A stretch of DNA of 64,000 nucleotides from an uncultured Pseudomonadota bacterium (GTDB taxonomy: Bacteria; Pseudomonadota; Gammaproteobacteria; Steroidobacterales; Steroidobacteraceae): NCBI GenBank assembly GCA_903832085.1, contig CAIKZZ010000046.1, positions 1 through 64,000 of the forward strand, given 5' to 3'. The notes beneath the pieces were generated by a model. That model saw only the letters and a list, made by a program, of their open reading frames with translations, did no database searches and was not told where the DNA came from. Shown here piece by piece: positions 1-64,000 of the stretch. The stretch's first letter is position 1, and each line of letters begins with the position of its first letter. The position numbers and the translations under genes are program-made.

Positions 1-34
1 CGGCGCCGGCGTCGTCTCGAAGGTCGTGCTGTAA
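1..34 (+). CDS. tuf: Elongation factor Tu, 3' end only (first tuf copy)
   Basis: Only the last eleven codons and the stop are inside the window. They read [10 protein letters not shown], the universal EF-Tu C-terminus. The 34 bases match the end of the complete tuf at 16929-16962 at 32 positions, so this is a second tuf copy, as is usual in gammaproteobacteria. A tuf copy directly upstream of tRNA-Trp, secE and nusG is the classic tufB position. EF-Tu delivers aminoacyl-tRNA to the ribosomal A site. Nothing can be said about the rest of the gene. Confidence 0.93.
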   Translation, partial: GAGVVSKVVL

Positions 35-103
35 CGGTTTTTGCTGCAAAGTAACTACTCACTAACAGCCCTCAGGCGAGGTTATCGAGGTCGCGAGCGA
101 ATT

Positions 104-179
104 AGGCCAGTAGCTCAATTGGCAGAGCGGCGGTCTCCAAAACCGCAGGTTGGGGGTTCGATTCCCTCCTGGCCTGCCA
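104..179 (+). tRNA. trnW: tRNA-Trp (anticodon CCA)
   Basis: The acceptor stem AGGCCAG (104-110) pairs perfectly with CTGGCCT (169-175), followed by discriminator G and an encoded CCA at 177-179. The anticodon loop CTCCAAA carries CCA, which reads UGG. The T arm contains GGTTCGATTCC. At 76 nt it is canonical. It lies 69 nt after tuf and 27 nt before secE, the conserved tuf-trnW-secE-nusG order, so it is probably processed out of a longer transcript. Confidence 0.98.
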
Positions 180-206
180 CTCGCCTGCGAGCTGATGAAG
201 GACGTA

Positions 207-593
207 ATGACTGATCAAGCTGACATGATGGCAAGCGGCGGGAGCGCGCGGAACACAGCACTTGCGCTGCTGTCCGTAGCGATCCTGATTGGCGGGCTCG
301 TCGCGTACTACATGTTTGGTGCGGCGCCAATGGCGCTGCGCACGGCTGGTGTAGTTGGTAGCTTGATCGTGTCAGCGGCGATTTTTGCCGTCACATCCTA
401 CGGACGTGGGCTTTGGCAGTTTGCAATCGGCTCGCGCGTTGAATTGCGCAAGATGGTCTGGCCGACGATTCCAGAAACGCGTACGACCACCTTGGTCGTA
501 TTCGTGTTCGTCGTCGTGCTGGGAGCGTTTTTCTGGATCATTGACTGGGTGCTGGCGTGGGGCACTCGTCACTTGCTCGGTACCGGAGCCTGA
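207..593 (+). CDS. secE: Preprotein translocase subunit SecE
   Basis: SecE clamps the two halves of SecY in the inner-membrane SecYEG channel. The 128-residue product has three hydrophobic stretches (about residues 17-37, 47-64 and 95-117), the gammaproteobacterial three-helix form. Between the second and third lies [11 protein letters not shown], the conserved SecE cytoplasmic amphipathic motif. E. coli SecE has 127 residues. The ATG at 207 is chosen over the longer ORF start at 150, which lies inside the tRNA, because GAAGGA sits just upstream and the length then fits. nusG starts 1 nt after the stop, so the two are translationally linked. SecY is encoded at 26.7 kb. Confidence 0.96.
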
Positions 594-594
594 T

Positions 595-1128
595 ATGGCA
601 CTGCGCTGGTATGTAGTACACGCCTATTCGAACTTTGAGCACAAAGTTGCGGAGGCTCTTAAAGAGCGCGTGAAGATGCTGGGGCTTGAGCACAAATTTG
701 GTGAGGTACTTGTGCCCACTGAAGAAGTGGTTGAGATGCGCGAAGGGCAGAAGCGTCGCAGCGACCGCAAGTTCTTCCCAGGCTATGTGCTGGTTGAGAT
801 GGACATGGATGAGGACACTTGGCATTTGGTCAAGAATGTCCCGAAAGTACTCGGGTTTATTGGCGGTACGCCTGATAAGCCTGCAGCGATCACCGCAAAG
901 GAGGCAAATGCCATCCTGCGCCGGGTCGAAGAGGGTGCTGAGAAGCCGAAGCCGAAGGTGCTCTTTGAGCCGGGTGAGGTGGTGCGCGTGATTAACGGTC
1001 CATTCAACGACTTCAATGGCGTTGTGGAATCAGTGAATTATGAGAAGAGTCGTCTGCATGTAGCAGTACAGATTCTAGGTCGCTCGACGCCAGTCGAGCT
1101 CGAGTTTGGTCAGGTCGAGAAGGCGTAA
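595..1128 (+). CDS. nusG: Transcription termination/antitermination factor NusG
   Basis: NusG binds the RNA polymerase clamp, increases processivity, and links polymerase to Rho or to ribosomal protein S10. The 177-residue protein has an N-terminal NGN domain (about 1-115, with [11 protein letters not shown] and [12 protein letters not shown]) and a C-terminal KOW domain from about residue 125 ([19 protein letters not shown]). E. coli NusG has 181 residues. The ATG at 595 replaces the ORF-track start at 385, which lies inside secE. Its partner S10 is encoded in the same window (rpsJ). Confidence 0.97.
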
Positions 1129-1135
1129 TTTGTTT

Positions 1136-1154
1136 GACCACGCGTTGCGTGGTC
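1136..1154 (+). promoter_or_regulatory. Hairpin in nusG-rplK leader
   Basis: Perfect 8-bp inverted repeat GACCACGC-gtt-GCGTGGTC in the 74-nt nusG-rplK gap. It overlaps a TTGACC hexamer (1134-1139), but no convincing -10 box follows at 16-18 nt. The downstream leader contains GGGGAGC and TTTGAACCC. These resemble the kind of structured leader through which L1 represses rplK-rplA translation in E. coli. The L1-site assignment is inference; no T tract follows, so it is not an obvious terminator. Confidence 0.4.
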
Positions 1155-1202
1155 GGATTTAACCGGGGAGCCGCAAGGCGTTTGAACCCACTGAGGTAGT
1201 GA

Positions 1203-1631
1203 ATGGCTAAGAAGGTTACGGGCTATATCAAGCTCCAGATCCCCGCTGGACAGGCGAATCCTAGTCCGCCAGTGGGCCCCGCGCTCGGTCAGCAGGGCGT
1301 CAATATCATGGAGTTCTGCAAGCAGTTCAACGCGCAGACTCAAACGCTGGAAAAGGGTCTGCCGACTCCTGTCGTAATCACTGTGTACAGCGATCGCAGC
1401 TTTACGTTCATCATGAAGACGCCACCCGCGTCCGTGCTGATTTGTAAAGCGATTGGCATTACCAAGGGCAGTGCGCGGCCGAACACCAGCAAGGTGGGTA
1501 AGATCAAGCGCTCTCAGCTCGAAGATATCGCCAAGATGAAAATGCCCGACTTGACTGCGTCAGGTCTTGAGGCTGCAGTGAATACAATCGCCGGTAGTGC
1601 CCGCAGCATGGGCGTGGATGTGGTGGCCTGA
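1203..1631 (+). CDS. rplK: 50S ribosomal protein L11
   Basis: L11 binds the GTPase-associated centre of 23S rRNA at the base of the L7/L12 stalk; it is the thiostrepton site and is needed for RelA activation. At 142 residues it has exactly the E. coli length. The N-terminal domain carries the proline-rich segment [19 protein letters not shown], and the C-terminal rRNA-binding domain includes GSARSMG. It begins 74 nt after nusG and stops 2 nt before rplA, so the two are one translational unit. Confidence 0.98.
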
Positions 1632-1633
1632 TC

Positions 1634-2344
1634 ATGAGCACGCAACAAAAAACCAATCTCCCGAAGCGCATGAAGACTTGGTCCTCAGCAATACAGGCTG
1701 GCAAGTACTATGACCTTGAGGCTGCGTTAACGCTGGTAAAGCAACTAGCCACAGCTAAGTTCGATGAATCGGTCGATGTGGCCGTGAATTTAGGTATAGA
1801 TGCGAGCAAGTCCGACCAGCAGGTTCGCGGCTCAACCGTTATGCCTCATGGTACTGGTAAGACGGTGCGGGTCGCTGTGTTCACCAGCGGCAAGAACCAA
1901 GATGTGGCCCGGGAAGCTGGAGCTGACATCGTTGGACTAGAAGACTTGGCCGAGAAAGTTAAAGCTGGCGAGATGAACTTTGATGTTGTCATCGCAAGCC
2001 CAGACGCCATGCGTGTTGTCGGTGCACTCGGCCAAATCCTTGGTCCACGTGGACTGATGCCGAACCCAAAAGTTGGCACCGTGACGACAGACGTCGCCGG
2101 AGCCGTGAAGAACGCTAAGTCAGGGCAGGTGCGCTACCGCTGTGACAAGGGCGGGATTTTGCACTGCCAGATCGGCCGTGCGAGCTTTGAGGTTTTGAAG
2201 CTCAAAGAGAATTTGATGGCGTTGATTGCTGATTTAAACAAGGCAAAGCCAGCGTCCTCAAAAGGCATTTATATACAGAAGGTCGCTGTGTCCTCAACGA
2301 TGGGTCCGGGAATCCCGGTCGATCGTTCAACAGTCGGCGCCTGA
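1634..2344 (+). CDS. rplA: 50S ribosomal protein L1
   Basis: L1 forms the mobile L1 stalk next to the E site and, in many bacteria, represses its own L11 operon. The 236-residue protein (234 in E. coli) contains the family signature [15 protein letters not shown] near residues 135-150. The ATG lies 2 nt after the rplK stop. A 433-nt structured leader follows before rplJ, separating this operon from the L10 operon. Confidence 0.98.
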
Positions 2345-2777
2345 AGATTTTAATTGATGGCGCGTGCCAGTGGGCGCGCGCTTGGATGGTTTGCGGCGTA
2401 AGCCGCAGAGATGACCGTCGGGGCTAAGAACCCCGGCAGCCGTCTAAGACCGCAGGCGTGGTTGGGGATTCGTAAAGAATTCCTGAGACCACTCAATGAA
2501 GCGCCGACAGGAGAAATCTTGTGGGCAGCCTGCGCAGATGGTGTCACCCGAAGCGAGTGACGGTGGGAATGCGTTTTGCAGACCTGTCGCCACGCAAGGC
2601 CCGTAAGGGCTAGCTGAAGGTCACCGTCGACCGTTTTGCACGAGGGGCGCTAATGCGTCTTGCGGGCAGGGCGGCGATGTACGTGCTGCGTAAGCGGCGC
2701 GTGCAACAAGGGTGAAGACGCGAGTTTGGTAAACGAACGAGTGTCTTTGTGTGTGCTGATCTTCTGCGAGGCAAAAA
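2345..2777 (+). promoter_or_regulatory. L10-type mRNA leader upstream of rplJ
   Basis: This 433-nt stretch has no plausible gene. Its middle resembles the gammaproteobacterial L10 leader: AAGACCGCAGGCG (about 2448) can pair with GCCTGCGCAGATGGT (about 2528), as in the E. coli element that binds the L10-(L7/L12)4 complex. Further features are GTCAC...GTGAC, a GCCCgtaaGGGC hairpin (about 2599), and GCGTTTTGCA (about 2571). The rplJ Shine-Dalgarno GCGAGG lies just before the ATG. Repression of rplJL translation by L10 is known for E. coli; here it is inferred from the shared pairing pattern. A promoter is expected in this stretch but I cannot place it with confidence. Confidence 0.7.
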
Positions 2778-3311
2778 ATGTCACTCAATCTTGAGCAGAA
2801 GAAGGCGCTGGTTACCGAGGTCAACGAGGTTGCGCGTACCGCGCAGTCTGTGGTGGCCGCCGAGTATCGTGGTCTTTCGGTCACGCAGATTACTGACTTA
2901 CGAGCAAAAGCTCGCAAGGCCGGAGTCTACGTGCGCGTTGTTAAGAACACGCTTGCTCGTAAAGCGGTAACTGGTACGTCCTTCGAATGCATCGCCCCGC
3001 AACTCAAGGGACCGTTGATTTTGGCCTTTTCGAAGGATGACCCAGGCGCTGCGGCGCGCGTGGTCAAGACCTTCTCCAAAGACAACGATAAGTTGGTCGC
3101 AACGCTGATCTCGCTTGGTGGGCAGTTACTGTCTCCCAAGTCACTTGATCAGGTGGCGAGCCTACCGACTCGTGAGCAGGCGCTGTCGATGCTGCTTGGT
3201 GTGCTGAAGGCACCAATCACCAAGTTCGTGGGCACGTTGGCTGCACCGCACACCAAATTGGTTCGCACCGTTGCTGCGGTGAAGGACCAGAAGGCTGCGG
3301 CTGCTGGTTGA
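2778..3311 (+). CDS. rplJ: 50S ribosomal protein L10
   Basis: L10 anchors the L7/L12 dimers of the ribosomal stalk onto 23S rRNA and, in complex with them, represses its own mRNA. The 177-residue product (165 in E. coli) begins MSLNLEQKKALV and has the family pattern VAAEYRGLSVTQITDLR near the N-terminus. The C-terminal L7/L12-binding helix region runs from about residue 135. The ATG at 2778 follows GAGG at a suitable distance. rplL follows 68 nt later. Confidence 0.97.
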   Translation: MSLNLEQKKALVTEVNEVARTAQSVVAAEYRGLSVTQITDLRAKARKAGVYVRVVKNTLARKAVTGTSFECIAPQLKGPLILAFSKDDPGAAARVVKTFSKDNDKLVATLISLGGQLLSPKSLDQVASLPTREQALSMLLGVLKAPITKFVGTLAAPHTKLVRTVAAVKDQKAAAAG

Positions 3312-3379
3312 TGGTACTGCGTGTTTTTATTTCGGGTTTCAAACGTCGTTTCTAAATAGATTTATTGGAGAGCACTGCA

Positions 3380-3763
3380 ATGGCTGCTAACAAAGAAGAG
3401 ATCCTTGACGCGATCTCAAACATGACACTTCTCGAGGTCGTTGATCTTGTGAAGATGATGGAAGATAAGTTTGGCGTGACGGCTGCGGCCCCTGTGGCTG
3501 CTGCCGCAGCGGCACCGGGTGCAGCTGCCGCGGCTCCCGCTGAGGAGCAGACGGAGTTCACTGTGACGCTGAAGGAATATCCAGCTGATAAGAAAGTGAC
3601 CGTCATTAAGGTCGTGCGTGAAGCGACTGGCCTTGGCTTGAAAGAAGCCAAAGACCTCGTCGAAGGCGCTCCTTCGGTCGTCAAGGATGCCGTCAGCAAG
3701 GCGGATGCCGAGAAGATCAAGAAGTCGCTTGAAGACGCTGGCGCGAAGGTTGAGGTTAAGTAA
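3380..3763 (+). CDS. rplL: 50S ribosomal protein L7/L12
   Basis: The stalk protein recruits and activates translational GTPases (EF-Tu, EF-G). The 127-residue product has an N-terminal dimerisation domain ([20 protein letters not shown]), an Ala/Pro-rich flexible hinge (about residues 37-58) and the C-terminal factor-binding domain ([20 protein letters not shown]-like). The ATG at 3380 is preferred over the ORF start at 3365, because TTGGAG precedes it and the protein then starts MAANKEE. The long Ala hinge makes it slightly longer than E. coli L7/L12 (121 residues). Confidence 0.97.
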
Positions 3764-3822
3764 GGCTTTATGCGCGGCGTATTTACCGCGCTTCGAGCCC
3801 GCGAGACTGACTCGCAAGCACC

Positions 3823-3852
3823 GTCTGCCCGATACGAATGTGTCGGGCAGGT
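3823..3852 (+). promoter_or_regulatory. rplL-rpoB intercistronic hairpin (attenuator or processing site)
   Basis: The 190-nt rplL-rpoB gap contains CTGCCCGATAC-gaat-GTGTCGGGCAG, an 11-bp stem with one U-G wobble and a tetraloop (3825-3850), extendable by wobbles. A T-rich stretch (TCTATTTGTTTTT) follows about 25 nt later. A smaller GCGAG-actga-CTCGC stem lies just upstream. In E. coli this gap holds a partial terminator and an RNase III site that lower rpoBC expression relative to rplJL. The same role is inferred here from position and structure. Confidence 0.65.
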
Positions 3853-3953
3853 GGCGCTGCTGGTTTGGTCTATTTGTTTTTGCGCGAAGCCCATGAGAAT
3901 GGGATTCGCAACACGCAATCAGTTTGATTGCATGAACTTGAGAGGGTGAGCCC

Positions 3954-8102
<4,149 letters not shown>

Positions 8103-8172
8103 CAGCCCTCTTGTATTGGCGCGAGCCAGTTGATTTAAGTAAACGGTAACCGACGACACGGCAGGAGTGGAC

Positions 8173-11100
8173 ATGAAAGATCTTCTCAAGCTTTTTAAGC
8201 AGCAGGTTCCAGTCGAGAATTTCGACTCGATACGTATTGGCCTTGCATCTCCCGAAATGATCAAGTCATGGTCTTTCGGCGAGGTGAAGAAGCCAGAAAC
8301 CATTAACTACCGCACCTTCAAGCCGGAGCGGGATGGGCTGTTCTGCGCCAAGATATTTGGTCCAGTAAAGGACTACGAGTGTCTTTGCGGTAAGTACAAG
8401 CGCCTCAAGCACCGCGGAGTGATCTGCGAGAAGTGCGGCGTTGAAGTCACACAGAGCAAAGTGCGTCGTGAGCGTATGGGCCACATCGAGTTGGCGAGCC
8501 CAACTGCGCATATCTGGTTCCTGAAATCATTGCCCTCGCGCATCGGTCTATTGTTAGACATGACGCTGCGTGAAATCGAGCGAGTGCTGTATTTTGAAGC
8601 ATTCGTTGTGATTGAGCCTGGCATGACCCCGCTGACACGCGGGCAGTTGCTGACGGACGAATCCTATCTCGAGGCGATCGAAGAGCATGGTGATGAGTTC
8701 GACGCACGCATGGGTGCCGAAGCGGTCCATGAGTTGCTGCAGTCGCTCGATCTGCCCGCTGAGATCATCAAAGTTCGTGAGGACATGGGTAACACCAGTT
8801 CTGAGACGAAGCTAAAGCGTCTGTCAAAGCGTCTAAAACTAATCGAGAGTTTCATCGAGTCTGGCAACAAGCCAGAGTGGATGGTGCTGACAGTGCTGCC
8901 GGTGCTGCCACCAGATCTGCGACCGCTAGTGCCGCTCGATGGTGGGCGCTTCGCGACGTCAGATTTGAACGATTTATATCGTCGTGTCATCAATCGCAAC
9001 AACCGGTTGCGTCGCCTGCTGGAGCTAAACGCCCCAGATATCATCGTGCGCAACGAAAAGCGCATGCTGCAAGAGGCGGTCGATGCGCTGCTCGACAATG
9101 GCCGTCGTGGTCGCGCTATTACCGGCACCAACAAGCGGCCGCTGAAGTCGCTTGCGGACATGATTAAGGGTAAGCAGGGCCGTTTCCGCCAGAACTTACT
9201 TGGTAAGCGCGTTGATTACTCTGGTCGTTCGGTAATCGTCGTGGGCCCGACTTTGCGGCTGCACCAGTGTGGCTTGCCAAAGAAGATGGCGCTTGAGCTG
9301 TTTAAGCCATTCATCTTCTCGAAGCTCCAACTGCGTGGTGAGGCCACCACGATCAAGGCCGCTAAGCGCATGGTTGAGCGCGAGGGCCCTGAGGTCTGGG
9401 ATATTTTGGAAGAGGTGATTCGTGAGCATCCTGTGCTCTTAAATCGCGCACCCACGCTGCATCGTCTTGGTATCCAGGCCTTTGAGCCTGTGCTGATCGA
9501 GGGTAAAGCGATTCAGTTGCACCCATTGGTTTGTACCGCGTTTAACGCTGACTTTGACGGCGACCAGATGGCTGTGCACGTACCATTATCTATCGAGGCG
9601 CAGTTGGAGGCGCGAGCATTGATGCTCTCGACCAATAACATTCTGTCGCCTGCTAACGGTGAACCGATCATCGTGCCGTCGCAGGACGTTGTGCTTGGTC
9701 TTTATTATATGACTCGCGAGCGCGTTGGTGCGGTTGGCGAGGGCATGGTGTTCTCTGACATAGCCGAGGTGCATCGCGCCTATGAAGGCCGCCATGCAGC
9801 ATTGCAGGCGCGCATCAAGGTGCGTATCACGGACTGGGTCCGTGAACTCGATGGAACTGACATTGAACGGTGCCGCATCGTGCAGACGACTGTCGGCCGT
9901 GCGTTGCTCAGCGAGATTCTGCCGAAGGGCTTACCGTTCGAGTCGCTTAACCGCGACATGACGAAGAAGATGATTTCAGCGACGATCAACGAGTGCTACC
10001 GTGCGCTCGGCTTGAAGCATACCGTCGTGTTCGCTGACCAGTTGATGTACACCGGTTTTGCCTATGCAACGCGTGCGGGTGTCTCGATTGGTATCGATGA
10101 CATGGTTGTGCCTGAGCAGAAAGTGAAGATTTTAGCTGGTGCTGAAATTGAAGTTAAAGAGATCCAGGGGCAGTATTCCTCTGGACTTGTGACCGATGGC
10201 GAGCGCTACAACAAGGTTGTTGATATCTGGTCGCGGACCAACGATCAGGTCGCTAAGGCGATGATGGAGAAGCTTGGTACCGAAGAGGCTGTCGACGCGA
10301 AGGGCCAAAAGCAACGCCAGAAGTCGTTCAACTCGATCTTCATGATGGCCGATTCAGGCGCGCGCGGTAGCGCGGCGCAGATTCGGCAGCTGGCAGGTAT
10401 GCGCGGACTCATGGCAAAGCCGGACGGGTCGATCATCGAAACGCCTATTACGGCGAATTTCCGTGAAGGCCTGAACGTTCTGCAGTACTTCATCTCGACA
10501 CATGGCGCTCGTAAGGGTCTAGCCGATACCGCGCTGAAGACTGCAAACTCTGGTTACCTCACCCGTCGCTTAGTTGACGTTTCGCAGGACCTGGTCATCA
10601 CTGAAGTGGATTGCGGGACCGAGAACGGCTTGACCATGACGCCGATTGTTGAAGGCGGTGATGTTGTTGAGGGTCTTGGTGAGCGTGTTCTTGGACGTGT
10701 GGTAGCTGCGGACTTGTTGAAGCCTGGTTCTGAAGATGAGGTGTTGGTTGCCTCAGGCACATTGCTTGATGAGAAGCTGGTGCGGATGATTGAGCAGGCT
10801 GGTGTCGATACGATTTTGGTGCGTTCGCCAATCACTTGCGGAACACGCTATGGCGTGTGCGCGCAGTGCTACGGACGCGACTTGGCGCGTGGCCGACGGA
10901 TCAGCATTGGCGAGGCGGTTGGCGTTATCGCTGCTCAGTCAATTGGTGAGCCAGGAACGCAGTTGACGATGCGTACCTTCCACATTGGTGGTGCGGCGTC
11001 ACGAGCGGCTGCAGCAAGTAGCGTGGAAGTGAAGAGCAAGGGCGTCATTCGTTTCCATAACGTGAAAGCCGTGCGTCATGAAAAGGGTCATTTAGTCATG

Positions 11101-12393
11101 ACGTCTCGCTCAGGTGAGCTTGGTGTGATCGATGACTTCGGTCGCGAGCGCGAGCGTTACAAGGTGCCTTATGGCGCGGTGGTCAACGTTGCAGAGTCGG
11201 CAGTAGTTACTGCCGGTCAGGTTATTGCTCAGTGGGATCCGCATACGCATCCGGTTGTGACCGAAGTTGCGGGTTTCATCAAGTTCCAGGACTTTGTTGA
11301 TGGCGTCACGGTGACGACACAGCTAGACGACATTACTGGTCTGAGCTCCACCGTGGTGCTTGATCCTAAGCAGCGCAGCGCCAGTGGCCGCGATTTGCGA
11401 CCAGTGGTGAAGCTCGTGAATGCCAAGGGTAAGGAAATCACCTTTGCCAACACCGATATCCCAGCAGTCTATGCCTTGCCGGCTGGCGCGCTGGTGAGCC
11501 TCGAGGACGGTGCAAAGGTGTCTGTGGGCGACGTGATCGCACGTATTCCGCAAGAGTCGTCAAAGACGCGCGATATCACGGGTGGTCTGCCGCGAGTTGC
11601 CGATCTGTTTGAGGCGAGAAAGCCTAAAGATCCAGCAATTCTGGCGGAGCGCTCAGGAACCGTATCGTTCGGTAAAGAAACCAAGGGCAAGCGGCGTCTG
11701 ATCATCACTCCAGAGGCTGGCGATAAGTATGAGGAGCTGATTCCGAAGTGGCGCCATCTGAACGTATTTGAGGGCGAGCAGGTTTCCAAGGGCGAGGTGA
11801 TCGCTGATGGTGAGCCTAACCCACACGACATCCTGAGATTGCAAGGTGCTGAGGCCTTGGCCAATTACTTGGTCCGTGAAATTCAAGACGTGTATCGCCT
11901 GCAGGGTGTGCGCATCAACGATAAGCACATTGAGGTGATTATCCGCCAGATGCTGCGCAAGGCCGAAGTGACGGAAGCCGGCGAAACCAGCTTGCTCCGT
12001 GGCGAGCAATTGGATCGGGCCCGCGTGTTGGATGCAAATATTAAAGTCGAGGCTGATGGGAAGACTCCGGCTAAATACGAGACGATGCTGCTTGGTATTA
12101 CCAAGGCTTCGTTGGCGACCGAGTCGTTCATTTCAGCAGCGTCGTTCCAGGAGACCACACGCGTGCTGACGGAAGCCGCGGTTCGCGGGCTAAAAGACGA
12201 CCTACGTGGACTTAAGGAAAACGTCATTGTTGGACGCCTAATCCCGGCGGGAACGGGCTTTGCGTACCATGCAGCGCGTCGGCGTCGCCCTGAGGCGGCT
12301 GCAGCCCACGATAGCTTCATGGACATGAGTTCAACGCCTGCAGAGACAGAGGATAGTGGCGCAGAAGCAACACCAGCGCCAGCCGCCGAATAG
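8173..12393 (+). CDS. rpoC: DNA-directed RNA polymerase subunit beta'
   Basis: Beta' provides the catalytic Mg site, present as [12 protein letters not shown] at about residue 459. The N-terminal zinc ribbon (CLCGKYKR...CEKCG, about residues 70-90) and the second zinc site ([15 protein letters not shown], about residue 893) are complete. Length is 1406 residues (1407 in E. coli). The ATG at 8173 is preferred to the GTG at 8167 because AGGAG lies 5 nt upstream and the product starts MKDLLKLF. The last 30 or so residues are Ala/Pro/Glu-rich (ending TPAPAAE), a low-complexity tail. Confidence 0.99.
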
Positions 12394-12501
12394 GCGATTC
12401 GGCGCTGGATGCGACTTGGCAGAGGCGTGGGGCGGACGTGGGTTCGCCGCTAGGCGGTAAAGGTACGCGGGTGGCGAGTGCGAGGGGGTAACCCCTGTGC
12501 A

Positions 12502-12531
12502 TTGACACCTGAGTGCTTAAACCTTTAAAAT
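12502..12531 (+). promoter_or_regulatory. Putative sigma-70 promoter of the str operon
   Basis: A perfect -35 TTGACA (12502-12507) is separated by 18 nt from TAAAAT (12526-12531, five of six consensus bases). It lies 109 nt after the rpoC stop and about 130 nt before rpsL, where a promoter for rpsL-rpsG-fusA-tuf is expected. The transcript would begin just upstream of the palindrome and terminator-like hairpin annotated next, so those would be in the leader RNA. Confidence 0.7.
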
Positions 12532-12543
12532 TGTCGGTCTTTC

Positions 12544-12576
12544 CCGAGAATTCTTGGAATTTCCAAGAAAGCTCGG
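12544..12576 (+). repeat. Inverted repeat in the rpsL leader
   Basis: A near-perfect palindrome, TTCTTGGAA-t-TTCCAAGAA (9-bp arms, 1-nt centre, 12551-12569), is enclosed by a further CCGAG/CTCGG pair (12544-12548 and 12572-12576). In RNA the one-base centre would open into a short loop. As DNA, the 19-bp symmetric core looks like an operator for a dimeric protein. It starts about 13 nt after the predicted -10 box. There is no T tract, so it is not a simple terminator. Confidence 0.6.
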
Positions 12577-12598
12577 TGAGAAACTCGGTTAATACTCG

Positions 12599-12622
12599 GC
12601 CGCCTTGAGGCGGCTCATTTTT
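12599..12622 (+). terminator. Terminator-like hairpin just upstream of rpsL
   Basis: GCCGCC-ttga-GGCGGC (6-bp GC stem, tetraloop) followed by TCATTTTT. It would end rpoC transcripts or act as an attenuator in the leader of the str operon, since a good promoter lies upstream of it at 12502. The T run is interrupted by CA, so efficiency is uncertain. Confidence 0.6.
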
Positions 12623-12658
12623 CTCCGGCGCTGGAAGCCGGTTTAGCAGTGAGTGTGC

Positions 12659-13033
12659 ATGTCAACGACCAACCAATTGATTCGCGACGGGCGTAACGAC
12701 CCGGCGTTCAAGTCCAAGGTACCAGCGCTAGGCGCAAGCCCGCAAAAACGCGGTGTTTGCACGCGCGTTTATACCACCACGCCGAAGAAGCCGAACTCAG
12801 CGCTACGTAAGGTGTGTCGTGTTCGTCTTACCAACGGTTACGAAGTGACCTCGTATATTGGCGGCGAAGGCCATAACCTGCAGGAGCACTCTGTGGTCCT
12901 GATTCGTGGTGGTCGTGTAAAAGATTTGCCAGGCGTGCGCTACCACACGGTACGCGGCACCTTGGATTGTGCCGGCGTTGCTGATCGTAAGCAGAGCCGC
13001 TCGAAGTACGGCGCCAAGCGCGCGAAGAAGTAA
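12659..13033 (+). CDS. rpsL: 30S ribosomal protein S12
   Basis: S12 sits at the decoding centre and controls accuracy. At 124 residues it equals the E. coli length if translation starts at ATG 12659 ([14 protein letters not shown]); the ORF track begins two codons earlier at a GTG. The streptomycin-related lysines are present in both loops ([13 protein letters not shown] and [13 protein letters not shown]), so the allele is of the susceptible type. No clear Shine-Dalgarno is visible directly upstream. rpsG follows after only 13 nt. Confidence 0.97.
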
Positions 13034-13046
13034 GTAGGAATTAGTT

Positions 13047-13526
13047 ATGTCGCGTCGTGCCCAAGCCCCAGTCCGCATCGTACTCCCCGATCCTAAGTTC
13101 GGAAGCGAGATGCTTGCCAAATTCATGAACATGATCATGGAACGTGGTAAGAAATCAGTCGCTGAGACCATCATTTACGGAGCCATTGATCGCATCGCTG
13201 AGCGTACCAGCCGCCCTGCTGATCAAGCTCTACAGCTGCTCCAAACAGCGCTTGATAACGTCAAGCCTGCCGTCGAGGTCAAATCTCGTCGTGTTGGTGG
13301 CGCAACCTACCAGGTGCCCGTGGAAGTGCGTTCCACGCGTCGTCAAACCCTCGCAATGCGCTGGGTTATTGATGCGGCGCGTTCGCGCAGTGAGAAATCG
13401 ATGGCGATGCGTCTTGCTCATGAATTGCTCGAGGCTTCTGAAAATCGTGGCGCCGCTGTTCGTAAGCGCGAAGACACACATCGTATGGCTGAGGCCAACA
13501 AGGCGTTTGCGCACTACCGCTGGTAG
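13047..13526 (+). CDS. rpsG: 30S ribosomal protein S7
   Basis: S7 nucleates assembly of the 16S rRNA 3' domain (head) and contacts E-site tRNA. The 159-residue protein begins [10 protein letters not shown] and carries conserved [12 protein letters not shown] and RWVIDAAR motifs. AGGAATTAGTT precedes the ATG. The 13-nt gap to rpsL is much shorter than the roughly 100-nt gap used by S7 for feedback in E. coli. A strong terminator hairpin follows before fusA. Confidence 0.97.
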
Positions 13527-13558
13527 GAACGCGGCGCTTTTTACGTTGAGGTTTTAAT

Positions 13559-13590
13559 CCGGCGGACCTTTGGTCCGCCGGGGCTTTTTT
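13559..13590 (+). terminator. Strong intrinsic terminator/attenuator between rpsG and fusA
   Basis: CCGGCGGACC-ttt-GGTCCGCCGG is a perfect 10-bp GC-rich stem with a 3-nt loop. It is followed by GGC and six T residues (13585-13590). The fusA Shine-Dalgarno GGAG (13591-13594) touches the T run. The structure fits a Rho-independent terminator, yet it sits inside the str operon. Partial readthrough, or a fusA-proximal promoter, must supply EF-G mRNA. Confidence 0.85.
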
Positions 13591-13604
13591 GGAGTTCGCC
13601 TCAA

Positions 13605-15698
13605 GTGGCTCGTACGACCCCGATTGATCGCTATCGAAACATCGGCATCTCGGCCCATATCGACGCCGGTAAGACGACCACCACCGAGCGTATCCTCTTT
13701 TACACCGGTGTGTCTCACAAGATTGGTGAGGTTCATGATGGCGCCGCTGTCATGGATTACATGGAGCAGGAACAAGAGCGCGGAATCACTATTACCGCTG
13801 CTGCAACCACCTGTTTCTGGAAAGGGATGGAATCGAATTTTCCCGAGCATCGTATCAACATTATTGATACGCCCGGACACGTTGATTTCACAATCGAGGT
13901 TGAGCGCTCACTGCGCGTGCTTGACTCTGCGGTTGCTGTGTATTGCGCCGTTTCTGGTGTACAGCCTCAGTCTGAAACAGTCTGGCGCCAGATGAATAAA
14001 TACGGCGTTCCGCGCATCGCCTTCGTCAATAAGATGGATCGAGCTGGGGCTAATTTTCTACGCTGTGTTGAGCAAATCGGGACGCGTCTTAAAGGCGTAC
14101 CTGTGCCGATCCAGCTCCCGATTGGAGCGGAAGAGCGCTTTGCTGGTGTGGTGGATCTCATTCGGATGAAAGAGATCTGCTGGGATGACGCCACACAGGG
14201 CACTCGATTTGAGTACCGCGAGGTTCCTGACCACATGTTGGCCGAATGTGAGCAGTGGCGCAGTAAGCTTGTGGAAGCGGCCGCCGAGGCGAACGAAACC
14301 CTGTTAAATAAGTATCTAGAGAGTGGCGAGCTGTCCATTGCTGAGATCAAACAGGGATTGCGTGAGCGCGCCTTAAGGAACGAGATTTGTTTGGTCACTT
14401 GTGGCTCAGCATTTAAAAACAAAGGTGTGCAGGCGGTCCTCGATGCGGTGATTGAGTACATGCCGTCGCCTGAGGAAGTGCCGCCTGTCAAAGGCCTGAG
14501 CGAGACTGACGAGCCCATGACCCGTCAGGCCAGTGATGCTGAACCGTTTGCGGCGCTCGCTTTTAAAATCTTGACTGATCCATTTGTGGGGAACTTGACG
14601 TTTTTCCGCGTGTATTCAGGGACATTAAAGTCAGGCGATCAGGTGTATGTGCCGGCCAAAGGTCGGGTTGAGCGCATCGGCCGGTTATTGCAGATGCATG
14701 CCAGTGAACGTACCGAACTCAAAGAAGTACGCGCTGGGGAAATCGCCGCCGCGGTCGGCTTAAAAGATGTCACCACTGGCGATACACTGTGTAATCCTGA
14801 CAAGATCATCGTACTTGAGAAAATGGAGTTTCCGGAGCCGGTCATATCCGTCGCCGTTGAGCCTCGCACAACGGTCGATCAAGAAAAGATGGGTGTGGCG
14901 CTGCAGCGCCTTGCCAAGGAAGACCCCTCATTTCGCGTACATACCGATCAAGAGTCGGGTCAGACCATCATCTCTGGTATGGGTGAGTTGCATCTGGAGA
15001 TTATCGTCGACCGCATGAAGCGTGAGTTCAAAGTGGAAGCGAACGTCGGTAAGCCTCAGGTCGCTTACCGCGAGACCATTCGCGGGACCGTTGAGCAGGA
15101 AGGAAAATTTGTTCGCCAGTCAGGCGGTCGAGGTCAGTTTGGGCACGTATGGCTTAAAATAGAGCCACAAAAAACTGGCAAGGGTTTTGAATTTGTTAAC
15201 GGAATTGTTGGTGGTGTAATACCCCGCGAATTTATTCCCGCTATCGATAAAGGCATACAAGAAGCGATGGAAGGTGGCGTGATCGCAGGGTACCCCGTCG
15301 TTGATGTCAAAGTGACCTTGTTCGACGGCTCCTATCATGATGTCGATTCTAACGAGATGGCCTTTAAGATCGCCGCGTCGATCGGCTTTAAAGAGGGCGT
15401 CAGGAATGCGAAGCCTGTGCTCCTCGAGCCTATAATGAAAGTTGAGGTCGTTACCCCTGAGGATTACTACGGTGACGTGATTGGCGATTTAAATCGGCGT
15501 CGTGGTCAAATTATGGGTATGGATGACTCTCCCTCCGGTAAGGTGGTCGATGCAGAAGTCCCGCTTGCCGAAATGTTTGGTTATGCGACGTCAGTGCGTT
15601 CGATGAGTCAGGGGCGCGCAACATTTACCATGGAATTTGCGAAATATGCAGAGGTGCCAAGCAACGTGGCCGAAGTCATATTGAAACAGGCAAGCTGA
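13605..15698 (+). CDS. fusA: Elongation factor G
   Basis: EF-G is the GTPase that drives mRNA-tRNA translocation and, with RRF, ribosome recycling. The 697-residue protein (704 in E. coli) has the P-loop [24 protein letters not shown] (G3) and NKMDRAG (G4), followed by domains II-V, with [10 protein letters not shown] in domain III. The start is GTG at 13605, read as [15 protein letters not shown], with GGAG 10 nt upstream. Thr and Val codons are mixed, unlike the neighbouring tuf. Confidence 0.98.
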
Positions 15699-15771
15699 TA
15701 TAGTTTTATGTAATTGTCGAAGTTCCTTTTATTGTTTTTTTACCAACTACTTATTTTTGAGGTACTGAGCT

Positions 15772-16962
15772 GTGTCTAAGGAAAAATTCCAGCGTACGAA
15801 GCCGCACGTGAACGTGGGGACGATTGGGCACGTTGACCATGGGAAGACGACGCTGACGGCGGCGCTGACCAAGGTGATGGCGGAGAAGCATGGCGGCGAG
15901 TTTAAGGCGTACGACCAGATTGACAAGGCGCCGGAAGAGAAGGCGCGTGGTATTACGATTAGCACGGCGCACGTGGAGTATCAGAGTGACAACCGTCACT
16001 ACGCGCACGTGGATTGTCCTGGGCATGCGGATTATGTGAAGAACATGATTACGGGTGCGGCGCAGATGGACGGGGCGATTTTGGTGTGTTCAGCGGCGGA
16101 CGGCCCGATGCCGCAGACGCGCGAGCACATTTTGTTAGCGCGTCAGGTGGGCGTGCCGTACATTGTGGTGTTTTTGAACAAAGCGGACATGGTGGATGAC
16201 GCCGAGCTGTTGGAGCTGGTGGAGATGGAAGTTCGCGAGTTGCTGTCGAAGTACAACTTCCCTGGCGATGACACGCCGATTGTGAAGGGTTCGGCGCTGA
16301 AGGCGCTGGAAGGGGACATGAGTCCGATTGGCGTACCGGCGGTGATTCAGCTGGTGGAGGAGATGGACCGTTATATTCCGGTGCCGGAGCGCGCGGTAGA
16401 CGGTGCGTTCTTGATGCCAGTGGAGGACGTGTTTTCGATTTCGGGCCGTGGCACTGTGGTGACAGGCCGTATTGAGCGCGGGATTGTGAAGGTGAACGAG
16501 GAAGTGGAGATTGTTGGTATTCGTGACACGACGAAGACGATTTGCACGGGTGTGGAGATGTTCCGCAAGTTATTGGATGAGGGTCAGGCTGGCGACAACG
16601 TGGGTGTGCTGCTGCGCGGCACGAAGCGTGAGGACGTGGAGCGTGGCCAGGTGTTATGCAAGCCCGGTTCGATCAAGCCGCACACGAAGTTTGAGTGTGA
16701 GGTGTATGTGCTGACGAAGGAAGAGGGTGGACGTCACACGCCGTTTTTCAAGGGGTATCGGCCGCAGTTTTACTTCCGCACGACGGACGTGACTGGGAAC
16801 GTGCAGTTACCGGAGGGCGTGGAGATGGTGATGCCGGGTGACAACATCAAGATGGTGGTTGAGTTGATCAACCCGATTGCGATGGAAGAGGGGCTGCGTT
16901 TTGCGATCCGTGAGGGTGGCAGAACCGTCGGCGCCGGCGTCGTCTCGAAGGTCGTTTTGTAA
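15772..16962 (+). CDS. tuf: Elongation factor Tu (second, complete copy)
   Basis: EF-Tu carries aminoacyl-tRNA to the ribosome. The 396-residue product has [15 protein letters not shown] (P-loop), [20 protein letters not shown] (G3) and NKADMVDD (G4). The start is GTG at 15772, 73 nt after fusA in an AT-rich gap. Codon use is peculiar: Thr is ACG in about four-fifths of cases, with Val and Ala dominated by GTG and GCG. The last dozen codons switch to GTC, GGC and GCC. Its 3' end is nearly identical to the copy at position 1, consistent with concerted evolution of the pair. Confidence 0.98.
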
Positions 16963-16968
16963 AAAGTC

Positions 16969-16997
16969 GTGAAATCCTGCGGCGGGGCGCGTACACT
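16969..16997 (+). promoter_or_regulatory. Possible promoter upstream of rpsJ
   Basis: GTGAAA (16969-16974) is spaced 17 nt from TACACT (16992-16997). The -10 matches four of six bases and the -35 four of six. It lies in the 114-nt tuf-rpsJ gap and would start the S10 operon. The -10 box falls in the loop of the GC hairpin annotated separately. TACACT also occurs before rpsM and ssb in this window. Support is pattern only. Confidence 0.4.
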
Positions 16998-17011
16998 GCG
17001 CGGCCCGCCGC
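16979..17011 (+). terminator. Long GC hairpin between tuf and rpsJ
   Basis: GCGGCGGGGCGCG-tacactg-CGCGGCCCGCCGC forms a 13-bp stem with one mismatch and a 7-nt loop. It follows the tuf stop by 16 nt, where a terminator of the str operon would be expected. No T tract follows (TAGACGACGG), so classical intrinsic termination is doubtful. It could be an RNA processing or pausing hairpin, or a DNA cruciform at the rpsJ promoter. Confidence 0.5.
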
Positions 17012-17076
17012 TAGACGACGGGTATTAATTCGCAGGTTTTGAATGAACCTGTAGTTCTTTGACCAAGAGGTCCGTA

Positions 17077-17388
17077 ATGGCTAATCAGAACATTCGCATA
17101 CGCCTTAAAGCCTTCGATCACCGCCTGATCGATACCTCGGCTAAAGAGATCGTGGAGACCGCAAAGCGCACTGGTGCGACCGTGCGGGGCCCCATCCCTT
17201 TGCCTACGAAAATGGAGCGTTTTACGCTTCTGGTGGCCCCTCACGGCGATAAAGACGCCCGAGATCAGTACGAAATCCGTACCCACAAGCGGCTCATGGA
17301 CATCCTGCACCCGACCGACAAGACGGTCGATGCGCTGATGAAGCTCGAGCTGCCTGCGGGCGTGGACGTCCAGATCAAGCTGAACTGA
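17077..17388 (+). CDS. rpsJ: 30S ribosomal protein S10 (NusE)
   Basis: S10 is part of the 30S head and, as NusE, joins NusB and NusG in antitermination and transcription-translation coupling. The 103-residue length equals E. coli. The protein begins [19 protein letters not shown]. The ATG at 17077 is chosen over the ORF start at 17059 because AGAGG lies just upstream and the length then matches. Unusually, it is followed by a 311-nt gap before rplC, rather than the few tens of nt common in related genomes. Confidence 0.97.
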
Positions 17389-17699
17389 GGTGATGGGCCT
17401 CGCGAGGCCCAGTGATTCGTAGTTTTAGCCGGTTTTGGCCTTGCAAAAAGATGAGCCGCTGATTAATATAGGCGGCTCACTTCGGTTCGCCTGCCCAGGC
17501 GCGCTGCCCGAAGGTCGATCCAGACAGTCGCATTGCAGCAAAGAGCTGCTGTAGACGCGGGGTCGATACCACGGAGTGGTTTCTGGGACGGACGGTGTGT
17601 GATTGAAATGGACGCTGTTGACTGCCGCTGTGGTGGTCGGGAGCGGTGACGAAGTTCCGGTTGCCAATTGTAGTGACCGGACGTAAAGAGGAAGACCCA
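17389..17699 (+). promoter_or_regulatory. 311-nt rpsJ-rplC intergenic region with palindromes and a promoter-like element
   Basis: No gene is supported here; the listed ORFs on both strands lack homology-like features. It contains the 18-bp perfect palindrome TGGGCCTCGCGAGGCCCA (17394-17411). A promoter-like pair follows: TTGCAA (17441-17446), 17 nt, TAATAT (17464-17469). The inverted repeat TGAGCCGC...GCGGCTCA (17452-17459 and 17472-17479) frames that -10 box. The remaining 220 nt up to the rplC Shine-Dalgarno (AGAGGAAG) could be a structured leader. In E. coli the L4-controlled leader precedes rpsJ; here an equivalent may precede rplC. That is inference. Confidence 0.5.
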
Positions 17700-18392
17700 A
17701 TGAGTCTTAAATCTGGCTTGGGGCTGGTAGGCCGCAAGCGTGGCATGACGCGCATCTTTACTGATGCCGGCGAGACGGTCCCTGTGACCGTTATCGAAGC
17801 GTTGCCCAATCGTGTTGCTCAAGTCAAAACACCCGAAATCGATGGTTACCGCTCAGTGCAGGTGGCGTTCGGTACACAACGCGTCTCGCGCTTGTCCAAA
17901 GCTGTGCAGGGCCACTACGCCAAAGCCAATGTGGCTCCAGGTGAAAAGTTGGTTGAGTTTCGTCTGTCTGGCACGGATGGCGCCGAACTCGGTGCTGGTA
18001 ACGAAATTAAAGTGGATATGTTCACCGTCGGCCAAATTGTCGACGTGACCGGTACCACCATGGGTAAAGGCTATGCCGGTGTGATGAAGCGGCATAACTT
18101 CGCTGGCGGCATGGCGACGCACGGAGCGTCTGTGTCGCACCGCGTACCAGGCTCTATTGGCCAGCGCCAAACACCGGGACGGGTGTTTCAGGGTAAGCGC
18201 ATGTCGGGTCACATGGGCGTGCAGCGTCGCACCATGGAAAACTTACGCGTTGTGGAAGTGGATACTGAGCGGAATTTGCTGCTCATCCGTGGCGCAGTGC
18301 CTGGAACTGAGGGTGGAACGGTCATCGTTCGCCCATCCGTCAAGGCCAAAGGTCAGGCGCGCCGCGTTCGGCTGCAGTCGGCCAAGAAGTAA
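17700..18392 (+). CDS. rplC: 50S ribosomal protein L3
   Basis: L3 is an early assembly protein reaching the peptidyl-transferase centre. The 230-residue protein (209 in E. coli) has the N-terminal [14 protein letters not shown] motif and [20 protein letters not shown], which contains the glutamine methylated by PrmB in E. coli. The ATG at 17700 is preferred over 17646 because AGAGGAAG precedes it. The extra length is in a basic C-terminal tail ([16 protein letters not shown]) and a few N-terminal residues. rplD follows after 14 nt. Confidence 0.97.
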
Positions 18393-18406
18393 CCGGGGGC
18401 AGCCAC

Positions 18407-19021
18407 ATGAAACTTAAGGTTGTAAATGCCGGTGGCGCACCTGCGGAGCTTGAGCTCGCAGATGCTGCGTTCGACCGCGAATTTAATGAAACGCTCGTGC
18501 ACCAGGTCATTACCGCTTATATGGCCGCCGGTCGCTCAGGCACTAAAGCACAGAAAACCCGCGCTGAAGTGCGCGGCGGTGGGCGCAAGCCGTGGAACCA
18601 AAAAGGCTCCGGTAGCGCGCGTGCAGGCTCCATCCGTAGTCCGATCTGGGTCGGCGGTGGTCGCGCGTTTGCAGCGAAGCCGCGTGACTATAGCCAGAAG
18701 GTCAATCGCAAGATGTACCGTGGCGCGTTGCGCGCGATGCTCTCAGAGCTCGCTCGCACAAATGCGCTGGTGGTGACCCAGTCATTGGAGCTTGAGGCTC
18801 CAAAGACCAAGTTGCTGGTAACGCAGTTAGCGGCGCTCGGTTTGGAAAAGGTACTTATTTTGGTCGAGGCCTTTGAGGAAAAGCTGTTTCTGGCAGCGCG
18901 CAATTTGCCGCACGTTGAAGTGCTTGCGGTCGCCCAGCTTGATCCTGTCAGCCTTGCCCGTCATGGAAAAGTGCTTGCCACTGTCGGCGCACTTAAGATG
19001 CTTGAGGAGCGCCTAGTATGA
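18407..19021 (+). CDS. rplD: 50S ribosomal protein L4
   Basis: L4 lines the peptide exit tunnel; in E. coli it also represses the S10 operon at its leader. The 204-residue protein (201 in E. coli) has the tunnel-loop region [21 protein letters not shown] and [17 protein letters not shown], near residues 45-85. The stop overlaps the rplW start by 4 nt (ATGA), indicating coupled translation. If L4 autoregulation exists here, the long gap before rplC is the candidate target. Confidence 0.97.
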
Positions 19022-19347
19022 GCGCAGCCAACAACAAGCCTGTGAAGGCAAGTGAGCGACTGATCAATTTGTTGCTTGCGCCGCACGTATCTGAAAAAGC
19101 TGCGCGCGTCACAGAAAAAGCAAACCACTATGTGTTTCGTGTGCGCACTGACGCGACCAAGCCGGAGATTCGTGCAGCTGTAAAGCTCATGTTCAACGTC
19201 GAGGTCTTGGCAGTACAAGTCGTCAATGTTGGCGGCAAAGAAAAGCGCTTTGGTAGCACAATCGGCCGACGTTCTGACTGGAAAAAGGCTTACATCAGCC
19301 TAAAAGCCGGTGAGACCATCGACTTCACCGGCAGCGTAAAAGCCTGA
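19018..19347 (+). CDS. rplW: 50S ribosomal protein L23
   Basis: L23 lies at the tunnel exit and is the docking site for trigger factor and SRP. The 109-residue protein (100 in E. coli) contains [10 protein letters not shown] and [20 protein letters not shown], followed by [11 protein letters not shown]. The N-terminus is about nine residues longer than in E. coli. It overlaps rplD by ATGA and precedes rplB by 22 nt. Confidence 0.97.
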
Positions 19348-19369
19348 GCCGGCCAGAAGGACTAGACCC

Positions 19370-20197
19370 ATGCCAATGATTAAATTACGACCGACCTCAC
19401 CTGGTGCGCGCTTTGTAGTGAAGCCGGACCGCTCGCATCTGTACAAGGGCAAAGGCCACGCGCCGTTGCTTGTTTCGCAGAACTCGACGGGTGCTCGCAA
19501 TAGTTCGGGTCGTATCACCACCCGTCATCGCGGCGGTGGACACAAACAGAAATATCGCATCGTTGACTTTCGTCGTGACAAAGACGGCATCGTCGGCGTT
19601 GTGGAGCGTATTGAATACGATCCGAACCGTAGTGCTCACATCGCACTTGTTCTATACAAGGACGGCGAGCGCCGTTACATCCTTGCGCCTAAGGGTTTGG
19701 CTGTCGGTGGTGAAGTGTTATCGGGTCCTGAGGCGCCGTTCAAACCAGGCAATGCCATGCAGTTTCGCAGCATTCCCGTCGGTAGTTCGGTACACAACAT
19801 TGAGCTGAAGCCTGGCAAGGGTGGTCAAATTGCCCGCGCTGCAGGTAGCTCAGCCCAGTTCGCCGCACGCGACGGGCTGCAGGCACTGATTCGTTTGAAG
19901 TCTGGTGAGATTCGTAAGGTCCACATCGATTGCCGCGCCACGATTGGCGAGGTCGGTAATGACGAGCACAACCTGCGCGTCTTCGGTAAGGCGGGTGCCA
20001 AGCGTTGGCGCGGCATTCGACCGACAGTGCGCGGTGTAGTCATGAACCCGGTTGACCATCCACACGGTGGTGGTGAAGGCAAATCGGGACAGGGTAATCC
20101 GCATCCGGTTTCGCCATGGGGTTGGCAGACCAAGGGTAAGAAGACCCGTCACAACAAGCGCACGAGTTCATCCATCGTGCAGCGACGCAAAAAGTAA
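19370..20197 (+). CDS. rplB: 50S ribosomal protein L2
   Basis: L2 is a core 23S rRNA-binding protein needed for subunit association and peptidyl transfer. The 275-residue protein (273 in E. coli) has [17 protein letters not shown] and the C-terminal signature [17 protein letters not shown] with its essential histidine. It starts [15 protein letters not shown]; an in-frame ATG two codons later is an alternative, but AGAAGGAC upstream supports 19370. Confidence 0.98.
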
Positions 20198-20212
20198 CGC
20201 GAGGGTCAAACT

Positions 20213-20491
20213 GTGCCACGTTCACTGAAAAAAGGCCCATTCGTCGACTTGCCACTTGCGAAGAAAGTGGAAGTTGCTGTGGCTAAAAATGACCGCCGTC
20301 CGATCAAGACGTGGTCACGACGTTCAATGGTCACGCCAGAGATGGTCGGGCTCACCATTGCCGTACACAACGGGCGTAACCATGTTCCAGTGCTTATGAC
20401 TGAAAATATGGTTGGTCACAAACTCGGCGAATTTGCTCCGACGCGTACCTTTAAGGCGCACGGCGGCGATCGCAAATCGTCGGCGGAGTAA
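20213..20491 (+). CDS. rpsS: 30S ribosomal protein S19
   Basis: S19 is a 30S head protein that contacts S13 and A-site tRNA. The 92 residues match E. coli in length. It begins [19 protein letters not shown] after a GTG start at 20213 (GCGAGG upstream), and has the conserved [23 protein letters not shown] region. rplV follows after 3 nt. Confidence 0.97.
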
Positions 20492-20494
20492 ACA

Positions 20495-20833
20495 ATGCAG
20501 ACCTACGCAAAACATATGAACGCGCGTATTTCGCCACAGAAGTGCCGACTGGTTGCTGATGTAGTGCGTGGTAAGCCAGTTGGCCAAGCGCTCGCGATCT
20601 TGCGCTTCATGCCTAAGAAAGGCGCTGAGTTGGTTCGCAAGGTACTTGAGTCTGCAATTGCTAATGCAGAGCACAACCACAACGCGGACATTGATGCGCT
20701 GATTTTGTCGCGTATCGAAGTCGACACTGCGCCAGTTTTAAAGCGGTTTACTGCGAATGCAAAAGGCCGCGGCAACCGTATCGTAAAGCGTAACAGTCAC
20801 ATCGCGGTCTACGTCGCGGACGCGGCTAAATAG
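20495..20833 (+). CDS. rplV: 50S ribosomal protein L22
   Basis: L22 extends a beta-hairpin into the exit tunnel next to L4, at the macrolide and arrest-peptide site. The 112-residue protein (110 in E. coli) has [18 protein letters not shown] near the N-terminus. The tunnel hairpin region [20 protein letters not shown] is near residues 83-102. The upstream gap is only 3 nt, so translation is coupled to rpsS. Confidence 0.97.
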
Positions 20834-20852
20834 GCTGAGGACGAGAGAAACT

Positions 20853-21563
20853 ATGGGCCAAAAAGTCAATCCGATCGGCATCCGCTTAGGAATCACCCGT
20901 GACTGGACTTCCAAGTGGTACGCCCACTCGAAGAATTTCGCGAGTCTGTTGCACACAGACGCCTTGGTGCGTGGATTTTTAAAGAAGCGTCTTGCCGAGG
21001 CATCGATTAGCCGTATTCAGATCGAGCGCGCAGCGCGTCGAGTCAACATCACGATACACACGGCGCGGCCTGGTATCGTGATTGGTAAGAAGGGCGAGGA
21101 TATTGAGAAGGTTCGCATTGAAGTGGCGCGCCTTTTGACTCTGCCGACGCAAGACGTGCGTCTGAATATTGCAGAGATTCGTAAGCCCGAGCTTGACGCC
21201 CAGCTAGTGGCGGAAGGCATCGCGCAGCAGATTGAGAAGCGCGTTATGTTCCGCCGCGCGATGAAGCGTTCGGTCACGAACACCATGCGCAGCGGTGCTT
21301 TGGGAATCAAGGTGCGTGCATCGGGTCGCTTAAATGGCGCCGAGATTGCGCGTACTGAGTGGAGTCGTGAGGGTCGCATCCCTCTGCACACATTCCGTGC
21401 AGATATTGATTATGGTTTTGCTGAAGCGAAAACCACCTATGGATTGATCGGCGTCAAAGTCTGGATCTTCAAGGGTGAAATTTTCGATAAGGCAACCTTG
21501 GAAGCGCAGGCAGCGGAAGCTGCGTTTGTGGCAGCAGCGCCTGAGGCGGCTCCAGCGGCTTAA
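20853..21563 (+). CDS. rpsC: 30S ribosomal protein S3
   Basis: S3 forms part of the mRNA entry channel and its helicase. The 236-residue product (233 in E. coli) starts [13 protein letters not shown]. The KH domain GXXG signature is present as [14 protein letters not shown], and [13 protein letters not shown] is in the C-terminal half. The last 20 residues are Ala-rich ([10 protein letters not shown]), a low-complexity tail like those on RpoC and L17 in this window. Confidence 0.97.
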
Positions 21564-21589
21564 TGCCTCTGTAGCTAGGAGATAACTTT

Positions 21590-22003
21590 ATGATGCAACC
21601 AAAGCGTACTAAGTACCGCAAACAGTTCAAGGGCACGAACTCGGGCTCCGCGCACCGCGGTAGCACCGTGGCGTTTGGCGAGTACGCGCTGAAAGCGACT
21701 GATCGTGGCCGCATGACTTCACGTGAGATTGAAGCAGCGCGTCGCGCGATGACACGTCACGTGAAGCGTGGCGGACAAATCTGGATTCGGGTATTTCCTG
21801 ATATCCCCGTCACTGCGAAGCCCCTAGAGGTTCGTATGGGTAGCGGTAAGGGAAACGTCGAGTACTGGGTGGCGCGCGTGTTGCCTGGGAAGATTTTGTT
21901 CGAGATGGAAGGCATTAGTGAGGCGGACGCGCGTGAAGCGTTTCGACTTGCCGCCGCCAAGCTATCTTTGCCGACCATGTTCGTTAAGCGTCAGATTCGC
22001 TAA
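21590..22003 (+). CDS. rplP: 50S ribosomal protein L16
   Basis: L16 organises the A-site and P-site region of the 50S subunit and is a late assembly protein. The 137-residue protein (136 in E. coli) starts [15 protein letters not shown]. It contains [18 protein letters not shown], whose arginine is the position hydroxylated in E. coli L16. AGGAGATAACTTT precedes the ATG; an ATG one codon later is an alternative. Confidence 0.97.
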
Positions 22004-22025
22004 GCGCGGATCTTGAGGAACACCG

Positions 22026-22229
22026 ATGAGCTTTAAGGATATTGTGAATAAAACGCCGGCTGAGTTGCAGGAAGAACTCCTGAAGCTGCGCCGTGAGCAG
22101 TTTAATTTACGGATGGCCGCGGCTGTGGGGCAACCCGCGAAGCCCGATCAGTTCGGCAAAGTGCGCAAGACCATTGCACGCGTAAAGACCGCGCTTAACC
22201 AGCAGACGCGTGTCGGAGGTAAGGCCTGA
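22026..22229 (+). CDS. rpmC: 50S ribosomal protein L29
   Basis: L29 sits beside L23 at the tunnel exit. The 67-residue, mostly helical protein (63 in E. coli) has [20 protein letters not shown] and [12 protein letters not shown], both family hallmarks. Its TGA stop shares one base with the rpsQ ATG (TGATG), so rpsQ translation is coupled. Confidence 0.96.
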
Positions 22230-22513
22230 TGTCCGCAGAGAGTTCAACAGCAGCTACGGTCGCAGCGAGCGAGCGCACGCTGACGGGTCGCGTTGTCAGC
22301 AACAAGATGGATAAAACCATCTCGGTCGCGGTCGAGCGTCTTATCAAGCACTCGGCCTATGGTAAGTACGTGCGCCGTACAACCAAGCTGCTGGCGCACG
22401 ATGAGCAGAATGAATGCAAAGAGGGCGACACGGTGTCGATTTCACCGTGCCGGCCATTATCGCGACGCAAGAGCTGGACTCTTGTGCGTGTCGTTGAGCG
22501 CGGCGAGCGCTGA
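22229..22513 (+). CDS. rpsQ: 30S ribosomal protein S17
   Basis: S17 is a primary 16S rRNA 5'-domain binding protein with an OB fold. The 94-residue protein (84 in E. coli) has [20 protein letters not shown] and [15 protein letters not shown]. The extra residues are an N-terminal Ser/Ala-rich stretch. The ATG overlaps the rpmC stop by one base. Confidence 0.96.
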
Positions 22514-22534
22514 TAGTCTTAGGGAACATCGATA

Positions 22535-22903
22535 ATGATTCAGATGCGAACCTTGCTAGCGGCAGCTGATAACAGCGGTGCGCGTAGCCTCATGTGTATT
22601 AAGGTGCTTGGTGGTTCCAAGCGTCGTTACGCCAGCGTTGGCGATGTCATTAAGGTGAGCGTTAAAGACGCAATCCCACGTGGCAAAGTCAAAAAGGGCG
22701 AAGTGTATGACGCCGTTGTCGTGCGCACCCGCTTCGGCGTGCGTCGCGCTGATGGCTCGCTCATTCGCTTTGATGGTAATGCGGCTGTGCTGCTTACCAA
22801 CAAACTCGAGCCAATTGGCACTCGTATTTTTGGACCAGTGACACGTGAGCTGCGTAATGCGCAGTTCATGAAGATTATCTCGCTTGCGCCAGAGGTCCTT
22901 TAA
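22535..22903 (+). CDS. rplN: 50S ribosomal protein L14
   Basis: L14 contributes to an intersubunit bridge and is the contact for ribosome silencing factor RsfS, whose gene is also in this window (51.9 kb). The 122-residue protein (123 in E. coli) starts [20 protein letters not shown] and carries [17 protein letters not shown]. It is the first gene of the spc series, but there is no obvious promoter in the 21-nt gap upstream. Confidence 0.97.
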
Positions 22904-22935
22904 GGACCCGTCGCCAGAGAGGCTAGGAACAGCAT

Positions 22936-23253
22936 ATGCAAAGAATTCGTAAAGGCGACCAGGTCATTGTGACCACCGGTCGTGACAAAGGGCGCCAGGG
23001 CACCGTGATACGTGCACTCGATGATAACCGCGTGGTGATCGAGAACGTGAATATGGTGAAGAAGCACCAGAAGCCGAATCCGCAGATGGGCAACCAAGGC
23101 GGCATCGTGCAGAAGGAAGCATCGGTTCACCTATCGAACGTGGCTCTTTACAACCCGGCGACGAAGAAGGCTGATCGCGTAGCGTTTAAAACGCTTGATG
23201 ACGGTCGCAAGGTGCGTGTTTTCAAGTCGAACGGAGAGGTCGTCGACGCTTAA
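22936..23253 (+). CDS. rplX: 50S ribosomal protein L24
   Basis: L24 initiates 50S assembly and sits near the tunnel exit. The 105-residue protein (104 in E. coli) has the KOW motif [20 protein letters not shown] near the N-terminus and [16 protein letters not shown] after it. A 32-nt gap separates it from rplN. Confidence 0.97.
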
Positions 23254-23292
23254 GCGTCGGTGCCTCACTAACCGCATACAGGACTTAACTTG

Positions 23293-23832
23293 ATGGCCAG
23301 GCTTAAACAATTTTACCGCGAGACGGTTGTACCCCAGCTAATGAAAGAGCTGGAGTGCAAAAACCCAATGCAGGTCCCAAAGATCGAGAAAATCACGATC
23401 AATATGGGCGTGGGCGAAGCCGTGTCTGACAAAAAGCTGATGGATAATGCCGTTGCTGATCTGATCAAGATCACAGGCCAAAAGCCGCTGTTGTGCAAAT
23501 CGAAAAAGTCGATTGCCTCTTTCAAGCTGCGCGAGGGTCTCGCAATCGGTGCGAAAGTGACCTTGCGTGGTGAGCGCATGTACGAGTTTTTGGATCGCTT
23601 AATCAGCATTGCAATGCCGCGAATTCGGGACTTCCGCGGCGTGTCAGCGCGCGCGTTTGATGGCCGTGGCAACTACAATTTCGGTGTCAAAGAGCAGATC
23701 ATTTTCCCGGAAATCCAATACGACCAGATCGACAAGATCCGGGGTATGGATATCACGATCACAACGACGGCGATGGACGATAAAGCTGGGCGCGCGCTTT
23801 TAGCGGCGTTTAGTTTTCCGTTCCGTAAGTAA
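23293..23832 (+). CDS. rplE: 50S ribosomal protein L5
   Basis: L5 binds 5S rRNA and contacts P-site tRNA and S13. Starting at ATG 23293 gives 179 residues, exactly the E. coli length; the ORF track starts one codon earlier at a TTG. Motifs include [20 protein letters not shown] and [21 protein letters not shown]. The 39-nt upstream gap contains AGGA 9 nt before the start. In E. coli, S8 represses the spc operon near this gene. Confidence 0.97.
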
Positions 23833-23848
23833 TCTAAAGGTAACGGCA

Positions 23849-24154
23849 ATGGCCAAGACCAACATGCTGGAGCGCGAGAAGCGCCGCCAGGCTCTCGCTA
23901 AGAAGCACGCAGCAAAGCGCGCTAAGCTTAGAGAAGTAATTCGCAACCCGCGCAGCACCGCCGATCAAAAGGCGACTGCTCAAGAGGCGTTGCAAAAAAT
24001 GCCACGCGACTCCAATCCGAATCGCCAGCGTAATCGCTGCAGCGAGACTGGTCGGCCGCGTGGTGTATACCGCAAGTTTGGATTGGCGCGCACGAAGCTG
24101 CGCGAGTCCATGATGCGCGGTGAGATTCCTGGATTAAGCAAGGCAAGCTGGTGA
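23849..24154 (+). CDS. rpsN: 30S ribosomal protein S14 (zinc-independent form)
   Basis: S14 completes the 30S head. The 101-residue length and the absence of paired CxxC motifs mark the zinc-free type usual in gammaproteobacteria. Conserved residues include [20 protein letters not shown] in the C-terminal half and [11 protein letters not shown] at the end. It starts [13 protein letters not shown] after AAAGGTAACGGCA. Confidence 0.97.
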
Positions 24155-24164
24155 GGACGCATCA

Positions 24165-24560
24165 ATGAGCATGACCGATCCAATTGCTGATTTCATCACA
24201 CGTATCCGTAACGGCCAGTCCGCGCGGAAAGTCGAAGTGAGTTGTGCAAGTTCCAAAGCAAAGCTTGCCATTGCGAAAGTGTTGCGTGATGAAGGCTATA
24301 TCGCTGGTTTCGCGACGGCTGCCGAGGGTGGCAAGGCGACGCTTACGGTGAAGCTTAAGTATCACGAAGGCCGCCCGGTGATTGAGCGCATTGAGCGCGT
24401 CAGCCGACCGGGATTGCGCGCCTATCGCGGCAAGGCCGCGTTACCAAAGATCCTTGGCGGACTTGGTATCGCGATCGTGTCGACCTCGCGTGGTGTCATG
24501 ACAGATCGTCAGGCACGCGCTGCGGGTGAGGGCGGCGAAGTCCTGTGTGTGGTTTCCTGA
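24165..24560 (+). CDS. rpsH: 30S ribosomal protein S8
   Basis: S8 organises the 16S central domain and is the translational repressor of the spc operon in E. coli. The 131-residue protein (130 in E. coli) starts [18 protein letters not shown] and ends with the signature [22 protein letters not shown]. It sits 10 nt from both neighbours. Confidence 0.97.
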
Positions 24561-24570
24561 GGTTATCGAC

Positions 24571-25098
24571 ATGTCACGAGTCGCAAAAAAACCTGTCGAT
24601 CTTCCAAAAGGCGTAACCGCTACGGTCGCCGATGGAACGGTCACGGTGAAAGGTGCCAAAGGCGCTTTGTCGTTCACGCTTGCACCAGGGATCTCTATCT
24701 CGCAGGTGAGCGATACGCTGACGGTACAGTCTGAGACGGCTGAGCGCGTCATGGTTGCTGGTAGCACGCGCGCCCATCTGGCGAATATGGTGCACGGCGT
24801 CAGTGCTGGCTTCGAGCGCAAGCTTGAGCTGGTCGGTGTTGGTTATCGCGCATCTGTTCAGGGTAAAGCATTGAATTTGACGCTCGGGTTTTCACACCCG
24901 GTCGTTTACGCGGTGCCAGAGGGCATCACGATCGAGACGCCGACACAAACGGAAATTGTTATTAAGGGTACCGACCGCCAGCGTGTGGGGCAGGTAGCCG
25001 CAGACATCCGTGGATATCGTCCGCCAGAGCCTTACAAGGGCAAAGGTGTGCGGTATTCGGGCGAGAAGATCGAGCTCAAGGAAGCTAAGAAGAAGTAG
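24571..25098 (+). CDS. rplF: 50S ribosomal protein L6
   Basis: L6 binds near the sarcin-ricin loop and the factor-binding site. The ATG at 24571 gives 175 residues (177 in E. coli), starting [15 protein letters not shown]; the ORF-track start at 24526 lies inside rpsH. The C-terminal signature [20 protein letters not shown] is intact. Confidence 0.97.
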
Positions 25099-25104
25099 GT
25101 CGTC

Positions 25105-25470
25105 ATGAAGAAGATCATTGACAAGAAGGGCACTCGCTTACGGCGTGCGGCCCGGACCCGAGCGAAGATTCGTGAACTGCGAGTTGCACGTCTGACGGTA
25201 CATCGTACCCCTCAGCACATGTATGCGCAGATCATCGATGGCGAGGGTGGCAAGGTTTTGGCCAGTGCCTCAACGCTGCAAGACAGCGTGAAGCAAGGGT
25301 TGAAAGGCACTGGAAATGCGGTTGCAGCAGCAGCCGTTGGCAAGGCGATTGCCGAACGTGCGAAGGGTGCAGGTATTACTACTGTTGCATTCGATCGTGC
25401 GGGATTTCGCTATCACGGCCGCGTAAAAGCGTTGGCTGATGCCGCCCGCGAGGGCGGGCTCGTTTTCTAA
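25105..25470 (+). CDS. rplR: 50S ribosomal protein L18
   Basis: L18 binds 5S rRNA together with L5 and L25. The 121-residue protein (117 in E. coli) has an Arg-rich N-terminus ([20 protein letters not shown]), then [20 protein letters not shown], and the C-terminal [21 protein letters not shown] signature. It begins 6 nt after rplF. Confidence 0.97.
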
Positions 25471-25497
25471 TTAAAGACTGCAGGCAGGGATTTCACC

Positions 25498-26004
25498 ATG
25501 GCGAGACCCGACAAGACGGCCAGCGGCGATGACATGATCGAGAAGCTGGTCGCGGTTAACCGCACAGCGAAGGTCGTGAAGGGTGGTAAGCAGTTCGGCT
25601 TTACCGCTCTAACAGTCGTCGGCGACGGAGCCGGAAAAGTGGGCTTTGGTTACGGCAAAGCACGTGAAGTGCCGCTGGCAATCGCGAAAGCGATGATGCA
25701 AGCGCGCAAAAATATGCTTTCCGTGCCGCTGCGCGCTGATTCCATTCACTACGCAATTAAAGGTCGTCATGGGACGACAACTGTCTATATGCAGCCCGCA
25801 TCGGGCGGTACCGGCGTTATTGCTGGTGGCGGTATGCGCGCGGTGTTCGAGTGTGCAGGAGTGCGTAACGTACTGGCGAAGAGCTACGGCTCGCGTAACC
25901 CGATTAACGTTGTGCGCGCCACATTTGATGCGCTTACAAATATTTCTTCGCCAGAAAACATCGCCGCGAAGCGTGGCAAGTCGATTGAAGAAATTCTCAC
26001 CTGA
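25498..26004 (+). CDS. rpsE: 30S ribosomal protein S5
   Basis: S5 is at the mRNA entry channel and affects fidelity. The 168-residue protein (167 in E. coli) has the N-terminal dsRBD-like domain ([19 protein letters not shown]). It also has the glycine-rich [20 protein letters not shown] and [20 protein letters not shown] motifs. The start is ATG at 25498. Confidence 0.97.
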
Positions 26005-26033
26005 AGGTGTGAATAGATTTAAGGAATGTCTGT

Positions 26034-26216
26034 ATGAGCGGCAAGATCAAAGTGACACAGAAGCGCAGCACCGCAGGGGTGCTCAGAAACATCAGGGCCT
26101 CCGTGCGAGGACTTGGTCTTAGACGTATTGGCCACACGGTCGAGGTGATTGATACGCCAGCAAATCGCGGCATGATCAATGCGGCTTCGCACCTGTTGGC
26201 AGTCGACAAGCCGTAA
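26034..26216 (+). CDS. rpmD: 50S ribosomal protein L30
   Basis: L30 is a small peripheral 50S protein that some bacteria lack. The 60 residues (59 in E. coli) include [21 protein letters not shown], followed by [21 protein letters not shown]. It is placed between rpsE and rplO as usual, with 29- and 15-nt gaps. Confidence 0.95.
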
Positions 26217-26231
26217 ATTCAAGGTATCGCC

Positions 26232-26672
26232 ATGAAACTGAATGACATTCATCCTGCCGAGGGCAGCAAGAAGAACCGCCTGCGCGTAGGTCGCGGCGCG
26301 TCTGCTGGCCAGGGAAAAACGTGTGGTCGCGGCGTCAAGGGACAGCGCGCTCGCAAAGGCGGTTACCACAAGGTCGGCTTCGAAGGCGGCCAGATGCCAC
26401 TGCAGCGGCGCTTGCCTAAAATGGGCTTCCGTTCGAAGGTCAAAGCAACTCGCGCCGAGATCACTCTCGATACGCTGTCCCGCCTGTCTGGTAAGAATGG
26501 TGGTGTGGTGGACCTCGCGACTTTGAAGGCGGCGAGCGCCGTGCCTGCGGGTATCGAGAAGGTCAAAATCATTTTGTCCGGATCGATTGCCGTGGCTGTG
26601 ACCATCAAAGGTCTGCATGCAACGAAGGGTGCGCGGGCTGCGATTGAAGCGGCCGGCGGCCGGTTAGAGTAA
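26232..26672 (+). CDS. rplO: 50S ribosomal protein L15
   Basis: L15 is a late-assembly 50S protein with a long extension into 23S rRNA. The 146-residue protein (144 in E. coli) starts [20 protein letters not shown]. It has the Gly-rich basic region [19 protein letters not shown] and then [17 protein letters not shown]. secY begins 4 nt after the stop. Confidence 0.97.
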
Positions 26673-26676
26673 GACG

Positions 26677-28041
26677 TTGGCTGCAGATGGCGCAAATCAG
26701 ATGGCCGGTTTCGGTGCCGCTACGCGGTTGACCGAGATACGTCAGCGCCTGATGTTTTTGTTTGGCGGATTGGTCGTGTATCGGACTGGGACTTTTATTC
26801 CGATTCCAGGTATCGATCCGATCGCGCTTGCAAAGTTTTTCCAAGAGCAAGAAGGGACCATTCTTGGTCTTTTCAACATGTTCTCAGGTGGAGCATTGTC
26901 GCGATTGTCGATCTTTGCATTGGGTGTGATGCCATATATTTCGTCCTCCATCATTATTCAGATGGTGGCGGTGGTATATCCGCCATGGGCAGAGTGGAAA
27001 AAAGAGGGTGAGGCTGGGCGGCGTCGAGTGACGCAACTGACGCGCTATGCCACGGTATTTTTAGCGGTTTTTCAGGGTTTGGGGGCGGCCTACGCGTTTC
27101 AAAACCAAGGTGTCGTGCTGAACGCTGGTTGGTATTTTCTACTAACGGCTACGGTGACACTGACCACGGGTACATTGTTTTTGATGTGGCTCGGCGAGCA
27201 GATCACTGAGCGCGGCATCGGTAACGGCATCTCGATGATCATTCTGTCCGGCATTATTGCTGGGCTGCCAGCCGCTTTGGGTAACAGCTTTACGCAGATC
27301 GGCACCGGTGAAATGAACCCAGCGTTTGCGATTTTGTTGTTGTTGGTGATTGCCGGCGTGACGATGTTTGTGGTGTTTGTGGAAAGCGGGCAACGGCGTA
27401 TCGCAGTGAACTATGCGAAGCGCATGGTTGGGCGACGCATGATGGCCGGTCAGACCAGTCACTTGCCGTTTAAGATGAACATGTCGGGTGTGATCCCGCC
27501 TATTTTTGCCTCGTCTTTGTTGCTGTTTCCAGCGACGCTGGCGAACTTTGCAGGTACTGGCGCTGGCGAGAACGGCATGGCAGGGGGCTTTAAAAGCTTC
27601 ATGCAAGGCTTGGCCGCATCGTTAGGCTATGGGCAGCCGCTGCACATGGTCTTGTATGGCGCTTTGATTGTGTTTTTCTGTTTCTTTTATACGGGCTTGG
27701 TTTTTAACTCGCGTGAAACTGCCGATAACCTAAAAAAGGCCGGTGCGTTCATTCCAGGAATCCGCCCAGGGCAGCAGACGGGCGAATACATCGACCGTGT
27801 GTTGACTCGCTTGACCCTTTGGGGTGCGGTGTACGTCACCGCAGTGTGTTTGTTGCCAGAGATTTTGATTTCCTGGGGTAATGTGCCGTTTTACTTCGGC
27901 GGTACATCGCTCCTCATCATTGTGGTCGTGGTTATGGACTTTATTGCCCAGCTACGCGCACACATGATGTCCCATCAGTACGAAGGCTTGATTAAGAAGG
28001 CCAACCTGCGCGGCGCAAGCCGTCAGGGTGCGCTGCGCTAA
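26677..28041 (+). CDS. secY: Preprotein translocase channel subunit SecY
   Basis: SecY is the ten-helix protein-conducting channel of the inner membrane, partner of SecE (207-593). The 454-residue protein (443 in E. coli) carries FIPIPGIDP early, the first helices with ISSSIIIQM, and the conserved [18 protein letters not shown] loop. The start is uncertain: TTG 26677 (ORF track) gives a normal-length N-terminus 4 nt after rplO, while ATG 26701 would shorten it by eight residues. Neither has a strong Shine-Dalgarno, and coupling to rplO is likely. Confidence 0.95.
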
Positions 28042-28076
28042 GGCGCGGCCCCTTCGCCCATAGAGGACCTTGAGTC

Positions 28077-28190
28077 ATGAAAGTCCGTCCGTCCGTTAAG
28101 AAGATTTGCAAGAACTGCAAGGTGGTTCGCCGCCGCGGGATCGTGTACATCATTTGCTCTGATGCTCGCCACAAGCAGCGCCAGGGGTAA
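28077..28190 (+). CDS. rpmJ: 50S ribosomal protein L36 (zinc-binding form)
   Basis: This gene is too short for the ORF track. Translation from ATG 28077 gives 37 residues beginning [21 protein letters not shown] and ending RHKQRQG. Cys11, Cys14, Cys27 and His32 form the zinc ribbon of the C+ type. E. coli L36 has 38 residues. It lies 35 nt after secY, the usual end of the spc operon, with AGAGGACC upstream. Zinc-free paralogues (ykgO type) usually lack these cysteines, so this is the primary zinc-dependent copy. Confidence 0.96.
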
Positions 28191-28202
28191 TCGCGGGTCT
28201 GG

Positions 28203-28241
28203 TTTGGTGAAAAGGCCCTTTTCGGGGTTATTTTGACCAAA
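28203..28241 (+). terminator. Weak inverted repeat after rpmJ
   Basis: TTTGGTgAAAA...TTTTgACCAAA pairs over ten positions with one mismatch, around a 17-nt loop. It ends in ATTT. It could mark the end of the spc transcript before the alpha-operon promoter, but the stem is AT-rich and the loop large, so this is a weak call. Confidence 0.3.
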
Positions 28242-28257
28242 TTTAAGGCTCGATAGC

Positions 28258-28286
28258 TTGAATGGTTTCTTATTTTTGGCTACACT
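28258..28286 (+). promoter_or_regulatory. Putative promoter of the alpha operon
   Basis: TTGAAT (28258-28263), a 17-nt spacer and TACACT (28281-28286) lie 37 nt before rpsM in the 132-nt rpmJ-rpsM gap. Each hexamer matches four of six consensus bases. In E. coli the alpha operon leader here binds S4 through a pseudoknot. A short leader of about 30 nt leaves little room for that structure. Confidence 0.55.
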
Positions 28287-28322
28287 GCCGCTCTTTTTCC
28301 GCGGCATTTTGTAAGGCAGCAA

Positions 28323-28703
28323 ATGGCACGTATTGCCGGTATTAATATCCCGATGAACAAGCACATTGTCATCGGCCTCACTCACATTTTCGGTGTGGGA
28401 CGTACTATCGCGCGGCACGCTTGCGAAGCGACCGGCGTAGCGCCCACGACCCGTACAAAGGATTTAACGGATGCCGAAGTGGCATCGCTGCGGTCCTACA
28501 TTGCGCGTGTCACGGTCGAGGGCGATTTGCGTCGCGAAACCTCGATGAACGTGAAACGTTTGATGGACATGGGTTCATACCGGGGTATCCGGCACCGCAA
28601 AGGCTTGCCGATGCGTGGGCAGCGGACTCGCACCAATGCACGGACCCGCAAGGGACCGCGTAAGGCTGCAGTGAAGCTGAATGCGCCTCCTGGTAAGGCC
28701 TAA
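28323..28703 (+). CDS. rpsM: 30S ribosomal protein S13
   Basis: S13 contacts P-site tRNA and L5 across the subunit bridge. The 126-residue protein (118 in E. coli) begins [20 protein letters not shown] and has the [28 protein letters not shown] signature split over its basic tail. The C-terminal tail is a few residues longer than in E. coli ([12 protein letters not shown]). First gene of the alpha operon. Confidence 0.97.
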
Positions 28704-28727
28704 TTCGAACTCTTAGGAAGATTCAGA

Positions 28728-29141
28728 ATGTCTGATGAGAAGCAGCAGCAAGGCTCGGATGGAAAGACGCCACGCGCAAAAAAAGCGCGTCGTCAGGTCT
28801 CTGATGCTATTGCACACGTGCACGCCTCGTTCAACAACACGATCATCACGATCTCTGACCGGCAGGGCAACGTGCTCAGCTGGGCAACATCGGGTGGCTG
28901 TGGTTTCCGTGGCTCGCGCAAGAGCACGCCGTTCGCGGCGCAGGTTGCTGCTGAGAAAGCCGGCGTAGCGGTTCAGGAATATGGCGTGCGTAATGTGGAA
29001 GTGCGCGTGAAAGGCCCAGGGCCTGGACGTGAATCCGCAGTACGAGCGTTAAATGCATGTGGCTTGAAGGTCACCAGCATTTTTGACGTGACACCGATCC
29101 CGCACAACGGCTGTCGTCCGCCGAAGAAGCGCCGCGTCTGA
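28728..29141 (+). CDS. rpsK: 30S ribosomal protein S11
   Basis: S11 is on the 30S platform near the Shine-Dalgarno helix. The 137-residue protein (129 in E. coli) has [35 protein letters not shown] and the C-terminal [18 protein letters not shown]. The N-terminus is longer and Gln/Lys-rich ([17 protein letters not shown]). Start ATG 28728 follows AGGAAGATTCAGA. Confidence 0.97.
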
Positions 29142-29179
29142 CGCGTCCTTCAACCCGCGATTAGTTTTCGAGGAATGCA

Positions 29180-29803
29180 ATGGCAAGGTATCTAGGTCCG
29201 AAGTGCAAGCTCTCCCGCCGCGAAGGCACCGATCTCTTTTTGAAGAGCGGAGTCAAGCCACTGGAGTCGAAGTGCAAGCTTGAAGTGCCGCCGGGCGGCG
29301 TAAAGGGCGAGCGCAAACAGCGTTTGTCAGATTATGGAATCCAGTTGCGTGAGAAGCAGAAGCTGCGCCGTATGTATGGTGTGCTCGAGCGTCAGTTCCG
29401 TAACTACTATAAAAAAGCCGCGGGCCGCCCTGGTGCGACCGGTGAGAATCTACTTAAGTCCTTAGAGCGCCGTCTCGACAATGTCGTGTATCGCATGGGC
29501 TTTGCGTCGACACGCTCGGAAGCGCGACAGCTCGTGTCGCACAAGGGCATCACGGTTAACAGCAAACTCGTCAACGTCGCGTCCTATCAGTGCAGCGCGG
29601 GCGATGTCATTGAAGTTCGTGAACATGCCAAGACGCAGGGCCGTATCGCCAATGCTTTGTCGATCGCCACACAGGCTGGTTTGCCTGATTGGGTGATCGT
29701 GGACGAGAAGAAGATGATTGGTACGTTGAAATCAGTTCCGGAGCGAGACGAAATCCTGCCGGACATCAACGAAAACCTCGTCGTTGAGTTGTATTCGAAG
29801 TAA
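29180..29803 (+). CDS. rpsD: 30S ribosomal protein S4
   Basis: S4 nucleates 30S assembly, binds the 5' domain of 16S rRNA and represses the alpha operon in E. coli. The 207-residue protein (206 in E. coli) starts [20 protein letters not shown]. The S4 RNA-binding domain runs from about residue 97 ([20 protein letters not shown], then VSHKGITVN), and the end is [12 protein letters not shown]. Confidence 0.97.
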
Positions 29804-29862
29804 TTGTTTTTTCGGTCCACCCCGAGTGGGGTGGCCACAGCCGCAAGCTCCAGGTGCCGCAT

Positions 29863-30864
29863 ATGCAGGGATCCGCCACAGAATTTTTGAAGCCACGCGT
29901 CGTGAAGGTGACCCCACAAGGTCCCCGCCACGCCCGTGTTGTTATTGAACCGTTTGAGCGTGGTTTTGGACACACGTTGGGCAATGCGTTACGCCGTGTT
30001 TTGCTGTCGTCGCTGCCAGGCGCCGCGATCACTGAAGTGGAAATCGATGGCGTATTGCACGAGTACACCTCCATTGAGGGCGTGCAGGAAGACGTTGTGG
30101 ATGTGCTGCTGAACCTCAAGCAGGTCGCGGTGCGCATGCACTCGCGTGATGAGTCCGAAGTGCGCCTCACCAAGAAGGGCCCAGGGCCCGTACTTGCCGG
30201 CGACATTCAGGGCGATCACGACGTTGAGATTTTGAATCCTGATCTTGTGATCGCAACGCTGACCAAGGCCGGCGAGCTGAATATGACTTTGAAGCTTGAG
30301 CGTGGTCGCGGCTATCGGCCGGCACTCGCACGTGGTTTTGAAGAGCAGACGCGGCCAATCGGTCGGTTGCAGCTTGACGCATCGTTCTCACCCGTGCGGC
30401 GCGTGACGTATACCGTTGAAGCTGCGCGTGTTGAACAGCGCACGGATCTGGACAAGTTGATCATTGACATTGAAACGAACGGAACGATCGATCCTGAGGA
30501 AGCAATCCGCCGGGCGGGCAGCATTTTGAAGGATCAGCTGTCGGTGTTCGTTGATTTGCAGGGCCAGGAAGAGGGTGGTCTTAAGTCCATTGAGGCTCAG
30601 TTTGATCCAATCTTGCTGCGACCAGTGGATGAGCTTGAGCTCACGGTACGTAGTGCGAACTGCCTTAAGGCAGAGAACATTCACTACATCGGTGATCTTG
30701 TGCAGCGCACAGAGGTTGAGCTGTTGCGCACACCAAACCTCGGTAAGAAATCACTGACCGAGATCAAGGAAGTGCTCGAGAGTCACAGCTTGTCATTGGG
30801 CATGCGACTCGAAGGCTGGCCGCCGGTGGCATTGCGGCGCGAAGACGAATACAAGACGGCCTGA
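29863..30864 (+). CDS. rpoA: DNA-directed RNA polymerase subunit alpha
   Basis: The alpha dimer scaffolds RNA polymerase assembly; its C-terminal domain binds UP elements and activators. The 333-residue protein (329 in E. coli) has the N-terminal domain motif [19 protein letters not shown] and a linker near residue 235. The alpha-CTD follows, with [19 protein letters not shown] and [13 protein letters not shown]. The ATG at 29863 ([12 protein letters not shown]) is preferred over the GTG at 29854 by comparison with the family. The 59-nt upstream gap contains a CCACCCC/GGGGTGG stem. Confidence 0.98.
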
Positions 30865-30900
30865 TCTTAAAAGATCGGTCCTTAGCGGAAATCAGAAACT

Positions 30901-31371
30901 ATGCGTCATCATCTTTCAGGTCGGCAGCTGTCGCGGAACAGCTCACATCGCCACGCGCTGATGCGAAATCTCGCAATTGCGTTGTTGCGTTACGAGACCA
31001 TCCGTACAACCGTGCCAAAAGCAAAAGAACTGCGGCGAGTGGTCGAACCGATCATTACGCTCGGTAAGTCCGACAGCATTGCAGCACGGCGACGTGCATT
31101 CGCCCAGTTGCGTGATGACGCGCTGGTGACTAAATTATTTGAAGATTTGGGCCCACGCTTTAAGGCACGAGCCGGTGGTTACACACGCATTCTTCGTATG
31201 GAAGAGCGTGCTGGTGACTCAGCTCCCATGGCGCTGATGCAGCTCGTTGATAAGCCAGTAGCGGCGACGGCAAGCGCAGAGCCTGCAGCGAAACCGAAGC
31301 GTGCGCGCAAGGCAGCATCGGGTGAGGCGCCGGCTGAAAAGGCCCCGCGTCGCAAGAAGGCGGCAGCCTGA
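30901..31371 (+). CDS. rplQ: 50S ribosomal protein L17
   Basis: L17 is near the tunnel exit. The 156-residue protein starts [20 protein letters not shown] and has [13 protein letters not shown]-like [18 protein letters not shown], then [18 protein letters not shown]. It is about 30 residues longer than E. coli L17 (127). The excess is a C-terminal Ala/Lys/Arg-rich tail ([20 protein letters not shown]), probably disordered. Last gene of the alpha operon, followed by a strong terminator. Confidence 0.96.
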
Positions 31372-31424
31372 TAATTTCGACGTATTCCGGTTTTCCCGCA
31401 AGGGAGCCGGTCGTCATAGTGGTA

Positions 31425-31451
31425 GGCCGGGCTAATCCCCGGCCTTTTTTT
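31425..31451 (+). terminator. Rho-independent terminator of the alpha operon
   Basis: GGCCGGG-ctaatc-CCCGGCC (7-bp perfect GC stem) followed by seven T residues. It lies 53 nt after rplQ and ahead of the convergent pepQ, closing the ribosomal superoperon. Confidence 0.93.
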
Positions 31452-31484
31452 GTGGAACTGCCGACAAGCGCCGACGACTAAGCG

Positions 31485-32816
31485 CTACAGTGCCGCAAAG
31501 GCATCGCGAGTTAAATTCTCAGGTTCAGTCAGGCAGGTAACCACGTTATCTTCGATGCGGGCTCCGCCAAACGGCCGCAGCGCGTCAACCACGTCCCAGC
31601 AAATGCTCTTGCCGCGGTCATCGGCGCGTGCTTTTTTGAGCAGCAGGTCGATAAAGTAAATACCCGGCTCAATGGTGACCACTACGCCGACTTCTAGGCG
31701 GCGCGTTAACCGCAGATAAGGCTGGCCCGCGGGGGGCTGCAGCGTGCCGCCCTGAGACGATGCTTGGCGGCCTCCAATGTCATGGACCTGTAGTCCCAGC
31801 AAGTGACCAATCCCATGCGGAAAGAATACGCCTGTGAGTCCGGTGGCCACTGCGGCTTCGACGGAGCCGTGAATGATTCTGGCTTCGAGCAGGATCTGCG
31901 CAATCAGACGATGCGCTGCACTATGAATGTCTGGATAGGCAACCCCTGGCATGACCATGCGGCACAGCTTCTGCTGAGCTTGCTCGAGTTGCGTTATCAG
32001 TTCAAGGTACGGGCCGGGCTCGCTCGCATAACTACGCGTGATATCCGATCCATAGCCTCTGTACTGGCCGCCCGCATCGATGAGCAGCGAGCGTGATACC
32101 AGAGGCGCTACACGCTCGAGCGTGGTGTAGTGCAAAATCGAGCCGCCCTCATTTAAGGCGATGATATTGGTGTAGGGCAGTTCCGCTTCTTGAAGCCCAC
32201 TGGCAGCGAGGTATGCAAGATGGATTGCATACTCCGAGGCACCCGCGCGGTAGGCCATTTCAGCTGCGACATGGGCGCGGGCGCCAATGGCAGAGGCAAG
32301 CCGCATGCAGGCAATTTCATAGGGTGTTTTAACGGCGCGCGCATAGTGCAATGGATCGACAATCGAGGGTGGATTTATCATTGCGAAGCTGCAACGAGGC
32401 GCATGCGCAAACTCTTCCCCAAGATACGCGGCCCGTGCCGGAATATGGGCCGGGACCTCATCTGGGCTGCGAATGATTTTGATGTCTAGCGCGCGGGTCC
32501 ATGCCGCGGTTGGTAGTGATGGCGGCTTGTGCCAGTAATCTTCGGGCTGATGGAACAGCAAGGTTGGCTTTTGTCCGGGCACGTAGATTAAGTAGGACCC
32601 TGGCGCATCGGTCACGGGCACCCAAGCCCGGAACTGAGGGTTGGCAATAAAATGTTCTGTGGTGTCGTCTAAATAGCGGTATTTGAGCTCTCCGGCACCG
32701 ATGACCAGCGCGTCGCAGCGGCTAGCAATCAATGCCCGGTCAGCGTGTTCCGTCAGGGCGGCCAGATGCGCCGGATAGAGCCGATCTAGGCCAGAAATCT
32801 GTGCCGACATGTCCAC
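31485..32816 (-). CDS. pepQ: Xaa-Pro dipeptidase (prolidase)
   Basis: A cytoplasmic metallopeptidase that splits X-Pro dipeptides. The pita-bread fold metal ligands are visible: LIDAGGQYRGYGSDITRSY (two Asp), HGIGHLLGLQVHDIGG (His), TIEPGIYF (Glu) and RIEDNVVT (Glu). The N-terminal half matches E. coli PepQ closely (NPQFRAWVPVTDAP; E. coli 443 residues). The ORF track starts at TTG 32831, but that codon lies within the GGAGG Shine-Dalgarno. GTG at 32816, 8 nt after GGAGG, is the better start; ATG at 32810 is the alternative. Divergent from the lipoprotein gene, convergent with rplQ. Confidence 0.95.
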   Translation of the reverse strand: MDMSAQISGLDRLYPAHLAALTEHADRALIASRCDALVIGAGELKYRYLDDTTEHFIANPQFRAWVPVTDAPGSYLIYVPGQKPTLLFHQPEDYWHKPPSLPTAAWTRALDIKIIRSPDEVPAHIPARAAYLGEEFAHAPRCSFAMINPPSIVDPLHYARAVKTPYEIACMRLASAIGARAHVAAEMAYRAGASEYAIHLAYLAASGLQEAELPYTNIIALNEGGSILHYTTLERVAPLVSRSLLIDAGGQYRGYGSDITRSYASEPGPYLELITQLEQAQQKLCRMVMPGVAYPDIHSAAHRLIAQILLEARIIHGSVEAAVATGLTGVFFPHGIGHLLGLQVHDIGGRQASSQGGTLQPPAGQPYLRLTRRLEVGVVVTIEPGIYFIDLLLKKARADDRGKSICWDVVDALRPFGGARIEDNVVTCLTEPENLTRDAFAAL

Positions 32817-33037
32817 GCTATATGCCTCCAAAGATTGTCCAAAGTGCGTGCGCTTTACGCGCTTTACAGGCCCAGAGTCTAGGCAGCCCCAGCCGGAAGT
32901 GCCATGGCCGTAACATTTGTGCGCAATCTGTCGAAAAGTCTGTACAATCGATCGCCGTGGACCGACGTTGGCCCGTGATGAGCGGGATAGCCCGGCCGCG
33001 ATTTCTTACCACACTTGGACTTTTGGGGTATCGACCG

Positions 33038-33244
33038 ATGAACCTGAAAATCGCTCTTGGCGCTGCCGCTTTGGCGCTTGCGCTCGTCGCCTGTGGCGGC
33101 AAAAAGGAAGACGCGGCTCCTGCTGCTACTCCTGCTGCTGCTCCTGCTGCTGATGCAGCTTCACCTGCCGCAGCGCCTGCTGCCGACGCTGCAGCTCCTG
33201 CTGCCGCACCGGCTGCTGCTCCGGCTGAAGCTCCGAAGCAGTAA
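33038..33244 (+). CDS. Small Ala/Pro-rich lipoprotein
   Basis: ATG 33038 opens a 68-residue product with a short basic start (MNLK), a hydrophobic stretch and a lipobox LVAC-G, giving an acylated Cys at residue 18. The mature part is CGGKKEDAAP followed by about 40 residues of Ala, Pro and Asp repeats (PAADAA, PAAAP). No enzymatic domain is visible; it may be a periplasmic spacer or cell-wall-associated lipoprotein. A possible -10 TACAAT lies at 32943 in the divergent region with pepQ, and a terminator hairpin follows. The ORF-track start at 32732 is not supported. Function unknown. Confidence 0.75.
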   Translation: MNLKIALGAAALALALVACGGKKEDAAPAATPAAAPAADAASPAAAPAADAAAPAAAPAAAPAEAPKQ

Positions 33245-33273
33245 TCGCAACGCGCAAGCGTTGTCGATAGGAA

Positions 33274-33320
33274 ACCGAGTTGGGTTCTCAGCATTGCTGG
33301 GGGCTCTGCTCGGTTTTTTT
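33274..33320 (+). terminator. Terminator after the lipoprotein gene
   Basis: ACCGAG (33274) pairs with CTCGGT (33309-33314), enclosing a CAGCattGCTG stem, and is followed by a T run ending at 33320. It lies about 30 nt after the stop, so the lipoprotein is probably a monocistronic transcript. Confidence 0.7.
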
Positions 33321-33347
33321 ATTGCCTGAATTTTTGAGAGCTACGTT

Positions 33348-33890
33348 GTGAGTGTGACGTTGCGCGATGCCCGTGAGATGCCAGCCGATCGGGCTTGGAT
33401 TGACACAGTGTACGCACACTATCTAACCGAACTTGCCGAGCAGACACAGCTCGGCACCGGTGTCTTCCCGATTGTGAGCGAGCTTGAGTCGCGTCGGGCA
33501 GAGTTGCTCGCTGGTTTTTTTCAGGACCGCTATGCCAATCCCTTATTGCTTTTGGATTCAGGCGCGCGAGTTGGTTTTGCACTGGTCTTGACGCCTAATC
33601 AGAGGCTTCCAGCGCGCGCAGTCTCCGTCAGTGGCCATGCAATTGATTATCGCATGGCAGAGTTTTACGTCGTGCCTAGCGCGCGTCGCCGAGGCGTAGG
33701 ACGTATGGCGGCACACTTAATTTTTAGTCGCTTTGCGGGCCAATGGGAAACCAGCGAGGCGATGAGCAATCTACCTGCAGTGACATTCTGGCGGGAGACA
33801 GTTGACGACTACACGCGCGGTAGATATGACGAGCGCCTGCGCGATGGTGACGTACGGCAATGGTTCGTCAGCGCCCATCGCGCTACGTGA
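33348..33890 (+). CDS. GNAT-family N-acetyltransferase
   Basis: The 180-residue protein has the acetyl-CoA binding motif of GNAT enzymes: EFYVVPSARRRGVGRMAAHLIF at about residues 104-126 (beta4 plus the RxxGxG loop). It is followed by the WETSEAMSNLPAVTFWRETV segment typical of small-molecule GNAT proteins. The substrate cannot be read from the sequence. The start is GTG 33348, with GAGAG upstream. It is flanked by the lipoprotein terminator and by the convergent uvrA. Confidence 0.8.
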   Translation: MSVTLRDAREMPADRAWIDTVYAHYLTELAEQTQLGTGVFPIVSELESRRAELLAGFFQDRYANPLLLLDSGARVGFALVLTPNQRLPARAVSVSGHAIDYRMAEFYVVPSARRRGVGRMAAHLIFSRFAGQWETSEAMSNLPAVTFWRETVDDYTRGRYDERLRDGDVRQWFVSAHRAT

Positions 33891-33922
33891 TGAGTGAGTT
33901 GTCGCCACAGCAGCGACGCTTT

Positions 33923-36799
33923 TTAAGTTGACGTAAGCGCCGCCTTTTTACTGCGAGCACGCCGCGCACTATGCGTTGCAAGTAGTGTTTTTAGGTAATG
34001 GCCGGTGAATGATTGGGTAAGGCGGGCTAACTGTTCAGGTGTGCCCATACCGAGGATTTCGCCACCGCCATCGCCACCTTCGGGTCCTAGGTCAATCAGC
34101 CAATCAGCTGTTTTGATGACATCCAAATTGTGTTCAATGACCACGATGGTATTGCCCTCATTGCGTAGCCGGGTCAACACTTTGAGTAGCTGGCTGATGT
34201 CGTGAAAGTGCAAGCCCGTAGTGGGCTCATCAAGGATGTACAGCGTGCGACCAGTTGCTCGCTTGGATAGCTCTTTCGCGAGTTTGACGCGCTGCGCTTC
34301 GCCGCCTGACAAGGTCGTTGCGTTTTGGCCCAGCCGCACATAGGAAAGGCCAACGTCTAGTAGGGTCTTGAGTTTTTGAGCTACTACCGGGACTGCCTGA
34401 AAAAACACGTGGGCATCTTCAATCGTTAGGCTCAGTATCTCGTGAATGGTTTTGCCTTTATAGCGGATCTCTAACGTCTCACGGTTATAGCGCTTGCCTT
34501 TGCAGATATCACACGGCACATAAACGTCAGGTAGAAAGTGCATTTCTACTTTAATTACCCCATCGCCCTCGCACGCCTCGCAGCGACCGCCTTTCACGTT
34601 AAAGCTAAAGCGCCCAGGCTCGTAGCCGCGGGCACGTGCCTCAGGGGACTGTGAGAACAGTTCCCGAATCGGGGTAAACAGTCCCGTGTACGTAGCAGGA
34701 TTCGAGCGTGGAGTGCGTCCGATTGGACTTTGATCAATATCAATGACGCGATCGATGTGCTGCATGCCATCAATACGATCGCAAGGTGCAGGCTCCGCAT
34801 TGGAGTCATTCAATGCTTGCGCCACTTTACGAAACAGCGTGTCATTGACCAAGGTCGATTTGCCTGAGCCTGAGACGCCTGTGACGCAGGTTAACAAGCC
34901 GATCGGAATACTGACCGTGAGGTTCTTGAGATTATTGCCACTTGCATTGACGATAGTCAGTTGGCGTTTAGGGTCTGGGCTGGTGCGCTTTAACGGCACC
35001 TCTATTTGCGTGGTGCCGGTGAGATACTGACCGGTGATTGATTCGCTGCATCCTTCAATGTCAGCAATCGACCCTTGCGCCACGATTTGGCCACCATGTA
35101 CGCCGGCGCCTGGACCAAGATCCACAATATAGTCAGCCTGACGAATCGCGTCCTCGTCATGCTCCACCACAATCACAGTGTTGCCGAGATCCCGTAAGCG
35201 CAGCAACGTGTCCAAGAGGCGCTGGTTGTCGCGTTGATGCAGGCCGATTGATGGCTCATCAAGAATGTACATAACTCCCACGAGTCCGGAGCCTACTTGG
35301 CTTGCCAGACGAATACGCTGTGCTTCGCCGCCGGACAGCGTCTCGGCACTGCGGTCGAGCGTGAGGTAATCAAGACCAACGTTTGATAAAAAGCCTAAGC
35401 GATCGACGATTTCTTTTTTAATTTTGACGGCAATGGCACCACGCCAGCCAGCGAGCTCGAGCTCTTTGAAAAGGGCGAGTGCGCGCCCGACTGACAGGGC
35501 AGTGATGGAGGCGATATTACGATCTTTGATAAAGACGTGACGCGCAGCCACGTTGAGACGTGTGCCCTTGCAGTCAGTACAAGCGCGACTACCTAGATAT
35601 TTAGCAAGCTCCTCACGCACCATAATCGAGTCGGTGTCTTTGTAGCGGCGTTCTAGATTTGGCAAGATCCCTTCAAAGGGATGTTTTTTACGGTTTGTAC
35701 CACCGCGACCATCAAAGTAGCGAAACTCGACCGCCTCATCATTGCTGCCATAGAGCAAAATATTTTGAATACGTGGCTCAAGGTCACGCCACGGAATTTC
35801 GACATCAAACTTGAAATGGCGGCCGAGCGACTGAATTAGCGTGAAATAATAGGCATTACGTCGGTCCCAACCCCGCACGGCCCCCGCGGCAAGCGATAGC
35901 TGCGGCTGGGTGACGACGCGTGCAGGATCAAAAAACTGCTTTAAGCCCAGCCCATCGCACGTTGGACAGGCGCCGGCGGGGTTATTGAAGGAAAATAGTC
36001 GAGGTTCTAGTTCGCTCAAGGACCAGCCGCAAGTGTTGCAGGCGAACTTGTCAGAAAACACTAATTCAGCACGTTTCGGCTCGTCTAGAAAAGCAATGGA
36101 GGCGATGCCAGCGCCTAAACGTAACGCCGTTTCAAATGACTCAGCGAGGCGTTGGCTTAAATCGGCACGAACCTTAAAGCGATCGATAACAGCTTCAATC
36201 GTGTGTTTGCGGCGCAGATCAAGCGATGGGGCTGCATCCAGTTCACAGACTTTTCCATCGATGCGGGCGCGGACAAAGCCTTTGCTTTTGAGTTCGTCAA
36301 GGACTTGTGCATGCTCCCCTTTGCGTTCCTTGATGACCGGAGCGAGCAGTACGAGCGGCGTGCCTTCTGGTAGATCGAGCACTTGATCAACCATCTGGCT
36401 AACAGTCTGAGCCTCCAGGTCACCGCCATGCTCAGGGCAGCGCGGGATTCCTGCACGCGCGTACAAGAGCCGCAAGTAATCATAAATTTCAGTAACGGTT
36501 GCAACTGTTGAGCGCGGATTATGTGATGTAGATTTTTGTTCGATCGAGATGGCAGGTGACAGCCCTTCGATAGAATCCACATCAGGCTTTTCCATCATCG
36601 ACAAAAATTGTCTGGCGTAAGCGGATAGCGACTCCACATACCGACGCTGTCCTTCGGCATAGATCGTGTCGAAGGCAAGCGATGATTTGCCTGACCCTGA
36701 TAGGCCAGTAAATACAATAAAGCGGTCACGGGGTAGCTCAAGATCTAGGTTTCTTAAGTTGTGCGTGCGTGCGCCGCGGATCCGAATGGAGTGCATCAT
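33923..36799 (-). CDS. uvrA: Excinuclease ABC subunit A
   Basis: UvrA recognises bulky DNA lesions and loads UvrB in nucleotide excision repair. The 958-residue protein has two ABC ATPase modules: [19 protein letters not shown] with [14 protein letters not shown], and [14 protein letters not shown] with [15 protein letters not shown] and [12 protein letters not shown]. The zinc modules are CNTCGW... (about residue 255) and [12 protein letters not shown]...CDICKGKRY. It starts [15 protein letters not shown]; the second Met is an alternative. Divergent from ssb across a 400-nt region with a palindrome, an arrangement known in E. coli. Confidence 0.98.
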
Positions 36800-37199
36800 G
36801 TGACCGACGAAAATTGGGTAATCGGCAAGAATACCAAGACCGCGCGTCTTAGATGTAAGGAGCCTGCGTTTTGGAGCGCACGCGGCGCGCCACGAATGTC
36901 GAATTTGCGTCTAGAGCGCGTGGCTATCACAGGCCTGCTATTCAAAAAACCTATATTTTTCATATAGGTAAATTAATATAGCATAGGGTGAGCGGTATCT
37001 TCAGATGCACTGAGGCGCGCCCACCTTTTGCTCGGGCTATCGGTCCGAGCAGCTGTTGCGGGTACGACGTGTGGCTTCATTTGGGGTTAAACGGCCTCGA
37101 TTCTCGAGGGCCGTTCGGCGCGCGGCGGCGTACACTTGGATCCCTAAGAGGGCTGGCGCCTAGAGCGCTTGGCGATTGCAGACCAGACAGGAGTGGGAC
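36800..37199. promoter_or_regulatory. uvrA-ssb divergent intergenic region
   Basis: This 400-nt stretch holds no convincing gene; the short ORFs crossing it lack ribosome sites and family features. It should hold promoters for both uvrA (minus) and ssb (plus). Visible elements are an AT-rich patch with a palindrome (36949-36969), an imperfect hairpin AACGGCCTCGA-ttc-TCGA-g-GGCCGTT-like (37090-37115), and TACACT at 37131-37136 without a clear -35. The canonical E. coli LexA box CTG-N10-CAG is not obvious, although this region is SOS-controlled in E. coli. Confidence 0.6.
36949..36969. repeat. Palindrome in the uvrA-ssb region, candidate operator
   Basis: ACCTATAT-ttttc-ATATAGGT: perfect 8-bp arms and a 5-nt centre, embedded in the only strongly AT-rich patch of the region, 150 nt upstream of uvrA. 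A partial repeat (TAATATAGCATAGG) follows within 20 nt. The symmetry suits a dimeric regulator. A LexA variant is possible from the gene context but not shown. Confidence 0.55.
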
Positions 37200-37667
37200 A
37201 TGGCGCGTGGGATCAACAAGGTGATTTTGGTAGGGAACTTGGGTCAGGATCCGGAGACTCGGGCGATGCCGAGTGGGAAGGCGGTCACTAATGTGCGTAT
37301 TGCCACCAGCGATAGCTGGCGCGATAAGCAAACAGGCGAACAAAAAGAACAAACTGAGTGGCACTCAGTGGTGTTCTTTGACCGCTTGGCAGAGGTTGCA
37401 GCTGAATATCTGCGCAAAGGCTCCCAGATTTATGTCGAAGGTCGACTGCGGACCCGCAAGTGGACCGATAAGGCAGGCGCTGATCGTTACACCACGGAGA
37501 TCGTGGCCAATGAGATGCAAATGCTCGGCGGCCGCGGCGGCGGCGGTGCCGGTGGTGGCGAGGGTCGCAGCCCGGCGCCGGCGCGCACAGCCTCAGCGCC
37601 TCCTGCGGACGATTACTCGCAAGGCTCAGCTGGCGACCAGATGCTCGATGATGACATCCCATTCTGA
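37200..37667 (+). CDS. ssb: Single-stranded DNA-binding protein
   Basis: SSB coats single-stranded DNA and recruits repair and replication enzymes. The 155-residue protein starts [20 protein letters not shown], with an OB fold up to about residue 112 ([16 protein letters not shown]). A Gly-rich linker ([14 protein letters not shown]) follows, and the C-terminal protein-binding tip is DDDIPF. The ATG at 37200 follows AGGAGTGGGAC; the ORF-track start at 37176 is not used. Confidence 0.97.
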
Positions 37668-37726
37668 GCGGTCAACCAAAATGAGCCTTGGTTCAGCCTT
37701 AACACACTGATATTAAATGAAATAGA

Positions 37727-37756
37727 CATCAGGGCAGCTGTAGCTGCCCTTTGATG
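37727..37756 (+). terminator. Hairpin after ssb
   Basis: CATCA-GGGCAGCT-gt-AGCTGCCC-tt-TGATG forms a 13-bp stem with a 2-nt bulge and a tiny loop. It is about 60 nt after the ssb stop and 50 nt before miaB. The T tract is only three bases, so terminator strength is uncertain. A smaller AACCAA/TTGGTT stem is nearer the stop. Confidence 0.55.
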
Positions 37757-37804
37757 TGGGGCCTATAACGCGGTACCCTTTGCGTCCGCAATGCGCCTCT
37801 ACCC

Positions 37805-39169
37805 ATGCCCGGCTATCTCTACCTAAAAACCTTCGGCTGTCAGATGAACGAGTACGACTCCGCCAGCATGGTGGACGTGCTGCGTGTACGGCATGGTATG
37901 GAGCTGACAGACGACATTGAACAAGCCGACGTCGTGCTACTGAACACCTGCTCGATTCGCGAAAAGGCGGAGGACAAGGTGTACTCACATCTTGGTCGTT
38001 ACAACGAACTGAAGGCGCGCCGTCCGCATCTTTTAATTGGCGTGGGTGGCTGTGTTGCGAGCCAAGAAGGTGTGGCGATCATTGAGCGCGCCCCCTATGT
38101 CGATGTGGTTTTCGGTCCGCAGACCTTGCACCGTTTACCAGAGCTACTCGATGCGCGCCGGCGTACCGGTCAGCCGCAGGTCGATGTGTCATTCCCTGAG
38201 AATGAGAAGTTTGACCAACTGCCGCAACCTAAAACGTCGTCTGCGATGGCGTTTGTTTCCATCATGGAAGGGTGTAGCAAATATTGCAGCTTCTGCGTGG
38301 TCCCCTATACCCGTGGTGAAGAGATTAGCCGGCCGTTTAGTCAAGTTATGCAGGAGGTTGAGGCGCTTGCAGCACAGGGCGTCATGGAAGTGACGCTGCT
38401 TGGGCAGAACGTCAATGGCTATGTGGGTGAGATGCCAGATGGCGAGAGTGCGGATCTTGCGTTGCTTATCGAATGTGTTGCTCGGGTGCCAGGAATCCAG
38501 CGCATCCGCTACACCACCTCTCACCCCCTTGAGTTTGGCGATCGGTTGATTGAGGCCTACGGCCGTGTGCCGCAGCTGGTCAATCATCTGCATCTACCCG
38601 TGCAGTCGGGGTCTGATCGGATTTTAAACGCCATGAAACGCGGCTACACAGTGCTGGAATATAAGCAAAAAATCCGCAAACTGCGCGCGATACGTCCTGA
38701 TATTGCCATCTCTTCAGACTTTATCGTCGGCTTTCCTGGTGAGACTGAACAGGATTTTGCTGCAACGATGCAGTTGATCAACGACGTGGAGTTCGATCAG
38801 TCATTTAGTTTTATTTATAGCCGCCGACCTGGCACACCTGCCGCAGCACTGAAAGATGATGTGTCGCATGACTTGAAGCAGCAGCGGTTAGAGATATTGC
38901 AAGCACGCTTAAACGAGTTGGCGCGTGCACGCAGTACCGCCTATGTGGGCACGCGCGTCAAGGTGCTCGTCGAGCGCCACGCGCGGCGCGATCGCGCGGA
39001 ACTCGCCGCCCGCACAGAGGATAATCGCGTGATTAATTTCGCGGGTCCTGCGGACTTGATCGGTCGTTTTGTGACATTACAGGTGACTGAATTGCGTCCC
39101 AACTCGCTACGTGGCCAATGGATTTCGGAACAAATAGGGCATAGCGCTATGCAGGGGGCTGTGGTTTGA
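37805..39169 (+). CDS. miaB: tRNA-2-methylthio-N6-isopentenyladenosine synthase MiaB
   Basis: A radical-SAM methylthiotransferase that converts i6A37 to ms2i6A37 in tRNAs reading UNN codons. The 454-residue protein has the N-terminal [4Fe-4S] cysteines ([38 protein letters not shown]). The radical-SAM cluster is [19 protein letters not shown], with a C-terminal TRAM domain from about residue 380. E. coli MiaB has 474 residues. Its TGA overlaps a TTG start of ybeZ. Confidence 0.97.
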
Positions 39170-40131
39170 GTATCGCAATGCCAGCGCGTGACTTTGTGTT
39201 GGAGCCGTCAGACAACGAGAGGCTGTCCGCCGTTTGTGGCCCCTTAGATGAGCATCTGCATCAAGTTGAGTCGCGTTTACAGGTTCGTGTGCATCGCCGC
39301 GGTAATCGTTTTCGCGTGACTGGTGAGCGCGCTGAGGATGCTGCACGAGTGCTCGCGCAGCTCTATGCCACTGCTGGGCGAGGGGTTGCGTCGGCAGACG
39401 TGCACCTTGCGATCCAAGAGATTGGTATGGACCCTCGCCAGCAGACAGCTGAGTTGCCAGCGGAGGATGAAATCCGCTTGCAGACGCATCGCGGTCTGAT
39501 CCGCGGGCGCGGCGCTAATCAGGCGCAGTACTTGAGCCATATTCGCGGTGCAGACCTGTGTTTCGGAATTGGCCCTGCAGGTACGGGTAAAACCTATCTT
39601 GCGGTTGCGTGTGCTGTAGAAGCGTTGCAAGCCGATCGGGTACGTCGCATCGTATTGGTTCGGCCCGCAGTAGAAGCGGGTGAGCGCTTGGGGTTCTTGC
39701 CCGGTGACTTAAGCCAAAAGGTGGATCCTTATCTGCGACCCATGTACGACGCTTTGTATGAAATGCTCGGATTTGATCGGGTGATGCGGCTCATCGAGCG
39801 CAATGTCATCGAAGTGGCGCCGCTTGCATTTATGCGTGGCCGGACCTTAAACGATGCATTTGTTATTTTGGATGAGGCGCAGAACACCACGATTGAGCAG
39901 ATGAAGATGTTTTTGACCCGTATCGGTTTTGGCTCAAAAGCGGTTGTTACGGGCGATGTAACTCAGACCGATTTACCCAACAACCGCATGTCGGGGCTGC
40001 GTAATGTGATTGATGTTTTAAAAGGCGTCGATGGTGTAGCGTTCACGTTTTTTACGTCTCATGATGTGGTGCGACATCCGCTGGTACAGCGCATTGTGCA
40101 AGCCTATGAGCGGGCGGGTGACGGCACGTGA
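39166..40131 (+). CDS. ybeZ: PhoH-like ATPase YbeZ
   Basis: A P-loop protein of the PhoH family, thought to act with YbeY in RNA metabolism. The 321 residues contain Walker [14 protein letters not shown] near residue 137 and Walker [13 protein letters not shown] near 228. The TTG at 39166 overlaps the miaB stop (TTGA) and has AGGGGG 7 nt upstream, so it is preferred to ATG 39178. Its own stop overlaps a GTG start of ybeY (GTGA). Confidence 0.93.
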
Positions 40132-40592
40132 CACTCCTTAGCGAGATTCAGGTTGGCACACGCGCCGCCTGGGTTCCGTCCGCAGGGCGCATAGCTGAGT
40201 GGGCTACAGCGGCTTATGGCTCCCGCCGTATAAGTGCGGAACTCGCCATCCGTATCGTCACGCCGGTAGAGAGCCGGCGCCTAAATAAGACCTACCGTCA
40301 TATGGATAAACCAACCAACGTGTTAAGTTTTCCGGCGGGAGTGGCGCTGCTTAAGCAACAACCGCAACCACTGGGTGATCTTGCTATTTGCGCCGTGGTA
40401 GTGACGCGCGAGGCTCGTGCGCAAGGTAAGACGCTTGCCGCGCACTGGGCGCACATGGTGGTACATGGGACTTTGCACTTGATGGGCTACGATCATGTAA
40501 AGAACGCAGACGCACAACGGATGGAGCGCCTCGAGCGGCGCATACTGCGCGAGCTCGGTTTTAGTGACCCTTATTTGGTTAGCGAATCATGA
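40128..40592 (+). CDS. ybeY: Endoribonuclease YbeY
   Basis: A zinc-dependent single-strand endoribonuclease needed for 16S rRNA 3'-end maturation and 70S quality control. The 154-residue protein (155 in E. coli) carries the metal motif HGTLHLMGYDH and the PTNVLSFP loop. The GTG at 40128 overlaps ybeZ by 4 nt, and ybeX overlaps its end by ATGA. The miaB-ybeZ-ybeY-ybeX-lnt order matches E. coli. Confidence 0.96.
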   Translation: MTLLSEIQVGTRAAWVPSAGRIAEWATAAYGSRRISAELAIRIVTPVESRRLNKTYRHMDKPTNVLSFPAGVALLKQQPQPLGDLAICAVVVTREARAQGKTLAAHWAHMVVHGTLHLMGYDHVKNADAQRMERLERRILRELGFSDPYLVSES

Positions 40593-41461
40593 GCAACGAC
40601 AATAAGCCGGTCGAGCGCCGTGGCTGGCTTACACGGTTGCGTCAGCAGATCTCAGGAGAGCCCGCCGATCGCGATGAGTTAGTGGAGGAGTTGCGTGAGG
40701 CCACTGAGCGCGGCCTTGTGGACAGTGACGCTCTTGAAATGTTGGAAGGGGTGCTCGCGGTCGGTGATCTACATGTCCGTGACATTATGGTGCCTCGCTC
40801 ACAAATGACAGTCGTGCATCGTGATGATGCATCATCAAAGTTATTGCCGATCGTTACTGAATCAGGACATTCCCGCTTCCCGGTGTTAGGTGAGGATCGA
40901 GATCAAGTGGTCGGCATCTTGCTGGCTAAAGATTTGTTGCGTTACTTTGCGGCTGACAAAGCAGCGGATTTTGATATTAGAGAAGTCGTACGGCCAGCCG
41001 TTTTTGTGCCTGAGAGCAAACGCTTAAACGTGCTTTTAAAAGAGCTGCGTACCAGTCGACATCACATGGCGATTGTGATTGATGAATACGGTGGAGTGGC
41101 AGGTCTAGTAACCATTGAAGATGTCATCGAGCAGATCGTAGGGGATATCGCCGATGAGTACGATGTAGAAGAAGATCAGGAAATACGTCGTGAGTCAGCA
41201 CGGCAGTTCACCCTAAAAGCGCTTACACGTATCGACGAATTCAATAGCTACTTTGCAACGCGATTTTCTGACGATGAGTTCGATACTGTCGGTGGTCTCG
41301 TTGCGCATCAGTTTGGCCGATTGCCGCGTCGCGGTGAAGCGATTGTCATTGATGGCTTTGAGTTTCGGATTATTAAAGTCGACCATCGACGTATTGATTT
41401 GATGAGGGTGCTCGCGCCTCGCGATATTGCCGTAGCGCCACTTCGCACCGGAGGCGCTTAG
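40589..41461 (+). CDS. ybeX: CBS/CorC-domain protein YbeX
   Basis: Cytoplasmic protein of the HlyC/CorC family, linked to Mg/Co homeostasis and, in E. coli, to ribosome metabolism. The 290-residue protein has two CBS domains (about 65-185; HVRDIMVPRSQM, VIDEYGGVAGLVTIEDVIEQIVGDI). A C-terminal CorC_HlyC domain runs from about 205 (DTVGGLVAHQFGRLPRRGE). No membrane segment is present, so it is the soluble form. lnt starts 2 nt later. Confidence 0.94.
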   Translation: MSNDNKPVERRGWLTRLRQQISGEPADRDELVEELREATERGLVDSDALEMLEGVLAVGDLHVRDIMVPRSQMTVVHRDDASSKLLPIVTESGHSRFPVLGEDRDQVVGILLAKDLLRYFAADKAADFDIREVVRPAVFVPESKRLNVLLKELRTSRHHMAIVIDEYGGVAGLVTIEDVIEQIVGDIADEYDVEEDQEIRRESARQFTLKALTRIDEFNSYFATRFSDDEFDTVGGLVAHQFGRLPRRGEAIVIDGFEFRIIKVDHRRIDLMRVLAPRDIAVAPLRTGGA

Positions 41462-41463
41462 CT

Positions 41464-42993
41464 GTGGCCCGTATGGGCGCACAGTGTGCCGCTTTCTTGC
41501 GGTTGTATGCACCTTTGGTGGCGGTAGCCGTCGGTGCGCTGCAGTCGCTTGCCTTTGCACCCACAGCGATAGCGCCCTTGAGTCTTGTGTGCGTGGGGAC
41601 CCTTTGGTGGCTGTGGGAGGGCGTCAGTGCACGACGTGCGGCGCTCATTGGGTTTGCTTTTGGAGTGGGCTTGTTTGTTGCTGGCACGTATTGGATTTAT
41701 ACCAGTGTGCACGGCTTTGGGCAGGCGCCCGCAGCGCTCGCGATTGCGTTACTGGCCGGGTTGGTGTGCCTCATGGGCTCGTATAGCGCAGGTCTCGGCT
41801 GGCTGGTGGGGCGTTACACGACGGAGTCCGTGTGTCTGCGCTTGCTCGTGGCATTGCCTGCCGCATGGGTACTGATGGAGTGGTTCCGCGGCTGGTTCTT
41901 GTCTGGATTCCCTTGGCTCGCTTTAGGCTACAGTCAGATTGATACGCCACTGGCCGGTTTTGCGCCGCTGCTTGGCGTGTATGGAGTGAGCTTTGTTACG
42001 GCACTGAGCGTCGGATTGTTGCTTGTCGTATTACAGTTTTCTGGGCGCATCAGGCTCGCCGCTACGCTTGCATTGATCGCGCTATGGGTGAGTGGTTCTG
42101 CACTGTTGCACATAAATTTTACGCATCCGAGTGGGCAGCCGTTGTCGGTGGCGTTGATTCAAGGGGCGATTCCGCAAGACTTGAAATGGCAAGAAGACAA
42201 TCGCGCGCATACGCTTGAGGTGTATCAACGCATGACCGATAGCGCTTTAGGTGCGCGAATTATTGTTTGGCCTGAAGCTGCATTGCCACTGCTGTATCAC
42301 GAAGCTGTGCCGTTTCTGACGCCGATCTACCAAGCGGCGCAGGAGCGCGGCTCGGATCTGGTGTTGGGATTGCTGCGCTTCGATGTATTGGAGAATGGTT
42401 TTCGTAATGGGCTGGTGTCCCTTGGTCAAACCGAAGAGTGGTATTACAAGCGTCACCTGGTTCCCTTTGGTGAGTACTTCCCGGTACCCGCGTTTGTGCG
42501 CAGTTGGATGCGTTTGAAAAGTCTGGCCTACGTGGATTTTATAGCCGGAGCCCAAGATCAGTCCGTCTTGCATGCTGGTGGGCAGGCACTCGCCGCTACC
42601 ATTTGTTATGAGGATGCTTATGCGGCTGATCAGGTTGCACAACTCAATACAGCGACGCTCTTGGTCAATGTCAGTAATGACGCGTGGTTTGGAGATTCCA
42701 ATGCGCCGCACCAGCATCTGCAAATTACGCAGATGCGGGCGCTTGAGGCCGGGCGCTGGATGTTGCGTGCCACAAACAATGGGGTCTCGGCGTTGATAGA
42801 CCCAAAAGGGCGTGTGACAACGCGTAGTCAGCAGTTCGAGCCAGTCGTACTGCGCGGTACAGTTGTGCCCTATTTGGGGCTCACGCCCTATGCCCGCTTT
42901 AAGAATTGGCCGATCCTTGGAGTCTGTGTCGTGCTAGTGCTGGTGGCTGGATTCTTGCGCTTACCCAAAATTCGTCAACAATTGCGGCGCTAG
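41464..42993 (+). CDS. lnt: Apolipoprotein N-acyltransferase
   Basis: Lnt adds the third acyl chain to lipoproteins in the inner membrane. The 509-residue protein has N-terminal transmembrane helices (about 12-215) and a periplasmic nitrilase-like domain. The expected catalytic triad is visible: Glu271 (VWPEAALP), Lys329 (YYKRHLVPFGEYFP) and Cys381 (ATICYEDAYA). A final helix precedes the C-terminus. The start is GTG 41464; ATG 41473 is an alternative. Its products in this window include LptE and the 68-residue lipoprotein. Confidence 0.96.
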   Translation: MARMGAQCAAFLRLYAPLVAVAVGALQSLAFAPTAIAPLSLVCVGTLWWLWEGVSARRAALIGFAFGVGLFVAGTYWIYTSVHGFGQAPAALAIALLAGLVCLMGSYSAGLGWLVGRYTTESVCLRLLVALPAAWVLMEWFRGWFLSGFPWLALGYSQIDTPLAGFAPLLGVYGVSFVTALSVGLLLVVLQFSGRIRLAATLALIALWVSGSALLHINFTHPSGQPLSVALIQGAIPQDLKWQEDNRAHTLEVYQRMTDSALGARIIVWPEAALPLLYHEAVPFLTPIYQAAQERGSDLVLGLLRFDVLENGFRNGLVSLGQTEEWYYKRHLVPFGEYFPVPAFVRSWMRLKSLAYVDFIAGAQDQSVLHAGGQALAATICYEDAYAADQVAQLNTATLLVNVSNDAWFGDSNAPHQHLQITQMRALEAGRWMLRATNNGVSALIDPKGRVTTRSQQFEPVVLRGTVVPYLGLTPYARFKNWPILGVCVVLVLVAGFLRLPKIRQQLRR

Positions 42994-43087
42994 TGGTCGC
43001 GCAGTTAGTTCTTTTGTGGCCTGCATGTTTTTTGGACCATAATTCTTGCGATACTTGTGGTGTTATTAGCGGTCGTGGAGTGTTTGC

Positions 43088-44284
43088 GTGTTTAGTCAAT
43101 TAGAGCCCCAGCCTGCCGACGCACTTTTAGCAGTTATGGCAGCCTTTGCTGCCGACCCGAGTGCGAAAAAACTTGATCTTGGCGTCGGGGTGTATCGTGA
43201 CGAGTCGGGTCTTACGCCTGTCATGCGTGCCGTGCGCGAGGCAGAGACTGAACTATTAACTGCACAAAACACAAAAACCTACGTAGGGCCTGCGGGCAAC
43301 CGACCCTTTGCTGATTTCATTGAGACGCTGACCCTCGGCGATCATCCGGTACGCCGCGCGGGTCGGGTGGTTACCTTGCAAACGCCAGGCGGATGCGGTG
43401 CGTTACGTTTGGCTGCAGATCTTATAAATCGTGCTGCACGCGGCGCACGAGTTGCGATGAGCGATCCGACTTGGGCAAATCACGTGCCGTTATTAACGGG
43501 TGCAGGTTTGGTAGTCGACACCTATCCTTACTATGACGTAGCGACGGGCGGCGTTGCCTTTGAGTCAATGCTGGAAACCCTGAAGCGGTTGCCTGCAGGT
43601 GCTGTGGTGTTGCTGCATGGCGCTTGTCACAACCCGACGGGCGCTGATCTGTCGCTCGATCAGTGGCGGGTTTTAGCTGAACTGCTGGGAACTCGCGGCC
43701 TTATGCCGTTGATCGACATTGCGTATCAAGGACTTGGTGAGGGACTCGATCAGGATGCCGCCGGCTTGCGCTTGCTGGCCGAGCGTCTGCCTGAGTTGCT
43801 GATCGCCGTATCGTGTTCAAAAAACTTTGGTCTTTATCGGGAACGGGTCGGGGCAATTATTGCGATAGGCGAGGGCCCGGCGCAGGCGTCCATACTCATG
43901 AGCCACCTGCAAGCATTGGCCCGACGAATGTACTCAATGTCGCCTGATCATGGCGCGGCCATCGTGGCGACCATTGGGGCGAGTGCACGCTTAAGCGCTG
44001 AATGGCGTGCAGAGCTAGATACCATGCGTGAGCGTGTGAACCGTATTCGTCGAGCTGTTACGCAGGCACTAAACCACGAACTTCAAAGTCAGCGCTTTGA
44101 CTTCATTGCCGCACAGCGGGGCATGTTTTCAGTGTTGGGACTCGATAGTCAGACGGTATTGCGGTTGCGTAGCGAGCACCATGTGTATCTGGCCAATGAC
44201 AGCCGTATGAACCTAGCGGGCTTGCCAGAAAGTGCGGTTGGGCGCTTTGCCAGTGCGCTGGCAAACGTGATTCGCGCAGGCTAA
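43088..44284 (+). CDS. Aromatic/aspartate aminotransferase (class I)
   Basis: A PLP-dependent transaminase of the AspC/TyrB group. The 398-residue protein (E. coli AspC 396, TyrB 397) starts FSQLEPQPADALLAVM and has LGVGVYRDESG, HNPTGAD (about 181-187), Asp210/Tyr213 and the Schiff-base lysine at about 245 (SCSKNFGLYRERVG). AspC and TyrB cannot be separated safely by eye. GTG start at 43088; the 94-nt upstream gap suggests its own promoter. It sits between lnt and leuS. Confidence 0.93.
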   Translation: MFSQLEPQPADALLAVMAAFAADPSAKKLDLGVGVYRDESGLTPVMRAVREAETELLTAQNTKTYVGPAGNRPFADFIETLTLGDHPVRRAGRVVTLQTPGGCGALRLAADLINRAARGARVAMSDPTWANHVPLLTGAGLVVDTYPYYDVATGGVAFESMLETLKRLPAGAVVLLHGACHNPTGADLSLDQWRVLAELLGTRGLMPLIDIAYQGLGEGLDQDAAGLRLLAERLPELLIAVSCSKNFGLYRERVGAIIAIGEGPAQASILMSHLQALARRMYSMSPDHGAAIVATIGASARLSAEWRAELDTMRERVNRIRRAVTQALNHELQSQRFDFIAAQRGMFSVLGLDSQTVLRLRSEHHVYLANDSRMNLAGLPESAVGRFASALANVIRAG

Positions 44285-44446
44285 GGCTGCCACTTTGGTC
44301 CTAGGTCAGTCGCTGCCATCAGTTGGGTTTGGCTATTGAAGCTATTTTCGGTGGTTTTCCGAGCCGGGTGGGCGATTTTCGCTGCCCGTTAGGGGGCTGC
44401 ATTCCGGTATCCTTGGGGCCACCGTTATCAGCCTTTATGAAGTCAC

Positions 44447-47041
44447 ATGCAAGAGACCTACAGTCCGGCGTCGATTGAAGCACAAGCCCAGCAATACTGG
44501 GGTGATCACCAGACCTTTAAGGCGATGGAGGATGCCGGGCGCCAGAAGTACTACTGTCTCAGTATGTTCCCTTATCCCAGTGGACGGCTGCACATGGGAC
44601 ATGTGCGTAACTACACCATCGGGGACGTGATCTCGCGCTACATGCGCATGCAAGGCTGCAATGTGCTGCAGCCAATGGGTTGGGATGCTTTCGGCTTGCC
44701 AGCTGAGAACGCTGCCATGGCCAATGGTGTGCCACCTGCCAAATGGACCCGCGAAAATATCGCAACCATGAAGCGTCAATTGCAGGCGTTGGGCTTTGGT
44801 CTCGACTGGAGTCGTGAGGTCGCGACCTGCGATCCAGAGTACTACCGTTGGAATCAGTGGCTGTTCTTGCGCATGTTAGAAAAAGGCATCGCCTATAAAA
44901 AAACAGGCACCGTGAACTGGGATCCGGTTGATAAGACTGTACTTGCCAATGAGCAAGTGATTGATGGTCGGGGGTGGCGTACAGGCGCTATCGTTGAGAA
45001 GCGTGAAATCCCGATGTACTACCTCGGCATCACCGCGTATGCCCAAGAATTATTGACAGCACTCGATGGCTTAAGTGGTTGGCCTGAGCGTGTGCGCACC
45101 ATGCAGGCGAACTGGATAGGAAAAAGCGAGGGCGTCACCATTGCTTTTCCTTATACGTTGTCCGGCTCAGAACATCTTTTAAAAGTTTTTACTACGCGTG
45201 CCGACACGCTGATGGGCGTTACATTTGTAGCTGTTGCAGCGGAGCATCCCCTAGCGACCCATGCTGCAACCACGAAATCTGCGCTCGCGGCATTCGTCGA
45301 AGAGTGCAAGCACGGCAGCGTCATGGAAGCCGATCTTGCCACTATGGACAAGAAGGGCATGGACACTGGTCTGTGTGTTAGACATCCGCTGACAGGCGAA
45401 AATATTCCAGTGTGGGTTGGAAATTATGTGCTGATGGGCTACGGCGAGGGCGCCGTCATGGGTGTCCCGGGTCACGATGAGCGTGATTTCGCGTTTGCCC
45501 TGAAATATGAACTACCGATCGTGCAGGTCATTGATGTCAATGGCGAGGTGTACTCGCATGCGCAATGGCAGCCTTGGTATGGCGAGCACGGTCGCTGCAT
45601 AGCATCGGGTGCATACGATGGATTGGATTACACGGCAGCAGTTGCGCGTATTAGCCGTGATCTTGAAAATCTGAATCTTGGTGCGACGCAGGTCCAGTGG
45701 CGCCTGCGTGACTGGGGCGTGTCACGGCAGCGCTATTGGGGCTGCCCGATACCGATTGTGCACTGTGAGGTTTGTGGTGACGTGCCGGTCCCTGATGAGG
45801 ATTTGCCGGTCAGGCTTCCAGAGAATCTTGTTCCAGATGGCAGCGGTAATCCACTCGCTAAGTCAGATGCTTTTGTGAACTGCCCGTGCCCACGCTGCAA
45901 GCGCCCAGCAAAGCGCGAAACAGACACGATGGACACCTTTGTAGACTCATCGTGGTACTTCTTGCGTTACACATCTGCTGATAATGCTAGCGCGATGGTT
46001 GATAAGCGCGCAGCCTATTGGGCACCGGCGGATCAGTACATTGGAGGTATAGAGCATGCGATTTTGCATCTGCTGTACTCACGGTTCTGGACCCGGGTGA
46101 TGCGAGATTTGGGTTTAGTCAGTCTAGATGAGCCGTTTTCAAATCTGCTGACTCAGGGGATGGTGCGCAATAGCATCTACTTCAGAAAGCCTGCCTCGGG
46201 CCGAGTGGTGTATTACAACCCCACCGACGTGGATGTCGTGACCGATTCCAAGGGCGCGCCTATTGGTGCGACTCTAAAAAGTGATGGGCAGCCGGTGGAG
46301 TCCGGTGGTATTGGTACGATGTCAAAGTCTAGGAACAATGGCATTGACCCACAGTCCTTTATTGATCGCTATGGCGCTGACACGGCGCGCTTGTTCATGA
46401 TGTTTGCAGCTCCCCCTGAATTGTCATTGGACTGGTCTGATGAGGGTGCAGAAGGTGCGTTTCGGTTTCTGAAGCGGTTATGGAAGATTGTGCACACGCA
46501 TGTCAGCGCGGGTCTGCCGGGGCCGCTGAATAAAACCGCACTGAGTCCAGCAGCTATTGCCATGCGACGCTTGACGCATCAGACCATTGCCAAGGTAACC
46601 GACGATCTAGGTCGCCGACGGACATTTAACACAGCAATCGCTGCCGTAATGGAACTCTTAAATGCCTTGCAGAAGTTCAACGAAACGGATGACTCGGCTC
46701 GCGCGATCACACACGAAGCATTACAAAGCGCTGTGCTCATGCTCTCGCCAGTGGTTCCCCATGTCACACATGCACTATGGTTTGCGCTGGGCTCGCAGCG
46801 TGCTGTGACTGATGAGCTATGGCCTACTGTTGATAGTAGTGCCTTAGTGCGCGATGAAATCGAGATGGTCGTGCAAGTCAATGGCAAGCTCCGCAGTCGC
46901 ATGACTGTGCCATTGGGGCTTGATGATGATGCGATACGGGCCTTGGCTCTAGCTGATCCTGTGGTAGTTCGATTTGTTGCAGACAGCTTAGTTCGCAAGG
47001 TCATCGTGGTGCCGAGCAAATTAGTCAACGTGGTGATCTAG
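44447..47041 (+). CDS. leuS: Leucyl-tRNA synthetase
   Basis: Charges tRNA-Leu and edits misactivated amino acids. The 864-residue protein (860 in E. coli) has the HIGH-type signature [20 protein letters not shown] and a CP1 editing insertion ([20 protein letters not shown]). Zinc-type cysteines are in the CxxC region [10 protein letters not shown], and the KMSKS motif is [13 protein letters not shown]. The ATG at 44447 lies 162 nt after the aminotransferase. lptE begins at the base after its stop. Confidence 0.98.
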
Positions 47042-47533
47042 ATGCAATGCATTAGTCGCTTTGTTCAGCTTGTCATCGTTCTTCTGTTGACCGGATGCGG
47101 CTTTCACTTGCAAGGGGCTGCCCATTTGCCAGTAGCGTTCAAGGTCACCTATCTTGATGCTGCTGACCGCTATACATCGTTTCATCAGGCCTTGAGTCAG
47201 CAACTCACATCAGCCGGGGCGCAGATCGCGAGTCAGCAAGCGGGGGCTAATGCCGTCATCGAAATTGTAAACGATGAGACAAGTCAGCGAGTGCTATCGA
47301 TTTCGGCCTCAAATATTCCAACGGAATATGAAATCTCTTACAAAATAAAGTACCGTGTTCGGCTTGGTGAGCAGGAGATTGTGCCATTGCAGTCTTTGGT
47401 TTTAATGCGCAGCTACAGTTTTACTGAAAGTGCAGCGCTCGCCAAAGAAAGGGAGCAGGACATCATCCGCAGCGCGCTTGCCAAAGAGCTCGCTGCACTG
47501 GTGATGCGTCGCTTGGCTGTTTTGTCACCATGA
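47042..47533 (+). CDS. lptE: LPS-assembly lipoprotein LptE
   Basis: LptE is an outer-membrane lipoprotein that plugs the LptD barrel for LPS export. The 163-residue protein has a signal peptide with lipobox LLTG-C (Cys19), then GFHLQGAAHLP, the conserved start of the mature protein. Helical and beta elements follow, with ISYKIKYRVRLG. It is in the usual leuS-lptE order, but the next gene is not holA. Its stop overlaps the following ATG by 4 nt. Confidence 0.94.
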   Translation: MQCISRFVQLVIVLLLTGCGFHLQGAAHLPVAFKVTYLDAADRYTSFHQALSQQLTSAGAQIASQQAGANAVIEIVNDETSQRVLSISASNIPTEYEISYKIKYRVRLGEQEIVPLQSLVLMRSYSFTESAALAKEREQDIIRSALAKELAALVMRRLAVLSP

Positions 47534-48030
47534 GCGATGGGCTCACGACAGTGCTGCTCGGTGATGCCATGCTTGGGCCCGTGCAGCAGTTATTGGCTCG
47601 GTTCGGCGTCACACTGCGCTTAGTTGCCGATGGCATGCCGATTGAGGCGAGTTATTGGGGCGAACCGGAAGCGGGTCTGGTGGGGTCACAGGTCCACGCC
47701 CGACTCGATACTCCGGTGCACTCGGTGCTGCACGAAGCGGCGCATATATTGTGTATGGATACTGAGCGCCGGGCGCATCTTTACAAGGATGCGGGCGGTG
47801 ACTTTGCTGAAGAGGATGCGGTGTGTTGTCTGCAGATTATGCTGGCAGAGCAGATCCAGGAGCTCGGTTCCGAGCAGATGATGCGAGACATGAATGCCTG
47901 GGGATATACGTTTCGTTTAGGCTCAGCGCAAGCCTGGTTCGCGACTGAGGCCGAGCAGGCGCGTGAGTTTTTAAAAAACCGCGGCTTAACGAATGCTGCT
48001 GGGCAGTTACAACATCGAGGTGAAGGTTGA
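47530..48030 (+). CDS. Uncharacterised protein with HEAAH zinc-metalloprotease motif
   Basis: A 166-residue soluble protein with no signal peptide. His68-Glu69-Ala-Ala-His72 in SVLHEAAHILCMD fits the HExxH zinc-protease motif, and Glu94/Glu95 (DFAEEDAVCCLQIML), about 22 residues later, are candidate third ligands. This resembles gluzincin spacing. I do not recognise a named family. It overlaps lptE (ATGA) and the copper-chaperone gene (TGATG), so all three are co-translated. An intracellular metal-dependent peptidase is plausible but not proven. Confidence 0.7.
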   Translation: MSDGLTTVLLGDAMLGPVQQLLARFGVTLRLVADGMPIEASYWGEPEAGLVGSQVHARLDTPVHSVLHEAAHILCMDTERRAHLYKDAGGDFAEEDAVCCLQIMLAEQIQELGSEQMMRDMNAWGYTFRLGSAQAWFATEAEQAREFLKNRGLTNAAGQLQHRGEG

Positions 48031-48473
48031 TGAGGCGTCTATCGTTCGGTATGCGGCTGCTAGGCACGACTCTTGTGGTGAGCAGTTTATGCGCCCTCGC
48101 TGCTGCCAATGATTTGTCTGTGCTGCATCCGTGGTCTCGCGTCACGCCGCCAGGCGTAACGATAGGCGTGGGTTATCTAGAAATCGTTAACAGTGGGGCG
48201 GCAGATCGATTGTTGAGCGTTTCCTCTCCGCGTGCCGAGCGTGTAGAGATCCATGAGTCCCGCATGGAGGATGGTATGCAGTCGATGCACATGAGTGCAA
48301 CGCTGCCGCTCGCGGCTCATAGCCGAATACTGTTTGCACCTGGGGCGCTGCATCTAATGTTGATCGGGGTTAAGCGACCACTGGTGGTTGGTGAGCGGGT
48401 GCCCTTAATGCTCATGTTCGAGCGCGGCGGACACGTTATGACGGCGCTGGTGGTGGAGGCTGAGCCTGGTTGA
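48030..48473 (+). CDS. PCu(A)C-type periplasmic copper chaperone
   Basis: A periplasmic Cu(I)-binding protein that in other bacteria supplies copper to cytochrome oxidase. The 147-residue product has an N-terminal signal sequence (MRRLSFGMRLLGTTLVVSSL, ending near ALAAA). The family Met/His pattern is present: VEIHESRMEDGMQSMHM, then LAAHSRILFAPGALHLMLIG. The ATG at 48030 overlaps the previous stop by one base; the ORF track begins one codon earlier at a TTG. No Sco or oxidase gene is nearby, so its acceptor is unknown. Confidence 0.85.
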   Translation: MRRLSFGMRLLGTTLVVSSLCALAAANDLSVLHPWSRVTPPGVTIGVGYLEIVNSGAADRLLSVSSPRAERVEIHESRMEDGMQSMHMSATLPLAAHSRILFAPGALHLMLIGVKRPLVVGERVPLMLMFERGGHVMTALVVEAEPG

Positions 48474-48559
48474 CGGTTTGCGAGTGCTATGGGCGGTGGG
48501 ACTTGCCCACTGTCAGTGGTGATGTGAGACTTGAGGTTCTGATTGGCAAGGAGTGATTT

Positions 48560-50155
48560 ATGCAACATTTTGTAACCGTTCTACGCGCGTTTTTTGTGGT
48601 GACACCGTTACTTAGCGCCGCGGTACTCGCCGCCCCTGAGACGCCAGCAGCGGCGCCTAAGTCTGACGAAAGCCTGCGCCATCTGAAAGATGAGGCTGTA
48701 CGCAGTGCAGGGACCCTGACGATTGCAGGTAAAACGCTCGGCTACGGTGCTGAAACCGGTATCTTGGTTGTGCATGTGAAAGATCCAATGGATGCAGATC
48801 CAGTGCCGGCGACTGATAAGACGCCTGCACCAGTCGAGCCTGAAGCGGGGATGTCGTATGTTGCCTACTTTCTAGGTAAAGACCCCAATCCAACGCGGCC
48901 AATCACATTTGTGTTCAATGGTGGACCTGGATCCGCGAGTGTCTGGTTGCACATGGGTGCATTCGGTCCCAAGCGTGTGGTGACGAGCAATGACTCGCAT
49001 ACGCCGCCCGCGCCTTATAAGATGATTGACAACGCGTCTTCACTGCTCCCAGAGACCGATCTTGTTTTCGTCGATGCGCCGGGTACTGGTTTTGGCCATC
49101 TGCGTGGCGCTGATAAGGAAAAGGCTTTTTGGGGCGTTGACCAAGATGCCCATGCCTTTGCCAACTTCATCGCTGAGTTTCTCTCGCGTCATGGCCGCTG
49201 GAACTCACCGAAGTATTTATTTGGTGAAAGTTATGGCACCACGCGAGCTGCCACTCTTGCCTATGTGCTGCAGAGCCAGAAAGCGATTGATCTGAACGGC
49301 ATTATGTTGCTGTCACAGATTTTATCATTTGATAACAGTGCTGATGAGCCGCAATTAAACCCCGGGATTGATCAGCCCTATGCCTTGGCGCTGCCAACCT
49401 ATGCAGCAACAGCGTGGTATCACAAGAAACTAGCAAATCCGACGGCGACCTTGGAGCCTTTCTTGGCAGAAGTGGAGCGATTTGCGTTGGGTGATTACTG
49501 GTCAGCGCTAGCACAAGGCTCGCAGCTGCCTACTGAGCAGCGCGCCGCAGTGATTGCTAAACTGCATGATTACACTGGCTTATCGTCGGAGTACATTGAT
49601 CGCGCAGATTTGCGCATTAATGGTGGTGTATTTGAGCAGCATGTATTGGGTAATGGCACGACAGGTCGGCTCGATACGCGTTTCAAGGGCGAGTCACTCG
49701 ATCCTTTGAGCAAGGAGACGAGTTATGACCCGCAGTCGGCGGCCATTAGCTCGGTGTACGTTTCAGTATTTAATGATTATGTGCGCCACGATTTGAAGTT
49801 TGGTGATGACAAAACCTACAAACTTTGGGCGCCTATTACATCTTGGGATTTCCAACATCGTGATCCTGGTTCGCCGCGTGGTCGGGAGACGGGTGCTACA
49901 AATGTCATTAATGATCTCGCAACCGCGATGAAGGTTAATCCGCAGTTAAAAGTGATCATGTTTGGCGGTTATTACGATCTTGCGACCCCATACTTTGCCG
50001 CTGAATACGAGTTGCGGCATTTGCCGGTACCGGCCACGACTGCGAAAAATATTGAGATTAAGCTCTATCCATCAGGGCATATGATCTATGCGCACGAGGC
50101 CTCAATGATTGCGTTACACGAACACGCTGCGGATTTCATCCGCCGTACGCATTAA
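48560..50155 (+). CDS. S10-family serine carboxypeptidase-like protein, secreted
   Basis: The 531-residue protein has a signal peptide (hydrophobic stretch 9-24, ending AAVLAA). Its catalytic serine is in LFGESYGTTRAATLAY at about residue 223, the Asp in GGYYDLATPYFAAEYE and the His in YPSGHMIYAHE. These form the alpha/beta-hydrolase triad order of peptidase family S10. FVFNGGPGSASVWLHMGAFGP is the oxyanion region. It follows AAGGAGTG and lies 86 nt after the chaperone gene. The substrate is unknown. Confidence 0.88.
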   Translation: MQHFVTVLRAFFVVTPLLSAAVLAAPETPAAAPKSDESLRHLKDEAVRSAGTLTIAGKTLGYGAETGILVVHVKDPMDADPVPATDKTPAPVEPEAGMSYVAYFLGKDPNPTRPITFVFNGGPGSASVWLHMGAFGPKRVVTSNDSHTPPAPYKMIDNASSLLPETDLVFVDAPGTGFGHLRGADKEKAFWGVDQDAHAFANFIAEFLSRHGRWNSPKYLFGESYGTTRAATLAYVLQSQKAIDLNGIMLLSQILSFDNSADEPQLNPGIDQPYALALPTYAATAWYHKKLANPTATLEPFLAEVERFALGDYWSALAQGSQLPTEQRAAVIAKLHDYTGLSSEYIDRADLRINGGVFEQHVLGNGTTGRLDTRFKGESLDPLSKETSYDPQSAAISSVYVSVFNDYVRHDLKFGDDKTYKLWAPITSWDFQHRDPGSPRGRETGATNVINDLATAMKVNPQLKVIMFGGYYDLATPYFAAEYELRHLPVPATTAKNIEIKLYPSGHMIYAHEASMIALHEHAADFIRRTH

Positions 50156-50169
50156 GCGTTGGTACGCTG

Positions 50170-51174
50170 ATGCGGATCGTCGCAGAGAGCTTGGCGCAGA
50201 ATCTGAAAGGGTCTGCGCCAAGTGCGTGGCTGGTCTCTGGTGATGAGCCGCTCTTGGTTGGCGAATCTGCTGACCTGATTCGTGCGCGTGCGCGTCAGGA
50301 TGGCTTCGTAGGTCGTGAGGTCCTGTTTGTGGACCGTCATTTTGATTGGGATTCGTTGGACGGCGCGCTGCGCGCGATGTCGTTGTTTGCAGAAAAGCGC
50401 ATCATTGAGCTACGCATGGCGCAACCAAAGCCTGGTGTGGATGGCTCAAAAATATTGCAAGCAGCTGTGAAAGATCCTGCCACTGATGTTTGCCTTTTAG
50501 TGATCACTGATAAAATCGAGTGGAAAGACCATGCTAGTAGTTGGGTAAAAGCCTTTGAGACTCAGGGTCATTGGGTACAGGCGGATCAGCTGGGAATCGA
50601 TCAGCTGCCGGGTTGGATTAAAGGTCGCCTCAGCCGCGCAGGCTTGGTGGCGGAGCCAGAGGCTATTGAGCTGCTAGCGGAGCGGTGCGAGGGCAACCTT
50701 GTGGCTGCGCATCAGCAAATTGAGCGACTTAGCCTTTTGACGGCGAAGGGTACGGTTAGCGTTGAGGCCATGGCCGAGTCGGTTGCCATGAGCGCACGTT
50801 ATAACGTGTTCCAGCTCAGTGAAGCGCTGCTGATGGGTGATGCGGGGCGTGTGCTTCGCATGCTAGACGGGCTGCAGGGTGAGGGTGTAGAGCCGACCCT
50901 GGTACTGTGGTGTATTGCTGAGGAGTTACGCTCTATCTTGCAGTGGACTCCTAATGGTGGGCCACGACGTTTATATCGCGGTGGTCGTGCGCGTAAGGAT
51001 TTGCTAAGTCGTGCGCATGCGCGTGTCCCCCGGGGTCAGTTGCAGTCCTTGCTTGAGGACGCGGCGCGTATTGATGGTTACATTAAGGGGTCACGTAAAG
51101 ATGAGGCATGGGGTGCACTGGCGCGGTTAGCGACCACCCTGTGTCTTGCTGCCCAGCGGGTTGCAACACGTTGA
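50170..51174 (+). CDS. holA: DNA polymerase III subunit delta
   Basis: Delta is the wrench of the clamp loader that opens the beta clamp. The 334-residue protein (343 in E. coli) shows a P-loop-like fold without a Walker A lysine motif: SAWLVSGDEPLLVGESADLIR at the N-terminus, SLFAEKRIIELRMAQPKPG, and the C-terminal collar domain with ARYNVFQLSEALLMGD. Its stop overlaps a TTG of nadD (TTGA). Confidence 0.93.
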   Translation: MRIVAESLAQNLKGSAPSAWLVSGDEPLLVGESADLIRARARQDGFVGREVLFVDRHFDWDSLDGALRAMSLFAEKRIIELRMAQPKPGVDGSKILQAAVKDPATDVCLLVITDKIEWKDHASSWVKAFETQGHWVQADQLGIDQLPGWIKGRLSRAGLVAEPEAIELLAERCEGNLVAAHQQIERLSLLTAKGTVSVEAMAESVAMSARYNVFQLSEALLMGDAGRVLRMLDGLQGEGVEPTLVLWCIAEELRSILQWTPNGGPRRLYRGGRARKDLLSRAHARVPRGQLQSLLEDAARIDGYIKGSRKDEAWGALARLATTLCLAAQRVATR

Positions 51175-51875
51175 GTACCTTACAGCGTGTGGCTGGTGGG
51201 GTTACGCCGGCACCAGCGCCGAACGGCCCGTTGGGGATATTCGGCGGAACTTTTGATCCGATTCATTATGGCCACCTGCGCACTGCCTTTGAGTTATTAC
51301 AGCGACTGAGTCTTGCGGAAGTTCGGTTCATACCCGTCGGTACTCCGGCGCATCGAGGTAACACGTTGGCGCCAGCCAGTGTGCGTCTTGCGATGGTTCA
51401 AGCTGCGATTGCCGGGCAACTTGAATTTACTGTAGATGAGCGGGAAATACGCAAAGCGACCCCCTCATATACCATCGATACGCTCGAGGAACTGCGAGTT
51501 GAGTTCCCATCCCGCCCATTGTGCTTGTGTGTGGGTATGGACGCATTTTTAGGGCTGTCCGGTTGGCATCGCTGGTCGGAATTATTGAACTTTGCGCACT
51601 TGGTGGTGGCGCATCGGCCCGGCTGGCAGGCGCCAACTGATGGTCTTTTGGGTACACTGCTCGCAAGTCGAGGGACGGTGCATGCGGAGCAGTTGCATGC
51701 ATCGCCCGCAGGGCGCATCTTTATTCATGCCGTTACGCAGCTGGAAATCTCCTCGACCGAAGTGCGCAGCCTGCTTGATGCGGGTCGTGACCCGCGTTAC
51801 TTAATGCCTGACAGTGTTCGTCAGATTTTGTTGAAATCGGGTTGGTATGCCCGAAAGGAAAAAGCATCCGGATGA
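51171..51875 (+). CDS. nadD: Nicotinate-nucleotide adenylyltransferase
   Basis: NadD makes deamido-NAD from NaMN and ATP. The nucleotidyltransferase signature is GIFGGTFDPIHYGHLRTA, and ISSTEVRSLLDAG is the C-terminal ISSTxIR motif. The ORF track begins at 51108 inside holA. TTG 51171, overlapping the holA stop, gives 234 residues; GTG 51189 is an alternative start. No clear Shine-Dalgarno decides. E. coli NadD has 213 residues. The stop overlaps the rsfS ATG (ATGA). Confidence 0.94.
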   Translation: MSTLQRVAGGVTPAPAPNGPLGIFGGTFDPIHYGHLRTAFELLQRLSLAEVRFIPVGTPAHRGNTLAPASVRLAMVQAAIAGQLEFTVDEREIRKATPSYTIDTLEELRVEFPSRPLCLCVGMDAFLGLSGWHRWSELLNFAHLVVAHRPGWQAPTDGLLGTLLASRGTVHAEQLHASPAGRIFIHAVTQLEISSTEVRSLLDAGRDPRYLMPDSVRQILLKSGWYARKEKASG

Positions 51876-52414
51876 AGTCTAAAAAAACCATAGCGAAGCC
51901 GAAACCCCAGTCTGTTGATCTGACAAAAAGCCCGGCGCGCAAGAAAGCGAGCCTCTTAAAGGGTTCTGTGCGGGCGTCAGCGCCTGTCGCAAAAGTAAAA
52001 TCGGTCGCCAAAGCAAAAGCCAAAGCGGCGCCTAAAGCCAAGGCCAAGAGCAAACCAAAGGCCACAGGTCGCTTGAGTCAGCTGCTGGTTGTTGTGGCGG
52101 AGGCTTTGGGTGATATGAAAGCCCAGCAAGTCACTGTATTAGATGTGCATGAGTTGACCGATGTGACAGATGTCATCGTGATCGCCTCTGGTACCTCTGA
52201 TCGCCATGTGAAATCTATCGCCAGTAGTGTGGTGATGGCCGCTAAGCGCGGTGGATTTCGGCCCTCAGGTGTGGAAGGCGAGCGTGAAGGTGAATGGGTC
52301 TTAGTTGACCTTGGCGATGTCATTGTGCATGTGATGTTGCCGCGTGTGAGAGAGTTCTATGGGCTGGAAAAGCTCTGGGATGTACAAGCCACAGATCGTA
52401 CGGCTAGTGACTGA
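51872..52414 (+). CDS. rsfS: Ribosome silencing factor RsfS with long basic N-terminal extension
   Basis: RsfS binds L14 and blocks subunit joining in stationary phase. The core (LLVVVAEALGDMKAQQVTVLD, then DVIVIASGTSDRHVKSIAS, GEWVLVDLGDVIVHVM and EFYGLEKLWD) is intact. It is preceded by about 66 residues with some 19 Lys, many Ala and Pro and only one acidic residue (SVAKAKAKAAPKAKAKSK). E. coli RsfS has only 105 residues; this one has 180. The ATG at 51872 overlaps nadD. A shorter start is possible, but no better in-frame ATG or Shine-Dalgarno is seen. Confidence 0.92.
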   Translation: MKSKKTIAKPKPQSVDLTKSPARKKASLLKGSVRASAPVAKVKSVAKAKAKAAPKAKAKSKPKATGRLSQLLVVVAEALGDMKAQQVTVLDVHELTDVTDVIVIASGTSDRHVKSIASSVVMAAKRGGFRPSGVEGEREGEWVLVDLGDVIVHVMLPRVREFYGLEKLWDVQATDRTASD

Positions 52415-52443
52415 CCAGACTCAGTCGGGCATCGGTAGGTCGC

Positions 52444-52914
52444 GTGCGCGTTAAGGTGATGGCAGCAGGTACCCGCTTGCCTGCCTGGATTGGTGCTGGA
52501 TTTAACGAATACGCGCGGCGCATGCCGCCGGAGTCCCCGCTGGAGTTGCGTGAAATCGCGGTCGATCAGCGCGGGGGCAGCGGTAGCGCGCTGCGAGCGC
52601 GCCGTGATGAGGGCGAGGCGATGCTCTCAGGCGTCTTGCCGGCTCATTGGGTAGTGGCTCTCGATGTCACGGGTAAGGCGCTTGATACAGCGGCCCTTGC
52701 GCGCTGGTGGCAGGGTCGCCTGACAGACGGGCGCGATGTGGTGTTCCTGATAGGGGGTCCTGAGGGCCTGAGTGAGGACTGCCTGAGCCGTGCGAATGAG
52801 CGGGTCTCCCTGTCACCCCTGACGTTTCCCCATGGAATTGTGCGGATTGTGCTGGCTGAGCAGCTATACCGGGCCAGTAGCCTCCTAAAAGGGCACCCCT
52901 ACCACCGCGCATAA
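52444..52914 (+). CDS. rlmH: 23S rRNA (pseudouridine1915-N3)-methyltransferase RlmH
   Basis: A SPOUT methyltransferase that modifies pseudouridine 1915 in helix 69. The 156-residue protein (155 in E. coli) starts with GTG 52444 (RVKVMAAGTRLPAW). The SAM-knot motifs are FLIGGPEGLSEDCLSRA and LSPLTFPHGIVRIVLAEQLYRA, ending HPYHRA. It is placed after rsfS, the usual order. Confidence 0.96.
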   Translation: MRVKVMAAGTRLPAWIGAGFNEYARRMPPESPLELREIAVDQRGGSGSALRARRDEGEAMLSGVLPAHWVVALDVTGKALDTAALARWWQGRLTDGRDVVFLIGGPEGLSEDCLSRANERVSLSPLTFPHGIVRIVLAEQLYRASSLLKGHPYHRA

Positions 52915-52993
52915 AGAGCATAGATTACGTGTTATTCGCTGCGCAATGGACGCGCTCAAGCTATGCTTTGCGCTCATTGGTTTAGTCACGTAG

Positions 52994-53608
52994 GTGCCGG
53001 TTTTGGCGATCGCGCAGTATCACTCAGTTACGTTGGCATCGGCATCGCCGCGCCGCGAGGCGCTGTTGCGGCAGATCGGGGTGCATAGCGTCATTGTGCC
53101 TGCTGATATCGATGAGTCGCGCCGTCCTGGTGAGCACCCCGTTAGCTATGTACAGCGCTTGGCGGCCGAGAAGGCCGCTGCGGTTTGGAGTCGCGATAAT
53201 CGCCAGCCGGTGCTTGCGGCCGATACCGCCGTCGTCCTGGGCGAAGCTGTGTTTGGTAAGCCCGCTGACCTCGAGGAGAGCGTGCGCATGCTGCAAGCGC
53301 TTTCGGGCCGCACTCACGAGGTGTTGACCGCGGTCGCCGTACGCCACGCGAGCGGGCTTCAGTCTGCACTCAGCCAGAGTCAGGTCACGTTTCGTGTTTT
53401 ATCGCTTGCTGAGTGTCAGCGTTATGTGGCGACCGGCGAGCCTCTGGGCAAGGCGGGAGGTTACGCAATTCAAGGATTCGCAGCGAGCTTTATCACCCTC
53501 TTGCATGGCAGTTACTCTGCGGTGATGGGCTTGCCCTTAGCGGAGACGGCCGAGTTACTGACCGCTGCGGGTGTGCAGGTGTGGAATAGCGACGGGATTG
53601 GCACATGA
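52994..53608 (+). CDS. maf: Maf-like nucleoside triphosphate pyrophosphatase (YhdE type)
   Basis: A house-cleaning NTPase, probably dTTP/UTP pyrophosphatase. The 204-residue protein has LASASPRREALLRQIGV, VLAADTAVVLGEAVFGKP and GKAGGYAIQGFAASFI, the family signatures. The GTG at 52994 is the best start. Its place directly before rng and yhdP matches E. coli yhdE. Its stop overlaps the rng ATG. Confidence 0.94.
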   Translation: MPVLAIAQYHSVTLASASPRREALLRQIGVHSVIVPADIDESRRPGEHPVSYVQRLAAEKAAAVWSRDNRQPVLAADTAVVLGEAVFGKPADLEESVRMLQALSGRTHEVLTAVAVRHASGLQSALSQSQVTFRVLSLAECQRYVATGEPLGKAGGYAIQGFAASFITLLHGSYSAVMGLPLAETAELLTAAGVQVWNSDGIGT

Positions 53609-55074
53609 CCGTCGAAATCCTCGTTAACGTTACACCGCGCGAAAGTCGCGCCGCATTCATCGAAAATGGGGTGCTGCAAGAAACCTATATCGAGCGGACA
53701 AATCGCCTAGGAATCACCAGCAACATCTATAAGGCGCGCGTCTCGCGCGTGTTGCCGGGTATGCAGGCAGCATTCATGGAGATCGGACTCGAGCGCACGG
53801 CATTTTTACATGTGTCAGATATTGCGCGTCGTGATGATGTAAGCCCCGAACTCGCAGCTCCGAAGGCCGTTGATATTCGTAGTGTGATCACCGAGGGCGA
53901 TGAGTTATTGGTGCAGGTACTTAAGGATCCACTTGGGACGAAAGGCGCACGTTTAACGACTTTCATTACACTGCCATCGCGCTTTTTAGTGTACATGCCG
54001 CATGGCGCGGGCGTCGGGGTATCGGCTCGTATCGAGGATGAGGCAGAGCGGGCACGCTTGCGCACGCTAGTCGAATCGTTTATCCCCGCTGATTACCGTG
54101 GTGGCTACATTGTGCGGACTGTGGCCGAGGGGGTCGGTGCGGACGCGTTGCGCGCCGATATGGTGTTTTTGGAGCGTCTGTGGAGTGTGGTGGGGGCAAA
54201 TGGCTTTCGGGCGCCCGCCGGCACCTTAGTCCATGAGGACCTGCCGTTGCCGCTGCGCGTGCTGCGTGATTTGCTCGGCCAGCATGTCGATCGGGTGCTC
54301 GTGGATGCAATTACGGCACGCGAGCGGATGGTGAACTTTGCGCGCACCTTTATGCCGGACAGTGAGGCGAAGATCGAGTTGTACGCGGGTAACAGACCGA
54401 TTTTTGATTTGTATGCGGTTGAGGATGAGATAAAGAAAGCGCTTGATCGAAAAGTGCCCTTGAAGTCAGGCGGCTATTTAGTCATCGACCAGACAGAATC
54501 CATGACGACGGTGGACGTGAACACCGGAGCATTTGTTGGCCACCGCAATTTAGAAGACACGATTTTCCGCACTAATTTGGAGGCGGCTGTTGCTATTGCG
54601 CGTCAGTTACGTTTGCGCAATCTCGGTGGGATTATCATTATTGATTTTATTGATATGGAAGCTGATGATCATCGACAGCAGGTGCTGCAGGCGCTCAGCA
54701 AGTCGTTGGCGGCTGATCATGCGCGTACCAGTATCTCCTCCGTGTCGCCGCTTGGGCTTGTCGAGATGACTCGCAAGCGTACACGCGAGAGTCTTGAACA
54801 TCTTCTGTGTCGTCCTTGCCCGGTCTGCGAGGGACGGCGCTATGTGAAAACTGCAGAGACTGTGGTCTATGAAATATTTAGAGAACTGGTACGTCAAGCA
54901 AGTCAGTTTGAGGTGCAAGGCTTGATGGTGCTTGCACACCAAGATGTGATTGAGTTGCTGCTGGATGAGGAATCTGCCGCTCTCGGTGAGCTAGAGGTGG
55001 TCGTAGGTAAGCCGATACGTCTGCAAACTGAATCGTTATATGCGCACGATCAGTATGACGTGGTCTTGGTGTAG
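53605..55074 (+). CDS. rng: Ribonuclease G
   Basis: RNase G matures the 5' end of 16S rRNA and decays some mRNAs. The 489-residue protein (E. coli 489) starts MTVEILVNVTPRESRAAFIE, with an S1 domain at about 38-120. The catalytic DNase-I-like domain has TVDVNTGAFVGHRNLEDTIF and IIIIDFIDMEADDHR. The zinc-link CPVC (CRPCPVCEGRR) is near residue 410. It overlaps maf by ATGA, and yhdP follows 9 nt later. Confidence 0.97.
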   Translation: MTVEILVNVTPRESRAAFIENGVLQETYIERTNRLGITSNIYKARVSRVLPGMQAAFMEIGLERTAFLHVSDIARRDDVSPELAAPKAVDIRSVITEGDELLVQVLKDPLGTKGARLTTFITLPSRFLVYMPHGAGVGVSARIEDEAERARLRTLVESFIPADYRGGYIVRTVAEGVGADALRADMVFLERLWSVVGANGFRAPAGTLVHEDLPLPLRVLRDLLGQHVDRVLVDAITARERMVNFARTFMPDSEAKIELYAGNRPIFDLYAVEDEIKKALDRKVPLKSGGYLVIDQTESMTTVDVNTGAFVGHRNLEDTIFRTNLEAAVAIARQLRLRNLGGIIIIDFIDMEADDHRQQVLQALSKSLAADHARTSISSVSPLGLVEMTRKRTRESLEHLLCRPCPVCEGRRYVKTAETVVYEIFRELVRQASQFEVQGLMVLAHQDVIELLLDEESAALGELEVVVGKPIRLQTESLYAHDQYDVVLV

Positions 55075-55083
55075 GCGCGGCAT

Positions 55084-58000
55084 ATGACACGAATGCGAGT
55101 CATTCTGAAGTGGCTGATCTATGTGCTGGCAGGCATCGGTGTGTTATTCGCGGCCGCTGTGATTGTCATGCGGGTGTGGCTTGAGCGGTCGCCTGAAATC
55201 GCGCCACAAGTTGTGGTGCGTGTCGAGAGCCTGACTGGGCTGCAATTTGGATTTTCAAGTCTTGATGCACGACTCGGTTGGGATGGCCCTGAGTTGGTGT
55301 TTCGTAATGCGCGCATTACCGTCCCTGGGCAGCACGATGCAGTCGTCACGGCGCTCGCCGGCCGTGTCGGCTTTGATTGGTGGAGAGCGTTACGTACAGG
55401 CCGGCTTGGTGCAGGTCGATTGGTGCTGCAGGGCGCGAAGTTGTATGTATATCGCACCGAGGCTGGTGTTGAACTACGTGGCCAGGGTGATATCGCCAAT
55501 AGCGCAAACGGTGCCCATCTGTCGGTGAATGATCTGCCCGTTGGCCGACTGCGGATCGAGGACGCTAGTATTACCTTGCAGGATTTGCGCCGCCAATCAG
55601 AGCCTTGGCATATTGATCGCGTTAGTCTCGACATTGATCGAGACCCTGCGGCACTCGACCTTGAGGGTAGTGTGCGTTTACCTGATGCGTTGGGGACCCA
55701 CCTCGATATCAGCGCACATTTGTCTGGTGATCTTGCGAGTGAGACGCAGTTGGAATGGAGTACCCATATCCGACTTGCGGGCGGCTCGTTCGCGGGATTC
55801 ACGACCCTCATGCCAGTGTGGTCTGGCTTGCCGACTTCTGGGATGGCTGATCTTGATTTTACCGCCCGTGGGCGTGGTGGTGCATTAGACGCGATTACTG
55901 GGCGTTTTATGCTGAAAGACGTGTTGCTTGGTGAGTTGGCGCCAGCGGGGGAACAGCGCTTAAGTCAGTTGGCCGGCCAAATTAGTTTGGCTCACCTAGC
56001 GGCACGCTGGGATCTGGTAGCGAAGGGGATCACGATAGACCCCGGACACGATGCGTGGCGTGCGGGTGATCTGCACGTAACCGTCGATCAAACAGTCGAT
56101 GGCATTCGCTACATTGCGCTGCGTTCGCCTGAGTTGCCATTAGATCGTTTGGTAAGTCTCGCCGCTTTAATGCCTGCAGGGGGTGCGCGTGATGCGCTGC
56201 TTGCACTCGCGCCGCGTGGCAAATTAAGTGCTGTGGATTTATCGTTTGCGCACGGCGTCAGTCCAGGCCAATGGACAGTGAATGGGCTTGCGCGTTTTCA
56301 GGGTCTGGGTATGAATGCGTGGGGTAAGTTGCCTGGTTTCACCGGTATCAATGGCGTATTGACCGGCCAAGGTGATCACGGGCACCTACAAGTAGGCTCT
56401 AAAGGATTCATGCTCGATCTGCAGGAGTATCTGCCCGCGCCCGTCTACTCATCCGAGTTGGCTATGTCGCTTGATTGGTCATCAGCCACGGACGGTTGGC
56501 GATTGGCTGTTGATAGTGTGCATAGTTTTTCTGCTGATGGCTCTGGCGATGGAAAAGCGCAGTTATGGTTACCGGCTGATAATCAATCCCCGCAGCTAGA
56601 TCTCGATATTAGGCTCAATGACATTGATGCACGGCATGCCGCGCGGTATCTGCCTGAACGAAAATATCCAAGCAAGGTGTCGAGCTGGCTTGATGCGGCT
56701 CTGCTTGCCGGAAAAGTGACCAATGCACAATTGCGGTATCGTGGCCCAGTACGCAACTTCCCATTTCGTGATGGCTCTGGCGTGTTTGAGGTGCGGGTGC
56801 CTTTCAGTGGACTCACCATGCACTACCGTGACGGCTTTGCCAACATCGAAGAGTTGGATGGCGTCGCTGAATTCCGTAATGAGGGTTTCTCATCCACCGT
56901 GAGTCATGCGCGTGTGCTCGGCCTTGAGATTGGCGATGGCAGCGCGGCGATGGTAGATTTTGAGACTGGTAATTTCATTGCCACGGCTAGCGCGCATGGG
57001 AATTTAAAAGATGCGCTTGCCTTTCTCCAGTCATCGCCTATTGGGCCAACCTTGGGAGATTATTTTCAGCATCTCACGGGGCGTGGTGCCCTAGTAGCAA
57101 AAGTTAAACTTGAGTTTCCATTCACACACTTTGCTGACCGCCACATTGAAGTCAGCGGACATCTGGCGCAGGCAAACGTGACGGCGCCGGGTGTCACAGA
57201 CGAGATAAAAAATCTCACGGGTTCGTTTGTATTGCGTGACCGAGAATTGCGTGTTTCTGATGCGACAGCAAATTGGATGGGTGGGGTCACACGCTTAAAA
57301 GCGACCACTGTGCGTGGGCCGACACCACATACTGGTGAGCGTGTCTTGGTCGTGTCCGCAGATGGCACAGCACTTGCCGACAAGGTGCAAAAACAGCTTG
57401 GGATCAGCCGTGGCCAGTGGTTCTCAGGGCAGCTGCCGTGGCACGGTGAGATGCGTATGCCATGGTTTGAGTGGCAGCCACGACCCGTTGTGGAGGCTGG
57501 CGCGTTGCCAGGGTCGTTACCACAAGCACAGGATATTAAGCTGCGCGCCCTGCCGATCAGCGTGCATTGGGAATCGGCTCTGGGTGGTTTTGGTATTGCA
57601 TTGCCGGGTCCGATTGCTAAAACGAGTGATGTGACGCGTATCGCTAGACTCGATGCGCTGATTGATCCGGCGGTACCGGTGGATGCGCCACCCTTGCCAC
57701 GGAAAGTGCCTGCGCTGGAGCAGGGACTGACTAACAAACCCAAGCCGAGTGTTGTGACTGTGCGTGCGCAGCTTGGTCAAGATAACGCGGTGTTTGAGTG
57801 GGTCGACAACGAGGCTTACCAGCTTAAACGCGGCACAGTGCGTTTCGGTGGCGGTGCGGCTGCCTTGAAAGATGTGCCTGGAGTGTGGCTTGAAGGCCGT
57901 CTGCCGGACTTTGATTTATCGGCATGGCTGAGTGTGCGTTTGACCGACAAGCCTGGCAGCCCAATGAGCGACTATCTGCGGGGCGCCAATGTGCTGGTCG

Positions 58001-59109
58001 ATCGTTTTAACGTGCTTGGGTTTGGTTTTAACCAAGTGGCCCTCGCGCTGGAGGCGCGCGCGGGTGCCTGGCGGGCAACTGTGAGTGGGCCCACTGCGCA
58101 AGGCACGGTAGTGATTCCGTGGAACAGTCAGGGCCTAGATCCACTGTCGATCACATTGGACCATCTTGCAATTGATGAGCATGCGCTTAAAGAAGATGCT
58201 TTGAATGATTCAGAGGCAGATTCTGTAACTGATCCTGCCATGTTGCCAGCCATGACCCTGCAGGTGCGTGACCTGCAAATGCGTGCCAAACGTTTTGGCG
58301 CATTAGAAGCTGTGCTGCGTCATGATCCGCACGGGTTAATACTTGAGCATGCTGCGCTCACCGGGGCGTCTTACCGTGCGCTAGTGCATGGTAGTTGGAT
58401 GCAGTCGCTGACTGGGCAGAAGAGCAAGTTGGCGTTCACATTAGATAGCACCAATCTGAAGGATACGCTCGGTGCCTGGGGCTTTGATGCCACTTTATCT
58501 GGCAAGTCTGGTCACGCGAGTGGTGATTTTAGTTGGTCCGGCGGACCGCAAGGTGACTTGCTCGCAAAAGCCACGGGTAACGTCAACATTCGCATTGATA
58601 CAGGTGAGTTAATGACGGTGGCGCCTGGCGCAGGTCGAGTACTGGGCTTGCTGTCGATCGCAGCGCTGCCGCGTCGTCTGACGCTCGATTTCAAAGACCT
58701 GACTGACAAAGGGTTTGCATTCGATTACATCAAAGGCGATTTTGAGTTTCGTGATGCCAATGCCTATACAACGAATCTCGTACTGAAAGGTCCAGCTGCT
58801 GAAATTGGTGTAGTGGGTCGTACAGGTCTTAAAGCCCATGATTACGATCAAACTGCGAAGGTGACTGGGAATCTCGGTGGGTCGATTGCGGCTGCAGGCG
58901 CGCTGGCTGGTGGTCCTGCGGTGGGAGCCGCGTTATTGCTGTTCTCTACCGTGTTTAAGGAGCCCCTATCGGGTATCGCGCGCGGCTATTATCGGATTAC
59001 CGGTAGTTGGGATCAGCCAAAAGTTGAGCGGATTGGTGCGAGTGCCGCACGTGATGCCGAAGGCGCGCTCGAGAATGTGGATGCGGTTCCGGCAGGCACA
59101 CTGCGCTGA
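55084..59109 (+). CDS. yhdP: YhdP-family AsmA-like phospholipid transport protein
   Basis: YhdP is an inner-membrane-anchored periplasmic bridge protein carrying phospholipids to the outer membrane. The 1341-residue product has one N-terminal transmembrane helix (about residues 9-32), then a long periplasmic region rich in beta-strand patterns, the repeating-groove architecture. The C-terminal AsmA-like domain includes AAAGALAGGPAVGAALLLF and FKEPLSGIARGYYRITGSWD. E. coli YhdP has 1266 residues. The next gene starts after 10 nt. Confidence 0.92.
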   Translation: MTRMRVILKWLIYVLAGIGVLFAAAVIVMRVWLERSPEIAPQVVVRVESLTGLQFGFSSLDARLGWDGPELVFRNARITVPGQHDAVVTALAGRVGFDWWRALRTGRLGAGRLVLQGAKLYVYRTEAGVELRGQGDIANSANGAHLSVNDLPVGRLRIEDASITLQDLRRQSEPWHIDRVSLDIDRDPAALDLEGSVRLPDALGTHLDISAHLSGDLASETQLEWSTHIRLAGGSFAGFTTLMPVWSGLPTSGMADLDFTARGRGGALDAITGRFMLKDVLLGELAPAGEQRLSQLAGQISLAHLAARWDLVAKGITIDPGHDAWRAGDLHVTVDQTVDGIRYIALRSPELPLDRLVSLAALMPAGGARDALLALAPRGKLSAVDLSFAHGVSPGQWTVNGLARFQGLGMNAWGKLPGFTGINGVLTGQGDHGHLQVGSKGFMLDLQEYLPAPVYSSELAMSLDWSSATDGWRLAVDSVHSFSADGSGDGKAQLWLPADNQSPQLDLDIRLNDIDARHAARYLPERKYPSKVSSWLDAALLAGKVTNAQLRYRGPVRNFPFRDGSGVFEVRVPFSGLTMHYRDGFANIEELDGVAEFRNEGFSSTVSHARVLGLEIGDGSAAMVDFETGNFIATASAHGNLKDALAFLQSSPIGPTLGDYFQHLTGRGALVAKVKLEFPFTHFADRHIEVSGHLAQANVTAPGVTDEIKNLTGSFVLRDRELRVSDATANWMGGVTRLKATTVRGPTPHTGERVLVVSADGTALADKVQKQLGISRGQWFSGQLPWHGEMRMPWFEWQPRPVVEAGALPGSLPQAQDIKLRALPISVHWESALGGFGIALPGPIAKTSDVTRIARLDALIDPAVPVDAPPLPRKVPALEQGLTNKPKPSVVTVRAQLGQDNAVFEWVDNEAYQLKRGTVRFGGGAAALKDVPGVWLEGRLPDFDLSAWLSVRLTDKPGSPMSDYLRGANVLVDRFNVLGFGFNQVALALEARAGAWRATVSGPTAQGTVVIPWNSQGLDPLSITLDHLAIDEHALKEDALNDSEADSVTDPAMLPAMTLQVRDLQMRAKRFGALEAVLRHDPHGLILEHAALTGASYRALVHGSWMQSLTGQKSKLAFTLDSTNLKDTLGAWGFDATLSGKSGHASGDFSWSGGPQGDLLAKATGNVNIRIDTGELMTVAPGAGRVLGLLSIAALPRRLTLDFKDLTDKGFAFDYIKGDFEFRDANAYTTNLVLKGPAAEIGVVGRTGLKAHDYDQTAKVTGNLGGSIAAAGALAGGPAVGAALLLFSTVFKEPLSGIARGYYRITGSWDQPKVERIGASAARDAEGALENVDAVPAGTLR

Positions 59110-59119
59110 GGGTGAGGTC

Positions 59120-59935
59120 ATGACTACGGTTGCTGCGATACAAATGACGTCGGGTCCGGACGTGGCTGCGAACCTTCAAGTGGCGCAACGCTTGCTGGCT
59201 GATGCGCGGGCGCGTGGCGCGACGCTTGCGTTGCTACCAGAGAACTTTAATTTTATTGGCCAGCGCGATGCTGATAAAAAAGCTATCGCTGAGCGACATG
59301 GCCACGGACTGACCCAAGACACAATGGCCGCTACCGCTCAGAAGCTCGGAATTTGGATTATTGCGGGCACCCAGCCGCTGAAAAGTGACAATGACGATAC
59401 GCGTGTCACCAACAGCACGCTGGTTTATGGCAGTGATGGGTCGTGCGTGGCGCGCTACGATAAGATTCACCTATTCGACGTCAATGTCCCCAATAAGCCA
59501 GGTGAGAGTTACCATGAGAGTGCGCAGGTGGCGCCTGGGCGTGATGTTGTGGTTGTGGACACACCTGCCGGTCGTGTTGGTCTTAGTGTGTGCTACGACA
59601 TGCGGTTTCCGGAGTTGTATCGCCGCTTAAGTGCGCTGGGGGCCGACATTTTAGTCATGCCAGCCGCATTTACCGTACCCACTGGGCGCGCTCATTGGGA
59701 AGTTTTGTTGCGCGCGCGTGCGATTGAGAATCTTAGTTACGTGTTAGCTGCCGCGCAGTCTGGAGTGCATCCCAACGATCGGGAGACGTTTGGTGATACG
59801 CTCATCATTGATTATTGGGGGCGGGTGCTTGGCCGCCTGCCGCGCGGCACCGGTGTGGTGACTGCAGATATCGATTTGCAAGCGATGGTGGCGACGCGGG
59901 CGGGTTTTCCGTCACTGCAGCACCGTGTGCTATAG
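59120..59935 (+). CDS. Carbon-nitrogen hydrolase, Nit1-like (probable deaminated glutathione amidase)
   Basis: A nitrilase-superfamily amidase. The 271-residue protein has the complete triad: Glu41 (LLPENFNF), Lys115 ([13 protein letters not shown]) and Cys158 ([15 protein letters not shown]). The HLFDV and [10 protein letters not shown] motifs are typical of Nit proteins that repair deaminated glutathione. The ATG at 59120 follows GAGG; the ORF-track start at 58877 lies in yhdP. It is inserted between yhdP and tldD, as in many proteobacteria. Confidence 0.88.
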
Positions 59936-59952
59936 ACCTTAAAGGATTGTGG

Positions 59953-61428
59953 ATGGCTGCTGTAATAAAAGAACCCAGTGCACTTGATCTAGCCACGAGT
60001 CGGATTCTGGCGACATCGGGCCTGGATATCGGCGTACTTGATCGGGTGCTCGGTACGATTAAGAGTCATGCGATTGACGAGGGAGAGCTCTATTTTCAGT
60101 TGTCGCATGAAGAGTCATGGGCGCTGGAAGACGGTATCGTTAAAGAAGGCGCCTACAGTATTGATCAGGGCGTGGGCGTGCGAGCGATTGCAGGTGAGCG
60201 CACCGGGTTTGCTTATTCGGACGCGATTGATGCCGATGCGCTGCATGAAGTGGCGCGTGCTGCACGTGCTATTGCGCGTCATGGTGGCAACGGCGTATCG
60301 ACGCCCGGCCACGTGCTTGGTGGGCAGAAGATTGTCACTGGACGCGCCCTGTATGGTGTGGCTGACCCCATCAGCGCGATGGCTGATGCCGATAAAGTTG
60401 CATTTTTGCTTGAGCTTGACCGGCTAACGCGACGGCTTGATCCACGCGTACACCAGGTCATGGCGAGTTTAGCTGCAGTTCACGAAATCATACTGATCGC
60501 AAACTCCAACGGTACGCTGGCTGCCGACGTGCGCCCCTTGGTTCGGGTGAATGTCAGCGTCATCCTTGAACAAGACGGTCGCCGTGAGCAAGGTTATGCT
60601 GGGATGGGTGGTCGCTATACCATTCTTGAGTTACTTAATAATCCGCGAGTACAGGATCTGCCGCGCCAGGCGATACATGCTGCCAGTGTCAATCTTGATG
60701 CAGTGCCTGCGCCCGCGGGCACCCTGACTGTGGTGCTCGCTGGCGGTTGGCCTGGGGTCATGCTCCACGAGGCTGTGGGTCACCCGCTTGAGGGAGATTT
60801 TAATCGCAAGGGAACTTCTGCGTTTGCGGGGCGGCTAGGCGAAGTGGTGGCGAGTCCCCTGTGCACGGTTGTTGATGATGGCACCTTGGATCGTCGTCGA
60901 GGTTCGCTCAACATGGACGATGAGGGCACGCCCACCGAGTGCACAACCTTGATAGAAGGCGGTGTACTTAAAGGCTACATGCAGGACCGACTCAATGCGC
61001 GCTTGATGGGTATGAAGCCGACGGGGAACGGTCGACGCGAGTCCTTTGCTCACATGACGTTGCCGCGCATGACGAACACCTACATGCTGGCAGGTCCGCA
61101 CGATCCCGAAGAGATTATTCGTTCGGTGCAGCATGGGCTTTATGCGGTGAATTTTGCTGGTGGGCAAGTGGACCCGACCAGTGGGAAATTTGTGTTTTCG
61201 ACGAGTGAGGCTTATTTAATTGAAAATGGTCGTGTCACGCGGCCTGTCCGCGGGGCTTCATTAATTGGCTCAGGACCCGAGGTGTTGCAGCGCGTCACGA
61301 TGGTGGGTTCGGATCTGAAGCTTGATGCGGGCATTGGTAACTGCGGTAAAGATGGTCAGACGATACCGGTGGGAGTTGGTTTACCCACATTGAAAGTGGA
61401 GGGACTGACCGTTGGTGGCACCGGCTGA
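59953..61428 (+). CDS. tldD: Metalloprotease TldD
   Basis: TldD, with TldE, is a heterodimeric protease that degrades unfolded peptides and processes some microcins. The 491-residue protein (481 in E. coli) has the zinc motif HEAVGH (His272-His277, in [14 protein letters not shown]) and a C-terminal domain with [18 protein letters not shown]. The ATG at 59953 has AAAGGA 6 nt upstream; the ORF-track start at 59815 is within the nit gene. The partner tldE (pmbA) is not in this window. Confidence 0.96.
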
Positions 61429-61448
61429 TCAGCAGCTAGCCGTTGGAG

Positions 61449-62708
61449 TCAGGCCTCGGGTTGATTTGTGTCTTCAGTTTCGGCAGCCGGCGTTGAGTCA
61501 GCGCTAATCGTTTGTGGGGTGTCTGCAGACAGTGTGTGGGTGCTGGTGTGATCGGTGCCTTCTAAATAAGTCAGCGTATAGCGCCCGATATTGATGGCCA
61601 TGTCGTGGCTAAGAACCTGTCTGCGGATCTTACGGCCTTTATAGTAAAGGCCATTGGTGCTGTTTAAATCCTCGATGATCACAGCATGTGGCGTCACGTT
61701 AAGTTGACAGTGGTGGCGACTAATGTACGTTGAGTCTAAACGCAGATCATTTTGCGCGGTGCGGCCGATGAGTAGCCTGCCTGGTGATAAATCATGTGTG
61801 CTGATGGTGTTGCCGTCGTAGCCAAGCGAAATGCGACCAATGACGCCGGTTTGGCTTCCTGCTAAATTGATGCGAGCGTAATTTGAAGTGTTCGATGCAT
61901 ATTCCTGCCAACCTAGTTCATCGATCGCCGCTTGTACCTCTGTTACATCGACCACTGTTTTTTCAGTAGTGAAAGCGGCCATCATGGCAGTGTCGCACAG
62001 CGTGTTGATGAGCCGAGGTACACCGCCTGTGTAGCGAAATACTCTCTTAAGCGCGGCGTCTGTAAAGATAGGCTGATCGTTGCCACCGGCAATCTTGAGC
62101 CGGTGCGTTACATAAGCGTATGTATCTGTATCCGACAGCGGTGTGAGATGAAATTTAAGACGTATGCGCTGCGATAGTTGGACGAGGTCAGGTGCATTAA
62201 GTTTGGCGTTAAGTTCTGGTTGTCCTGCAAGAATAATCCTCAAGATTTTATCTTTAGTGGTCTCAACCCCCGACAGCATGCGCACTTCTTCGAGTACTGA
62301 ATTTGGCAGGTTCTGAGCCTCATCAATAATGAGTAGCACTTTGCGATTGGCGGCATATTGCTCAATCAGGAACGTATTCAGGGTATGGATCAGTTCTGCT
62401 TTGCCCATCTTGAATGGTGAGAAACCAAACTGCGCGAGCACAGTTTGTAAAAATCCGAGCGGAGTCAGCGAGGTCTGGTTGATCTGGGCGACCAGCACAT
62501 CCTTATCGAGGGAGCGCAGGAACGTCTCAATCAGTGTGGTTTTTCCGGAGCCGATTTCGCCAGTAATAGCGACAAAGCCATCAGTCAGCCAAATGGTCGA
62601 CTCCATGTAGGCTTTGGCGCGTGCATGGTGAGCAGATAAAAATAGGAAATCGGGATCCGGGCTTAAGCGGAACGGGAGTTCCTTTAGTCCAAAGAGTTCA
62701 CGGTACAT
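61449..62708 (-). CDS. ExeA-like AAA ATPase fused to an FHA domain
   Basis: The 419-residue protein starts MYRELFGLKELPFRLSPDPD, the hallmark of ExeA/GspA-type ATPases. It has Walker A GEIGSGKTT (50-58), Walker B LLIIDEAQNLP (126-135) and the sensor region GGVPRLINTLCD. Residues 310-375 form an FHA phosphothreonine-binding domain (LLIGR, ISRHHCQL, DLNSTNGLYYKGR). A low-complexity Thr/Ala tail ends it. No transmembrane helix or secretin partner is seen, so the role, perhaps secretion or signalling, is unknown. It lies downstream of purEK on the same strand. Confidence 0.88.
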   Translation of the reverse strand: MYRELFGLKELPFRLSPDPDFLFLSAHHARAKAYMESTIWLTDGFVAITGEIGSGKTTLIETFLRSLDKDVLVAQINQTSLTPLGFLQTVLAQFGFSPFKMGKAELIHTLNTFLIEQYAANRKVLLIIDEAQNLPNSVLEEVRMLSGVETTKDKILRIILAGQPELNAKLNAPDLVQLSQRIRLKFHLTPLSDTDTYAYVTHRLKIAGGNDQPIFTDAALKRVFRYTGGVPRLINTLCDTAMMAAFTTEKTVVDVTEVQAAIDELGWQEYASNTSNYARINLAGSQTGVIGRISLGYDGNTISTHDLSPGRLLIGRTAQNDLRLDSTYISRHHCQLNVTPHAVIIEDLNSTNGLYYKGRKIRRQVLSHDMAINIGRYTLTYLEGTDHTSTHTLSADTPQTISADSTPAAETEDTNQPEA

Positions 62709-62781
62709 GAGTCAATCCGTGGTGCACGATAATCCCTACTTAATACCGATTGGCGCGATTTCAACAGACGTCATTGGTTAC

Positions 62782-63864
62782 TTAGCGCAGCTTAAGAGCG
62801 CGCCCAAGGGCAAGATCACGGCTGCGCGCGCTCGATGTTACGAGCGTTAAGTGACCGAGTTTGCGTCCAGGTCGTGCTTCAGTCTTGCCGTAGTCGTGCA
62901 GGTGGAGACCCCGCACAGCCAGCACAGTTTTTTTCTTAGGCAGTCGCCCGATCAAATTCACCATGCCGGCATGTCCGGTCGCGCTGGTGTCGCCGAGTGG
63001 TAGCCCGCAGATGGCGCGCAGATGATTTTCAAACTGGCTCGTCCTCGCGCCCTCGATCGTCCAGTGGCCCGAGTTGTGTACGCGAGGTGCCATCTCATTG
63101 GCGATCAGTCGACCGTTCGCGACAAAAAACTCAATGGCGAGCACGCCAACGTATTTGTATTTCTTAAAAATCGAGCGCATGTAGCGTTCAGCGCTTGCCT
63201 GCAGTGACCCTGCCCGGCATGGCGCTCGACTCGTTGCAAGGATGCCTTGCTCATGGACGTTTTCTGTCAGTGGGTAAAACGCCGTCTCGCCGGTGCTGCC
63301 ACGCACGCCGATTAAAGAGACTTCGCGGCTGAAGTTGACGAAACTTTCATAAATCAACGGTTGCCCGGCAAGGGCGGCGAACGCACGGCCCATGTCAGCA
63401 GCCCGATGTATACGCACTTGGCCTTTGCCGTCGTAGCCAAAGCGGCGCGTTTTGAGGATACCTGGTAAGCCGAGTTTGAGCGCGGCTGCATCTAAATCAG
63501 CGCGCGTATTAACGGCTGCAAAGCCGACGGTGGGTATGCCGAGTTGGCCGAAGGCGGTTTTTTCAAGTAGCCGGTCTTGTGCTACTTCGAGTGCTGCAGG
63601 CTGTGGGTAGACTGGTGTGCTACGCAAAATGACGCGCAGTGACTCCACAGGGACATTCTCCCAATCAAAGGTCACCACATCGGCGCGGCGCGCGAGTGCA
63701 GTCAGTTTGCGGTAATCATCAAACGCGCCAGCCGTGATTTTGGCGACCTGACCGCCGGGCGTTTCAGCTGTTTGATCGTACAGCTCGCACGCGATGCCCA
63801 GTGGGTATCCTGCGAGTGCCAACATGCGTCCTAGTTGGCCGGCGCCCAGAATGGCAACCTTCAA
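62782..63864 (-). CDS. purK: 5-(carboxyamino)imidazole ribonucleotide synthase PurK
   Basis: PurK carboxylates AIR with ATP and bicarbonate in purine synthesis. The 360-residue ATP-grasp protein (E. coli 355) has LGAGQLGRMLALAGYPLGI, TFDWENVPVESL, KTRRFGYDGKGQV and NEMAPRVHNSGHWTIEGA. The TTG start (63864) overlaps the purE stop as TTGA, so translation is coupled. The partner PurE is partially present at the window edge. Confidence 0.96.
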   Translation of the reverse strand: MKVAILGAGQLGRMLALAGYPLGIACELYDQTAETPGGQVAKITAGAFDDYRKLTALARRADVVTFDWENVPVESLRVILRSTPVYPQPAALEVAQDRLLEKTAFGQLGIPTVGFAAVNTRADLDAAALKLGLPGILKTRRFGYDGKGQVRIHRAADMGRAFAALAGQPLIYESFVNFSREVSLIGVRGSTGETAFYPLTENVHEQGILATSRAPCRAGSLQASAERYMRSIFKKYKYVGVLAIEFFVANGRLIANEMAPRVHNSGHWTIEGARTSQFENHLRAICGLPLGDTSATGHAGMVNLIGRLPKKKTVLAVRGLHLHDYGKTEARPGRKLGHLTLVTSSARSRDLALGRALKLR

Positions 63865-64000
63865 GTGCTAGATCCCACTCGTGGGTCTGGTGATGCCAGC
63901 ACTTTGGCTGTCTGCTGCTCGCGAAACGCATCCAATGACTCAGCGATCTTTGGGTACTTGTTACCGAGAATGGCAGCGGCAAGCAGACCCGCATTTTTAG
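63861..64000 (-). CDS. purE: PurE (N5-CAIR mutase), 3' end only
   Basis: The minus strand encodes ...NAGLLAAAILGNKYPKIAES, the PurE C-terminal signature, ending GSST before a TGA at 63863-63861 that overlaps the purK TTG. The frame is open to the window edge (46 codons plus two bases). PurE moves the carboxyl group of N5-CAIR to C4 in purine synthesis. The ORF track listed a different frame here. Confidence 0.9.
   Translation of the reverse strand, partial: KNAGLLAAAILGNKYPKIAESLDAFREQQTAKVLASPDPRVGSST

Follow-up and report, generated by a model that had tools for sequence, protein, structure and literature searches.

Why should RsfS, the factor that holds ribosomes inactive when bacteria starve, begin with a long lysine-rich tail in one bacterial family? 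Few factors for ribosome silencing and 50S maturation are as widespread as RsfS. The protein is the known part of this locus; the new part is a basic N-terminal tail that is found family-wide. The window analysed here is a stretch of 64,000 nucleotides from an uncultured member of the Steroidobacteraceae.

The rsfS gene and its product

The rsfS reading frame runs from the ATG at 51872 to the stop at 52414 and encodes a protein of 180 residues. Its N-terminus, in the translation of 51872-52414, is MKSKKTIAKPKPQSVDLTKSPARKKASLLKGSVRASAPVAKVKSVAKAKAKAAPKAKAKSKPKATG, followed by the core. The features to which we refer below are as follows.

22535..22903, + strand: rplN (uL14), docking partner of RsfS, with T96, R97, R107, K113 and S116 present (sequence)
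51177..51875, + strand: nadD (nicotinate-nucleotide adenylyltransferase), upstream gene (PF01467)
51842..51871, + strand: 3' end of nadD, in which the SD-like AAAGGAAAAA precedes the rsfS ATG (sequence)
51872..51875, + strand: ATGA overlap of the rsfS start codon and the nadD stop codon (sequence)
51872..52069, + strand: N-terminal RsfS tail of 66 residues, rich in Lys, Ala and Pro and predicted to be disordered (19 K, 2 R, 1 D)
51989..52047, + strand: imperfect 24-bp tandem repeat, 2.5 copies, within the tail-coding DNA (AKAKA segment; Tandem Repeats Finder)
52070..52411, + strand: RsfS core (PF02410 residues 75-169), with E135, W142, D146 and Y163 kept (Pfam, NCBIfam, AlphaFold2)
52444..52914, + strand: rlmH (SPOUT methyltransferase), downstream gene (PF02590)

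The first-pass annotation had placed 66 extra residues ahead of the RsfS core, and translation bears this out, with 19 lysines, two arginines and one acidic residue. Of the span that it gave to the tail, 51872-52080, the start holds but the end does not, the tail stopping at approximately 52069.

Profile searches assign the product to RsfS: PF02410 matches residues 75-169 (E=2.5e-31; 108.2 bits against a cut-off of 21.6), TIGR00090 of NCBIfam matches residues 74-169 (E=4.5e-34; score 116.6 against 56.9), and solved RsfS chains are matched in sequence with E values down to 2.8e-32. The gene stands in the order holA-nadD-rsfS-rlmH-maf-rng, between the nadD and rlmH neighbours that characterise rsfS, and it is single-copy, no second RsfS paralogue with or without a tail being found in the genome. 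In an AlphaFold2 model built on a 44-sequence alignment, the core is predicted mostly at pLDDT 91-98 as alternating helices and strands in an alpha/beta nucleotidyltransferase-like fold, and residues 1-60 are predicted to be without secondary structure (pLDDT 53-60). E135, W142, D146 and Y163 correspond to E70, W77, D81 and Y98 of Staphylococcus aureus RsfS, residues studied for their contact with uL14, and all four are invariant in the 44-sequence alignment; uL14, whose gene also lies in the window, has T96, R97, R107, K113 and S116 at the positions of the published S. aureus interface. Because the contact residues of both partners are intact, the standard mode of action of RsfS should apply. 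The gene product is thus an ordinary single-copy RsfS with an added basic N-terminal tail.

The tail as a family trait

Could the true start lie downstream, leaving the tail untranslated? We regard this artefact as having a negligible probability, for three reasons. First, a scan of start codons in the rsfS frame found no further ATG ahead of the core; inside the tail, only residue 33 (GTG) offers an alternative start. Second, the rsfS ATG (51872-51874) overlaps the nadD stop codon TGA (51873-51875) by 4 nt, as the first-pass annotation had stated, and most same-genus genomes share this overlap together with an A+G-rich, SD-like stretch of the AAAGGA(A/C) type before rsfS. Third, the frame is open in the relatives and its changes are biased towards synonymous ones. 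A mis-chosen start codon, which had already been argued against in the first-pass annotation, was therefore rejected on the absence of an ATG ahead of the core and on the conserved reading frame. A frame shift or a fusion with nadD was also rejected, the two genes lying in separate frames with only the 4-nt overlap.

In the relatives, the protein was taken to start at the first ATG, GTG or TTG that follows the nadD stop codon or shortly precedes it, and a tail was scored when it had at least 12 residues and a net charge of at least +3. On this definition, a basic N-terminal RsfS tail is present in 76 of the 81 readable Steroidobacteraceae genomes (median length 44, median charge +14), whereas in the order's other families a single genome of the 42 has one (median length 2, median charge 0). 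Length and charge both differ between the two groups (Mann-Whitney p about 2e-19 in each case). Every readable genome of the same genus has a tail, of 28-76 residues, and across the family the length ranges from 11 to 108 aa. Five of the 81 family genomes have tails that have shrunk to 11-30 residues with net charges of +2 to +5, indicating that a long tail is not essential. The tail of L046 is identical to that of L154 (G052), both from Steroidobacteraceae. No comparable N-terminal RsfS tail was seen in the sample drawn across the class and phylum, in which a few RsfS proteins carry C-terminal tails, notably L235. The first-pass annotation had named orthologues without the tail among the findings that would count against it, and the orthologues proved to carry it throughout the family. 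The tail is a trait of the Steroidobacteraceae, neither a start error nor an isolated oddity.

A C-terminal extension of the reverse character was also encountered: L313, from the phylum-level relative G372, is an RsfS with a strongly acidic, repetitive C-terminal extension of net charge -49.

In pairs of relatives, the tail gave a pS of 0.51, a pN of 0.27 and a dN/dS of about 0.39, the last value being approximate because the alignment of a low-complexity tail is uncertain between distant pairs; the corresponding values for the core were 0.39, 0.09 and about 0.17. Among the seven pairs listed as closest (nucleotide identity of the core 0.89-0.96), which can be aligned with the least ambiguity, the dN/dS of the tail was 0.14-0.53 and its length changed by whole codons. 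The dominance of synonymous changes argues that the tail is translated and selected. The +1 frame of the tail DNA is equally basic (net 1033 versus 1088), so charge provides no frame control, and it is the synonymous bias alone that argues for selection on the protein. As far as sequences can tell, the tail is real, translated, selected and maintained by evolution.

Composition, drift and origin of the tail

What has been maintained? The pooled tails of the family consist of 20% K, 11% R, 25% A, 12% P and 18% S+T, with only 1.2% D+E, and aromatic residues are almost absent. No conserved sequence motif beyond this composition was found in the family tails. KK is not enriched over shuffled tails, nor are S/T-P-K/R-K/R (S/TPKK-type) motifs (10 versus 7.1 +/- 2.6 in shuffled tails); of the short motifs, only [KR]P and AA[KR] are somewhat above the shuffled level (z about 4), a modest excess of the kind that repeat growth would give. 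The tail of the relative L010 also has tandem repeats, KKAVAPKKVVAPKKAVAPKK. Given the lack of a conserved motif and the 24-bp tandem repeat in the tail-coding DNA, growth of the tail by repeat expansion is likely. Its composition is held while its sequence and length drift.

This composition bears on the suggestion, made in the first-pass annotation, that the tail is histone-like and might give RsfS a second nucleic-acid role. The first half of that suggestion stands as far as composition goes, since the K, A, P, S and T content resembles that of H1-like tails, but it fails on profiles, no histone or H1-like profile in Pfam or NCBIfam matching at E up to 1, and on the S/TPKK motifs. A role away from the 50S subunit, in which the tail would bind DNA, mRNA or polyphosphate in a nucleoid- or RNA-associated, H1-like or AlgP-like manner, could draw on the same compositional likeness; the lack of a DNA-binding or H1 profile match and of S/TPKK enrichment fails to support it, rsfS remains in its usual nadD-rsfS-rlmH neighbourhood, and we consider it very unlikely.

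How unusual is such a tail in its own genome? We sampled 464 kb, made up of the 64-kb window and 20 pieces of 20 kb each, which hold 465 non-overlapping ORFs. Scored by its best 40 residues, the RsfS tail shares the top net charge, +14, and has 13 lysines in that length; no other ORF listed, even among the ribosomal proteins, has more than 7. When the entire genome was scanned with a directed DNA pattern for K/A-rich tails elsewhere, two further proteins came out. A hydantoinase/oxoprolinase A protein (L247; G000:C22, about 112.6 kb) has the C-terminal sequence KPKAKAKSKPASKAKSKPASKAKPASKSKS, a K/A/S/P tail resembling that of RsfS. A SET-domain protein (L249; G000:C45, about 50.9 kb, minus strand; PF00856, E=8.5e-22) has a very lysine-rich C-terminal tail containing a KTKTKTKTKT run, an unusual feature in a lysine methyltransferase-like protein with a SET domain. 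Tails of this sort are therefore rare in the genome, and they are not confined to proteins of translation or ribosome binding.

The main rival to a functional reading is that the tail is a weakly constrained, low-complexity accretion that grew by expansion of short DNA repeats and is tolerated as a soluble and disordered segment, selection merely purging hydrophobic or acidic changes and no dedicated function being present. This would account for the high variability in sequence and length (11-108 aa), the tandem repeats in the tail-coding DNA here and in relatives such as L010, the K/A tails on unrelated enzymes of the same genome, and a dN/dS about twice that of the core. It accounts less well for the retention of a net-positive tail in almost all the sampled genera of the family and its absence from the sister families, for a lysine density that no other ORF of the 464-kb sample equals, or for the clear constraint that still acts on nonsynonymous change. 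We consider accretion without a function improbable, although it deserves serious weight.

Proposed role and comparison with known systems

The reading that we somewhat favour, and propose as the most likely, is that the tail acts as an electrostatic tether, strengthening the binding of RsfS to the 50S or pre-50S subunit near H95 and bridge B8. In the S. aureus 50S-RsfS structure, RsfS contacts uL14, its cavity includes bL19 and H95 of the 23S rRNA, and bridge B8 is blocked by it (PMC7125091). Low-complexity regions of prokaryotic proteins show an association between high lysine content and the binding of nucleic acids (PMC6821194). On the proposed model, the core would dock on uL14 in the usual bacterial manner, and the tethered tail, a flexible chain of charge +20, would make sequence-independent electrostatic contacts with nearby rRNA, for which H95 of the 23S rRNA and possibly the helices around bridge B8 are candidate sites. 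Through these contacts RsfS would gain local affinity for the 50S or pre-50S subunit, and the block on 30S joining would be reinforced. A job set by net charge and flexibility would explain why composition is held as sequence and length drift. Contact with rRNA and the gain in affinity are inferred by analogy, the proximity being taken from other species, whose RsfS has no such tail; improved rRNA binding and anti-association activity through the tail are, on the same analogy, plausible. The papers searched included none on lysine-rich RsfS tails. A tail that drifts quickly and yet is always basic across a family provides a natural experiment on whether a hibernation factor can be tuned by charge and disorder alone.

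The tail might instead serve assembly rather than silencing; on pre-50S particles it would then touch either rRNA that is still immature or an assembly factor, for example ObgE. RsfS has been reported with ObgE on Escherichia coli pre-50S particles (PMC9503621, PMC8209004), and the mitochondrial orthologue MALSU1 acts in mtLSU assembly in a module with L0R8F8 and mtACP; the tail, however, has neither a partner-binding motif nor a predicted fold, and we hold this reading to be unlikely. Assembly and DNA or mRNA roles of the tail are both possible, with nothing specific in their favour. There is, finally, a slim chance that the tail makes RsfS a scaffold that binds polyanions and does more than block subunit joining. 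If so, stationary-phase cells might, for example, gather their dormant 50S particles, or tether them to nucleic acid or polyphosphate, which would amount to a form of ribosome storage specific to the Steroidobacteraceae.

With its relatives in the RsfS/YbeB/Iojap family, the RsfS described here, for which we favour the tether, has much in common. The proteins of E. coli and S. aureus have the same complete core, uL14 contacts, single gene copy and nadD-rsfS-rlmH neighbourhood, but they start essentially at the core (105 and 117 aa, respectively), whereas here 66 basic residues come first. MALSU1 has the same core and is an anti-association module on the large subunit, with about 75-95 extra residues before the core in the full-length chain. 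We take this extension to include the mitochondrial targeting sequence, and to our knowledge it is not a K/A/P repeat; MALSU1 also differs in acting with L0R8F8 and mtACP. The RsfS of PDB 28ye (chain G, 152 aa) has, like the present protein, a K/R/A-rich N-terminal stretch ahead of its core, although a much shorter one. L235, from a class-level relative in another gammaproteobacterial family (G338), carries a similar K/A-rich tail of 76 residues and net charge +18, which stands at the C-terminal end, opposite to the present tail, and so appears to be of independent origin. The lysine-rich low-complexity extensions of ribosomal proteins and H1-like tails share composition, disorder and terminal position with it (PMC6821194, PMC11764897), but the present tail sits on a ribosome-bound factor rather than on a ribosomal protein or a histone, and it has no homology to those extensions. 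The E. coli and S. aureus structures, which come from tail-less proteins, may not describe the RsfS of every lineage.
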